A stretch of 40,403 bases of DNA from Acidimicrobiia bacterium (lineage in GTDB: Bacteria > Acidobacteriota > Vicinamibacteria > Vicinamibacterales > UBA2999), in NCBI GenBank assembly GCA_016871275.1, contig VFZG01000036.1:1-40403 (forward strand). The letters run 5' to 3'. Shown here piece by piece: positions 1-40,403 of the stretch. How positions within the stretch are numbered: the first letter of the stretch is position 1; every line of letters starts with the position of its first letter. The notes under the pieces were generated by a model. The model ran no database searches. It was not told the origin of the DNA and worked only from the letters and a program-made list of their open reading frames with translations. Both the position numbers and the translations under genes were made by a program.

Positions 1-604
1 ACGCGAAGACCACACCGAAGATGCGACAGGTGATCATCGAGCGCAGCCAGCAAGGCTGGACGCCGCGTCAGATTGCCGACGCCCTGGCGATCAGCGTGCG
101 GACCGTGGCCAAGTGGGTCAGCCGGGGCCGCCGCTCGAGCCCGCTGACCGACGCCTCCTCGCGGCCCCATCGGATCGCCCGTCGTCTGTCGGACCGGACC
201 ACCGAGGCCATCGTCGCCGTACGGCACACGCGGGCGACCGCCTGGGAGATCAGCCGGATCGTCGGGGTGCCGCGCTCGACGGTGACGCGCGTGCTGACCG
301 ACAACGGCAGCGGCTACCGGTCCGACCGCGTTGCGGGCGTCTGTCGGACCTGGCAGCTGCGGCATCGCTTCACCCGTCCCTACACGCCGCGCACCAACGG
401 CAAGGCCGAGCGGTTCATCCACACGCTGATACGCGAATGGGCCTATCGCTGGCCCTCTCCCTCATCGGCGGCCCGCACCGCTCGCCTGCAGCCGTACCTG
501 CGCTACTACAACCACCAGCGTTCACACGCGAGCCTTGGTCGGCGCGCGCCGTGGACCCGTTTCCAAGAGGCTGCGTAAGATGAACAACCTCTTTGACATT
601 CACA
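1..604 (+). mobile_element. Right-hand part of an IS481-family insertion sequence
   Basis: The element is identified by the transposase remnant. The probable right terminus is GACATTCACA at 595-604, whose complement TGTGAATGTC begins with TG as IS481-family ends do. The left end is outside the window, so the inverted repeat pair and target duplication cannot be checked. The proposed terminus lies 1-2 bases from the stop codon of the oppositely oriented gene at 606-3608. Confidence 0.6.
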
Positions 605-609
605 CCTAG
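1..609 (+). pseudogene. IS481-family transposase, internally deleted and frameshifted
   Basis: Remnant of a DDE transposase whose start lies off the left edge: the frame is open upstream of the ATG at 21 and reads AKTTPK, like the usual IS481 N-terminus. A helix-turn-helix region (WTPRQIADALAISVRTVAKW and GVPRSTVTRVL) is followed directly by TDNGSGYRS, RPYTPRTNGKAERFI and NHQRSHASLG. Family members have about 110 residues between the HTH and TDNG, including the first catalytic Asp; these are missing, so the catalytic triad is incomplete. The deletion is in frame and may have used the repeated Arg-Val-Leu coding sequence near 290. After LGRRAP the frame stops at 576-578, but the next frame reads PVSKRLRKMNNLFDIHT to a TAG at 607-609, matching the usual NNLLxLHT ending. 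A single-base shift near 545-555 therefore disrupts the C-terminus. It is almost certainly inactive. Confidence 0.85.
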
Positions 610-3608
610 CGCGCGCTCAACGTCTTCGCCATCTGCTGGTAGTAGGCGAGCCGGCTCAGCTGATCCCTGGTCGGCGCGCCGGTCCAACGGCCCAGGGCGC
701 CGTACAACCCGCTGATGCGCGTCAGCAGCTCACGCGATTGACGCTTGAGATCCACCACGTCGGCGCCGGTCCCGGGCAGTGTCTGGATGCGATCGTTGAC
801 CGGCGCAAACTCGCGCGCCAGCGCCGCGGCCTGGTGCACGGCGTCGGTCCACTGCTTGCGTTCGGCGGGGCTGATGTCGATGCGCGGATCCTCGCGAACC
901 TCGATCCGCTGTTCATGCTTCTGGTTTCCTGCCACCAGCCGCACGATGTAGCTACCAGGTGCCGCCAGCGGGCCAGGCACCCCCGCGCCTCTCGGCGCAC
1001 CGTCGTCATCGTCGCCGCCGCCACCGCCGCGAATCGGCAAATCCGCTTCGCGCAGGTTCCAGGTGATGCGATTCACGCCGCGGTTGCCGGTGCCGCGAAG
1101 CGTGTTCACGAGCTGACCGGTCGCGGTATGCACGGTGACCGTCGGCGCCGGACCCGGCACGCCAATCCAGTAGTCGATCACCGCGCCGGCGGCCGGGTTC
1201 TCGCCGCGGAACCACATGTCGCCGGTGTGCGCTTTCAGGTTGGTCTGGCGAATCTGGTAGGCGGGTTCAATCGTGAACAGGTGGGACGGCGAGGCTACCA
1301 CCTGCGGCGTCAGTTCCTGCAACGCGTTGATCTTGTCCAGGATCCAGATGCCGCGCCCGTGCGACGCCAGCACCAGATCGTTGTCGCGCAAATGAATGAC
1401 CAGATCGTTGAACGGCAACGTCGGCAGGTTGTTCTTCAGCTCGATCCAGTTCGTGCCGCCGTTCACGGTGAAGAACAAGCCAATCTCCGTCGCGGCGAAC
1501 AGCAGGTTCGGGTTCTTCACGTCCTCGCGAATGGTGCGGACCACTCGTCCGGCCGGCATGTCCCCCGCGATGTTCGCGAACGTCTTGCCGCCGTCGCTCG
1601 ACTTGTAGATCCAGTTGCCGAAGTCGTTGCTGCGATGGTTGTCCATCGCCACGTACACGGTGTTGGCGTTGTGACGCGAGGCTTCGATGCCGCCGAACCA
1701 GGAGGACTTCGGTGCGCCAGGCAATCGATCCTGCAGGTCCGTCCACGTTCGGCCGTCGTCGGTGGACAGGCGCAGGCGCCCATCGTCGCTGCCCACGTAG
1801 AGCAATCCCTTCTGCAGCGGCGACAGGGCGATCGCGACCATACCGGGGTAGAAGGGCACGCCGTCATCGACGGACAGGACGTGTTCGTCGGGCAGGCGGC
1901 CCATCAGCGGCAGCGTCGCGCGATTCACTCCCGTCGTCATGTCGCCCAGGTCTTCCCAGCTGTTGCCGCGGTCGCGCGACCGGAACAGGTGCTTGCCGCC
2001 GGCGTAGATTGTCGCGGGATCGAACGGCGACAGCGCCACGGGCGCGTCCCAGTTCGCGTAGTGCCACTCGTTGCCGAGCAGCTGCTGCGGCACGTTCTTG
2101 CCCCACGTGTTCCAGTTGCGGCGATCGCCGATGGCGCCCTGCGGATCGCCCGGGCGAATGTCCTGGCTCTGCCACGTGCGCGTGTCGTTGCGGCCGAGAC
2201 CGAGGAATTGGCTGGCCGAGAACACGTGACGCGAGTTGGCGGGATCCGGCACCGAGAAGAATCCGTCGCCACCGCACAGCCGCGACCAGTGCTCGTTGAG
2301 AATGCCGTTGGCGGTCCACACTGCGCTCGGACCCTTCCAGCAGCCGTTGTCCTGCAGGCCGCCGTAGATGTTGTAGGGGCGCTCGTTGTCGACGGCCACG
2401 CGGTAGTACTGCGACACCGGCAGGTTCTGCACGTAGAGGAACTTCAGCCCGCGATCGTAGGAGATGCCAATGCCGCCGTCATCCAGCTTGATGACGTGGC
2501 GGGAGTCGCGCGGGTTGATCCACACGAAGCGGTCGTCGCCGTGCAGCGTCTGGGGTGGCGTGGTGAACGTCTCGCCGCCATTGTCGGAGTACGAGTACGA
2601 ATTCATCATGTAGATGCGGCGATCGTCCTGCGGATCGATCGTTGGCTGGCTCGCATACATCGGGCGGGGATTCCAGTCCGACATGAATCGCCACGTCTTG
2701 CCGGCATCGTTGGTGCGATACAGTCCGCCGCGCCGCTGCGTATACGCCGTTGAAGCGTTGTATCGGAACCCCTGCTCGATGCTGACCATCACGATGCGCG
2801 GATCTTTGCGATAGACGGCAATGCCGATGCGGCCGTATTCACCCTCGGGTAAACCGTTGCCGATCAGCTTCGTCCAGGTCGCACCCGCATCCGTGCTCTT
2901 CCACAGTGCGCTGCCCCCTCCGCCGCCGTTGAAGCCGAACGCGCTGCGCCGCCGCTGGTAGGTGGCGGCATAGAGCACCTTGGGGTCGGACCAGTCCATG
3001 GCGACGTCGGTGGCGCCGGTGTCGTCATCCACGTGCAGCGTACGCTGCCAGGTCTTGCCGCCGTCCATGGTGCGGTAGACGCCGCGATCGCCGCCTGCTC
3101 CCCACACCGATCCCTGCGCCGCCACATAGACGATCGCCGGGTCCGACGGGTGGGTGACGATGCGGCCAATGTGCATGGACGTCTTGAGGCCGACGTTGGT
3201 CCACGTCTTCGCACCGTCGGTGGACTTGTAGATGCCGTCACCCCAGCCGACGCTCTGGCGATTAGCGCGCTCGCCGGTGCCGACCCAGATGATGTTGGGA
3301 TCCGGCTGGTAGATCGCCACGTCGCCGATCGAGTGCGTGCCCTCGCGCTCGAACACCGGCGCCCACGTGATGCCGTTGTCCATCGTGCGATACATGCCGC
3401 CGGTCGAGGACGCGACATACATGATATAGGGATTCGATTCGACGACGTCCATGTCGACGAATCGCCCGGACATCGTCGCCGGCCCAATCCCGCGCAGCCG
3501 CAGGCCGGTGAGATCGCTCGACCGCAGCGAAGCGGGCGTTTGTGTGTGGGTCGCGCCGGTCAGAAACAGCGCGAAGACAACCATAGACAGCAACGTGCGT
3601 CGCAGCAT
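606..3608 (-). CDS. Exported sortilin/BNR-type beta-propeller protein (glycosyl hydrolase-like)
   Basis: A 1000-residue protein with an N-terminal signal peptide (MLRRTLLSMVVFALFLTG, cleavage near THTQT). It then carries many BNR/Asp-box repeats of the S-x-D-x-G-x-T-W type, for example MDNGITW, STDGAKTW, TMDGGKTW, STDAGATW, TNDAGKTW, STDDGRTW and SSDGGKTF. These indicate two Vps10/sortilin-like beta-propellers over about residues 30-760. A C-terminal stretch (about 800-900) resembles a FlgD-type Ig fold and includes an acidic/glycine loop GGGGGDDDDG. Proteins of this type are common in Acidobacteria and Bacteroidetes as 'glycosyl hydrolase' or 'WD40/YVTN/BNR-like' proteins; the substrate is unknown and enzymatic activity is doubtful. 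The ATG at 3608 lies 7 bases after a TAGTAT hexamer and no Shine-Dalgarno is visible. Confidence 0.85.
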   Translation of the reverse strand: MLRRTLLSMVVFALFLTGATHTQTPASLRSSDLTGLRLRGIGPATMSGRFVDMDVVESNPYIMYVASSTGGMYRTMDNGITWAPVFEREGTHSIGDVAIYQPDPNIIWVGTGERANRQSVGWGDGIYKSTDGAKTWTNVGLKTSMHIGRIVTHPSDPAIVYVAAQGSVWGAGGDRGVYRTMDGGKTWQRTLHVDDDTGATDVAMDWSDPKVLYAATYQRRRSAFGFNGGGGGSALWKSTDAGATWTKLIGNGLPEGEYGRIGIAVYRKDPRIVMVSIEQGFRYNASTAYTQRRGGLYRTNDAGKTWRFMSDWNPRPMYASQPTIDPQDDRRIYMMNSYSYSDNGGETFTTPPQTLHGDDRFVWINPRDSRHVIKLDDGGIGISYDRGLKFLYVQNLPVSQYYRVAVDNERPYNIYGGLQDNGCWKGPSAVWTANGILNEHWSRLCGGDGFFSVPDPANSRHVFSASQFLGLGRNDTRTWQSQDIRPGDPQGAIGDRRNWNTWGKNVPQQLLGNEWHYANWDAPVALSPFDPATIYAGGKHLFRSRDRGNSWEDLGDMTTGVNRATLPLMGRLPDEHVLSVDDGVPFYPGMVAIALSPLQKGLLYVGSDDGRLRLSTDDGRTWTDLQDRLPGAPKSSWFGGIEASRHNANTVYVAMDNHRSNDFGNWIYKSSDGGKTFANIAGDMPAGRVVRTIREDVKNPNLLFAATEIGLFFTVNGGTNWIELKNNLPTLPFNDLVIHLRDNDLVLASHGRGIWILDKINALQELTPQVVASPSHLFTIEPAYQIRQTNLKAHTGDMWFRGENPAAGAVIDYWIGVPGPAPTVTVHTATGQLVNTLRGTGNRGVNRITWNLREADLPIRGGGGGDDDDGAPRGAGVPGPLAAPGSYIVRLVAGNQKHEQRIEVREDPRIDISPAERKQWTDAVHQAAALAREFAPVNDRIQTLPGTGADVVDLKRQSRELLTRISGLYGALGRWTGAPTRDQLSRLAYYQQMAKTLSAR

Positions 3609-3615
3609 ACGGTTG

Positions 3616-3621
3616 ATACTA
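3616..3621 (-). promoter_or_regulatory. -10 hexamer TAGTAT, probable leaderless promoter
   Basis: On the minus strand TAGTAT is followed by seven bases and then the ATG of the sortilin-like gene. With normal -10 to start-site spacing, transcription would begin at or next to the A of the ATG. No clear -35 box was found. Confidence 0.5.
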
Positions 3622-3703
3622 CTACCGCACGCCGTTGCCGATCAGCGAGGCTGATGGAACCACTTCACGGTGCTGGCCCGGTTCGTGCACAGTAGAGGCG
3701 GCA

Positions 3704-5923
3704 ATGTTCAACCTGCTCCTGACCGCAACGCTGGTCTTCGTTCAACAACCTGGAACCATTACCGGCACAATCGTCGAAGCTAGGACTGGCGCGCCGCTGG
3801 CCGCCGTGCTCGTGAAAGTGCAATCAACCGGACAGCAGGCGTTCTCTGACGCGGACGGGACGTTCGCGATCAAGGACGTACCGACCGGACCGCAAACGCT
3901 GCTCGTGTCGGTGGTCGGCTACGGACTCGTGCGCCGCGACGTGACGGTTGATGGGACGAACGGCGTCGATGTGACGATACCCGTCAATGAAGGCGCCAGC
4001 ACCTACGTGGAAAATGTTTCGGTGGGCGGCAGCGCGTTTCGCGATGGCGAGCGCGGTGTGGCGACCCAATCGGTGCTCGGCTCGCGCGAGTTGCTGGCCA
4101 TGCGGGGATTGATCGCCGACGATCCGTTCCGCGCGGTGCAGGTGTTGCCCGGCGTCGCCACCGGCGACGACTTCCGCGCCGAGTTCGCGCTGCGCGGCCT
4201 GGCATTGGCGCACATCGGTCTGTCGGTCGATGGCGTTGACAGCCCATTGCTGTATCACACCGTGCGTGGTGTGCAGGACACCGGCTCGCTGGCGCTGATC
4301 AACAGCGACATCCTCGAATCGGCCACGCTGCTGGCCGGCCCGCATCCGCAGCGACTCAATTCGCATCTCGGGTCGAGGGTCGACTTCACCACCAGAGACG
4401 GTTCGCGCGAACGGCTGACCGTGCGAGCGATGATCAGCGCATCGGCGGCCACCACCGTGTGGGAGGGCCCGCTCGGCGATGGCCAGAACGCCAGCTGGCT
4501 GTTCGCCGCGAGGCGGAGCTACATCGACTGGCTGTTGTCGAAGATCGATGCCACCAATGGCGTCGCGTTCGGCTTCATCGACTCGCAGGCCAAGTTTTCG
4601 TTCGACCTGACCCCGAAGCAGTCGTTGCGCGTCTCCCTGATCGGCGGCCGATCGGCCCTGCGTGAAACGGACGAGACGCCCGGGCCCAACACGCTCGACC
4701 CCGCCCTCAACTACTCCACCATCGCCAACGTGCTCTGGCGCTACACGCCATCGGCGGCGTTCACCACCGCGCAGCAGATCTACTTCGTCAACTCCAACTA
4801 CCGCAATCAAGTGAGCGGCGGCCGCACCCGGGAAGAAGGCGGCGACCGCGACGTCACGTGGCGCGGCAGTGCGAGCTGGAATCCGAAGGCCGGCCACTTG
4901 ATCGAATTCGGCGCGCAAGCGCAGTCGTTGTGGGCCCGCCGCGTCGATCGGCAGCTCACCGCCACGACTGAACGGCTGCTCGTCAATGCGACCGGCGACG
5001 AGTGGTCGGCGGCAGGGTGGGCGCACTATCGATGGACGCCGTCGCCGCGGGTGTCGCTCACGCCCGGCGCTCGCATCGAGTACTGGGAGCTGCCCGATCG
5101 ATCGAAGGTGTCGCCGTGGCTGCTCACCGAGTATCAACTGCGCGGCCGCACCACGCTCAGGCTCGGCGGCGGCGTGCAGCATCAGGCGGCGCCGATTGAC
5201 CACGCCATGTTCGCGTTGCGCGGCGACGTGCTGGTGCCGGAGCGATCGGCGACCGTCGAGGCCGGGCTCGAGCAGCGGCTTGGCGAGGCGTGGCGAGTCA
5301 ATCTCTCCGCCTACCGTCGCCACGACGACGATCGGCTGCGAAACGTGGATGCGGAGATCCGCATCGTGAACAATCGCGTCGTCGTGCCGCGGAACCCACA
5401 CTACGCCAATGTCCTGACCGGCGACACCGCGGGCGTGGAGTTCGCGCTCGAGCGCCGATCGCCCAGCGGGTTCAACGGCTGGCTGTCGTATGCCTGGAGC
5501 GACTCACAGCTCACGGACAAGCATGGCGAGACGTTTGCCGCTGATTACGATCAGCGCCATACGCTGAATGCGTATGTCGCCTACCGCCTGTCCGGTCGCA
5601 CCAACCTGTCGGCGCGCTACCGCTATGGATCGAATTTCCCGATTGCCGGCTACGTTGGTCAGGACCAGAACGGCTACCTGTTGAGCACCCAGCGCAACGG
5701 CGTTCGCCTGCCGGCGTACGCACGGCTCGACTTCCGCGCCGATCGCACGTTTACCTATCGCAAGAGCCGGTTGACGCTGTTTCTCGAGGTCGTCAACGCG
5801 ATGAACCGGGACAACTACCGGCTGGACGGCTTCGGCGTGAACCTCGCGACGCGACGCGTGTTCGGGCCCGTGGAGCGCGTCTTCCCGCTGCTGCCGGTCG
5901 CGGGCGTGCTGGTGGAGTTCTAG
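3704..5923 (+). CDS. TonB-dependent receptor-like outer-membrane protein with carboxypeptidase-like N-domain
   Basis: A 739-residue protein starting at the ATG at 3704, chosen because AGAGGCGG lies just upstream and a signal sequence (MFNLLLTATLVFVQQ) follows; an in-frame ATG at 3635 would add a non-signal leader. Residues about 17-100 form a carboxypeptidase-regulatory-like/CarboxypepD_reg domain (GTITGTIVEARTGAPL, FSDADGTFAIKDVP, GYGLVRRDVTV). A plug-like region follows (RAVQVLPGVATGDDFRAEFALRGL, IGLSVDGVDSPLLYHTV). From about residue 240 to the end the sequence shows alternating aromatic beta strands typical of a porin barrel, ending at VLVEF. It probably sits in the outer membrane and takes up or binds an unknown substrate. 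The divergent sortilin-like gene starts 95 bases away, so the two may share a control region. Confidence 0.82.
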   Translation: MFNLLLTATLVFVQQPGTITGTIVEARTGAPLAAVLVKVQSTGQQAFSDADGTFAIKDVPTGPQTLLVSVVGYGLVRRDVTVDGTNGVDVTIPVNEGASTYVENVSVGGSAFRDGERGVATQSVLGSRELLAMRGLIADDPFRAVQVLPGVATGDDFRAEFALRGLALAHIGLSVDGVDSPLLYHTVRGVQDTGSLALINSDILESATLLAGPHPQRLNSHLGSRVDFTTRDGSRERLTVRAMISASAATTVWEGPLGDGQNASWLFAARRSYIDWLLSKIDATNGVAFGFIDSQAKFSFDLTPKQSLRVSLIGGRSALRETDETPGPNTLDPALNYSTIANVLWRYTPSAAFTTAQQIYFVNSNYRNQVSGGRTREEGGDRDVTWRGSASWNPKAGHLIEFGAQAQSLWARRVDRQLTATTERLLVNATGDEWSAAGWAHYRWTPSPRVSLTPGARIEYWELPDRSKVSPWLLTEYQLRGRTTLRLGGGVQHQAAPIDHAMFALRGDVLVPERSATVEAGLEQRLGEAWRVNLSAYRRHDDDRLRNVDAEIRIVNNRVVVPRNPHYANVLTGDTAGVEFALERRSPSGFNGWLSYAWSDSQLTDKHGETFAADYDQRHTLNAYVAYRLSGRTNLSARYRYGSNFPIAGYVGQDQNGYLLSTQRNGVRLPAYARLDFRADRTFTYRKSRLTLFLEVVNAMNRDNYRLDGFGVNLATRRVFGPVERVFPLLPVAGVLVEF

Positions 5924-5947
5924 CCGGCCAGCCGCTTTTGAAGGGGA

Positions 5948-6090
5948 TCACTCCGCGGGAATAGGACAGTCGACGAGCTCGACGTAGACGTCGGTGGAGC
6001 CGGCGGCACTACATGGCGCAGCCTCAGCACGGGCGTGCGGCCGGTGGCGTGCAGAACGGACTCGACTGGCGCTGGAGATGTCGTGGCTGA
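5948..6090 (-). pseudogene. Remnant of a cysteine synthase-like PLP enzyme N-terminus
   Basis: The minus strand of this gap encodes PVESVLHATGRTPVLRLR followed by HVVPP, which matches the start of cysteine synthase/cystathionine beta-synthase enzymes (SVLxxIGRTPxVRLRxVxPP). After VVPP the frame must shift by one base to continue as STDVYVELVDCPIPAE and then TGA at 5950-5948; intact enzymes read DVYVKLExxNPTGSxKDR here. The catalytic-lysine region and the rest of the enzyme are absent. This is a short decayed fragment between the TonB-type gene and the serine hydrolase. The match is recognised by eye only. Confidence 0.45.
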
Positions 6091-6101
6091 TTCATTATGA
6101 T
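6073..6101 (+). promoter_or_regulatory. Candidate sigma70-type promoter of the serine hydrolase gene
   Basis: TGGAGA at 6073-6078 (four of six matches to TTGACA) and TATGAT at 6096-6101 are separated by 17 bases. Transcription starting about seven bases later leaves a leader that carries AAAGGA about 9 bases before the ATG at 6127. This gene therefore appears to use a normal leader, unlike many others in the window. Confidence 0.4.
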
Positions 6102-6126
6102 GCCGGGGCCGAAAGGAATATTCCCG

Positions 6127-7413
6127 ATGCTTGCGATCCAACCCACGCTTCGTGCTCTCGCTCTTGCGACACTGGCCACGCTGTCGATCTCGGCGCAGAC
6201 GACCGCGCCGCGCCCAACGCCGGCGAGTGTCGGCGTCGCGCCCGACCGTCTCGCTCGCCTGCATGCCGCGATGAAGGGTTTCGTCGATCGCAACGAAGTC
6301 AGTGGCATCGTCACGCTGGTCGCCCGGGAAGGAAAGACTGTCGATCTGTTCGCGGTGGGGCAGGCCGACATCGAGAAGAAGGTGCCGATGCGGACCGACG
6401 CCATCTTCCGCATCGCGTCCATGACCAAACCGGTGACCAGCGTCGCAATCATGATGCTCTTCGAGGAGAACAAGCTGTTCCTCGCCGATCCGGTCACCAG
6501 GTTCATTCCCGCCTTCAAGGGCGTGCAGGTATTCGAAGACGGTAAGCCCGTCCCCGCCCGCCGCGCGATTACGGTCCGCGACCTCCTGGCGCACAAGAGC
6601 GGCCTCACCTACGGATTCCTCAACGGCGGCCCCGTTGGTGCCAGCTATCGCAAGAACGGGGTGGTCGACGGTTTGACGACGACCACGATGACGCTGGAGG
6701 AGAACATCAACAAACTCAGTGCCGAGCCACTGGTGGCGCAGCCTGGTGCGGCGTTCAACTACAGCCTGTCGACCGATGTCCTCGGACGGATCGTCGAGGT
6801 AGCCTCGGGCCAGCCGCTCAACGTGTTCCTCAAGGAGCGCATTTTCACGCCGCTGAAGATGACCGACACCGACTTCTTCGTGCCGGAGGCGAAGTGGTCG
6901 CGCTTGGTGACGGTCTACTCGCCGGACGGCCGGGGCGGCATTCGGCCGATGACCGATCCGGAGTCGTTCGGCAACGCGCAGTTTTCGCCATGGCAGTACT
7001 ACCGGGCCGGGAAGACCTATTTCTCGGGCGGTGCCGGCCTCGCCTCAACCGCCAGCGACTACGCGCGCTTCGGCAACATGCTGCTCAACGGCGGCACGCT
7101 CGACGGCGTACGGCTTCTCAGTCCGAAGACGATCGAGATGATGACCATCAGCCATACCTCGGAACTGACGCCGCCGTTGCAGTTGCTCGGTCCCGGCGTC
7201 GACTTCGGTCTCGGCTTCCGCGTCGTCACCGACCTCGCTCAGACGCAGACACTCGGATCGAACGGCCTGTATGGCTGGAGCGGCATCTACGGCACGTTCT
7301 TCTGGATCGATCCCAAGGAGAGGCTGGTGGCGATCATGATGGTGCAGCGCTACCCGGGATCGCAGGTGGCCGGCACGTTCCAGCCGATGGTGTATCAGGC
7401 GCTGGTGCGGTGA
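6127..7413 (+). CDS. Exported serine hydrolase of the beta-lactamase class C/esterase family
   Basis: A 428-residue protein. The ATG at 6127 is preferred over one at 6097 because AAAGGA lies upstream and a signal peptide follows (LRALALATLATLSISAQ). The catalytic S-x-x-K motif is SMTK at residues 98-101, in FRIASMTKPVTS. Further family signatures are the YSLSTDVLGRIVEV segment (the usual Y-S/A-N tyrosine region) and GSNGLYGWSGIYGTFFWIDP near the C-terminus. The family includes penicillin-binding-protein-like D-aminopeptidases, family VIII esterases and beta-lactamases. The sequence alone does not separate these; periplasmic esterase or peptidase activity is most likely. It converges with the aminotransferase gene, whose stop is 10 bases away. 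Confidence 0.85.
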   Translation: MLAIQPTLRALALATLATLSISAQTTAPRPTPASVGVAPDRLARLHAAMKGFVDRNEVSGIVTLVAREGKTVDLFAVGQADIEKKVPMRTDAIFRIASMTKPVTSVAIMMLFEENKLFLADPVTRFIPAFKGVQVFEDGKPVPARRAITVRDLLAHKSGLTYGFLNGGPVGASYRKNGVVDGLTTTTMTLEENINKLSAEPLVAQPGAAFNYSLSTDVLGRIVEVASGQPLNVFLKERIFTPLKMTDTDFFVPEAKWSRLVTVYSPDGRGGIRPMTDPESFGNAQFSPWQYYRAGKTYFSGGAGLASTASDYARFGNMLLNGGTLDGVRLLSPKTIEMMTISHTSELTPPLQLLGPGVDFGLGFRVVTDLAQTQTLGSNGLYGWSGIYGTFFWIDPKERLVAIMMVQRYPGSQVAGTFQPMVYQALVR

Positions 7414-7423
7414 TCCGGCGCCC

Positions 7424-8668
7424 CTAGACCGACGGCGACTTTCCGCCCAGCACCGCGACCGCCTTGTCGATGTCCTGGTGCGTGTTGAACACCGACACCG
7501 CGAGGCGGATGCGGTTTTCGTTTGCGACAATCGTGCCGGTGACGTGTCCCGCCTGCAGCAGCTTCTGCGTGGCGCCCGCGTCCTTCAGTTCGAACGCCAC
7601 GATTGGCGTCTCGGTGTCGAGCGGCGTGAGCGGCTTGTAGCCGAGTGGTGGCAGCTCTTCTTGCAGGCGATTGGTGAGCTGCCTGGCGTGCGTGCGGATG
7701 TTCGACAGCCCCAGCTGGTTGACATAGTCGATGCCGGCGTTCACGCCCGCGGCCAGGATCACCGGAATGCCGCCGGTCTCGTAGCGGGCGGCGCCGGGCA
7801 GCGGCTCCCACGTCAACTCCGCGCGATTGAAGTTCGACACCTGCCGATGCCCGTACCTCGTCGTCGGCAGCACCGTGCCCTGCAGATCTTCCCGCACGTA
7901 GAGGAAGCCGATGCCGCGTTCGCCCATCAGCCACTTGTAGGTGCCGGACGCGGCGAAGTCGATGCCGAGCGCCTTGACGTCCACCGGCAATGCGCCGACC
8001 GCCTGGATGATGTCCGCAAACACCAGCGCGCCGCGCGCGTGTGCGATCGCGCTGATCGGCTTCACGTCGTGCATGAAGCCGTTGACGTTCGACACCAGTG
8101 CGATCGAGACCAGCCTGGTGTTGCGATCGATGGCCTTCGCCATGTCTTCCGGATCGATCGCCCAGTTGCGGTGCTTGACGATGCGCAGCTCGGCGCCTGT
8201 CTTTTCGAGCTCCTTGTACATGTACAGCGACGAGGTGAAGTGCAGCTCGTCGATGACGATGTTGATGCCGCGCAGCGAGCCCGACCCGAGCAGTCCCAGC
8301 ACGACGATGTTCTCGCCGTCGGAGGTGTTGGCGGTGAAGGCGATCTCGGTGCCGGCGGCGTTGATCATCGCGCCGAATTTCTTCTTCAGCTCGTCCTGCT
8401 GCCGCGGCCCGAAATCCGCGCGCCCCTCGCCGGGGCCGAGCAGCCGGTAATCGACGACGCCCTTCATGGCATTGGCGGCGAACGTGCCGACCGGATGCAG
8501 GGCGGCGGAATTCAGATACGTGTCGCGAGCGACTGAAGGAAAGTCGGCGCGAACCGAGGCAGCGAAGACGCCCGCTCGTCCGGATTGATGGAGAAGGGGA
8601 GTGTCCGCCTTGATGCGGACGGTCGACGCGAATGCGCCGGCCGCAACGAGAAACTCGCGTCGATTCAT
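7424..8668 (-). CDS. Aminotransferase class V (cysteine desulfurase/isopenicillin N epimerase-like), exported
   Basis: A 414-residue fold-type I PLP enzyme. The N-terminus MNRREFLVAAGAFAS is a Tat-like signal (RREF), so the enzyme is probably exported, which is unusual for PLP enzymes but recurrent in this subgroup. The Schiff-base lysine is K245 in SGTYKWLMGERG, and D219 in LVFADIIQAVGALPVD is placed to contact the pyridine nitrogen. SNVNGFMHDVKPI and ETGGIPVILAAGVNAGIDY are further class V signatures. No cysteine loop typical of NifS/SufS is seen, so cysteine desulfurase activity is not supported. The ATG at 8668 follows GGGAGGAA at a good distance, and that ribosome site is part of a GGGCTAC repeat. 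It lies 27 bases after the unknown 300-residue gene and is probably cotranscribed with it. Confidence 0.8.
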   Translation of the reverse strand: MNRREFLVAAGAFASTVRIKADTPLLHQSGRAGVFAASVRADFPSVARDTYLNSAALHPVGTFAANAMKGVVDYRLLGPGEGRADFGPRQQDELKKKFGAMINAAGTEIAFTANTSDGENIVVLGLLGSGSLRGINIVIDELHFTSSLYMYKELEKTGAELRIVKHRNWAIDPEDMAKAIDRNTRLVSIALVSNVNGFMHDVKPISAIAHARGALVFADIIQAVGALPVDVKALGIDFAASGTYKWLMGERGIGFLYVREDLQGTVLPTTRYGHRQVSNFNRAELTWEPLPGAARYETGGIPVILAAGVNAGIDYVNQLGLSNIRTHARQLTNRLQEELPPLGYKPLTPLDTETPIVAFELKDAGATQKLLQAGHVTGTIVANENRIRLAVSVFNTHQDIDKAVAVLGGKSPSV

Positions 8669-8674
8669 GATTCC

Positions 8675-8694
8675 TCCCGTAGCCCGTAGCCCGT
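8675..8694. repeat. Short GTAGCCC tandem repeat in the intergenic gap
   Basis: The gap between two minus-strand genes holds CCCGTAGCCCGTAGCCCGT. The same heptamer, with an octamer variant TAGCCCGC, recurs at 13059-13117. On the coding strand the repeat runs straight into the GGGAGGAA ribosome site of the aminotransferase gene. Confidence 0.6.
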
Positions 8695-8695
8695 C

Positions 8696-9598
8696 CTAGT
8701 TCAGCTCGCGCGTCACCCACATGAACTGCTGGACGTCGATCATGTCCTTCGCGCCAAGCGGTGCCAGCCGTTCCAGCAGCGACCGCGCCATGCGCAGCGC
8801 CGCGTCGTAGGTCTCCCAGTTCGGCGTGGTGTCGTATTTCAGGTCCGCCGTCATGCGCGCCGCCATCAGGTCGGTGTTGGTGGGCTTCAACGCGATGAAT
8901 CGCGTCGGATCGGCCAGGAACGGCAGCAGCGTGACGATGGGCCAGGTGTGCACCTTGCCGCCGTCCGCCGGCAACTGGCTCACCGCCTCGGCCATCTGCT
9001 TGAACGACAGCCTCGTCGGGTTCGCCATAAACGCCAGCGTGAAACCGAGCACCTTGGTGGAGGCCTCGTCGCCCTTGGCGAACGCCTTGTGCACGGCTTT
9101 CATTTCGAACGGCGACAGGACGTTGGTGGCACGGAAAATACCGTCGAGCAGGTTGGCGATTTCGGCGTGCTGCCCCTGGTCAACCATGGCGCCGCCACGG
9201 CCGTCCGCGAAGTTGGCGGCGAAGGTCTCCTGCGCCGCGCGCTTGTTGCGGTAGTCGGCATCGATCAGCTTCTCGTCCGCGAACTTGCCCGGATAGGTCT
9301 GCTCGAACCACGCCACGGCGTCGTCGATGCCGTTGGCGAGATCCTTCACTTTCCGCTTGCTGCCCTTCTTCGGCTTGGCGGGACCGACCTCGACGCCGTC
9401 GAGCTCTGGATCGCTTTGCACGCTGGATTTGGTCAGCTGCGGCGCGTCTTCGCGCAGTTTGCGTTGTGGGCCTTGCGGGGAGTTGGCAAGCGACGGGAAG
9501 TGAATGATGGCGTACGGCGACAGGATCTCAATCACCTTGCCGCGCTTCCAGACGGTATGTTCAACCAGGATCCCGACATCGTTCGGGGTCAAAACCAT
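8696..9598 (-). CDS. Conserved-looking hypothetical protein, cytoplasmic, 300 residues
   Basis: I do not recognise this protein. It has no signal peptide or membrane segment. The N-terminal 40 residues (VGILVEHTVWKRGKVIEILSPYAIIHF) look like a small beta-barrel of the DUF3553/SH3-like type, a pattern otherwise seen as a DNA- or nucleic-acid-associated tail. A basic linker follows (KPKKGSKRKVKD, about 75-87), then an alpha-helical domain from about 90 to 300, including NLLDGIFRATNVLSPFEMKAVHKAF and a tryptophan-rich end QQFMWVTRELN. It probably forms a transcription unit with the downstream aminotransferase. The ATG at 9598 lies 6 bases after TAAGAT; the spacer AGGCGG could also act as a ribosome site. 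Confidence 0.7.
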   Translation of the reverse strand: MVLTPNDVGILVEHTVWKRGKVIEILSPYAIIHFPSLANSPQGPQRKLREDAPQLTKSSVQSDPELDGVEVGPAKPKKGSKRKVKDLANGIDDAVAWFEQTYPGKFADEKLIDADYRNKRAAQETFAANFADGRGGAMVDQGQHAEIANLLDGIFRATNVLSPFEMKAVHKAFAKGDEASTKVLGFTLAFMANPTRLSFKQMAEAVSQLPADGGKVHTWPIVTLLPFLADPTRFIALKPTNTDLMAARMTADLKYDTTPNWETYDAALRMARSLLERLAPLGAKDMIDVQQFMWVTRELN

Positions 9599-9604
9599 CC
9601 GCCT

Positions 9605-9610
9605 ATCTTA
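9605..9610 (-). promoter_or_regulatory. -10 hexamer TAAGAT, probable leaderless promoter
   Basis: TAAGAT on the minus strand is followed by AGGCGG and then the ATG at 9598, a six-base spacing that would place the transcription start at the start codon. Confidence 0.45.
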
Positions 9611-9672
9611 CGCCGGATGCCGTTAACAAACTGTTGGCAATGTTCAGGCGCGAACTCAGGTGAGATGAGGCC

Positions 9673-10105
9673 ATGCATCGAATCCGTTGTGTGTTCGCGA
9701 CCTTGGTTGCCGTGGCGCTCGTCACCGTGCCGGCGGCAGTTGCCCAGGAGGTGGTGCGTAAGGAGGCGCCGGCTGAGATCCGTACGTTGTTCCAGGCGCT
9801 GACCAAAGCCGCCAATGGCGACGCTGCCGCATGGAAGGCGTTTGCGCAGGCCCACTACACGCCGGCGCGCTTGAAGAAGGAAACCGCCGCCCAGCGTGCC
9901 GCGTTCCACCAGCAGATCGCCGACAAGTTCGGCACCGTGGCGATCAACGGCGTTCGCCGCGAAGGTCCCGACGCGCCGCTTCAGGTCATGGCCAAGGGAT
10001 CGAAAAGCGAAGGCACCATCCGGGTCGATCTTGCTCTCGACTCCCCGAAGATTGACGCCATCAGCGTCGATGGCGGCGGCCCCGTGGCCGCCGCTGATCC
10101 CAACG
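9673..10105 (+). pseudogene. Truncated exported protein, N-terminal module only
   Basis: The ATG at 9673 begins a clear signal peptide (IRCVFATLVAVALVTVPAAVAQ). About 115 residues follow that resemble the accessory module found in acidobacterial serine hydrolases and S41 peptidases (AAQRAAFHQQIADKFG, REGPDAPLQVMAKGSKSEGTI, DLALDSPKIDAISVDGGG). Around 10080-10105 the recognisable sequence ends. The same frame stays open to 10485, but there it is only a shadow of a permease fragment encoded in another frame. I read this as a gene whose catalytic part was lost by a deletion that joined it to a permease tail. Family assignment is by resemblance. Confidence 0.55.
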
Positions 10106-10474
10106 GCCATGTTCGCGCTGGCCGCACTGCTGCTCGCCGCGCTCGGCATTTACGGCGTGCTGTCGTATTCGGTGACGCAGCGGACGAAGGAGATTGGCCT
10201 CCGCACGGCGCTCGGCGCATCCGGCGGCAACACCGTGGCGATGATCGTCCGCAGCAGCGTGGGCATGGTCGCGATCGGCGGCGTGATTGGTCTGGTGGCT
10301 GCGGTGCTGCTGGCGCGATCCATGGCCGGCATCCTGTATGCCGTCGGCCCCTTCGATCTGCCGGCGTTCGCCCCCGCGCGATTGACGCTGCTGATGGCCG
10401 GACTGGTCGCGAGCCTGCTGCCCGCGCTGCGATTGACGAAGGTGGATCCGATCGTGGCGCTACGCGCGGACTGA
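10106..10474 (+). pseudogene. C-terminal fragment of an ADOP/MacB-type ABC permease (FtsX domain)
   Basis: The frame through the ATG at 10109 encodes MFALAALLLAALGIYGVLSY, then QRTKEIGLRTALGAS, two further hydrophobic segments and LLPALRLTKVDPIVALRAD. This is the unmistakable last FtsX module of a MacB-type or acidobacterial ADOP permease, which normally has about 400-880 residues. Everything upstream, including the periplasmic domain, is missing. The fragment is out of frame with the signal-peptide ORF fused before it, so no full-length product can form. Its stop overlaps the convergent DUF697 gene by 15 bases. Confidence 0.8.
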
Positions 10475-11044
10475 CGCCGGCTTGAAGTCGAACAGCGTGC
10501 CGCCCTTGGCGAAGTGGCTTGCGAACAACTGGCCGAGCGTCCACGTGAGCGCGTACGCCGAGAGCGGCATCGCGATGATGGCGCCGGCCGTGCCGATGCC
10601 GGGCACGGACTTCATCAGCCGTGCGCTGGTCGTGTAGGCAAACCGGGTCGCGCCCATGCTGGTGATCGATGCGGCGATCATCGACTTGGCCAGCTGCTCG
10701 TCAGACGACAGGTGGTAGTGCGCGGCGAGCGCCGACAGCATCTTCACCTGCACACCGGTGATCACCATGAAGTCCAGGAACGGTATTGGGATCGCTCCTG
10801 CAGTCGCCGCATACTTCGCATAGCTGGCCACGATGGCGTGCGCCGCGGCTTCGTGCGACGTGACTTCCGGTGCCGCGGCATTCACGGCCGGTGCTGCGGC
10901 ATTGACGATCGGTGTGGCATCGGCCGCCGCTGCACTCCCAGCTGCCGCCGGAGCCTCTGAGCGGTACACCCAGTCCGTCTTCGGCGTGCTCGATTCGACG
11001 TTAGTGGATGGAAGGTTGAATTCCGGCTTGCGCTTTTTCGCCAT
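10460..11044 (-). CDS. DUF697-family membrane protein, partner of ParA
   Basis: A 194-residue protein. The first 75 residues are low-complexity, basic and then Ala/Pro-rich (MAKKRKPEFNLPSTN ... AAAPAVNAAAPEV). The C-terminal part is a DUF697 domain: HAIVASYAKYAATAGAIPIP, LDFMVITGVQVKMLSALAAH, then glycine-rich hydrophobic hairpins (MIAASITSMGATRF, VPGIGTAGAIIAMPLSAYAL). DUF697 usually occurs as the membrane part of YcjF-like or GTPase proteins. Here it is a stand-alone gene whose start lies 44 bases inside the upstream parA, so the two are translationally linked. The inferred role is a membrane-bound or membrane-inserting cargo or regulator of the ParA ATPase. Confidence 0.75.
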   Translation of the reverse strand: MAKKRKPEFNLPSTNVESSTPKTDWVYRSEAPAAAGSAAAADATPIVNAAAPAVNAAAPEVTSHEAAAHAIVASYAKYAATAGAIPIPFLDFMVITGVQVKMLSALAAHYHLSSDEQLAKSMIAASITSMGATRFAYTTSARLMKSVPGIGTAGAIIAMPLSAYALTWTLGQLFASHFAKGGTLFDFKPASVRA

Positions 11045-11822
11045 AGGTCGTCTCCGTCTCGATCGTTTGCGCGCCGTCGAGTTGAGCGACGAGCGCCGAG
11101 TAGTCTTCCGCCGCCCGGCTGGCCGGCGCGTATTCCCAGATTGTCTGGTGCGCCGCCGCCGCGTACGTCAGATCGATGCACTGGCGGATGCCTCGCTCGA
11201 ACAACGCCGGTCCCATTTCCTTGTCCGCCGCCAGCGCCTGCAGCGTCGCCCTGCTGGCATGCGTGTTCATGTTCACCGCGGTTGGCACCACTGCCGCGAG
11301 CGTCAGCTGACGATCGGGCCACAGGCTCCGTATCTCGTTCACGCCATTCAATGTCTGCCGCGCGCCGGCCAGCGCCATGGTGTCCATGCCGACCGGCATG
11401 ACGATCTCACCAACGCACAGCAACGCATTGTAGGTGAGCAGGTTCATGGCCGGCGACGAATCGATCACCATCACGTCGAATCCATGCAGGTCCTTCATCC
11501 GCCTCGATAACAACGTTTCGCGTTGCACCGTGCCCGCGAGCACCGTCTCCAGCGTGAACGCCGCCGGGGTGGACACGATCACACCCAGGCCGGGACGCGA
11601 ATCCACCTCGATGATCGCCTCCGCCGGCGCGACCTCGCCGAGCATGACTTCGCGAATGGTGTGTGGAGATGACAGGCCCAGCAGGTTCCCGACGTTGCCC
11701 TGTGGATCGGCGTCGACCAGGAGAACCCGCCGTCCCCGTGCGCGGAGGCCGGCGGCGATCTGCACGGCGGTCGTAGTCTTGCCGACGCCGCCCTTCATGT
11801 TCACGACCGCCAGGGTGCGCAT
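11001..11822 (-). CDS. ParA/Soj-family ATPase
   Basis: A 273-residue ParA-type P-loop ATPase. The deviant Walker A is KGGVGKTTT at residues 10-18 with the signature lysine, followed by VLLVDADPQGN (switch I/Walker A') and VMVIDSSPAMN (Walker B). The fold continues as in Soj/MinD-like ATPases (MPVGMDTMALAGARQTLN, LAAVVPTAVNMNT). The ATG at 11822 is chosen because the protein then begins directly with the conserved first beta strand (RTLAVVNMKGG); the longer in-frame start at 11855 adds 11 unlikely residues. No ParB or parS-like cluster was seen, so a chromosome-partition role is not supported. The only obvious partner is the overlapping DUF697 gene. A perfect inverted repeat covers the start codon, which suggests autoregulation. 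Confidence 0.87.
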   Translation of the reverse strand: MRTLAVVNMKGGVGKTTTAVQIAAGLRARGRRVLLVDADPQGNVGNLLGLSSPHTIREVMLGEVAPAEAIIEVDSRPGLGVIVSTPAAFTLETVLAGTVQRETLLSRRMKDLHGFDVMVIDSSPAMNLLTYNALLCVGEIVMPVGMDTMALAGARQTLNGVNEIRSLWPDRQLTLAAVVPTAVNMNTHASRATLQALAADKEMGPALFERGIRQCIDLTYAAAAHQTIWEYAPASRAAEDYSALVAQLDGAQTIETETTYGEKAQAGIQPSIH

Positions 11823-11844
11823 TGGTGTGCAAATACTACACCAA
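11822..11844. promoter_or_regulatory. Perfect inverted repeat over the parA start: operator candidate
   Basis: TTGGTGT at 11822-11828 and ACACCAA at 11838-11844 form a perfect 7-base inverted repeat with a 9-base spacer. It overlaps the first base of the parA ATG. On the parA strand the spacer region contains TAGTAT (11838-11833), a plausible -10 box 10 bases before the ATG. Binding here would block transcription initiation and possibly translation. Confidence 0.55.
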
Positions 11845-11862
11845 ATGCCAATCACTCATTTC

Positions 11863-12619
11863 TCAAAGCTCCATCAGGGGAATGCCCTGGAAGGCCAAGA
11901 TCAAAACGCCAACCATGACAGCCAGCCAGAGGATGCTCGCGGCAATCACGGCGTTACGCGAGTTGGTGAGAAACCCCAGCAACGGCAAGGCCTACATGCT
12001 GTGCAGGCCGATGAGGTGCGCAATGCGGAGGTCGCCATGCTGCGTCGACCAGTTGACGAACGGCAACCCGGGCCCGCCGTCGGGCGCGCCCACAGTGTGA
12101 GCGTTGTTGCCGACCATCACCCCACCGCTGCAGGCAGCCGAGAATGAACAACGCGATCCCGAGCCGGATACCCCACAAGTAGCCCTCGCGGTGCGCCGGT
12201 GTGTCGCGCCTGACGTTCCACAGGAACACGCCCACGGTGAGTGTGACGGTCGCTATGCCGATGCCTATCAAAGCGAAAATGATGGCGTCGAGTGGCGTGG
12301 AGTTGTTGAAGTGCGAGGTCGTGCCGCGCGCGGCCTGTACGACGATGCCGGCGATTTCGAGGACCATCGTCGGGCCGACGATCCAGCGGACGATGGCCCG
12401 GACCCTGGACGACGGGACTTCAGGCATGTATCACGCGAGCGTCCAGAGGAAGATCGCCACTGATGCCAGGAACTTCATCGGCTTGATCCAGGGGTTGATG
12501 CCGAGAATCAGCCGCTGATCGCCAATCGACAGCAGCGCGCAGACGACGAAGCCAAACAGCATCGTCGTGCCGATCCAGAAGAGCAGCGGGTCGCGATGGC
12601 GGAGTTCCGTGATCATCAT
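11863..12619 (-). pseudogene. Polytopic membrane protein gene with two nonsense codons and one frameshift
   Basis: Reading from the ATG at 12619, an apparent protein of about 251 residues is broken three times. Residue 63 is TGA (12433-12431) in TLA-stop-YMPEV, where TGG (Trp) fits. One extra base near 12125-12130 shifts the frame after LGCLQ. Downstream in the new frame, [20 protein letters not shown] and [19 protein letters not shown] are followed by TAG (11994-11992), where CAG (Gln) fits. The frame then runs on as ALPLLGFLTNSRNAV and ends at TGA 11865-11863. The parts together describe a multi-helix membrane protein (MTELRHRDPLLFWIG-like start, [28 protein letters not shown]). The start overlaps the stop of the Aba4-like gene, so the two were an operon. 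Function unknown. Confidence 0.75.
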
Positions 12620-13044
12620 GCCTCTAAGACGACGTGCTTGAGCTTGGCGGTTCGCATGGCGAAATAGAACAGCAGGCCGATGGGGCCCAGCATGAAGGTC
12701 ATCAACAGGCAGGGAATCATCACGAGATGCAAAATCCCGAGGCGCTGCGAGTCGCGGATTTCCCAGGCGCCGATGAACAAGTCGAAGCAGAGATAGTGGA
12801 TCCACCCGGCCAGCAGCAGCTCGCGTTTCTGGAACAGCAACGCGACTTCGGCCAATGAGCCGAAGCCCCCCTCGGCGCCCTGCATGTGCATGGCGATCAG
12901 GTAGAGATAGATCGCTGCCAGCAGCAGCGGCGCGATCAAAGCGGAAATGATTTGTGTGAAGGGTTGCCTGGGAACGATGACCAGCACCAGCCAGCCAACG
13001 ACGGCGACCAGGGTGGCCATTGAGAAGATCTGCTCCAGAGCCAT
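12616..13044 (-). CDS. Aba4-like (DUF4281) small membrane protein
   Basis: A 142-residue protein with four predicted hydrophobic segments: MATLVAVVGWLVLVIV, ISALIAPLLLAAIYLYLIAM, ELLLAGWIHYLCFDLFIGAW and HLVMIPCLLMTFMLGPIGLLFYFAMR. The WIHYLCFDLFIGAWE and LGPIGLLFYF motifs identify the ABA4-like/DUF4281 family, named after a plant neoxanthin-synthesis protein; its bacterial role is unknown. The length is normal. The ATG at 13044 follows TACAAT by 7 bases. The stop codon overlaps the start of the downstream membrane-protein pseudogene (ATGATG/TGA), so this gene probably outlived its operon partner. Confidence 0.82.
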   Translation of the reverse strand: MALEQIFSMATLVAVVGWLVLVIVPRQPFTQIISALIAPLLLAAIYLYLIAMHMQGAEGGFGSLAEVALLFQKRELLLAGWIHYLCFDLFIGAWEIRDSQRLGILHLVMIPCLLMTFMLGPIGLLFYFAMRTAKLKHVVLEA

Positions 13045-13051
13045 GGAGACG

Positions 13052-13057
13052 ATTGTA
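13052..13057 (-). promoter_or_regulatory. -10 hexamer TACAAT, probable leaderless promoter
   Basis: TACAAT on the minus strand, then seven bases, then the ATG of the Aba4-like gene. It lies directly beside the left arm of the 13059-13117 inverted repeat. Confidence 0.5.
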
Positions 13058-13058
13058 A

Positions 13059-13117
13059 GCGGGCTACGGGCTATGGAAGACGGGTGCTCCTTGTTAGCCC
13101 GCTAGCCCGCTAGCCCG
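13059..13117. repeat. Inverted array of TAGCCCG units, possible terminator
   Basis: GCGGGCTACGGGCTA at 13059-13073 faces three tandem TAGCCCGC-type units at 13095-13117, giving a long GC-rich stem with a loop of about 21 bases. It lies between the M14 peptidase gene and the Aba4-like gene and supplies the TAG stop of the M14 gene (13112-13110). There is no U-tract, so factor-independent termination is uncertain. Related units occur at 8675-8694. Confidence 0.6.
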
Positions 13118-15935
13118 ACGTCCCAGCCGCGCTGGTCGTCGACGTGCCGTAGTAGATCGAGTTGAACAGGAACTTGAAGGTACCGTGTGGCTGCGCGCGG
13201 AAGGTGATTTCCGGTCCGAGCAGGAAGACCTTGCCCTTGCCGACCTTCGCTTCGGCGGCCGCGACGCCGTCTTCCAGATAGTGCTGGCCCCACGCCCAAC
13301 CGGAGCGCAGCGATTCTTTGCCCGCGAACCACGCGACCGGGCGCACGCCGTTCATCACCGCGCTCGGGCCGAGGTGCAGCACCGGGCTGTTGTCGAACAT
13401 CACGTCGACGGTCTTCTCGAAGCCGTAGGCGAGCGGGCTGGTGTTGTCCACCGCGACCTGCAAAATCGATCCCGGAATGTAGTACTTGTCGCGCGGCAGC
13501 GACCGCTCGGTGCCGTTGTTGATCTCAACCAGGTGATCGCTCACCGGCAGGCCGAGATGACGGCCGAGCGTTGCCGATCCGCCGTAGGCGACGATGGTGC
13601 CGCCGGCCTCGGCGAATTCCCTCAGCTTCGGAATGGTGTTCTTGATGGTCACGCGACCGAGGTGACCGCGGTATTCCTCCGGCAGGTCGGCCGCTGCCGG
13701 CTGACGTCCGCCGCCACCGAAGCCGCCGCCACCTTCCGTTTCCGGAATGCCGCCGTCGGGGAAGATCAGCACGTCGAACTTCGACCTGAGGTTGCCGGCG
13801 TCGAGCGTGTTCGGGAACACCCGCTCGAAGTCGAACTCGAACTGTTCGAGCAGCCAGCGCGTCCACCCTGACGGCATGGAGCCGCCGTAGATGTCCCACA
13901 AACCGATGCGCGGCCTGGTCAGGCGATACATCGTGCCCGACGGGCGCGTCGTCACCGCGGTGAAGTTGAGGCCGAGGTCCGCGGCGGCCTTGTCGAGCAC
14001 CGCCTTCGTGGTCGGCTTGGCGGCGATGAAGATGGCGCCGGTGCCGTCGGCACTCTGCCAGCTGCGGTCGCCGACGAACGCGACGTCCTCGTTCGCCTTC
14101 AGCAGCCGATTGATGGCGATGAAGGCGTCGTTCTGGTGATGGGCGACGACGTAGCCGACAGTGTTTCCTGCTGGGGCGCCGGCAGCGTCGGTGACGCGGC
14201 CGGGTGCCGGCTTCTGCAGACCGGTGAGCTTCTCGAACGGGCCATCGAATCCGTCGAGGATGCGATCGAACTTCACGCCCATCTGGTAGGCGAGCGTCCA
14301 GCCGGCGTTGTCGTAGGGCGGAATCGGCGGACCACCGGGGAACTGGAAGTCGTTGGGATGATCCTGCGGCTCGAACATGTCGAGCACGTGGGGACGGAAC
14401 GCCTGCGCCGACTTCACCACCCACGAGCTCGCGGGGTACTGCTTGCCGCCGACGCTGAACGCGGCGGTGGCGCGATGAATCGTCACGCCGTTCTTGATCA
14501 ACGCGTTGATGAACTTGGTCGCGGTCAGGAAGTCGGGCTGATTCGCCGGCAGGATGTAGCCGCGCGGATCGCGCCACTCCGGCTTGTGCGCCAGCGCCTC
14601 GTACTGCGAGATTGGCACCGTGTTACGCGCGAAGCCGCCGACCTGCATGCGCGGATCGCCGGCATCCACCTTCTGCGCCCTGGCAATCTCGTCTTTGATC
14701 GCCTGCAGGCGGCGCGGATACACCGTCCAGGTGTCCTTGCTGCCCCTGGCAATGCTGTCGCGGCCCATCTGGTAGATGTTGTAGAGGAAGATCTCGCGGT
14801 TGCGCGACGCGACGTCGAGCACCGCCCAGTTCGCGGTGGTCGAATAGTCTACCGACTGGCGGAAGTGCCATTTCTGCGGCTGGATCGGGAACGGCAGATC
14901 GGCGCTCGCCATCTGGCGATCCGGCACGAACGCCACTTCCATCGGCGTCGGGCTGCCGATGGTCTCCGTCAGCAATCCAATCATGTTGTGAAAGTACGGC
15001 GAGGTGCGCAGGCCGCCGTTCCACCACGTCGAGTAGTTCGCGCCGCGCCGCATGGTCGCGCCCGGCTTGTTCTCGGCGACGAAGCGGTTGTGCATGGCGG
15101 AGCCGACGACGTCGAGGCCGGTGATGATCAGCGGGTGATAGTGGTAGTTGGCCGGATCGCGGAACGGCGGGGCGAACAGGATGGTGCCGGTGGGTCCCGT
15201 CTGGTGATGGTTGTAGATGATCTGCGGGAACCACTCGTGATAGAGCTGCGTGTTGATGTTGATCGACTCGTTCTGCGCCGACATGTAGAAGTCACGGTTG
15301 TTGTCGTGACCGATGTACTTCTGGTAGAGCCGCGGCAGGCTGCCCATTTCGCGCTTGGTCGGATCCGGGTTGCGCATGTACCAGTCCGAGACCAGTTCCA
15401 TGCCGTCGGGGTTGGCGTGCGTGGCGAGGATGATCACGTCGCGCAGGAAGCGCATGTTCTCGGCGTCGGTCTTGCTCACCAGCTGATAGATGGTCTCGGT
15501 CAGCTGCTGTGCGCCGAGCACTTCGGTGGCGTGCAGGCCGCCGTCGATCCACACCACCGCCTTGCCGTCGCGAGCCAGCACGCGGGCCTGGTCGTCGGTG
15601 AGTCCCTCGGCCAGCGCGAGGCGGCGTGCAATGTCCTGATACTTTGCCAGGTGCTTGTGGTTCTCCGGCGAGGTGATGATCGCCATCAACTGATCTCGGC
15701 CCTCGGCGGTCTTGCCGATCGACTGCACAGTCATGCGATCGGACTCGGCATCGAGCTTCCTCATGTACTCGGTGAACTTGGTGTAGTTCGGGAGCACGTA
15801 GTCGGCGCCGATGTCGTGGCCGAAAAAGGCTTTGGGAGTCGTGACCTTCGGCGCCGCGGTTTGCGCGTAGGGCGAGGCCAGCGACAGCGTCACGAAGACG
15901 ATGACCAGAGAGAGCGTGCGAAGTCTGAATTGCAT
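13110..15935 (-). CDS. Exported M14-family zinc carboxypeptidase, large
   Basis: A 941-residue protein. The ATG at 15935 is chosen because a signal peptide follows (RLRTLSLVIVFVTLSLASPYAQ) and a -10 box precedes it; the frame is open further upstream, but that part only shadows the amidase gene. The M14 domain covers about residues 45-400. The zinc ligands are H135 and E138 in GGLHATEVL and a histidine in YNHHQTG (about 243-244); the general base is E324 in LLTETIGSP. Around 500 further residues (GDRSWQSADGTGAIFIAAKP, DVLIFPDGGIPETEGGG, GGTIVAYGGSATLGRHLG) resemble a class-I glutamine-amidotransferase-like fold used as a non-catalytic domain in such proteins. A glycine-rich loop occurs near GGGGFGGGG. 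It probably trims peptides in the periplasm. Confidence 0.88.
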   Translation of the reverse strand: MQFRLRTLSLVIVFVTLSLASPYAQTAAPKVTTPKAFFGHDIGADYVLPNYTKFTEYMRKLDAESDRMTVQSIGKTAEGRDQLMAIITSPENHKHLAKYQDIARRLALAEGLTDDQARVLARDGKAVVWIDGGLHATEVLGAQQLTETIYQLVSKTDAENMRFLRDVIILATHANPDGMELVSDWYMRNPDPTKREMGSLPRLYQKYIGHDNNRDFYMSAQNESININTQLYHEWFPQIIYNHHQTGPTGTILFAPPFRDPANYHYHPLIITGLDVVGSAMHNRFVAENKPGATMRRGANYSTWWNGGLRTSPYFHNMIGLLTETIGSPTPMEVAFVPDRQMASADLPFPIQPQKWHFRQSVDYSTTANWAVLDVASRNREIFLYNIYQMGRDSIARGSKDTWTVYPRRLQAIKDEIARAQKVDAGDPRMQVGGFARNTVPISQYEALAHKPEWRDPRGYILPANQPDFLTATKFINALIKNGVTIHRATAAFSVGGKQYPASSWVVKSAQAFRPHVLDMFEPQDHPNDFQFPGGPPIPPYDNAGWTLAYQMGVKFDRILDGFDGPFEKLTGLQKPAPGRVTDAAGAPAGNTVGYVVAHHQNDAFIAINRLLKANEDVAFVGDRSWQSADGTGAIFIAAKPTTKAVLDKAAADLGLNFTAVTTRPSGTMYRLTRPRIGLWDIYGGSMPSGWTRWLLEQFEFDFERVFPNTLDAGNLRSKFDVLIFPDGGIPETEGGGGFGGGGRQPAAADLPEEYRGHLGRVTIKNTIPKLREFAEAGGTIVAYGGSATLGRHLGLPVSDHLVEINNGTERSLPRDKYYIPGSILQVAVDNTSPLAYGFEKTVDVMFDNSPVLHLGPSAVMNGVRPVAWFAGKESLRSGWAWGQHYLEDGVAAAEAKVGKGKVFLLGPEITFRAQPHGTFKFLFNSIYYGTSTTSAAGTSG

Positions 15936-15941
15936 CCGCAA

Positions 15942-15947
15942 AGTATA
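15942..15947 (-). promoter_or_regulatory. -10 hexamer TATACT, probable leaderless promoter
   Basis: TATACT on the minus strand is followed by six bases and the ATG at 15935. The promoter lies in the 49-base gap after the amidase gene, so the M14 gene can be transcribed independently of it. Confidence 0.5.
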
Positions 15948-15984
15948 CAGGCCGACGAGGGCCGCGGGCTTCCCGCTGCGGGCG

Positions 15985-17325
15985 CTATGAAGAACCCAAA
16001 GCGCGTGCGAATCGTAAAAGTGTGTCGTCTTCTCCCCGCCGGGCGATGAGTTGAATGCCCGCCGGTAATCCGGCGGTCTTCGCAGGGACTGAAATCGCAG
16101 GCGTGCCGGCGGCGTTGAACGGCCAGGTATTGCGCAGGATCCGTGTACCGTCGATCGGGCCGGTGATCGGCGGGGCGACGGCGGCCACGGTGGGCGTGAG
16201 GATGATGTCCACCGAATCGAAGAGCGTGTCGACGGCCGCCTGGTAGTCCTCGAGCGCGGCGAGACCCGTTTCGTATTCCGCGATGCTCGGGCGCGGCGAC
16301 GAGAAGAAGCCGGCCATTGATTTCGAGAACGACGCCGGGCTGGTACGCCAGTCTGGGCCGAACCGGCTCCACATCTCGAACGCAAACACCGGATCGAACA
16401 CCCGCGCCATCGTCTTGTCGTCGACAGGGACGTCGACGCGGGTGATGCGATGGCCGAGTGAGCCGAGATGTGCCACGCCGTCGAGAAACGGCGTGTTGAC
16501 CTCGTCCGGGCCGGTGAAGAAGTAGGGGTTGGCCACGCCGACTCGCATGGGCGATGTCTGCGTGAGTGTCGGCAGACCGGTGACTATCTGCATGTCCTCG
16601 ACGGTGCGGGTCAGGAAGCCGACGTGATCGAACGTCGGTGATGCGGCGATCAGTCCCTGCGTGCTGAATCGGCCGTGTGTCGGTTTGAATCCCACGCATC
16701 CGCAGAACGCCGCCGGGATGCGGACGCTGCCGCCGGTATCGCTGCCGGTCGCCGCGGCGCAGAGGTGGGCGACGACGGCGGCCGCGGATCCACCGCTCGA
16801 TCCACCAGGGATGCGGGTGTGATCGGCGGGGTTGCGCGTGGTGCCGAAGAACGGGTTGATCGTCGACACACCGCCGCCGAGCTCGTGGGTGTTGGTCTTG
16901 CCGACCAGCACCGCGCCGGCATCTTCGAGCTGCTGGACGATCGCCGCGTTGGTGTCGGGGGTGTAGTCCTCGAAGAGCAGCGATCCCGCGGTGGTGCGGA
17001 CGCCCCTGGTTTCGAACAGATCCTTGTGCGCGATCGGAATGCCGTAGAGGCGCGGCAGCACGCTCTTGCGCGAGGGCAGCGCCTTCGCCTCCCGACGCGC
17101 GAGGTCGGCGGTCACGGTGATGAACGCGTTCAGGGATGGATTCAGTTGCTCGATGTGAGCGAGATAGGCGTTGGCCAGCTGCAGCGGCGTGATGTCGCGC
17201 GAGGCCAGGCGCTGACCGGCCTGGGCGATGGTGAGGGAGGTGAGGTCCGGCGACTGGGCACCGATCGCACGCACTGCGACGATCGGTGCAGCCAGGATCG
17301 CAGAAATCGCCTCACGCCGACGCAT
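15985..17325 (-). CDS. Amidase signature family hydrolase, probably exported
   Basis: A 446-residue amidase-signature enzyme. All members of the Ser-cisSer-Lys triad are visible: K101 in [10 protein letters not shown], the cis-serine in [13 protein letters not shown] (176-177) and the nucleophile S200 in [16 protein letters not shown]. The N-terminus [23 protein letters not shown] looks like a Tat-type signal, so it probably acts in the periplasm rather than as GatA in tRNA amidation; no gatB or gatC is near. It may release ammonia from amides or cleave peptide amides, and the substrate cannot be read from sequence. The gene is divergent from the S9 peptidase, with 42 bases between the two starts. 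Confidence 0.85.
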
Positions 17326-17334
17326 TCCCTGCCA

Positions 17335-17340
17335 ATTGTA
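17335..17340 (-). promoter_or_regulatory. -10 hexamer TACAAT upstream of the amidase gene
   Basis: TACAAT lies nine bases before the ATG at 17325, implying a leader of only about two bases. It directly adjoins the GGGG/CCCC palindrome at 17343-17355. Confidence 0.4.
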
Positions 17341-17342
17341 AA

Positions 17343-17355
17343 GGGGACTGACCCC
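17343..17355. repeat. Short palindrome GGGG-ACTGA-CCCC
   Basis: A perfect four-base inverted repeat with a five-base loop lies in the 42-base region between two divergent genes. From memory, GGGGTCAGTCCCC-type palindromes are dispersed in many environmental genomes, sometimes with REP-associated transposases. No second exact copy was seen in this window. Confidence 0.4.
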
Positions 17356-17367
17356 AAAGGTGCCAGA

Positions 17368-19272
17368 ATGAGCGTAGGTTCTGCGATGCCGGTGTCTCCT
17401 TTTGGCTCATGGCCGTCACCACTTAGTGCAGCTCGCGTAACCGCCGGCGCACTGCGGCTCGATCAGATTCAGCTCGATGGCCGCGACGTCTACTGGCTCG
17501 AGGGCCGCGCCTCAGAAGGCGGCCGGAACGTCGTGGTCTGCAACGGAGACGACGTGACGCCGCAAGGCTTCAACGTACGCTCGCGCGTGCACGAGTACGG
17601 CGGCGCGGCCTACACGGTACACAACGGCACGGTGTTCTTTTCGAATTTCGCCGATCAACGCATTTACCAGCAGCAGCGAGGCAACGCGCCGGAGCCGATC
17701 ACAGAGGCTGGACCCTGCTACGCCGACTTCCGAATGGATGCCACGCGCTCGCGGCTGATCGGCGTTCGCGAACACAACGGCGAGAACGCCATCGTGGCAA
17801 TCCCCACCGCCACGGCGGCGGCCGGCAAGCCCGGCGTGCTCGTTGAAGGCGCCGATTTCTACTCGGATCCGATCGTCAGGCCCGACGGGAAGTTCCTCGC
17901 GTGGCTCGAGTGGCGGCATCCGAACATGCCGTGGGACGGCACCGATCTGTGGGTCGCGCTGTTCAAAGCCGACGGCTCGGTCGGCGCGCGCCGGCACGTG
18001 GCCGGCGGGCGCGCGGAATCGATCTTTCAGCCCGAGTGGGCCCCGGACGGCCGCCTCTACTTCGTGTCGGATCGCACGGGGTGGTGGAACCTGTATCGAT
18101 GGAGCCCTTCGACTTCGCTCAGGGCAGGTGGCGACCCGTCCGAAGCCGTGCACCCAATGGCCGCCGAATTCGGCAAGCCGCAGTGGACGTTCAGCATGGT
18201 CACGTATGCCTTCGCTGGACGGACGCAGATTGCGGCGACCTACACAGAAGGCGGGCGATGGAAGCTGGGCCTCATCAACACTGAGACCAGACAGTTCGAG
18301 GCCGTTGACCTGGGCGGCACAGAGCCGATTGAATCCATACGATCCAGGGCCACCGAAGGCGCCGAAGGCTCAGAAGTATTCTTTGTCGGAGGATCACCGA
18401 CCCAGCCGTTGGCGGTGATGACTGCGAGTGGAACAATCCTCCGGTCATCATCGTCTGACACGATCACGCGCGACTGGATCTCGGTGCCCGAGGCGGTGAC
18501 CTATCGCGTCAAGGATCGCGACGTCCACGCGTTCTACTATCCGCCGACGAATCCCGATTTGCAGGCGCCGCCAGGCGAGAAGCCGCCGCTGCTGGTCGTC
18601 ACACACGGCGGTCCGACGGGCGCGACGCTGGATGTGCTCGATCCCAAGGTGCAGTTCTGGACCAGTCGCGGCTTCGCGGTGCTGGACGTGAACTACAGCG
18701 GCAGCACCGGCTACGGACGGCCCTATCGCGATCGGCTCCGAGGGCAATGGGGCATCGCCGACGTGGAAGACGCCGTCGGCGGCGCCCAGGCGATGGTGGC
18801 GATGGGGAGGGCCGATGCCAACCGCCTGATCGTCCGCGGCGGCAGCGCCGGCGGCTACACCACGCTCGCCGCGCTCACGTTCCACGACACCTTCAAGGCC
18901 GGCGCGAGCTACTACGGCATCAGCGACCTCGAAGTGCTGCAGGTCGACACGCACAAGTTCGAGTCGCGCTACAACGACACGCTGATCGGACCCTACCCGG
19001 ACGCGCGCGACACCTACAGGGCTCGTTCGCCGATTCATTTCACGGATCGTCTGTCGTGCCCGATCATCCTGTTCCAGGGGCTGGAGGACAAGGTCGTGCC
19101 GCCCAATCAATCCGAGCGGATGGCCGAGGCGGTTCGCCGCAAGGGCCTGAAGGTGAAGTACGTCGCCTTCGAAGGCGAACAGCATGGCTTCCGCAAGGCA
19201 GAGAACATCATCCGCTCGCTCGAGGAAGAACTGGCGTTCTACCGCGACGTCTTCGGCATGGCACCGGCGTGA
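17368..19272 (+). CDS. S9-family prolyl oligopeptidase/acylaminoacyl-peptidase-like enzyme
   Basis: A 634-residue cytoplasmic-type S9 peptidase. The ATG at 17368 is 7 bases after AAAGG, and the product begins MSVGSAMPVSPFGSWPSPLS as family members do; the frame upstream is open but shadows the amidase gene. Residues about 30-370 form a WD40/TolB-like beta-propeller (VHEYGGAAYTV, FQPEWAPDGRLYFVSDRTGWWNLY). The alpha/beta-hydrolase domain follows (LLVVTHGGPTGATL), with nucleophile S493 in RGGSAGGYT, the acid in QGLEDKVVPP and the histidine in EGEQHGFRKAEN. A palindromic repeat at 18104-18125 adds SPSTSLRAGG to a propeller loop without breaking the frame. It probably hydrolyses short peptides. 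Confidence 0.88.
   Translation: MSVGSAMPVSPFGSWPSPLSAARVTAGALRLDQIQLDGRDVYWLEGRASEGGRNVVVCNGDDVTPQGFNVRSRVHEYGGAAYTVHNGTVFFSNFADQRIYQQQRGNAPEPITEAGPCYADFRMDATRSRLIGVREHNGENAIVAIPTATAAAGKPGVLVEGADFYSDPIVRPDGKFLAWLEWRHPNMPWDGTDLWVALFKADGSVGARRHVAGGRAESIFQPEWAPDGRLYFVSDRTGWWNLYRWSPSTSLRAGGDPSEAVHPMAAEFGKPQWTFSMVTYAFAGRTQIAATYTEGGRWKLGLINTETRQFEAVDLGGTEPIESIRSRATEGAEGSEVFFVGGSPTQPLAVMTASGTILRSSSSDTITRDWISVPEAVTYRVKDRDVHAFYYPPTNPDLQAPPGEKPPLLVVTHGGPTGATLDVLDPKVQFWTSRGFAVLDVNYSGSTGYGRPYRDRLRGQWGIADVEDAVGGAQAMVAMGRADANRLIVRGGSAGGYTTLAALTFHDTFKAGASYYGISDLEVLQVDTHKFESRYNDTLIGPYPDARDTYRARSPIHFTDRLSCPIILFQGLEDKVVPPNQSERMAEAVRRKGLKVKYVAFEGEQHGFRKAENIIRSLEEELAFYRDVFGMAPA
18104..18125. repeat. Palindromic repeat inserted in frame inside the S9 peptidase gene
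   Basis: GCCCT at 18104-18108 and AGGGC at 18121-18125 flank TCGACTTCGCTC. From memory, this CCCTTCGACTTCGCTCAGGG word is a very common dispersed element in environmental bacterial genomes. Here it is read as Ser-Pro-Ser-Thr-Ser-Leu-Arg and leaves the frame intact. Confidence 0.6.
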
Positions 19273-19280
19273 GTCGACCT

Positions 19281-19315
19281 GCAATATTTCTATATGGCAA
19301 TATGGTTATATGACA
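19281..19315 (+). promoter_or_regulatory. AT-rich promoter/operator of the sulfur operon, ArsR-type candidate
   Basis: In otherwise GC-rich sequence this 35-base stretch is almost all A and T. It contains ATAT-GGCA-ATAT at 19292-19303 and three spaced ATATG words (19292, 19300, 19308). Imperfect AT-rich palindromes of this kind are typical operators of ArsR/SmtB repressors, and the operon that follows encodes one. The block also contains plausible -10 sequences. I infer that it is the autoregulated promoter. Confidence 0.5.
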
Positions 19316-19658
19316 GTCATCGAGCTCTCCACCATCCTCGCCGCTGTTTGCGGTCGTGCCGCTGCTGATCGGCTCGGGCCTGGTCCAGGCGGGCGCCACC
19401 GACACGTGCGCCATGGGCATGCGACGGGCCGCGGCCGCGTCGTTGTTCTCGATCGCGCTGGCCGCCGGCGCCGCGCTGCCGCGCTACGCGGCGCACACCT
19501 CACTCGGGTGGACGTTCATCGTGCCGTTTGCGCTGATCGCCTCTGCTGCTGCACTGGTGGGCAGCCGCATCAGCGACCGATTGCCGCAACGCCGATTACA
19601 GCAGGCAGTTGCCGTTAGCCTCGTTGTGCTCGGATCACTCATCATCACGCGGGGATAG
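19310..19658 (+). pseudogene. TSUP (TauE/SafE-type) sulfur-anion exporter, internally deleted
   Basis: An ATG at 19310, directly after the AT-rich promoter, starts MTVIELSTILAAV, a plausible TSUP N-terminus. The frame then shifts, and the only recognisable sequence is the C-terminal part in another frame: LFAVVPLLIGSGLVQ, MRRAAAASLFSIALAAG, hydrophobic segments and SDRLPQRRLQQAVAVSLVVLGS. A TSUP protein has about 250 residues with eight helices; about 105 remain. I interpret this as an internal deletion that also changed the frame. A start at the GTG at 19356 could still give a 100-residue fragment. In related operons TSUP exports sulfite, thiosulfate or a similar anion beside persulfide dioxygenase. 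Confidence 0.6.
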
Positions 19659-19675
19659 CGTCAGAAGAGGCCGCC

Positions 19676-21043
19676 ATGTTCGTCAAACGTTGTTTCGAAC
19701 CGTTGATTGCGCAGGCAAGTTACCTGATTGGCTGCCACAGTGCCGGTGAAGCGATTGTCATCGACGCCAATCGCGACATCGAGCAGTACGTGACCGCCGC
19801 CGAGCAGGCCGGGCTGCGCATTACGCTGGTCACCGAAACCCACATTCACGCAGACTATGCCTCGGGATCGCAGGAGCTGGCGCAGCGGACGGGCGCCAGT
19901 CTTGGTCTCTCCGATGAGGGCGGTGCCGACTGGAAGTACCTCTTTCCGCACGATCGCCGACTGAAACACGGCGATCGAATGACGCTCGGCAACGTCAAGG
20001 TCGACGTCCTGCACACGCCCGGACACACACCCGAACACCTCGCTTTTCTGATCACCGACGGCGCCGCCGCCGATCGGCCGATTGCCGCCGTGACCGGCGA
20101 CTTCGTGTTCGTCGGTGATGTCGGACGCCCCGATCTGCTCGAGAAGGCCGCAAAGATCGCGGGGACGATGGAGAGTGCCGCGCGGACGTTGTGGCACAGC
20201 CTGCAGGCGTTTGCGAACTCCCCGGACTGGCTGCAGATCTGGCCGGGGCACGGCGCCGGGTCGGCGTGCGGCAAGGGCATCAGCGCCATTCCGCACAGCA
20301 CGCTCGGCTACGAGCGGCTGTTCAACTGGGCGTTCAACGTGAAGTCCGAAGACGAGTTCGTGGCCCGGGTGTTGTCCGGCCAGCCCGATCCGCCGCCGTA
20401 CTTTGCGGTCATGAAGACGGTGAACAAGCAAGGCCTACAGGCCCACGGGCTCGCGGGCCCACAGGGGCGGCCGACGCTGGATGAAGTGCTCGCCCAGGGA
20501 CATCTGGTGGTGGATACCCGTCCCGCCGAACAATTCGCCGAGAGTCATCGTCATGGCGTCATCAACATTCCGCTCAACGGATCGTTTGTGACGTGGGCCG
20601 GGTGGCTGATTCCCTACGACCGCGACTTCTTCGTGATCACGGATCGGTGTGATGAGGTGCGGCGCGCCTTGCGATTGATCGGCCTCGATCGCATCGCCGG
20701 CCACTTCCCGGAGTTCGCCGGGCCGGGCGGCCAAAGCGTGCCGCAGATGTCGGTCGATCAGTTGAACGGGGCGTTCACGGTGATCGACGTTCGGAACGAC
20801 AACGAGTGGAAGGCCGGCCACATCCCGTCGGCCATGCACATCCCGCTCGGCCGCCTCCAGGAGCGTATCGTCGAAGTCCCGGCCGACAAGCCGGTGGTCG
20901 TGCAGTGCCAAATGGGCGGGCGCTCGGCGATTGCCGCGTCGATTCTGCAGAAGCTCGGCCGGACGAACGTGACGAACCTGGCCGGCGGCTACGCCGCGTG
21001 GGAAGCCAACCAACATGCGACACCACAAGCGACTCGAGCCTGA
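19676..21043 (+). CDS. Persulfide dioxygenase-rhodanese fusion (CstB-like)
   Basis: A 455-residue protein. The N-terminal metallo-beta-lactamase domain has the ETHE1/persulfide-dioxygenase pattern: ETHIHADYASG (H56, H58, D60), HTPGHTPEH (H113, H117), TGDFVFVGDVGRPDL (D142) and WPGHGAGSACG (H192). Two rhodanese-like domains follow. The first (about 265-345) has no cysteine in the active-loop position, and the second carries CQMGGRS with C411. This order matches CstB-type multidomain sulfurtransferases, which oxidise persulfide and release thiosulfate or sulfite. AGAAGAGG just before the ATG at 19676 is a good ribosome site. It follows the TSUP remnant by 17 bases and overlaps the arsR gene by 29 bases, supporting one operon for sulfide/persulfide detoxification. 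Confidence 0.88.
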   Translation: MFVKRCFEPLIAQASYLIGCHSAGEAIVIDANRDIEQYVTAAEQAGLRITLVTETHIHADYASGSQELAQRTGASLGLSDEGGADWKYLFPHDRRLKHGDRMTLGNVKVDVLHTPGHTPEHLAFLITDGAAADRPIAAVTGDFVFVGDVGRPDLLEKAAKIAGTMESAARTLWHSLQAFANSPDWLQIWPGHGAGSACGKGISAIPHSTLGYERLFNWAFNVKSEDEFVARVLSGQPDPPPYFAVMKTVNKQGLQAHGLAGPQGRPTLDEVLAQGHLVVDTRPAEQFAESHRHGVINIPLNGSFVTWAGWLIPYDRDFFVITDRCDEVRRALRLIGLDRIAGHFPEFAGPGGQSVPQMSVDQLNGAFTVIDVRNDNEWKAGHIPSAMHIPLGRLQERIVEVPADKPVVVQCQMGGRSAIAASILQKLGRTNVTNLAGGYAAWEANQHATPQATRA

Positions 21044-21344
21044 AATCCTGGAGGCGGTGGCGGATGGTTTCAAGGTGCTGGCCGAGCCCGCGCGGCTGGC
21101 CATCCTCAACGTGCTTCGCAAAGGGCCGATGAGCGTGACCACGCTGATCGACGAGACGGGCCTCAGCCAGGCCAACCTCTCGAAGCACCTGCAATTGCTC
21201 CACACCCACGGATTCGTGCAACGCCAGCGCGAGAAGTCGTGGGTGTACTACTCGCTCGCCGACCGGAGCGTGTTCTCGCTGTGTGAGATCATGTGTGCAC
21301 AGCTCGACCGGCATGTGGCCGTCAAGCGCTACGCATCTCGATGA
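21015..21344 (+). CDS. ArsR/SmtB-family regulator, probable sulfide or persulfide sensor
   Basis: A 109-residue winged-helix repressor: LAEPARLAILNVLRKGPMSV, recognition helix region GLSQANLSKHLQLL and wing VQRQREKSWVYYSLAD. The metal motif ELCVCD of classic ArsR is absent. The only cysteines are C90 and C94 in SLCEIMCAQL on the last helix, spaced C-x3-C. Known persulfide sensors of the BigR/SqrR type instead pair distant cysteines, so a different redox geometry is possible. Its start lies 29 bases inside the persulfide dioxygenase gene, and its stop overlaps the next start (ATGA). I infer that it represses the operon from the AT-rich site at 19281-19315. Confidence 0.85.
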   Translation: MRHHKRLEPEILEAVADGFKVLAEPARLAILNVLRKGPMSVTTLIDETGLSQANLSKHLQLLHTHGFVQRQREKSWVYYSLADRSVFSLCEIMCAQLDRHVAVKRYASR

Positions 21345-21997
21345 AAAAGATTCTCGCCGGCTGCCTGGTCGTCCTCGTCATCGCCCTGATTGGGTTCGGC
21401 GTGGCCGGCTACTACGCCTACCGGCTGATGCTCGAAAACGCTGGTGACGTGATCGCGCGCGCCAGGGACATGGCGGCGCTCGGCGATCGCGTGGTGAACA
21501 GGACGCCCTACGTGCCGCCTGACCACGGGGAGCTGACGCCGGCGCAGGTCGAGCGCTTCCTGGCGGTTCAGACGCGCGTGCGCAGCGAACTCGACAGCCA
21601 GTGGAAAGAGATCCAGACGCGATCCGAGGAGATTCGCAGCAAGACCGAGGGCAACGCGCGCCTGTCGTTCTCGGAGGTCACCTCGATTTTCACCGACCTC
21701 GCAAACGTCTACCTGGATGCCCGCCGCGCGCAGGTGGTGGCACTCAACACGCAGAAGTTCTCCGACGCCGAGTACACCTGGGTGCGACGCCGCGTCTGGG
21801 AGGCGGCCGGCATTGAGCTGGCCAGCGGCATGGACCTGTCGGCGATTGAAGACGTGGCGCGCATGGGCACGCAGCGGCCCGATTTCGAACTCCCGGCCAT
21901 GCCGACGCTCGAAGTCCCCGACGCCAACGTCAAGCTCGTCAAGCCGCACACCGCGAAGCTGAAAGACTGGATCCCGATCGCGGTGCTCGGCCTCTAA
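21341..21997 (+). CDS. Membrane-anchored hypothetical protein in the sulfur operon
   Basis: I do not recognise a family. The 218-residue product starts at the ATG that overlaps the arsR stop, and an earlier in-frame start would only extend it inside arsR. One N-terminal hydrophobic segment (residues 4-27, ILAGCLVVLVIALIGFGVAGYY) acts as an anchor; the Cys at position 8 sits in a lipobox-like LAGC but too early and inside the helix. The rest is probably periplasmic and helical, with a charged coiled-coil-like stretch at about 70-115 (QVERFLAVQTRVRSELDSQW) and a C-terminal part rich in Pro and Val. There are no other cysteines. Translational coupling to arsR is the only hint of function. Confidence 0.7.
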   Translation: MKKILAGCLVVLVIALIGFGVAGYYAYRLMLENAGDVIARARDMAALGDRVVNRTPYVPPDHGELTPAQVERFLAVQTRVRSELDSQWKEIQTRSEEIRSKTEGNARLSFSEVTSIFTDLANVYLDARRAQVVALNTQKFSDAEYTWVRRRVWEAAGIELASGMDLSAIEDVARMGTQRPDFELPAMPTLEVPDANVKLVKPHTAKLKDWIPIAVLGL

Positions 21998-22014
21998 GGG
22001 AACGACGGTTTCAC

Positions 22015-22446
22015 ATGAATCGAGTCGAGCAAATCTGGATCAAGCGCATGAAGAGCGGTCCGATGGATCCTGTTCAGAAGGCGCAGGTCGTCGCCGGCCA
22101 AGGCATCGTCGGCAATGCCAACCAGGGCGGCAAGCGCCAGGTGACCATCGTCTCCGCGAAGCACTGGCAGGACGTCACCGCGCCGCTCGGCCACACACCC
22201 GACGTGAAGATGCGGCGCGCGAACCTGCTGGTCTCCGACGTCGACTTCATCGCGTCGCACGGCAGGATCCTGAAGATTGGCCACGTGCGTGTGCGCATTT
22301 ACGGCGAGACGCGGCCGTGCGAACAAATGGACATGGCCGCCCCGGGCTTGCAGGCGGCCATGTCGGTGCCGTTTGGCGGTGGTGCGTTCGGCGAGATCCT
22401 CGATGACGGCGAAATTGCCGTCGGGGATCCCGTCGAGATGACGTAG
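22015..22446 (+). CDS. MOSC-domain protein
   Basis: A 143-residue stand-alone MOSC domain. The family signatures are the N-terminal VEQIWIKRMKSGPMDPVQ, GGKRQVTIVSAKHW, MRRANLLVSDVDF and the conserved cysteine loop GETRPCEQMDMAAPGLQ. MOSC domains occur at the C-terminus of molybdenum-cofactor sulfurases and in amidoxime-reducing proteins, and are thought to bind or deliver sulfane sulfur or the cofactor. The gene follows the unknown membrane protein by 17 bases on the same strand and is the last gene of the persulfide dioxygenase operon, where a sulfur-carrier role would fit. It is small and apparently complete. Confidence 0.82.
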   Translation: MNRVEQIWIKRMKSGPMDPVQKAQVVAGQGIVGNANQGGKRQVTIVSAKHWQDVTAPLGHTPDVKMRRANLLVSDVDFIASHGRILKIGHVRVRIYGETRPCEQMDMAAPGLQAAMSVPFGGGAFGEILDDGEIAVGDPVEMT

Positions 22447-22459
22447 CGGCGAGTGACAG

Positions 22460-22792
22460 TTAGCGGCGCATCACCTTCACGCCACCGTTGGTGGTGCTGA
22501 TCGATCCGGCACTGGAGCTGGCGCTGAATCTGATCGGCCCGGCGCTCGGCGTTGCGGCGCGCGCGATCCGCCCGGCGCTGGGCGAGATTGAGCCGCCGTT
22601 CGATCTGGTGCTCGACGCGTTCCCACGTGCGGCTGATGGTGGACTGGGCCGGTCAATCGAGTTGCGGACGCCATCCCGGATATCGGCGTGCCGGTTGGGT
22701 TCCCAGGTGAACAGCTGGGCTGCGGGGGCGGCGGCCATCCCAACCAGGATGGCCAAGGTGAAGAGGATAGGACGGGTAGCCGTCGTCTTCAT
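22460..22792 (-). CDS. Small exported hypothetical protein, possibly frameshifted
   Basis: A 110-residue ORF from the ATG at 22792 with a convincing signal peptide (TATRPILFTLAILVGMAAAPAAQ) followed by LFTWEPNRHADIRDGVRNSIDRP. From there the frame becomes Ser/Gly/Ala-rich and low in character (SAARGNASSTRSNGGSIS). In the same stretch another minus-strand frame reads as a charged, heptad-like helix (TWERVEHQIERRLNLAQRRA, then DRARRNAERRADQIQRQLQ) with coding-like third-position GC. A single-base shift near 22630-22650 may therefore have broken a longer helical protein. The signal-peptide part is the trustworthy half, and function is unknown. It lies 35 bases downstream of the sulfurtransferase gene on the same strand. 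Confidence 0.4.
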   Translation of the reverse strand: MKTTATRPILFTLAILVGMAAAPAAQLFTWEPNRHADIRDGVRNSIDRPSPPSAARGNASSTRSNGGSISPSAGRIARAATPSAGPIRFSASSSAGSISTTNGGVKVMRR

Positions 22793-22827
22793 GGCTTCTT
22801 GGACGGCAACGCCACCAAAAACGTTTG

Positions 22828-23676
22828 TCAGTCTTCGTCGGTCGCCCGCGGACGAGTGGGCTCGGCGCTCCATTCCGACCACGAACCGGGGTAGATTCGC
22901 GCCCCGTGAATCCCCGCATGTTCTAGAGCCAGCAGGTTATGGCAGGCCGTGACCCCCGAGCCGCAATAGACCACCACGTCCCGCGGATCGTGCCCCTTGA
23001 TGACCGCATCCCACTGGGTCTTGAGGTCGTCGGGTGCCTTGAAGGTCTTCTCGGTGGTCAGGTTCTGCTGAAAGAAGTAGTTGGCCGCGCCGGGAATGTG
23101 CCCGCCGACCGGGTCCAGCGTCTCGTTGATGCCGCGATACCGCTCCGGCGTCCGCGCGTCGACCAGCAGCCGCAGCGGATTGCCAAGATCCTTCTGCACG
23201 TCATCAACGGTGAGCCGCCATCCCGGACGAGGCGACCCCTTGAAGTTGGCCCGCGTAGACGACTCGACACCGCCGCGAACGGGGTGGCCTTCTCGCTGCC
23301 AGCGCGCCAGGCCGCCGTCCAGCACGGCGACGGCATCGTGCCCCATCCAGCGCAGCATCCACCAGAGCCGGCTCGCAAACATGCCGTTGTCGGCATCGTA
23401 GGCAACGACCTGCATGCCCGGCGAGATGCCCAGGTCGGAGAAGTTGCGAACCATCACGTCGATGTCGGGCAGCGGATGCCGGCCGTTCTTGCCCGTCTTG
23501 TTGCCGGATAGATGCCGATCCAGGTGCGCGTAGCGCGCGCCAGGAACGTGCGCGTCGCGATACTGCTCCTCGCCCTTCACGGGATTCGCCAGATCGAAAC
23601 GGCAGTCGATCACGACCCAGGCCGGATCCGCGAGTCTTGTGGAGAGCGCCGACGGATCGATCAGTGTGCTATGCAT
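22828..23676 (-). CDS. sseA: 3-mercaptopyruvate/thiosulfate sulfurtransferase
   Basis: A 282-residue protein of two tandem rhodanese domains, the normal size for the family. The N-terminal domain (about 5-135) is inactive in the active-loop position (AYDADNGMFASRLWW). The C-terminal domain carries the catalytic loop CGSGVTA with C238, the form typical of 3-mercaptopyruvate sulfurtransferases rather than thiosulfate rhodaneses. GGHIPGAANY and YPGSWSEWS are further signatures. It transfers sulfur from mercaptopyruvate to acceptors such as thiols or cyanide and can generate the persulfides that the enzyme at 19676-21043 would oxidise. Its start codon overlaps the end of the LOR/SDH-type gene by 8 bases (ATGCATAG), so the two are coupled. 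Confidence 0.9.
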   Translation of the reverse strand: MHSTLIDPSALSTRLADPAWVVIDCRFDLANPVKGEEQYRDAHVPGARYAHLDRHLSGNKTGKNGRHPLPDIDVMVRNFSDLGISPGMQVVAYDADNGMFASRLWWMLRWMGHDAVAVLDGGLARWQREGHPVRGGVESSTRANFKGSPRPGWRLTVDDVQKDLGNPLRLLVDARTPERYRGINETLDPVGGHIPGAANYFFQQNLTTEKTFKAPDDLKTQWDAVIKGHDPRDVVVYCGSGVTACHNLLALEHAGIHGARIYPGSWSEWSAEPTRPRATDED

Positions 23677-24877
23677 GCAATTGCTCAGCGAGCTGATGCA
23701 GGAACAATCCTACATCCGTCACGAGGCCGATGGTCTGCGTCGAGCCGCGATCGGACAACTTCGTCACGACCGCGGGGTTGATGTCGACGCAGATGACTTT
23801 CACCCACGACGGCAGCATGTTGCCGACGCCGATGCTGTGCAGCATGGATGACAACATGACGACGACGTCGACGCCAACGATGGCTGTGCTGTAGGCGTCC
23901 TGCGCTTCGACCAGGTCCATCATCGTCTCCGGCAGCGGCCCGTCGTCCCTGATCGATCCGGCGAGGATGTAGTGGACGCCGTGTTTGTGACAGGCGTGCA
24001 TGATGCCCGACGTCAGCACGCCGCTCTGCACGGCGCGGCCAATGCCGCCCGCGCGGCGCACGGCGTTGATGGCGCGCATGTGATTGCGATGGCCGTGCTC
24101 GACGGGATGGCCGCTGTTGAGATCGATCCCGAGCGAGGTGCCCGACATGGCGACTTCGATGTCGTGCACCGCGAGCGCATTGCCGGCGAGCAGTACGTCG
24201 ACATAACCACGTGCGATCAGGTCGCAGAAGTACTGGGAGCCGCCGGTGTGCACGACCACCGGTCCGGCGACGAACGCGATTCGACCGCTGCCCTGTTTGA
24301 CGCGCCTCATCAAGTCGGCCACGCGCGCGACGGCGGTCTCCACCCGCCGCTCGGACGACACCTCGTTGCTCATGAAGCCGAACGTCGGCTTGTCGCGCTG
24401 CTGCACCTCTGGGGACACTTTGAGGCCCTGCATGCCGCACACAATGCGGTCGCCTTTGCGGATGTCGCGAAGCTTGCGGCATGCCACTGTCGAACCCGTC
24501 ACCACCAGCGCCGCGTCCATGCGCTGGTGCTCAGCCACGACCCAGGCGCCATCGAGAAACACCGACGTGCGGTGATTGGTGGTGGAGTAGAAGTCTTCGG
24601 GGGCCGCGCCGTCCATGTCGGCGGCGCGGAGCAGCGCTGCCGGCGTGCCTTTCACGTAGCAGCCGAAGACCGACAGCCTGGACAGCAGATCCTGCAGCCG
24701 ATCATCCGTCGCCGCGGTCAGCTTCAGCGTGAGGTGTGAGCCTTGCTCGTTGGTGCGGCCGATGTCGAAGCGGAGAATCTCGTACTCCGAGCCGTGCTCG
24801 ACGATGGTGGTGAGGATCGACTGGAAGTTGCCCGAGTCGATCAGGTGGCCTTCGGCTTCGACTGTCTCAGAGACCAT
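23669..24877 (-). CDS. LOR/SDH-domain protein, ornithine cyclodeaminase type (TIGR00300)
   Basis: A 402-residue protein matching the TIGR00300 family, also known as the LOR/SDH bifunctional-enzyme conserved domain. The N-terminal part (VEAEGHLIDSGNFQSIL and YEILRFDIGRTNEQGSHLTL) is the small LOR domain. The C-terminal part (FVAGPVVVHTGGSQYFCDLI, GYVDVLLAGNALAVHDIE, HPVEHGHRNHMRAIN, LAGSIRDDGPLPETMMD, VKVICVDINPAVVTKLSDRGS) is the NAD-binding cyclodeaminase domain. Archaeal and cyanobacterial relatives convert ornithine to proline plus ammonia, and in ArgZ/AgrE the domain is fused to an arginine dihydrolase, absent here. The start codon lies at the 3' end of a perfect hairpin (24876-24905). 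It is coupled to sseA. Confidence 0.83.
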   Translation of the reverse strand: MVSETVEAEGHLIDSGNFQSILTTIVEHGSEYEILRFDIGRTNEQGSHLTLKLTAATDDRLQDLLSRLSVFGCYVKGTPAALLRAADMDGAAPEDFYSTTNHRTSVFLDGAWVVAEHQRMDAALVVTGSTVACRKLRDIRKGDRIVCGMQGLKVSPEVQQRDKPTFGFMSNEVSSERRVETAVARVADLMRRVKQGSGRIAFVAGPVVVHTGGSQYFCDLIARGYVDVLLAGNALAVHDIEVAMSGTSLGIDLNSGHPVEHGHRNHMRAINAVRRAGGIGRAVQSGVLTSGIMHACHKHGVHYILAGSIRDDGPLPETMMDLVEAQDAYSTAIVGVDVVVMLSSMLHSIGVGNMLPSWVKVICVDINPAVVTKLSDRGSTQTIGLVTDVGLFLHQLAEQLHA

Positions 24878-24905
24878 AAGGGGCGGACCGCAGTCCGCCC
24901 CTTAT
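24876..24905. repeat. Perfect 13-base inverted repeat hairpin between htpX and the cyclodeaminase gene
   Basis: ATAAGGGGCGGAC at 24876-24888, a CGCA loop and GTCCGCCCCTTAT at 24893-24905 form a perfect stem. On the minus strand it lies 5 bases after the htpX stop and ends within the ATG of the next gene. It may attenuate read-through from htpX, and it also ties up the only AAGGGG ribosome-site candidate and part of the start codon. The core GGCGGAC/GTCCGCC is shared with repeats at 26651 and 39655. Confidence 0.7.
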
Positions 24906-24910
24906 CTTAC

Positions 24911-25792
24911 CTAACGGGCGAGGTCGCCACGCTGCAGCACGGCAATGCGGTCCTGCAGCGGGGGGTGCGTCGAGATCAGCGCCATCAAGCCCTTGCCGCC
25001 GGTGATCTTCATGGCGGCCAGTTGGGGCTGCGAGTCGTCCACCAGGCCCTGGTTCTGCGCCAGGCGCTGCAGGGCGGCGATCATGTTGCCGCGGGTCGAC
25101 AGCACCGCCGCGCCGGCATCGGCGCGGAACTCGCGGGCGCGCGAGAACCAGGCCACCACCATCATGCCGAGCAGGCTGAAGACGATGTCGAAGACGATCG
25201 TCGCGACGAAGAACACCAGGTGCGAGATGCGCTCGTCCACCAGCTGGCGCACGATGTTGGCAATGACGCGCGAGAAGAAGATCGAGAAGGCGTTCACCAC
25301 GCCCTGGATCATCGTCATCGTCACCATGTCGCCGTTCTGAATGTGGGCGACTTCGTGGGCCAGGACGCCTTCCACTTCCTCGCGGCGCATTGAGCGCAGC
25401 AGGCCGCTGGAGACCGCGACCAGGCTGGAGCGCTGGCTCGGCCCGGTGGCGAAGGCGTTGACTTCAGGTGACTCGTAGATGCCGACTTCCGGCATCGGCA
25501 GCCCTGCCTTGCGCGACAGGTGCTCGACGGTGGAGTAGAGCCAGTCGAGTTCGGCGTGGCCGGTACGGCCGTCGACGACCTGGACGCCCATGGCGGTCTT
25601 GGCCATCCAGCGCGACATCGCGAGTGAAATCAGCGCGCCGCCGAAGCCCCAGACCAGTGAGAACACCATCAGCGCGGCGTAGTTGAGGCCGTCGGCCGTG
25701 ATGTAGCCGGTGACACCCAACAAGCTCAGCACGATCGACAGCGTGATCATGATGGCGAAGTTGGTGGCGAGGAACAGGAAGATGCGTTTCAT
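24911..25792 (-). CDS. htpX: Membrane zinc metalloprotease HtpX (M48B)
   Basis: A 293-residue protease. The ATG at 25792 gives the canonical start MKRIFLFLATNFAIM; a start ten codons earlier is unlikely. Two N-terminal membrane segments (residues 4-30 and 35-60) and two later ones (about 155-182 and 190-215) frame the catalytic site HEVAH at 146-150, with the third ligand E221 in REFRADAG. VNAFATGP is the family substrate-groove motif. HtpX degrades damaged inner-membrane proteins together with FtsH. Size and motifs are normal and it should be functional. TATCCT 7 bases before the ATG suggests a leaderless transcript. Confidence 0.93.
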   Translation of the reverse strand: MKRIFLFLATNFAIMITLSIVLSLLGVTGYITADGLNYAALMVFSLVWGFGGALISLAMSRWMAKTAMGVQVVDGRTGHAELDWLYSTVEHLSRKAGLPMPEVGIYESPEVNAFATGPSQRSSLVAVSSGLLRSMRREEVEGVLAHEVAHIQNGDMVTMTMIQGVVNAFSIFFSRVIANIVRQLVDERISHLVFFVATIVFDIVFSLLGMMVVAWFSRAREFRADAGAAVLSTRGNMIAALQRLAQNQGLVDDSQPQLAAMKITGGKGLMALISTHPPLQDRIAVLQRGDLAR

Positions 25793-25799
25793 GATGAGT

Positions 25800-25805
25800 A
25801 GGATA
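25800..25805 (-). promoter_or_regulatory. -10 hexamer TATCCT, probable leaderless htpX promoter
   Basis: TATCCT on the minus strand is followed by ACTCATC and the ATG at 25792. The region immediately upstream is AT-rich and doubles as a terminator zone for the PEGA gene. Confidence 0.45.
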
Positions 25806-25824
25806 GCAAAGCCGCAATGCAACG

Positions 25825-25872
25825 AAAAAATAAGAATTTTGAACCCAACGGGTCGAAAAAACCGCAGGGTTT
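25825..25872 (-). terminator. Terminator-like hairpins after the PEGA-domain gene
   Basis: On the minus strand the TAA stop of the PEGA gene overlaps AAACC-CTGC-GGTTT followed by further T residues. A second hairpin with ACCC/GGGT arms follows and leads into the T-rich run AAAATTCTTATTTTTT. Stems are only 4-5 bases, so each is weak, but two in tandem with U-tracts in an AT-rich pocket are suggestive. Confidence 0.45.
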
Positions 25873-26641
25873 ACCTGGCGCGGGCGTAGCCGTCGGCGAG
25901 CTTCTTGCGCGCCGCTTCGACGTCGCGGTGGAACACGAACAGCAGATCGGCGTTGTCGTTCTTGTCGGTGAAGTTCCAGGTCTTGCCACCGCGCTGCTTC
26001 ACGCGCAGGTTCTTCTGCAGGTAATCCACGACGAAAGTCTCGACCTGGGCGTAGGGCAGCGTGAATGCGTCCCCCTGGTGGCTGGTGTCGTAGCGCAGGC
26101 CGTCCAGCGTTGCGGTCAAGATGCCGTCGCACGATCCCATGCCATGCTTGTGCACCACACTCGCCGTGGCGTTCAGGCTGACTTCCTTGATGCGGATCGA
26201 GACGTGGTTCGGGCCGGCGGCGAGGTCGATGGTCTTCTGCACGCTGTCGAAGCCGGTGGCCGTCAATTGGATGCGCCTGGTGCCAGGCTCGAGCTTGTCG
26301 AGCGAGAGCGGCGTGTTGCCGACGAACTGGCGATCGATGAACACCGATGCGCCCGGCACGTCGGACTCCAGGTCCAGCGAGGCCAGCGTCGGGGCGGCTA
26401 CGGGCGCGGTCGGGGTTGCCGGCTCAGGCGCGGCTTTCCTGGGCGGAGCCTTACGGGCCGTCTCCGCCGGCGGCGTTGACACGCCGGGGGCGGGCGGCTC
26501 GACCTTCCTGGGGACGACACGCGGGGCGGCCGTCGGGGTGGACACCTCGGCCGGTTCCGGGCGCGGCCGATGGAGGGAATACGCAATCACCACGGCCACC
26601 AGGAAGGCGCCGATTCCAGCAACGAGGGTTTTGTTCAGCAC
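25871..26641 (-). CDS. PEGA-domain protein, membrane-anchored
   Basis: A 256-residue protein starting at a GTG (26641). Residues 5-22 (TLVAGIGAFLVAVVIAYSL) are an N-terminal membrane anchor. A Pro/Ala/Thr-rich linker of about 60 residues (25-85) follows. A PEGA domain at about 87-150 shows SLDLESDVPGASVFIDRQFVG, then NTPLSLDKLEPGTRRIQLTATGF in the usual order. The C-terminal 100 residues (NATASVVHKHGMGSCDGILTA, FTLPYAQVETFVVDYLQKNLR) resemble a small PH-like domain of the kind following PEGA in other acidobacterial proteins. PEGA domains are found in surface or cell-wall-associated proteins, and the precise role is unknown. It is divergent from the PQQ-like gene at 26701. Confidence 0.78.
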   Translation of the reverse strand: MLNKTLVAGIGAFLVAVVIAYSLHRPRPEPAEVSTPTAAPRVVPRKVEPPAPGVSTPPAETARKAPPRKAAPEPATPTAPVAAPTLASLDLESDVPGASVFIDRQFVGNTPLSLDKLEPGTRRIQLTATGFDSVQKTIDLAAGPNHVSIRIKEVSLNATASVVHKHGMGSCDGILTATLDGLRYDTSHQGDAFTLPYAQVETFVVDYLQKNLRVKQRGGKTWNFTDKNDNADLLFVFHRDVEAARKKLADGYARAR

Positions 26642-26650
26642 GTCGGATCC

Positions 26651-26680
26651 GTCCGCCTTCCGCCACCCGCCTCGGCGGAC
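26651..26680. repeat. Palindromic repeat with GTCCGCC/GGCGGAC arms in a divergent promoter gap
   Basis: GTCCGCC at 26651-26657 and GGCGGAC at 26674-26680 enclose 16 bases. It occupies half of the 59-base gap between two divergent genes. The same arms with a 14-base interior occur inside the gene at 38245-39756. Confidence 0.55.
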
Positions 26681-26688
26681 AACCAGCC

Positions 26689-26694
26689 AATAAT
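26689..26694 (+). promoter_or_regulatory. -10 hexamer AATAAT, probable leaderless promoter
   Basis: AATAAT (five of six matches to TATAAT) is followed by ACCCTC and the ATG at 26701, a six-base spacing. There is no ribosome site between them. Confidence 0.45.
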
Positions 26695-26700
26695 ACCCTC

Positions 26701-27933
26701 ATGACCCCACGACTCCTGAGCCTGGTCGCTGCGATCGCGCTGTTGGGATCCGCGCATGTCGCGGGGCAGTCCACGCCGGACTGGTTCCAGTGGCGCGGTC
26801 CCAATCGCGACGGCATTTCCGCGGACAGCGGATTGCTGCAGAGCTGGCCGAAGGCCGGCCCGCCGCAGGTGTGGCGCATCACCGGTGTTGGCAACGGGTA
26901 CTCGTCGTTCTCGACCTCTGGCGGGCGGCTCTACACGCTCGGCGCGCGCGGTGGCGTCGAGTACGTGATCGCGCTCGATCGCGCGACCGGCAAACAGGTC
27001 TGGGAAACGCAGAACGGCCGCCGCTACCAGAACGACCGCGGCGACGGTCCGCGCAGCACGCCGACCGTGGATGGCGATCGCCTCTACGTTCTCGGCGGCA
27101 GCGGCGATCTATCCTGCCTCGAGGCCGCGACCGGCAGGAAGATCTGGTCGATCCATCTGGTCTCGAAGTTCCGCGGCGAGAATCCGTACTGGGGATACAG
27201 CGAGTCACCGCTGATCCTCGGTGATCGCATCCTGATCAATGCCGGCGGCCGGGGTGCGTCAATCGTCGCGCTGTCCAAGGCCGACGGCTCGACGTTGTGG
27301 CAGCAGCACAGTGACGGTACCGGCTATTCGTCGCCGGTCGTGCTGCGCACCGGCAGCCTCAACCAGGTGGTGTTCTTCACCGCCTCGCGCACGCTGGCGG
27401 TCGATCCGCGCGATGGCCGGTTGCTGTGGTCCTACCACAAGGCGGCCAACGGCACCGCCAACATCGCCACGCCGATCGTGCGTGGCACACAGGTGTTCGT
27501 GTCGTCGGACTACGGCACCGGCGCGGCGTTGCTCGACGTTCGGGCGGCCGGCAATTTCGCCACCGCCAGCGAGGTGTATTTCACGCGCGACATGCGCAAC
27601 CACCACGCATCATCGGTGCTGGTTGGCGATCACCTCTATGGGTTTTCGGGCAGCATCCTCACCGCGCTCAGGTTCGACACCGGCGCGATGGCGTGGCGCG
27701 ATCGCAGCGTCGGGAAGGGGTCGCTGATCTTCGCGGACCAACGGCTCTATCTGTACAGCGAAGACGGCGTTGCCGGCCTCGCCGAGGCGAACCCGGCCGG
27801 CTATCGCGAACACGGGCGATTCTCGCTGCCGCAACAGAGTGGATTGCCCACCTGGAGCCATCCGATCGTCACCAACGGCCTGCTGATCGTGCGCGATCAG
27901 GACGCCGTCTATGCCTACAACGTGAAGAGGTAG
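26701..27933 (+). CDS. Exported PQQ-binding-like beta-propeller protein (BamB-like)
   Basis: A 410-residue protein. The ATG at 26701 is chosen because a signal peptide follows (RLLSLVAAIALLGSAHVAGQ); upstream in-frame sequence only shadows the PEGA gene. It contains repeated PQQ-like propeller blades: DWFQWRGPNRDGIS, YVIALDRATGKQVWETQ, RLYVLGGSGDLSCLEAATGR, LSKADGSTLWQQHS, LAVDPRDGRLLWSYHK, LRFDTGAMAWRDRSVGKG and LIVRDQDAVYAYNVKR. The WRGPNRDG start is the hallmark of the outer-membrane-biogenesis BamB-like group abundant in Acidobacteria and Planctomycetes. There are no clear quinoprotein catalytic residues, so a structural or sensory periplasmic role is more likely than a dehydrogenase. The next gene follows 30 bases later on the same strand. 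Confidence 0.85.
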   Translation: MTPRLLSLVAAIALLGSAHVAGQSTPDWFQWRGPNRDGISADSGLLQSWPKAGPPQVWRITGVGNGYSSFSTSGGRLYTLGARGGVEYVIALDRATGKQVWETQNGRRYQNDRGDGPRSTPTVDGDRLYVLGGSGDLSCLEAATGRKIWSIHLVSKFRGENPYWGYSESPLILGDRILINAGGRGASIVALSKADGSTLWQQHSDGTGYSSPVVLRTGSLNQVVFFTASRTLAVDPRDGRLLWSYHKAANGTANIATPIVRGTQVFVSSDYGTGAALLDVRAAGNFATASEVYFTRDMRNHHASSVLVGDHLYGFSGSILTALRFDTGAMAWRDRSVGKGSLIFADQRLYLYSEDGVAGLAEANPAGYREHGRFSLPQQSGLPTWSHPIVTNGLLIVRDQDAVYAYNVKR

Positions 27934-27963
27934 CGCTGCAGCCGTGGGCGCAGACCCGCTAAG

Positions 27964-29073
27964 ATGAGTCGCTTGTTGCGAGTTGTCCTGACATGTGCGC
28001 TCGCGGGTGTCACCATCGCCTGCGGTTCGAAAGCGCCGATTGCCTTCTTCGACAGGCCGTTGCCACTGCTGCTGTGGCTGGGAGAGTCCACCAAACCGTT
28101 CGGCACGAGCTATCCGGGGATTCCCGCCGACCCGCGATTCGGGAGCCTCTCCGGCATGGCGCCCGATGCGTCGAGCAAGGAGTGGATTGCCGTCAGCGAC
28201 GATCGCGACCGCAGCCGCGTCGCGTGGCTCAGCGTGAGCTATGGTCCCAACGGCCTCGAAGTAGTGCCGACGCGGATGCGCGAGCTGCAAGCGGGCACCG
28301 GCGTCGTGGAACGCATTGCCACGCGGGCCGATCTTGAAGCCATCGTGGCGTTGGACGACGGCACCTTCATTGCCGCGGAAGAGGGGCATCGACTCGATAG
28401 CGGCGAAGTGTGGCAACCTGTGTTGCTGCACTTGACGCGCGAGGGTCTCGTCACCAGCGTGATTGGGTTTCCGAAAGGCTTCCAGCTCACGACGGACGGC
28501 AAGACCGGCGTGCGCGACAATCAGGGATTCGAAGCGCTGGCAGTCACGCCGGGTGGGCGGTTGATCGCGGGCCTGGAGCAGCCGTTGCTGCAGGACGGCA
28601 AGGTGACGTTCGAGCGGGGCGCCGCCGGCCGGCTGGTGGAATTCAAGCCCGAGCAGTCCACGTTCAAGCCCGGCCGCCAGTGGCGCTACATGATTTCGCC
28701 GACGCCGCGGGTCGAAGGCTTCGACGAGCTGTGCAGCGGCGGCGAGAACGGGCTGGTCGAGCTGCTGGCGTTCAGCGAGACGACGCTGGTGTCGATGGAG
28801 CGGGCGTGCCTGATCACGAAGGACCAGCAGTTCGCGGCCAACGCCGTGCAGTTGTTCTCCGTCGAGTTGATTGGCGGCGATGCGCGGAAGCAGCTCCTGC
28901 TCGACTTTCAAACGATCATCCCGCGACTGTCGCCGGCCTTGTCGCGTCTGGAGAACTTCGAGGCCATGGCGTTTGGCCCGATCGTCAACGGGATGAAGTC
29001 GTTGCTGATCGGATCGGACGACAACTTCAGAGCCGCACAAAAGACTTCCTTCCTGTTGTTTGGCATGAAGTAG
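27964..29073 (+). CDS. Phytase-like/esterase-like lipoprotein
   Basis: A 369-residue protein with a lipoprotein signal: hydrophobic VVLTCALAGVTIACGSK, lipobox T-I-A-C with the cysteine at about residue 20. The body resembles the phytase-like (esterase-like activity of phytase) family: GSLSGMAPDASSKEWIAVSDDR, ATRADLEAIVALDDGTFIAAEE, RDNQGFEALAVTPGGRLIAGLEQ, LSRLENFEAMAFG and LLIGSDDNF. The paired acidic clusters suggest metal binding in a beta-propeller. It probably acts on phosphate or organophosphate esters at the cell envelope, but the substrate is not certain. It is likely cotranscribed with the PQQ-like gene and converges with the response regulator gene 8 bases away. Confidence 0.78.
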   Translation: MSRLLRVVLTCALAGVTIACGSKAPIAFFDRPLPLLLWLGESTKPFGTSYPGIPADPRFGSLSGMAPDASSKEWIAVSDDRDRSRVAWLSVSYGPNGLEVVPTRMRELQAGTGVVERIATRADLEAIVALDDGTFIAAEEGHRLDSGEVWQPVLLHLTREGLVTSVIGFPKGFQLTTDGKTGVRDNQGFEALAVTPGGRLIAGLEQPLLQDGKVTFERGAAGRLVEFKPEQSTFKPGRQWRYMISPTPRVEGFDELCSGGENGLVELLAFSETTLVSMERACLITKDQQFAANAVQLFSVELIGGDARKQLLLDFQTIIPRLSPALSRLENFEAMAFGPIVNGMKSLLIGSDDNFRAAQKTSFLLFGMK

Positions 29074-29081
29074 CGTGGCTG

Positions 29082-29774
29082 CTACTCAACAAACTTGTAG
29101 CCGACGCCGCGGACTGTTACGAGGTGCTTCGGCTTCGCCGGGTCGGGCTCGAGATACCGTCGCAGCCGCACGATGAAGTTGTCGATGGCGCGCGTGTCGG
29201 TGTCTTCGTGCAGATCCCACACTGCTTCGAGGATGGCTTTTCTGGACACCGGCCGGCCCGCGTTCTTCACCAGGTACTGCAGCAGGTCGCATTCCATTTG
29301 CGTGAGCTGATAGGTGGTGTCGCCGCACTGCAGCTCCAGCGCTTCGAGATCGAGCTTTTTCCCAGCGAACGAAAGGGTGTCGTGTTCGTGCGGCTGCATC
29401 AGCCACTCGCGCCGCCGCAGCAGGCCGCGCAGCCGCGCCAGCAGGATCTGCAGCTCGAACGGCTTCGGCAGGTAATCGTCCGCGCCCGCCTCAAAGCCCT
29501 GCAGTACGTCTTCGGGCCGGCTGCGCGCGGTCAGCATCAGTACTGGCACGTAGTGGCCTTCGCTGCGCAACTGCTTCACGATCGAGAAGCCGTCCTTCCC
29601 CGGCAGCATCACGTCGAGCACCACCGCGTCGTAGCGCGATCGGTGCTCGAGCAGCCGATCGAGCGCGGCCTGGCCGTCGCCGTCGATGTCCACTTCATGG
29701 CCTTCGGCTTCGAGATTGAATCGCAGCCCGTCGGCGAGGTGCGACTCGTCTTCGACAATCAGGATGCGCCCCAT
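29082..29774 (-). CDS. OmpR/PhoB-family response regulator
   Basis: A 230-residue response regulator. The receiver domain (1-120) shows the acidic pocket VEDE (8-10), phosphoacceptor D54 in VVLDVMLPGKDG, the conserved T in MLTA and the lysine in LPKPF. The C-terminal winged-helix domain (135-230) ends in the standard LRRYLEPDPAKPKHLVTVRG and VGYKFVE. Its ATG follows the kinase stop with no gap, so the two proteins are translated together. Target genes cannot be read from the sequence; the kinase, regulator and desaturase arrangement suggests an envelope or membrane-lipid response. Confidence 0.92.
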   Translation of the reverse strand: MGRILIVEDESHLADGLRFNLEAEGHEVDIDGDGQAALDRLLEHRSRYDAVVLDVMLPGKDGFSIVKQLRSEGHYVPVLMLTARSRPEDVLQGFEAGADDYLPKPFELQILLARLRGLLRRREWLMQPHEHDTLSFAGKKLDLEALELQCGDTTYQLTQMECDLLQYLVKNAGRPVSRKAILEAVWDLHEDTDTRAIDNFIVRLRRYLEPDPAKPKHLVTVRGVGYKFVE

Positions 29775-30671
29775 CTACATCGTCACCCTGGGGAGCTCGA
29801 GCGTGAAGGTGGCGCCCTTGTTCTCGCCGGCGCTCTCCACGAACACCCGGCCGCCATGGCGCTTGGCGATCGATCGCACGATGTACAAGCCCAGACCGGT
29901 GCCCTTGACCTTCGAGCCGCGGGGCTGGAAGCGGTAGAAGCGATTGAAAATGCGTCCGAGTTGCGCCTTGGGAATGCCGATGCCGGTGTCCCGCACGCGC
30001 ACCCACGCGGTGTCGGGCGTGGCGCCCGCCGTCTGCACCGATATCTGCGGCGGACCGTTCGAATACTTCACCGCGTTGTCGAGCAGGTTCGAGACCGCGG
30101 TGCGTAGATCATCCACGTCGCCGTTGACCACCAGCGGCGTCTGCAGGTCGGTTTCGACCACCGCGATTGCTTCCGCGGCGAGGTGATGACGGGTGCGTGC
30201 CGTGTCGACGCATTCCTGCACCAGCCAGCCAAGGTCGACCGGCCCGCAATGTTCGAGCTTGCGCTGCTGCCGCGCGACGCCGGCGCGCAGCACCTGTTCC
30301 ACGGTGTGCTGCAGCCGATCCGCGTCCTGGAGCATGATGCGGTAGAACTCCTTGCGCTGCGCATCGCCGACCTCCCGCGACTGCAGCGTCTCGAGGTAGA
30401 GGCGAATCGACGCGATCGGCGTCTTCAACTCGTGAGTGACGGAGTTGAGGAAGCTGTCCTGTTGTTCGGTGATGCCCATTTCGCGGACCAGGAACACCGT
30501 GTAGACGATGAGGCCCGCGATGATCAGCGTGAAGGTGGTGACGCCCACGACGAGCGGCGCGACGCGCCGCCCGTTGACAATGATCCAGCCGATGTTGAGC
30601 GTGACCGCGGCGGCGACCAGCACGACACAGAGGACGACGAAGACGATAGAGGCTGTCTGACGCCTCGTCAT
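29775..30671 (-). CDS. Membrane sensor histidine kinase
   Basis: A 298-residue sensor kinase. Two membrane helices (7-32 and 38-63) are joined by only a few residues (NGRRVA), so there is almost no periplasmic sensing domain. The dimerisation/phosphorylation helix carries H80 in NSVTHELKTPIASIRL. The HATPase domain has the N box (AVSNLLDNAVKYSN), G1 (VRDTGIGIPK), F box (IFNRFYRF) and G2 (KGTGLGLYIVRSIAKRHGG). Such short-loop kinases usually sense signals within the membrane, such as lipid packing. TAATAT lies 6 bases before its ATG, in the 14-base gap after the desaturase gene. Confidence 0.92.
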   Translation of the reverse strand: MTRRQTASIVFVVLCVVLVAAAVTLNIGWIIVNGRRVAPLVVGVTTFTLIIAGLIVYTVFLVREMGITEQQDSFLNSVTHELKTPIASIRLYLETLQSREVGDAQRKEFYRIMLQDADRLQHTVEQVLRAGVARQQRKLEHCGPVDLGWLVQECVDTARTRHHLAAEAIAVVETDLQTPLVVNGDVDDLRTAVSNLLDNAVKYSNGPPQISVQTAGATPDTAWVRVRDTGIGIPKAQLGRIFNRFYRFQPRGSKVKGTGLGLYIVRSIAKRHGGRVFVESAGENKGATFTLELPRVTM

Positions 30672-30677
30672 CCCCTG

Positions 30678-30683
30678 ATATTA
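30678..30683 (-). promoter_or_regulatory. -10 hexamer TAATAT, probable leaderless kinase promoter
   Basis: TAATAT is followed by CAGGGG and the ATG at 30671, squeezed into the 14 bases after the desaturase stop. The spacer GGGG could alternatively act as a ribosome site for read-through transcripts. Confidence 0.5.
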
Positions 30684-30685
30684 CG

Positions 30686-31549
30686 TTAGGCGGCGTTTTC
30701 TTCCGGCAGCGCCTCGCGAATCTTGGCGACCTTGACGTCCCAGGCCAGGCCGAGCGCCTTGAGGGTGCTGATGCCGATCCAGTTCATGTCCAACTCGTAC
30801 CAGGCCAGGCCGTGGCGCGCCGACACCGGGTGGGCGTGGTGGTTGTTGTGCCAGCCCTCGCCGAACGTCAGCATCGCGACCCAGAAGCTGTTCTTCGAAT
30901 CGTCGCGCGTCTTGAAGCGCTGCGTGCCGAACAGGTGCGTGGCCGAGTTCACGAGCCAGGTGCAGTGCAGGCCGTAGGTGGTGCGGAAGAACGTGCCCCA
31001 CATCAGGTAAGGCAGGCCGCCGAAGGCGAGCAGCGCGAGACCGACGACGACCTGCGGCACCCAGTGCCAGGTGGTCAGCGCGACGTGGAAGCGGTCTTTG
31101 CTGAGATCCGGCGTGTAGCGCGAGAGCACTTCGGTGTCGTGGTGCATGGCCTTGCCGGTCATGATCCATCCCATGTGCGCCCAGTAGGTGCCTTCGCGCG
31201 GGGTGTGCGGATCGCCTTCGTGATCGGAATGCTGATGATGAATGCGGTGCGTGGCCACCCAGAAAATCGGGCCACCCTCGAGGGCGAGCGTGCCGCACAG
31301 CGTGAGGAAGTGCTCCATCCACTTCGGAGTCTTGTAGCCGCGATGCGTCAGCAGCCGGTGATAGCCCATACCGATGCCGAGCGAGCCGGCGACCCACCAC
31401 AAAACCACGGCAGTCAGGATGGCGCCCCAGTCGATGAAGAAAAAGGCCGCCACTGCGCCAACGTGAAAGGCCGTCATGGCAATAGCGGTGACCCAGTTGA
31501 TCTCGCCGCTGGAGGCCTTCTTCCCGTAGATATCGGTGATTGGAATCAT
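30686..31549 (-). CDS. Fatty-acid (acyl-CoA delta-9 type) desaturase
   Basis: A 287-residue integral membrane di-iron desaturase. All three histidine boxes are present in order: H64-x4-H69 (HRLLTHRGYK), H101-x2-HH (HRIHHQHSDHEGDPHTP) and H234-x2-HH (GEGWHNNHHAHP). Four hydrophobic segments flank them (about 20-58, 85-98, 165-190). NSATHLFGTQRF and ARHGLAWYELDMNW are typical of the stearoyl-CoA desaturase group. It introduces a double bond in membrane acyl chains, adjusting fluidity. It precedes a membrane sensor kinase and response regulator on the same strand, a plausible functional link. A 32-base imperfect inverted repeat lies 20 bases upstream of the ATG. Confidence 0.92.
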   Translation of the reverse strand: MIPITDIYGKKASSGEINWVTAIAMTAFHVGAVAAFFFIDWGAILTAVVLWWVAGSLGIGMGYHRLLTHRGYKTPKWMEHFLTLCGTLALEGGPIFWVATHRIHHQHSDHEGDPHTPREGTYWAHMGWIMTGKAMHHDTEVLSRYTPDLSKDRFHVALTTWHWVPQVVVGLALLAFGGLPYLMWGTFFRTTYGLHCTWLVNSATHLFGTQRFKTRDDSKNSFWVAMLTFGEGWHNNHHAHPVSARHGLAWYELDMNWIGISTLKALGLAWDVKVAKIREALPEENAA

Positions 31550-31568
31550 GTCGGAAGAACGGTATCAG

Positions 31569-31600
31569 GACACGGTAATCACCTCTGTAATACCTGTGTC
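31569..31600. promoter_or_regulatory. Imperfect inverted repeat upstream of the desaturase gene
   Basis: GACAC at 31569-31573 and GTGTC at 31596-31600 are perfect outer arms. Inner GGTA (31574-31577) and TACC (31591-31594) continue the symmetry with a one-base offset. Two ATTAC words spaced 12 bases apart lie within it on the minus strand. The position, 20 bases before the desaturase ATG and also upstream of the divergent padR gene, suits an operator. Confidence 0.45.
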
Positions 31601-31642
31601 ATCTCTTGGTGCATGCCAATTTTGTAATCCGCGATGCCTATG

Positions 31643-31661
31643 ATATTGTTGTAGACAATAT
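31643..31661. promoter_or_regulatory. Perfect inverted repeat before padR: operator candidate
   Basis: ATATTGT at 31643-31649 and ACAATAT at 31655-31661 form a perfect 7-base inverted repeat with a TGTAG spacer, ending one base before the first possible padR start. A -10-like TATGAT (31639-31644) overlaps its left arm. PadR proteins commonly repress their own genes through such AT-rich palindromes. Confidence 0.6.
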
Positions 31662-32012
31662 ATGGGTTCAACTATGCTCGAGCGGGAACTCAAGCGCGGT
31701 AGCGCTGAATTGCTCATCCTGGCACTGCTTGAAGACCGCGAACGGCACGGCTACGACATCGGCAAACAGATCGAACAGCGCTCCGACGGCACGATTGCCT
31801 TTCACATCACCTCGCTCTACCCGACGCTGTACCGCCTCGAGGCCAAGGGCCTCATCGAAGGACGCTGGGTCGAGAAAGCCGGACAGCGTCGACGCCGCTA
31901 CTATCGACTCACGCCCGGCGGCCGGGGCACGCTGGTGCGCCAGCGATCGATCTGGGAAAACTTCGCCAGGGCCGTCAACCGCGTAGCCGGCATCGCCGCG
32001 CCCGGGTCGTAG
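31662..32012 (+). CDS. PadR-family transcriptional regulator
   Basis: A 116-residue PadR winged-helix protein: MLERELKRGSAELLILALLE, then RERHGYDIGKQIEQRS, FHITSLYPTLYRLEAKGLIEG, RWVEKAGQRRRRYYRLTPGG and a C-terminal dimerisation helix. The start may be 31662 or the internal ATG at 31674, which gives the family-like MLEREL N-terminus; neither has a good ribosome site. In Acidobacteria such genes usually sit directly before an ADOP-type ABC permease. Here no permease follows; instead the gene ends against a truncated gene on the other strand. The final residues AAPGS may come from that junction. Confidence 0.85.
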   Translation: MGSTMLERELKRGSAELLILALLEDRERHGYDIGKQIEQRSDGTIAFHITSLYPTLYRLEAKGLIEGRWVEKAGQRRRRYYRLTPGGRGTLVRQRSIWENFARAVNRVAGIAAPGS

Positions 32013-32410
32013 AACCACGCCAGCCGGCCCGAGTTCTTGGTGAGCAGGGCGCGCAGGAAATCGGCGGGCCGCATCACCCGTCCGGCTGCCATCGATTCCC
32101 ACAGTGGTTCCAGCACGGCACCGCCGGGCACGACGACGCGATCTTTTTCGATCTTGATCGATCGCGCCGACACCCAGAACGCAGCGGGCGCGGCGCGCAC
32201 CACGCTGGTGCGCTCCACCGCGCCGGAGCTCTGCATGAACATTTCTCGGACGAGCAGCGGCAGCGCGTGGCCGCGCTCCTCGGGGCGCAGTCCAAGCATC
32301 TCGAAGGTGGCCGTGCCGCCCGTGACTGGCAAGTCAAAAAAGCCCGTGACGGGGGCCCGGTCGTTCGTGACGGCCAGCACGAACAGGGCCGCAATCAGGA
32401 CGCGAATCAA
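32005..32410 (-). pseudogene. N-terminal fragment of a large exported protein
   Basis: From a TTG at 32410 the minus strand encodes a short signal-like start (MIRVLIAALFVLAVTNDRAP) and about 115 further residues: GFFDLPVTGGTATFEMLGL, EERGHALPLLVREMF, VPGGAVLEPLWESMAAG, PADFLRALLTKNSGRLAWFY. The last segment recalls a large uncharacterised acidobacterial protein in which GRLAWFYD continues into a long helical domain. Here, just after FYD (about 32005), the frame enters the antisense of padR and loses any family character. I read this as the front part of a gene truncated by the same event that separated padR from its usual downstream partner. Confidence 0.5.
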
Positions 32411-32528
32411 GGCCCCACTTAGACTTCAAAGTTCCTGCAACCCCTGTCGTCGGTCCCAGCCCAGACAGCCTGAGCGTCGACAATCTTCGCAGGATCGGCG
32501 CCTGGCCTGAACAGCCATCCGGCGGTCG

Positions 32529-32534
32529 TATAAT
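32529..32534 (+). promoter_or_regulatory. Consensus -10 TATAAT, leaderless promoter of the oxidase-like gene
   Basis: A perfect TATAAT is followed by seven bases and the GTG start at 32542. Transcription would begin at about the G of the start codon. No close match to TTGACA lies 16-18 bases upstream; CTGAAC at 32507-32512 is the best. Confidence 0.6.
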
Positions 32535-32541
32535 CCCATCA

Positions 32542-33708
32542 GTGAATCGTCGAGATCTGCTGCGTCTCGGTGGTGCGGCGGCGTTGGGCCTCACCGTTGA
32601 GGCCTGCGCGCCGAGGACCGCCAAGCCGGCGCTGACGCCGTCGCGTCCGGCGCTGCGCCTGCCGCTGGTCAACGTGTCGTGGGATCGCGTGATTCGCACC
32701 ACGATCGGCCTTCGTCCCCATCGACCGTCGGGCTTCGTGCTGAAGGCCGACAAGCTCGACGGCAAGACCGTCATCCACAATTTCGGCCACGGCGGCGCCG
32801 GCATGTCGCTGTCGTGGGGCACGGGAAACATGGCGGCGGAGCTCGCGCTCGCGCATGCCGAGCGCAAGGCCGCGGTCATGGGATCCGGTGTGGTGGGTCT
32901 GACGTCGGCGCGCGAACTGCAGCGTCATGGCTTCGACGTCACGATTTACGCGGCCACCGTGCCGCCCGACACGACGTCGAACATGTCGCTGGCGGGCTTC
33001 ACGCCCACCTCGGGGCTGGTCGATTTTCAGAATCGCACGCCGGAGTGGGAGGCGCAGTTCCGCCAGGCGGTGCGAATAGCCTACCGACGACTGCAGTTGC
33101 TGGTGGGTCCCAAGTACGGCATCAGCTGGATCAACAACTACGCGCCCACCAACAACGAACAGGCCGGCCGCGGCTCGAACGCCTTGCTGCCAGCGGATGT
33201 GCAGGGATCGCGCGTGATCCTGCAGCCCGGCGAGCATCCGTTTCCCATGAAGTACGCGATCGAGCGGCCGGAAATGCGCATTGAGCCGTCGATCTATCTG
33301 GACGCGTTGATGGAGGACTTCCTGTCGTGGGGTGGAACGATCGTGATCCGCACGTTCGAGACTCCGCGCGACGTCGCCGCACTCACCGAGAACGTGATTG
33401 TCAATTGCACGGGCCTCGGCGCCAAGGCGCTGTTCAGCGATCCTGAATTGGTGCCGTTGAAAGGACAGCTGGTGGTGCTGACGCCGCAGCCGGAGATCAA
33501 CTACAGCACCAGCGGCGGAGCGCGTCAGCCGTCCACGCCGGATACCGGCTTCGTGCACATGATGCCGCGCTCGGACGGCATCATTCTCGGCGGCACGTCG
33601 ATCCGCGACAATTGGACGTTCGACATCGAGGAACAGGATCGGCAGCGGGTGGTCGAAGCGCACATCGAGCTGTTCAACGCCATGCGCGCCGTCCGCGGGA
33701 CGAGCTAG
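32542..33708 (+). CDS. D-amino-acid-oxidase-like FAD protein with permuted motif order, exported
   Basis: A 388-residue protein from a GTG. The N-terminus MNRRDLLRLGGAAALGLTVEAC combines a Tat twin-arginine motif with a lipobox cysteine at residue 22. The motifs that normally close a D-amino-acid oxidase come first: GLRPHRPSGF at 56-65 and VIHNFGHGGAGMSLSWGTG at about 77-95. The FAD Rossmann motif, normally at the N-terminus, follows at 112-119 (VMGSGVVGLTSARELQRHG), then TTSNMSLAGFTPTSG, NCTGLGAKALF and RSDGIILGGTSIRDNW. The protein stops at about the point where ordinary family members continue into GLRPxRP, so this looks like a clean circular permutation. The cofactor site appears intact; substrate unknown. 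The stop overlaps that of the convergent S9 gene. Confidence 0.8.
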   Translation: MNRRDLLRLGGAAALGLTVEACAPRTAKPALTPSRPALRLPLVNVSWDRVIRTTIGLRPHRPSGFVLKADKLDGKTVIHNFGHGGAGMSLSWGTGNMAAELALAHAERKAAVMGSGVVGLTSARELQRHGFDVTIYAATVPPDTTSNMSLAGFTPTSGLVDFQNRTPEWEAQFRQAVRIAYRRLQLLVGPKYGISWINNYAPTNNEQAGRGSNALLPADVQGSRVILQPGEHPFPMKYAIERPEMRIEPSIYLDALMEDFLSWGGTIVIRTFETPRDVAALTENVIVNCTGLGAKALFSDPELVPLKGQLVVLTPQPEINYSTSGGARQPSTPDTGFVHMMPRSDGIILGGTSIRDNWTFDIEEQDRQRVVEAHIELFNAMRAVRGTS

Positions 33709-35768
33709 CCGGTTGCGACGCCCAGGTGCGCCGCCGCGAACGCCCATTGATCCGCGCGCTCGGCGATCAGCCGATCCGTCGGCCGATACCCGTGAGACCC
33801 TTGCGCCTCCACGCGAATCAGCGTCGGCCTCTCGCATCCCTGCGCGGCCTGTAGCGCCGCCGTGAACTTGAAGGAGTGGCTCGGCACGACTCGATCGTCG
33901 TGATCGGCGGTGGTGACGAGCGTCGCCGGGTAGCACGTGCCGGGCTTGACGTTGTGCAGCGGCGAGTAGCCGATCAGGAAGGCCAGCTGCTTCGGATCGG
34001 ATGACGATCCGTACTCGGTCGCCCACAACCGGCCGCCGGTAAAACGATCGTAGCGGAGCATGTCCATCACGCCAACCGCCGGCATCGCCACGCTGACGAG
34101 TTCCGGCCGCTGCTCCATGACGGCACCGACCAGCAGCCCGCCATTCGATCCGCCCATCATGCCCAGGCAGCCTGGCGACGTGTAGTGCTCGCGCACCAGG
34201 TACTCGGCGACCGCGATGAAGTCGTCGAACACGTTCTGCTTGTGCTCGAGCATGCCTGCCCGGTGCCACTGCTCGCCGTACTCGGCGCCGCCGCGCAGGT
34301 TCACCGACACGAACACGCCGCCAAGCTCCAGCCACGCGGGCACATCCGATCGATACGCCGGCAGCACGCTGATCGAGAAGCCGCCGTAGCCGTAGAGCAT
34401 GGTGGGATTGCGTCCGTCCTGCTGCAATCCCTTCCTGCAGGTCAGGAAGAAGGGCACGCGCGTGCCGTCTTTCGACGTCGCGAACATCGCGCGGGTCTCG
34501 AACTGCGCCGCGTCGATCGGCGGGGCCGGAGCTTCAAACGGCACGCGGCGGCCCGACTCCAGGTCGTGGCGATACACGGTGGCGGGCTGCAGCGGCGAGC
34601 TGAAGAGATACCAGCAGTCGTATCGATCGGCACGTCCCGACAGTGCGGAGACCGCGCCGGGACCAGGCAGCGGGATGTCGCCCTCGCTCCGGCCATCGAG
34701 CGTGAAGGACTGCAGACGGCTCTGCACGTCGACCAGGCCGTGCAACACGATGCGGCCGCCGATCAGCGCGGCGTCCTCGATCGCGTACGGCTGTTCCGGA
34801 ACCACCACTTTCCACGACACCGGATCGGGATGCTCGAGATCGATCGCAATGATGCGGCGCTTCGGCGCGTCCTTGTCGGATCGCAGATACAAGCGCGACT
34901 GGTAGTTGCCGATCGGCGAGTACTCGGCGTCGATGGTCTCCACGATCGGGCGGATGACGGAGGTCACGTTCGGCGAGACAGGGCTGCCGAGGTCGATGAA
35001 GTGCAGCTGGTTGTTGTGGTTCGCGCCTCGATACGTGCGGATAAACACGTATCGCCCGTCGTCACTGACCGTCGCATTGACGATCCACGACGGGTGGTCG
35101 CTACGCTGATAGATCAGGATGTCGTCGGCCTGCGGCGTGCCGACGCGATGATAGTAGACCGCCTGGCCCGATAGCTCGGCCTCGAGCACCTTGTGCTGTG
35201 GCGGCTCCGGGTAGCGCGAGTAAAAGAAGCCGAGCGAGTCGCGGGTCCACGACAGGTCCGAAAACCGCACCCACGCCAGCGCGTCATCGAGATCTTCGCC
35301 GGTGGCGACCGATCGGACACGCACGGTTTGCCAGTCGGCGCCGCCCACCGACACGGCGTAGGCCAGCCAGCCCGCATCGGGGGACGGTTGATACTGCGCG
35401 AGCGACATTGAGCCATCCGGCCACCGCTCGTTGGGGTCGATGACCACCGCCGGCGGATCGAACAGGCCGGTGCGGAGGTAGACGCGCGCCTGCCGCTCGA
35501 GCCCGCTGTTCTTCGAGTAGAACAGCCGGCCGTTCTCGACCACCGGCAGGCTGGTGCGCGCGTAGTCCCAGAGCTCGGTCAGCCGCCGATGGAAGTGGCG
35601 TCGATGGGGGAGTGACTCGAGGTGGGCGAAGGTGACCGCGTTCTGCGCGGCCACCCATGCGGCGACGTCTGGCGAGTCGAGATCTTCCAGCCAGCGATAC
35701 GGATCGGCGACGCTGACGCTGCCGTAGCGATCGACGACGTCGCCCCGACGCGTCTTTGGGTAACGCAA
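33705..35768 (-). CDS. Prolyl oligopeptidase (S9A)
   Basis: A 687-residue prolyl oligopeptidase of normal length. It begins at a TTG (35768) with RYPKTRRGDVVDRYGSVSVADPYRWLEDLDSPD, the canonical N-terminus, so the start is well placed despite the rare codon and the lack of a ribosome site. The seven-bladed propeller covers about 70-415. The catalytic domain has LYGYGGFSISVLPAYR, nucleophile S541 in GMMGGSNGGLL, the aspartate in TTADHDDRVVP and the histidine in QGSHGYRPTD. There is no signal peptide, so it is cytoplasmic and cleaves proline-containing peptides. It lies 24 bases after the M20 peptidase gene, in the same reading frame, and is probably read from the same transcript. Confidence 0.9.
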   Translation of the reverse strand: MRYPKTRRGDVVDRYGSVSVADPYRWLEDLDSPDVAAWVAAQNAVTFAHLESLPHRRHFHRRLTELWDYARTSLPVVENGRLFYSKNSGLERQARVYLRTGLFDPPAVVIDPNERWPDGSMSLAQYQPSPDAGWLAYAVSVGGADWQTVRVRSVATGEDLDDALAWVRFSDLSWTRDSLGFFYSRYPEPPQHKVLEAELSGQAVYYHRVGTPQADDILIYQRSDHPSWIVNATVSDDGRYVFIRTYRGANHNNQLHFIDLGSPVSPNVTSVIRPIVETIDAEYSPIGNYQSRLYLRSDKDAPKRRIIAIDLEHPDPVSWKVVVPEQPYAIEDAALIGGRIVLHGLVDVQSRLQSFTLDGRSEGDIPLPGPGAVSALSGRADRYDCWYLFSSPLQPATVYRHDLESGRRVPFEAPAPPIDAAQFETRAMFATSKDGTRVPFFLTCRKGLQQDGRNPTMLYGYGGFSISVLPAYRSDVPAWLELGGVFVSVNLRGGAEYGEQWHRAGMLEHKQNVFDDFIAVAEYLVREHYTSPGCLGMMGGSNGGLLVGAVMEQRPELVSVAMPAVGVMDMLRYDRFTGGRLWATEYGSSSDPKQLAFLIGYSPLHNVKPGTCYPATLVTTADHDDRVVPSHSFKFTAALQAAQGCERPTLIRVEAQGSHGYRPTDRLIAERADQWAFAAAHLGVATG

Positions 35769-35792
35769 TGCGGTGCTGCGCCTGCCGAGGCC

Positions 35793-37196
35793 CTACTTCG
35801 CGCGCGCGAGGTCGACGACCGCGTCCCAGTTGAAGCGCACGAACCGGTACAACTCGGATTCGAGGATCCGTTCCTGATCGCTGTGCGCGCCAAACCCCTT
35901 CGGTCCGTCTTCGACATCGGTCGCGGGCCCAATCCCGTAGCACTGCACGCCCTTGCGGCGCAGGAACGCCATGTCGGTCGCGCCCGTGCTCATGGTCGGC
36001 AATGTCACGGCCTTGTAGTGCTTGGTGAGGTTGGCTTCGAGCGCCTTGAAGGCGTCCGAATCCAGCTTGGCGGCGGGCGTCGGTGGCCGGGTGTCGCGCG
36101 CGCCGTAGCTCACTTCGACCTGCGGGTCGTTGACGACCTGCCTGACCATCTCCAGGAACTTGGCCGGATCCTCATCCGGCGCCAGGCGCGTATCGATTGT
36201 GGCGGTGCCTTCTGACGGGATGACGTTGGTGCGGTAGCCGCCGGCGATCACCGTCGGCGACAGCGACGTCCGCAACATCGACCAGTGGCGCGGCTCGTGC
36301 TTGCGCATGTAGTCGTCTGCCGGCTTCGACACCTTGGGATCCGGGCTCAGCAAGTCCTGGTAGCGCTTGGCTTCCTCCGGTGTCGACACCGTGGCCAGGC
36401 GCTTGAAGTAGGCTGCGGTCGTCTCATTGAGCCGCATCGGCGGTGTCCACAGCGCAATCTTGCCGACCGCCTCGCCGAGGTGCGCCAGCGCATTGGTCTC
36501 GAGCGGCACCGAGCCGTGGCCGGCCACGCCGCGTGCCGTCACGCTGATGGCGCGCGGGATCTTCTCAACCGTCTGCACCGACGCAAACTTCACCACGCCG
36601 CCGGAGCGCACCACGCTGCCGCCTTCGGCGTAGCAGAACTCGGAGTCGATGGCGTCGAAGTGCTCGTTGGCCACGAACTGGATGCCGATGCTTGAGCTGC
36701 CCTCTTCGCCCGCTTCGAACAGCGCGATCACGTCGCGATCGAGCGCCACGTGCTGGCGCGCCAGCATCAGCATCACCATCAGCGTGGCCACGACGTTGTC
36801 CTTGTCGTCCACGGTGCCGCGCCCGTAGATGTAGCCGCCGTCGCGCGCCGCGGAGAACGGCGGATGCGTCCACTTCTTCGGATCGACGTTCACCGTGTCG
36901 GTGTGCGCCATCAGCAACAGCGGCCGCTGCTTGCCGGTGCCCTTGATGCGCGTGACGATGTTCGGGCGATGGGGTTCCTTGGAGAACACCTGCACCGGCA
37001 GGCCCTCGGCCTCGAGCACCTGCTTCAGGTAGTCGGCCACCGGCTTTTCGCCGCCCGGCGGATCGGTGGTGTCCATGCGGATGATCGCCTCGAAGTGTTT
37101 CAGCGTCTCGGCCTCGATCGCCGTCCAGTTCGGCTGGGGCGATTGCGCCGTGACTGCCGCCGAGGTGATGGCGACCAGAAGGAATGGGATGCGCAT
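35793..37196 (-). CDS. Exported M20-family dizinc peptidase
   Basis: A 467-residue M20 peptidase with a signal peptide (RIPFLLVAITSAAVTAQ). Dizinc-site residues are visible: H98 and D100 in LLMAHTDTV, the bridging D131 in GRGTVDDKDN, catalytic E164 and ligand E165 in FEAGEEGSSS, with further ligands in FCYAEGG and in GAHSDQE near the C-terminus. The dimerisation (lid) domain spans about 210-350 (SVTARGVAGHGSVP). Members cleave dipeptides, aminoacyl amides or acylated amino acids. TAGAAT lies 6 bases before the ATG. The gene is followed by the prolyl oligopeptidase gene, a sensible peptide-degrading pair. Confidence 0.9.
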   Translation of the reverse strand: MRIPFLLVAITSAAVTAQSPQPNWTAIEAETLKHFEAIIRMDTTDPPGGEKPVADYLKQVLEAEGLPVQVFSKEPHRPNIVTRIKGTGKQRPLLLMAHTDTVNVDPKKWTHPPFSAARDGGYIYGRGTVDDKDNVVATLMVMLMLARQHVALDRDVIALFEAGEEGSSSIGIQFVANEHFDAIDSEFCYAEGGSVVRSGGVVKFASVQTVEKIPRAISVTARGVAGHGSVPLETNALAHLGEAVGKIALWTPPMRLNETTAAYFKRLATVSTPEEAKRYQDLLSPDPKVSKPADDYMRKHEPRHWSMLRTSLSPTVIAGGYRTNVIPSEGTATIDTRLAPDEDPAKFLEMVRQVVNDPQVEVSYGARDTRPPTPAAKLDSDAFKALEANLTKHYKAVTLPTMSTGATDMAFLRRKGVQCYGIGPATDVEDGPKGFGAHSDQERILESELYRFVRFNWDAVVDLARAK

Positions 37197-37202
37197 GGCG
37201 GC

Positions 37203-37208
37203 ATTCTA
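37203..37208 (-). promoter_or_regulatory. -10 hexamer TAGAAT, probable leaderless promoter
   Basis: TAGAAT is followed by GCCGCC and the ATG at 37196, a six-base spacing without a ribosome site. Confidence 0.5.
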
Positions 37209-37288
37209 CACGGAGGTTCTGCCAACCTTGTGACTGCTGGTGGCGGAATCCGGGCGTAATTCGCGAATAGGGAGGCGGCACGCTTTCT

Positions 37289-37340
37289 GAACGTTCGTGT
37301 AGAACGTTCGTGTAGAACGACTGTGAAGAACCTTCGTGAA
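37289..37340. repeat. Four tandem 13-base units
   Basis: GAACGTTCGTGTA occurs twice exactly (37289-37301, 37302-37314), followed by the variants GAACGACTGTGAA (37315-37327) and GAACCTTCGTGAA (37328-37340). The first two units contain the 8-base palindrome GAACGTTC. The array starts 3 bases past the VWA gene's stop and lies about 95 bases upstream of the M20 gene. The remaining gap sequence (37209-37288) shows nothing else recognisable. Confidence 0.8.
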
Positions 37341-37343
37341 GAG

Positions 37344-38297
37344 TTACCGAACAACCCCTCGTCGAGATCGCACCCGGTATGAGTCGTTGGTGACCTTGAC
37401 CCGGATGGTGTGGTACTTGCCGTCGCCGCGTGCCACCGGGGTATAGCCGATCAGATACTGATGGTTCAGCTCCTCGGCGATGCGCTCGGTGGCCGGGCCG
37501 AGCTCCGACGCGCTGCCGATAATCTCGGTATAGCCGCCGCCCTGGCTGGTGAGCTCCTGGAGCGTGTAGGGATTGATGCGCATGGAGTTGCTGGCGTCGA
37601 TGGAATTGATGCCGATCGCGTAGAGGAACACGTCGCTGCGGACCAGCGTCTGTTTGAGTCTCGTCGGCGTGGTGTCGCTGGCCGTGTCGGCGCCGTCGGA
37701 CACCAGCAGGATCGCCGCCCGCGGGTGCTGGCGCGATTCAAACAGCGGCAATGCCGCATCGATGGCGTCGTACATCGCGGTGCCGCCCGACGGGCGAATG
37801 CCATCCAGCGTCTGCCGCATGCCGGCACGCAACGTCGTCCAGCCCGCGAACAGGCGCGTCTCGTGATTGAAGCCGAGCAGCGACGCTTCATCTTCAGCTG
37901 CCAGCAGCCGGTCGAGGAAGTGTGCGAGGGCGGCGCGCGCGTCGGCCATGCGCTGTCCGCGCATGCTGTCGCTGATGTCGAGCGCGAGCGACAGGCTGAC
38001 GGGCACGCGCTCCTTGGCGAACTGCGTGATTGGCTGCGCGATGCCGTCTTCTTCGACGATGAAGTCCCGTTGTCCGAGGTGGCTGATCAGCCGGCCTTCA
38101 GCGTTGCGAACCGTGACGGCGGTGGTGACGAGCTCCGCGCCTGCCCGAAACGTGTTCTTGTCGCGGATGTCGATGGGCTTGCCCTGAGCGAGCGGCCACG
38201 AGTCGAATGGGCCGCACGCCAGCGCGACGACAACAACGGCAACGCTATTTCGCAAAGTTGTACAACGCGCTTCGCGTTCGGACGAACAGCTCGCCAT
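37344..38297 (-). CDS. VWA-domain protein, acidobacterial VWFA-related type
   Basis: A 317-residue protein with a von Willebrand factor A domain of the acidobacterial VWFA-related family (TIGR03436). The family N-terminal module appears as FRAGAELVTTAVTVRNAEGR and LGQRDFIVEEDGIAQPITQF. The VWA domain follows with a complete MIDAS: LDISDSM, the Thr in GGTAMYDA and the Asp in SDGAD. It ends LIGYTPVARGDGKYHTIRVKV and RVRSRRGVVR, as usual. The start is uncertain: ATG at 38297 or TTG at 38255, after which a signal peptide (RNSVAVVVVALACG) begins directly. Both lie inside the end of the upstream PQQ/EF-hand gene, so the genes are coupled. It is exported and probably mediates metal-dependent protein contacts. 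Confidence 0.87.
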   Translation of the reverse strand: MASCSSEREARCTTLRNSVAVVVVALACGPFDSWPLAQGKPIDIRDKNTFRAGAELVTTAVTVRNAEGRLISHLGQRDFIVEEDGIAQPITQFAKERVPVSLSLALDISDSMRGQRMADARAALAHFLDRLLAAEDEASLLGFNHETRLFAGWTTLRAGMRQTLDGIRPSGGTAMYDAIDAALPLFESRQHPRAAILLVSDGADTASDTTPTRLKQTLVRSDVFLYAIGINSIDASNSMRINPYTLQELTSQGGGYTEIIGSASELGPATERIAEELNHQYLIGYTPVARGDGKYHTIRVKVTNDSYRVRSRRGVVR

Positions 38298-39756
38298 CAG
38301 CTGGCACCGGCGTCGCGAACACCTCGTCGTCCATGGTGTTCACCTGCAGCACCTGCCAGTCGCCCCTGGCGCTGATCACCGACACGGTGCCGTCCTGGCT
38401 GACCAGCCACACTTTGCCGTCGGCGGCGATCGGCGACGCGAAGTACTTGTCGATCGCGCCCTTGAGGCGGCCCTGCTTGATGACGCTGCCGGTGGCCGGG
38501 TCGAACGAGATCAGGATGCCGCTGTCGTTCACCATGTAGAGCACGCCGTCGTAGAGCACCGTCGACGGCACCTGCGGCACCGGGCGGAGGTACTTCCACT
38601 TCACCGCGGTGCTGGTCATGTCGCCGGAGCCCCCGAGCTTGATTGCCATCAGCCCGTTCTCGGCCGCGAGCATCGAGCGGAAGATCTCCCAGTCCTTGGC
38701 ATCGAGCTCGCCGTCGCGGTTGCCGTCGAACGCGTCGAAGCCGGCTTCGGGCTTCAGCATGCGCTCCATGCGATCGGCCGCGGTGTGATCGATCGTCTCC
38801 TGCCGGCTGACCTTGCCGTCCTTGTTGGTGTCGAAGCGGCGCAGGCCTTCGGCGAAGTCGACGGTCGGAATCTGGGTGCCGGCCTGGTTGGCACCGAATC
38901 CCCAGCCGTTGATGTAGAGCGTGTCGTCGTCGATGCTTGCCACCGACTTCATTTCGCACGCCAGTCCACGCACGTACCACAGCTGCTTGCCGGTCTCGAG
39001 CGAGTACGAGGTCAGCTGGAACGATTCCGGAATCAGGATCTGCGCCGGGCCGCCGTTCTTGGGACGCCAGATGGTCGGCGTCGAGTAGCCGGAAATGACG
39101 TGCGGCCGCTGCACGCGCCAGCGCTCCTTGCCGGTGCGCGCATCGACGGCGAGCAGATACGCCGTCAGGTCCTGATCGACCGGCAGAATCAGCAGCCCGT
39201 CCTCGAGAATCGGTGACGCGCCGAAACCGTAGTACATCGTGAACGGACCGAGTGGCATGCGCCAGCGTTCCTTGCCTTCGGCGGTGTAGCTGATCAGGCC
39301 GAAGTCCTGAAAGAACACGAAGACGTTGGTGCCGTCGGTCACGGGGCTGGGCGAGGCGGGACCGTTGACGTTTTCGCGGCGGCCCTTCTGCGGGCGCGGC
39401 ACTTCGTGCTGCCACAACTGCTTGCCGGTCTGGCGATCGAGCGCCAGCGCGTAGAGCGTGTACTCGCTGGGAGCCTTCTGATCGATTGGCGAATGCGCGG
39501 TCAGGAAGATGTGGGTGTTGGTGAACACCGGCGACGAGTGTCCCGGCGGCACCACCGCCTTCCACTTCACGTTGCGGCTGGGGCCGAATTCGACCGGGAG
39601 GTTCTTCGCCTCCGATACCCCCGTGCCGTTCGGTCCGCGAAAGCGCGACCAGTTGTCCGCCTCCGCCGAGGCTTCGGCGGACGAGTCGGCGGTGTTGATC
39701 ATCGTCCCCACACTCGCCACGAGCGCGGCGACCAGGATGCTGCGTGCCAATCTCAT
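38245..39756 (-). CDS. PQQ-like propeller protein with paired EF-hands, exported
   Basis: A 503-residue protein with a signal peptide (RLARSILVAALVASVGTM), starting at the ATG at 39756. PQQ-like blades are evident: NWSRFRGPNGTGVSE, YALALDRQTGKQLWQHEV, GLISYTAEGKERWRMPLG, LLAVDARTGKERWRVQRP, LTSYSLETGKQLWYVRG and ILISFDPATGSVIKQGR. Between blades, at about residues 310-365, two EF-hand calcium loops are inserted: DTNKDGKVSRQE and DGNRDGELDAKD. Just after the signal peptide, a palindromic repeat (39655-39682) is read in frame as SSAEASAEADN. Calcium-binding propellers of this design are frequent in Acidobacteria; the function is unknown. The gene overlaps the downstream VWA gene by 53 bases if the latter starts at its ATG. 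Confidence 0.86.
   Translation of the reverse strand: MRLARSILVAALVASVGTMINTADSSAEASAEADNWSRFRGPNGTGVSEAKNLPVEFGPSRNVKWKAVVPPGHSSPVFTNTHIFLTAHSPIDQKAPSEYTLYALALDRQTGKQLWQHEVPRPQKGRRENVNGPASPSPVTDGTNVFVFFQDFGLISYTAEGKERWRMPLGPFTMYYGFGASPILEDGLLILPVDQDLTAYLLAVDARTGKERWRVQRPHVISGYSTPTIWRPKNGGPAQILIPESFQLTSYSLETGKQLWYVRGLACEMKSVASIDDDTLYINGWGFGANQAGTQIPTVDFAEGLRRFDTNKDGKVSRQETIDHTAADRMERMLKPEAGFDAFDGNRDGELDAKDWEIFRSMLAAENGLMAIKLGGSGDMTSTAVKWKYLRPVPQVPSTVLYDGVLYMVNDSGILISFDPATGSVIKQGRLKGAIDKYFASPIAADGKVWLVSQDGTVSVISARGDWQVLQVNTMDDEVFATPVPADGELFVRTRSALYNFAK
39655..39682. repeat. Palindromic repeat with GTCCGCC/GGCGGAC arms inserted in a coding region
   Basis: GTCCGCC at 39655-39661 and GGCGGAC at 39676-39682 enclose a nested CCGA-GGCT-TCGG hairpin. 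It is read in frame as an Ala/Ser/Glu linker directly behind a signal peptide. It shares its arms with the intergenic copy at 26651-26680. Confidence 0.6.
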
Positions 39757-39763
39757 GCGCGCG

Positions 39764-39769
39764 ATCTTA
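39764..39769 (-). promoter_or_regulatory. -10 hexamer TAAGAT, probable leaderless promoter
   Basis: TAAGAT is followed by CGCGCGC and the ATG at 39756, a seven-base spacing without a ribosome site. Confidence 0.5.
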
Positions 39770-39833
39770 ACGCAGGCGAGCGGATCGGCGACCGCAGAAC
39801 AGCGCACGTGGCAGCCATTGGTCCCGGCTTAAG

Positions 39834-40403
39834 ATGATGGCCTGCAGACTCCCGGGATGGCTGTTGCCGCTGTTGGCGGTCACCAGCGCGCTGGTGGCGT
39901 TGGCCGACGAGCGCGCCGGCGTCACCGTCGTCCTGCTGTTCGTGATCGCCCTGCAAGCGCTGACGCTGTTCGTGGTCGCGACGGCCCAGGGCGCTGCCAC
40001 GCCGTACATGGCGCTCAAGATGTTCTACTTTGCGATCGACCCCATGGCCGTGCTGGGTGCACTGGGGCTCGCCAGGTTCACGGGTCAGACGCGACTCACT
40101 GATACGGTGGGCTGGCTGTCAGCAGCGCTGTTGCTGTTGGCGGCGAGGCCGGCACTCGTCGCGCCGCGTGCCGTCCCGGTGGTCAGCGAGGATCTGCAGG
40201 CGGCCGGCAAGTGGGCCCGCGCCAACGGCAGCGCTGCCTGCGCGGACTACCTGGTTGCGGATGCCGAGACCGCGTACTGGCTCCACCTTGCCGTGCTCGG
40301 CAATCCGCGCGCGTCGGTGCGAATGGTGGAGATCGATCGCTACGACCCACGTAGCGCAGTCGGCCCGTGGATCACCGGCGAGCACCGAACCTTCGCGATC
40401 GCC
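39834..40403 (+). CDS. Membrane protein, partial (runs off the window)
   Basis: An open frame from ATG 39834 (or ATG 39837) continues without a stop to the last base, giving at least 190 residues. It begins with hydrophobic segments (PGWLLPLLAVTSALVALA, VTVVLLFVIALQALTLFVVATA), then TPYMALKMFYFAIDPMAVLGALGLAR, another helix (TVGWLSAALLLLAARPAL) and a soluble part (EDLQAAGKWARANGSAACADYL). The layout resembles the C-terminal half of a polytopic glycosyltransferase- or ligase-like membrane protein with a terminal soluble domain, so the N-terminus may be truncated or the true start may differ. I do not recognise the family. It is divergent from the PQQ/EF-hand gene, with 77 bases between the starts and no clear ribosome site. 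Confidence 0.6.
   Translation, partial: MMACRLPGWLLPLLAVTSALVALADERAGVTVVLLFVIALQALTLFVVATAQGAATPYMALKMFYFAIDPMAVLGALGLARFTGQTRLTDTVGWLSAALLLLAARPALVAPRAVPVVSEDLQAAGKWARANGSAACADYLVADAETAYWLHLAVLGNPRASVRMVEIDRYDPRSAVGPWITGEHRTFAIA

Follow-up and report, generated by a model that had tools for sequence, protein, structure and literature searches.

What does a ParA-type ATPase do, and with which partner, when the gene that follows it encodes no ParB? This question is raised by the window, i.e., the whole stretch of 40,403 bases that was analysed, which is one complete contig (C36) of a parent genome of 3.96 Mb in 124 contigs. On its minus strand, the reading frame of parA (11001..11822) runs complete from an ATG at 11822 to a stop at 11001 and encodes an ATPase of 273 aa, while directly downstream the gene of a partner protein of 194 aa (10460..11044, minus strand) begins with an ATG at 11044 and ends at 10460. 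Both genes share 44 nt in different frames (11001..11044, minus strand), and a GGAG resembling a ribosome-binding site can be read inside parA, 7 nt before the partner ATG (11052..11055, minus strand). Coordinates and Pfam matches therefore agree with the original prediction of a complete ParA gene overlapping a stand-alone DUF697 gene by 44 bases. Upstream of parA, an inverted repeat with 7-nt arms, TTGGTGT-N9-ACACCAA (11822-11844), ends on the first base of the start codon; it was considered as a shared operator and discarded, since it has no counterpart in eight other loci, where one dissimilar repeat precedes parA of genome G051, and its occurrence is probably due to chance.

The ATPase, its clade and the ParABS context

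On the basis of its sequence and predicted structure, the ATPase can be assigned to the ParA/MinD (A/D) family. It matches Pfam AAA_31 (1.4e-35) and carries a deviant Walker A motif, KGGVGKTTT, whose lysines K10 and K15 are invariant in the five clade members aligned, together with a Walker B motif, VIDSSPA; none of 25 of the 36 NCBIfam models for this protein reaches its cut-off. The AlphaFold model has a mean pLDDT of 92, with residues 259-269 under 50; it contains no helix beyond residue 250, and the remaining tail (251-273), where a MinD-like ATPase would carry an amphipathic membrane-targeting helix, is predicted as coil with low confidence (blocks at pLDDT 49-61). The closest fold is that of Soj/ParA (Z 37.5, rmsd 1.3 over 248 residues); the score is 32.8 for McdA, 30.7 for MinD and 25.6 for BcsQ. 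In a tree of 44 ParAs, the window ParA and its relatives form a monophyletic clade of nine members with support 100/99 and a stem 1.32 changes per site long. To cover a range of taxa, 33 of 79 non-clade loci had been hand-picked for this tree; 30 of them are included, the other three having yielded no row under the filter applied.

Several residues set this clade apart. M126 and Y131 occur in 9/9 members and N127 in 8/9 (Ser in G008), while at the equivalent positions the 35 non-clade ParAs have mostly L (33), G (28) and L/V/I (32), so that the canonical L-G-xxx-L (the L-G-L-L-T-L stretch) reads M-N-xxx-Y in the clade. Matched by motif, the three positions correspond to L150, G151 and L155 of Myxococcus xanthus ParA, which are reported, from mutation or NMR, to take part in binding of the ParB peptide (PMC12462528). 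A second group of changes concerns DNA binding: an aspartate, D217, stands in all nine clade ParAs where 32 of the 35 others have R or K, and the position of the second DNA-binding arginine is occupied by N, Q, S or G, or falls in a gap, in the six clade members aligned. We take R195 and R224 of Caulobacter crescentus ParA to be the equivalents of R189 and R218 of Bacillus subtilis. The Caulobacter residues are described as DNA-binding and as common to several relatives (PMC7229837). Because these two arginines of Soj and of the Caulobacter protein are not kept in the clade, it is uncertain, as judged from sequence, whether the clade ParAs move over the nucleoid.

These substitutions lead to a first alternative, in which the partner would hold ParA at the membrane and ParA would switch a membrane enzyme or a division factor. 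BcsQ, MinD and MipZ are ATPases acting as such regulators. An aspartate in place of the usual arginine in 9/9 clade ParAs, the loss of the other arginine in the six aligned and the hydrophobic C-terminal segment of most partners (see below) would all suit a regulator of this kind, yet DNA-binding residues often show little conservation across this family, true DNA binders included, according to a published account (PMC7229837), and invariant arginines (R191, R213 and R236) lie nearby in five clade members. The fold, which in itself shows no function, is nearest to Soj/ParA (Z 37.5) rather than to MinD or BcsQ, and no target gene is common to the loci. Altogether, we regard a regulatory role as unlikely.

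The ParABS reading was examined, with ParB genes sought in the genome and parS in the window, and rejected. The partner has no ParB domain, and both ParB genes found in the genome (contigs C76 and C1) directly follow another ParA; on C76, an rsmG-like gene, recognised by eye, precedes the ParA. The order rsmG-like gene, ParA, ParB is the usual chromosomal arrangement. The parS consensus has no match in the 40-kb window even when as many as 3 mismatches are allowed, and a repeat search around the pair returned two-copy families only, with no clear repeat array. That no parB or parS sites were seen, as stated in the original prediction, is thus confirmed for the window.

The partner family and its spread

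In the window, the partner starts with the basic peptide MAKKRKPEF (residues 1-9; 11018..11044, minus strand), which motif comparison brings under the form K/R-P-x-F and which we propose as a candidate ParA-docking or ParA-activating peptide. It is followed by WVYRS (residues 25-29; 10958..10972, minus strand), by a linker rich in Ala and Pro according to its amino-acid composition (residues 30-62; 10859..10957, minus strand) and by a DUF697 domain (residues 64-181; 10502..10855, minus strand). Both the basic start MAKKRKP and the Ala/Pro linker announced for this protein are present in the translation. DUF697 (PF05128) is its only Pfam match and a narrow pass (E 1.2e-6; 28.8 bits against a cut-off of 27.7), and NCBIfam returns no match for the protein; the domain aligns with other DUF697 of the order and is a lineage-specific C-terminal part. 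A single-sequence structure model is of low confidence throughout (mean pLDDT 44) and unusable for fold or linker. The gene product had been described as a DUF697 membrane protein: the domain is confirmed, and the membrane part is weakly supported, the best 19-residue Kyte-Doolittle mean being 1.56, below the usual 1.6.

The pair is rare. A clade ParA was found in 7 of the 162 genomes of the order (eight copies; the window genome and six others), in the same 7 of 193 genomes class-wide and in 4 of the 396 genomes of a phylum sample. A further one, in a MAG titled Terriglobia (L016), is 62% identical and stands among the matches listed in a wider contig scan, whose yield is a lower bound and which hardly covers the spread outside Acidobacteriota. 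Wherever a clade ParA is complete (9/9), the partner gene lies directly downstream on the same strand, overlapping it in eight cases, counted with the partner start chosen to include the motif, and abutting it in L016; these pairs span four families of the order in addition to L016. Since ParA and partner are conserved together in other genomes, their association is more than chance. Genome G460 contains two copies of the pair (L182 on C107 and L173 on C112) whose partners are clearly different.

What the partners share is short. A run of basic residues closes with P-x-F, or nearly so, and is followed by W-V-Y-R-S/T, a linker and a C-terminal part, and outside the two motifs the proteins have little in common. 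As had been predicted, the basic N-terminal peptide is conserved: the phenylalanine of K/R-P-x-F occurs in 11/11 partner segments, with a net charge of +3 to +5 before it. The strongest element, invariant in the 11 partners found, is WVYR, of which the original prediction made no mention; its tryptophan lies 13-17 positions after the phenylalanine of the peptide, and in 8/11 partners the sequence reads WVYR[S/T][D/E]. It is worth stressing that WVYR lies outside the gene overlap in all nine pairs measured; in L016, moreover, the partner begins after the ParA stop and nevertheless carries the peptide, and G023 (see below) has no clade ParA, so that the overlap does not account for the motif. 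The linker is of low complexity, mostly Ala- and Pro-rich, and the C-terminal part varies. Among the nine complete clade pairs, it is a short hydrophobic segment in seven, DUF697 in the window and off the contig in G443. Hydrophobic stretches at this end often carry prolines and a basic end, and in 9 of the 10 partners with a visible C-terminus (G023 included) the Kyte-Doolittle mean after the motif reaches 1.68-2.55, the exception being the window copy at 1.56.

DUF697 can no longer be taken as the domain that defines the partner. A Pfam scan of nine other partners gave no family above its cut-off in any of them (the C-terminus of the G443 partner being off the contig), and the domain exceeds its curated cut-off in two partners, namely those of the window (28.8 bits) and of G023 (46.5 bits). 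The claim that DUF697 is the partner family of this ParA therefore fails, the domain being restricted to the window among the nine complete clade pairs. From the proposed conservation of an adjacent ParA/DUF697 pair, it is the ParA-plus-partner half that is retained (9/9); likewise, the idea of a partner system of its own survives as an orphan ParA with a conserved non-ParB partner, and loses DUF697 as its family. Free-standing DUF697 genes were also seen in L005 (G004) and L009 (G000); the proteins encoded directly after them, of about 295 aa, resemble each other and begin with a signal-like sequence, an arrangement that possibly represents a separate DUF697 context.

A model of the double motif (31 positions, built on 7 partners) was run on the 162 genomes of the order and gave 10 matches at E<1e-5, of which 8 adjoin a complete clade ParA. 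Six of the ten are training rows; the four new ones, in G443, G460 (twice) and G437, all lie beside a clade ParA or its tail. In G437 the match is at a contig end, where 34 codons in another frame, whose stop codon falls within the partner gene, resemble, by eye, the C-terminus of the G008 ParA; this looks like a ParA C-terminus overlapping the partner and cut by the contig end. Seven weaker matches (E 0.0027-0.009), whose loci contain no W[VIL]Y[RK], were left out of the counts. In the phylum sample, the motif was detected at E<0.001 in 5 of 396 genomes, all five being training rows, and a scan for W[VIL]Y[RK] followed by S/T/A/N/D in 140 ParA loci (L016-L155) gave a partner-like match in L016 only. 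The remaining one of the ten matches is in G023, a genome estimated at 98% completeness, where a partner with DUF697 (L004:1372-2040; G023:C7:117191-117694) occurs without a clade ParA; the three ParA-type matches of this genome are at most 35% identical, two of them grouping in the tree with ParB-linked ParAs and the third (L189) not being in the tree.

Neighbouring genes and the search for a cargo

We looked for a cargo gene shared by the loci and found none: among 160 predicted genes from 11 loci, a length-filtered set which does not capture the short partners, ParA alone occurs in more than three regions, and no gene besides ParA and its partner is common to all. FtsX-type permeases occur in three regions (the remnant in the window, the G013 region and G443), and the other neighbour genes are shared by two or three regions, some of them through synteny between close relatives. 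The window contains a remnant-like gene (9673-10485, plus strand); the C-terminal domain of an FtsX permease is recognised in the 9896-10474 frame (7e-12, Pfam), whereas an upstream start with a signal-like N-terminus lies in another frame. In G443, a long FtsX-like permease is located immediately upstream of parA. A predicted protein of 300 aa in the window (8696-9598, minus strand) has no Pfam family. As the pair is rare (7/162 in the order and 4/396 in the phylum sample), its cargo is unlikely to serve a core function.

Such a patchy spread, with few shared flanks, may recall the remains or an accessory of a mobile element, namely a partition pair of plasmid type left behind in the chromosome and serving no cellular cargo, and the single PHROGs match is indeed named 'ParA-like partition protein'. 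We consider this origin highly improbable, given that no match was found in 72,556 plasmid records at 1e-30, that the ParAs of 60 viral-contig loci are 24-35% identical, short N-terminal segments aside, and that the window shows neither parS nor a clear repeat array. Furthermore, the relatives' ParAs are 58-71% identical to that of the window, and across this whole range both genes are intact and the motifs kept. Taken together, the plasmid, viral-contig and PHROGs comparisons do not support a plasmid or phage origin. The PADLOC defence models gave three weak matches to ParA, near the P-loop.

A more specific alternative would make the pair the McdAB equivalent of an acidobacterial ACI-type metabolosome, with WVYR in the role of the aromatic residue by which McdB binds the shell. 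In G008, the pair follows genes for a class II aldolase, BMC-H, two EutN/CcmL proteins (BMC-P), a 2-hydroxyacid dehydrogenase and an HhH-GPD protein of the endonuclease III type (L190:4977-9993, G008:C12; Pfam and gene order), a set close to ACI metabolosome loci as described (PMC8217296). McdB is reported to need an invariant tryptophan, often with an acidic residue near, for carboxysome binding (PMC11321042), to which the WVYR[S/T][D/E] of 8/11 partners could be compared, and, according to the literature, putative McdAB systems are also encoded in further BMC operons (PMC8262871). In addition, BMC-H shell genes occur in 7/7 genomes of the order with a clade ParA; this figure covers ParA-bearing genomes only and may mean nothing, given that published ACI loci come chiefly from subdivisions 4 and 6 of the Acidobacteria (PMC8217296). 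The pair stands beside a BMC locus in G008 alone, however, whereas in the six other genomes the BMC-H matches listed (at least three per genome) are on other contigs. Moreover, the tryptophan of McdB is C-terminal and WVYR is internal, with variable C-termini behind it, and a hydrophobic C-terminal segment is unfit for a soluble shell adaptor. A link with microcompartments thus appears doubtful, more so than the regulatory role discussed above. A BMC locus resembling that of G008 is also present in the genome of the window, where it runs to the edge of contig C15 (L202).

Proposed working of the pair and comparison with known systems

In our opinion, the two genes probably constitute a stand-alone two-protein module of the ParA type for positioning (or anchoring). 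Partners of ParA/MinD ATPases are described as binding through a charged N-terminal peptide, the remainder being kept for the cargo (PMC10241942), and for McdB the first 20 residues are reported to suffice for interaction with the ATPase (PMC12204374). From the conserved pair and its motifs, which are read directly in the alignments, we infer a scheme of docking, activation, membrane binding and positioning. The basic N-terminal peptide of the partner would grip the ATP-bound ParA dimer, WVYR perhaps providing a second contact, either on ParA or on the cargo; docking would stimulate ATP hydrolysis and thereby release. The linker would give the partner reach, and the C-terminal part would tether it to the inner membrane or to a cargo that is itself membrane-bound, the DUF697 of the window being one exchangeable form of the anchor. 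In this way the anchored complex may become evenly spaced or be kept at a defined position. Some observations speak against this scheme: G023 has the partner architecture with DUF697 yet no clade ParA, the hydropathy of the window copy (1.56) fails the plain test for a membrane anchor, and the two DNA-binding arginines are not kept in the clade members aligned. It is tempting to go further and to see here a new class of ParA-type system, in which the nucleoid-binding arginine has become aspartate, the interchangeable anchor of the partner, instead of the ATPase, gives attachment to the membrane, and K/R-P-x-F plus WVYR act as a two-part activation peptide; we hold this extended version to be rather unlikely.

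The interest of the pair lies in a partner family that is recognised by a short double motif, which persists although everything else in the protein is exchanged, and in matching ATPase residues that are known from structure work on ParB. It accordingly lends itself, as a compact natural example, to testing how a partner peptide selects its ATPase and whether a ParA-type system is able to operate from the membrane. The term orphan is applied to many ParA-type ATPases, their partners being regarded as too diverse to have been identified (PMC10241942). Among the open-licence PMC papers listed, by title and opening lines of the abstract, we saw none on a DUF697 protein as partner of a ParA, nor any on this pair under membrane-anchored ParA partners, DUF697/YcjF or acidobacterial ParA. 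The orphan ParA1 and ParA2 of Bdellovibrio are similar in description, being presented as ParA paralogues with non-ParB neighbours of unknown function (PMC7186360).

With the YcjF/TIGR01620 proteins, the partners of the window and of G023 share the DUF697 domain; in contrast to YcjX-YcjF-type pairs, no GTPase domain was detected by Pfam in seven further window proteins, taken from either side of the pair, and DUF697 was not found in the nine other partners scanned, one of which is cut by a contig end. As far as tested, the pair belongs to the ParA-plus-partner kind and stands outside both ParABS and McdAB. Like ParABS (Soj/Spo0J), it combines the ParA fold and Walker motifs with a basic N-terminal peptide on the partner and the gene order parA-partner, but the partner is devoid of a ParB domain, parS is missing from the window, and the peptide pocket and DNA-binding arginine are altered throughout the clade. 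The resemblance to McdAB is found in the two-gene composition, with a ParA whose fold is comparable to that of McdA (Z 32.8) and a small low-complexity partner bearing a basic N-terminus and a conserved tryptophan; unlike McdB, these partners carry their signature tryptophan internally and end in a hydrophobic segment or DUF697, and a single pair, that of G008, was seen beside BMC genes.
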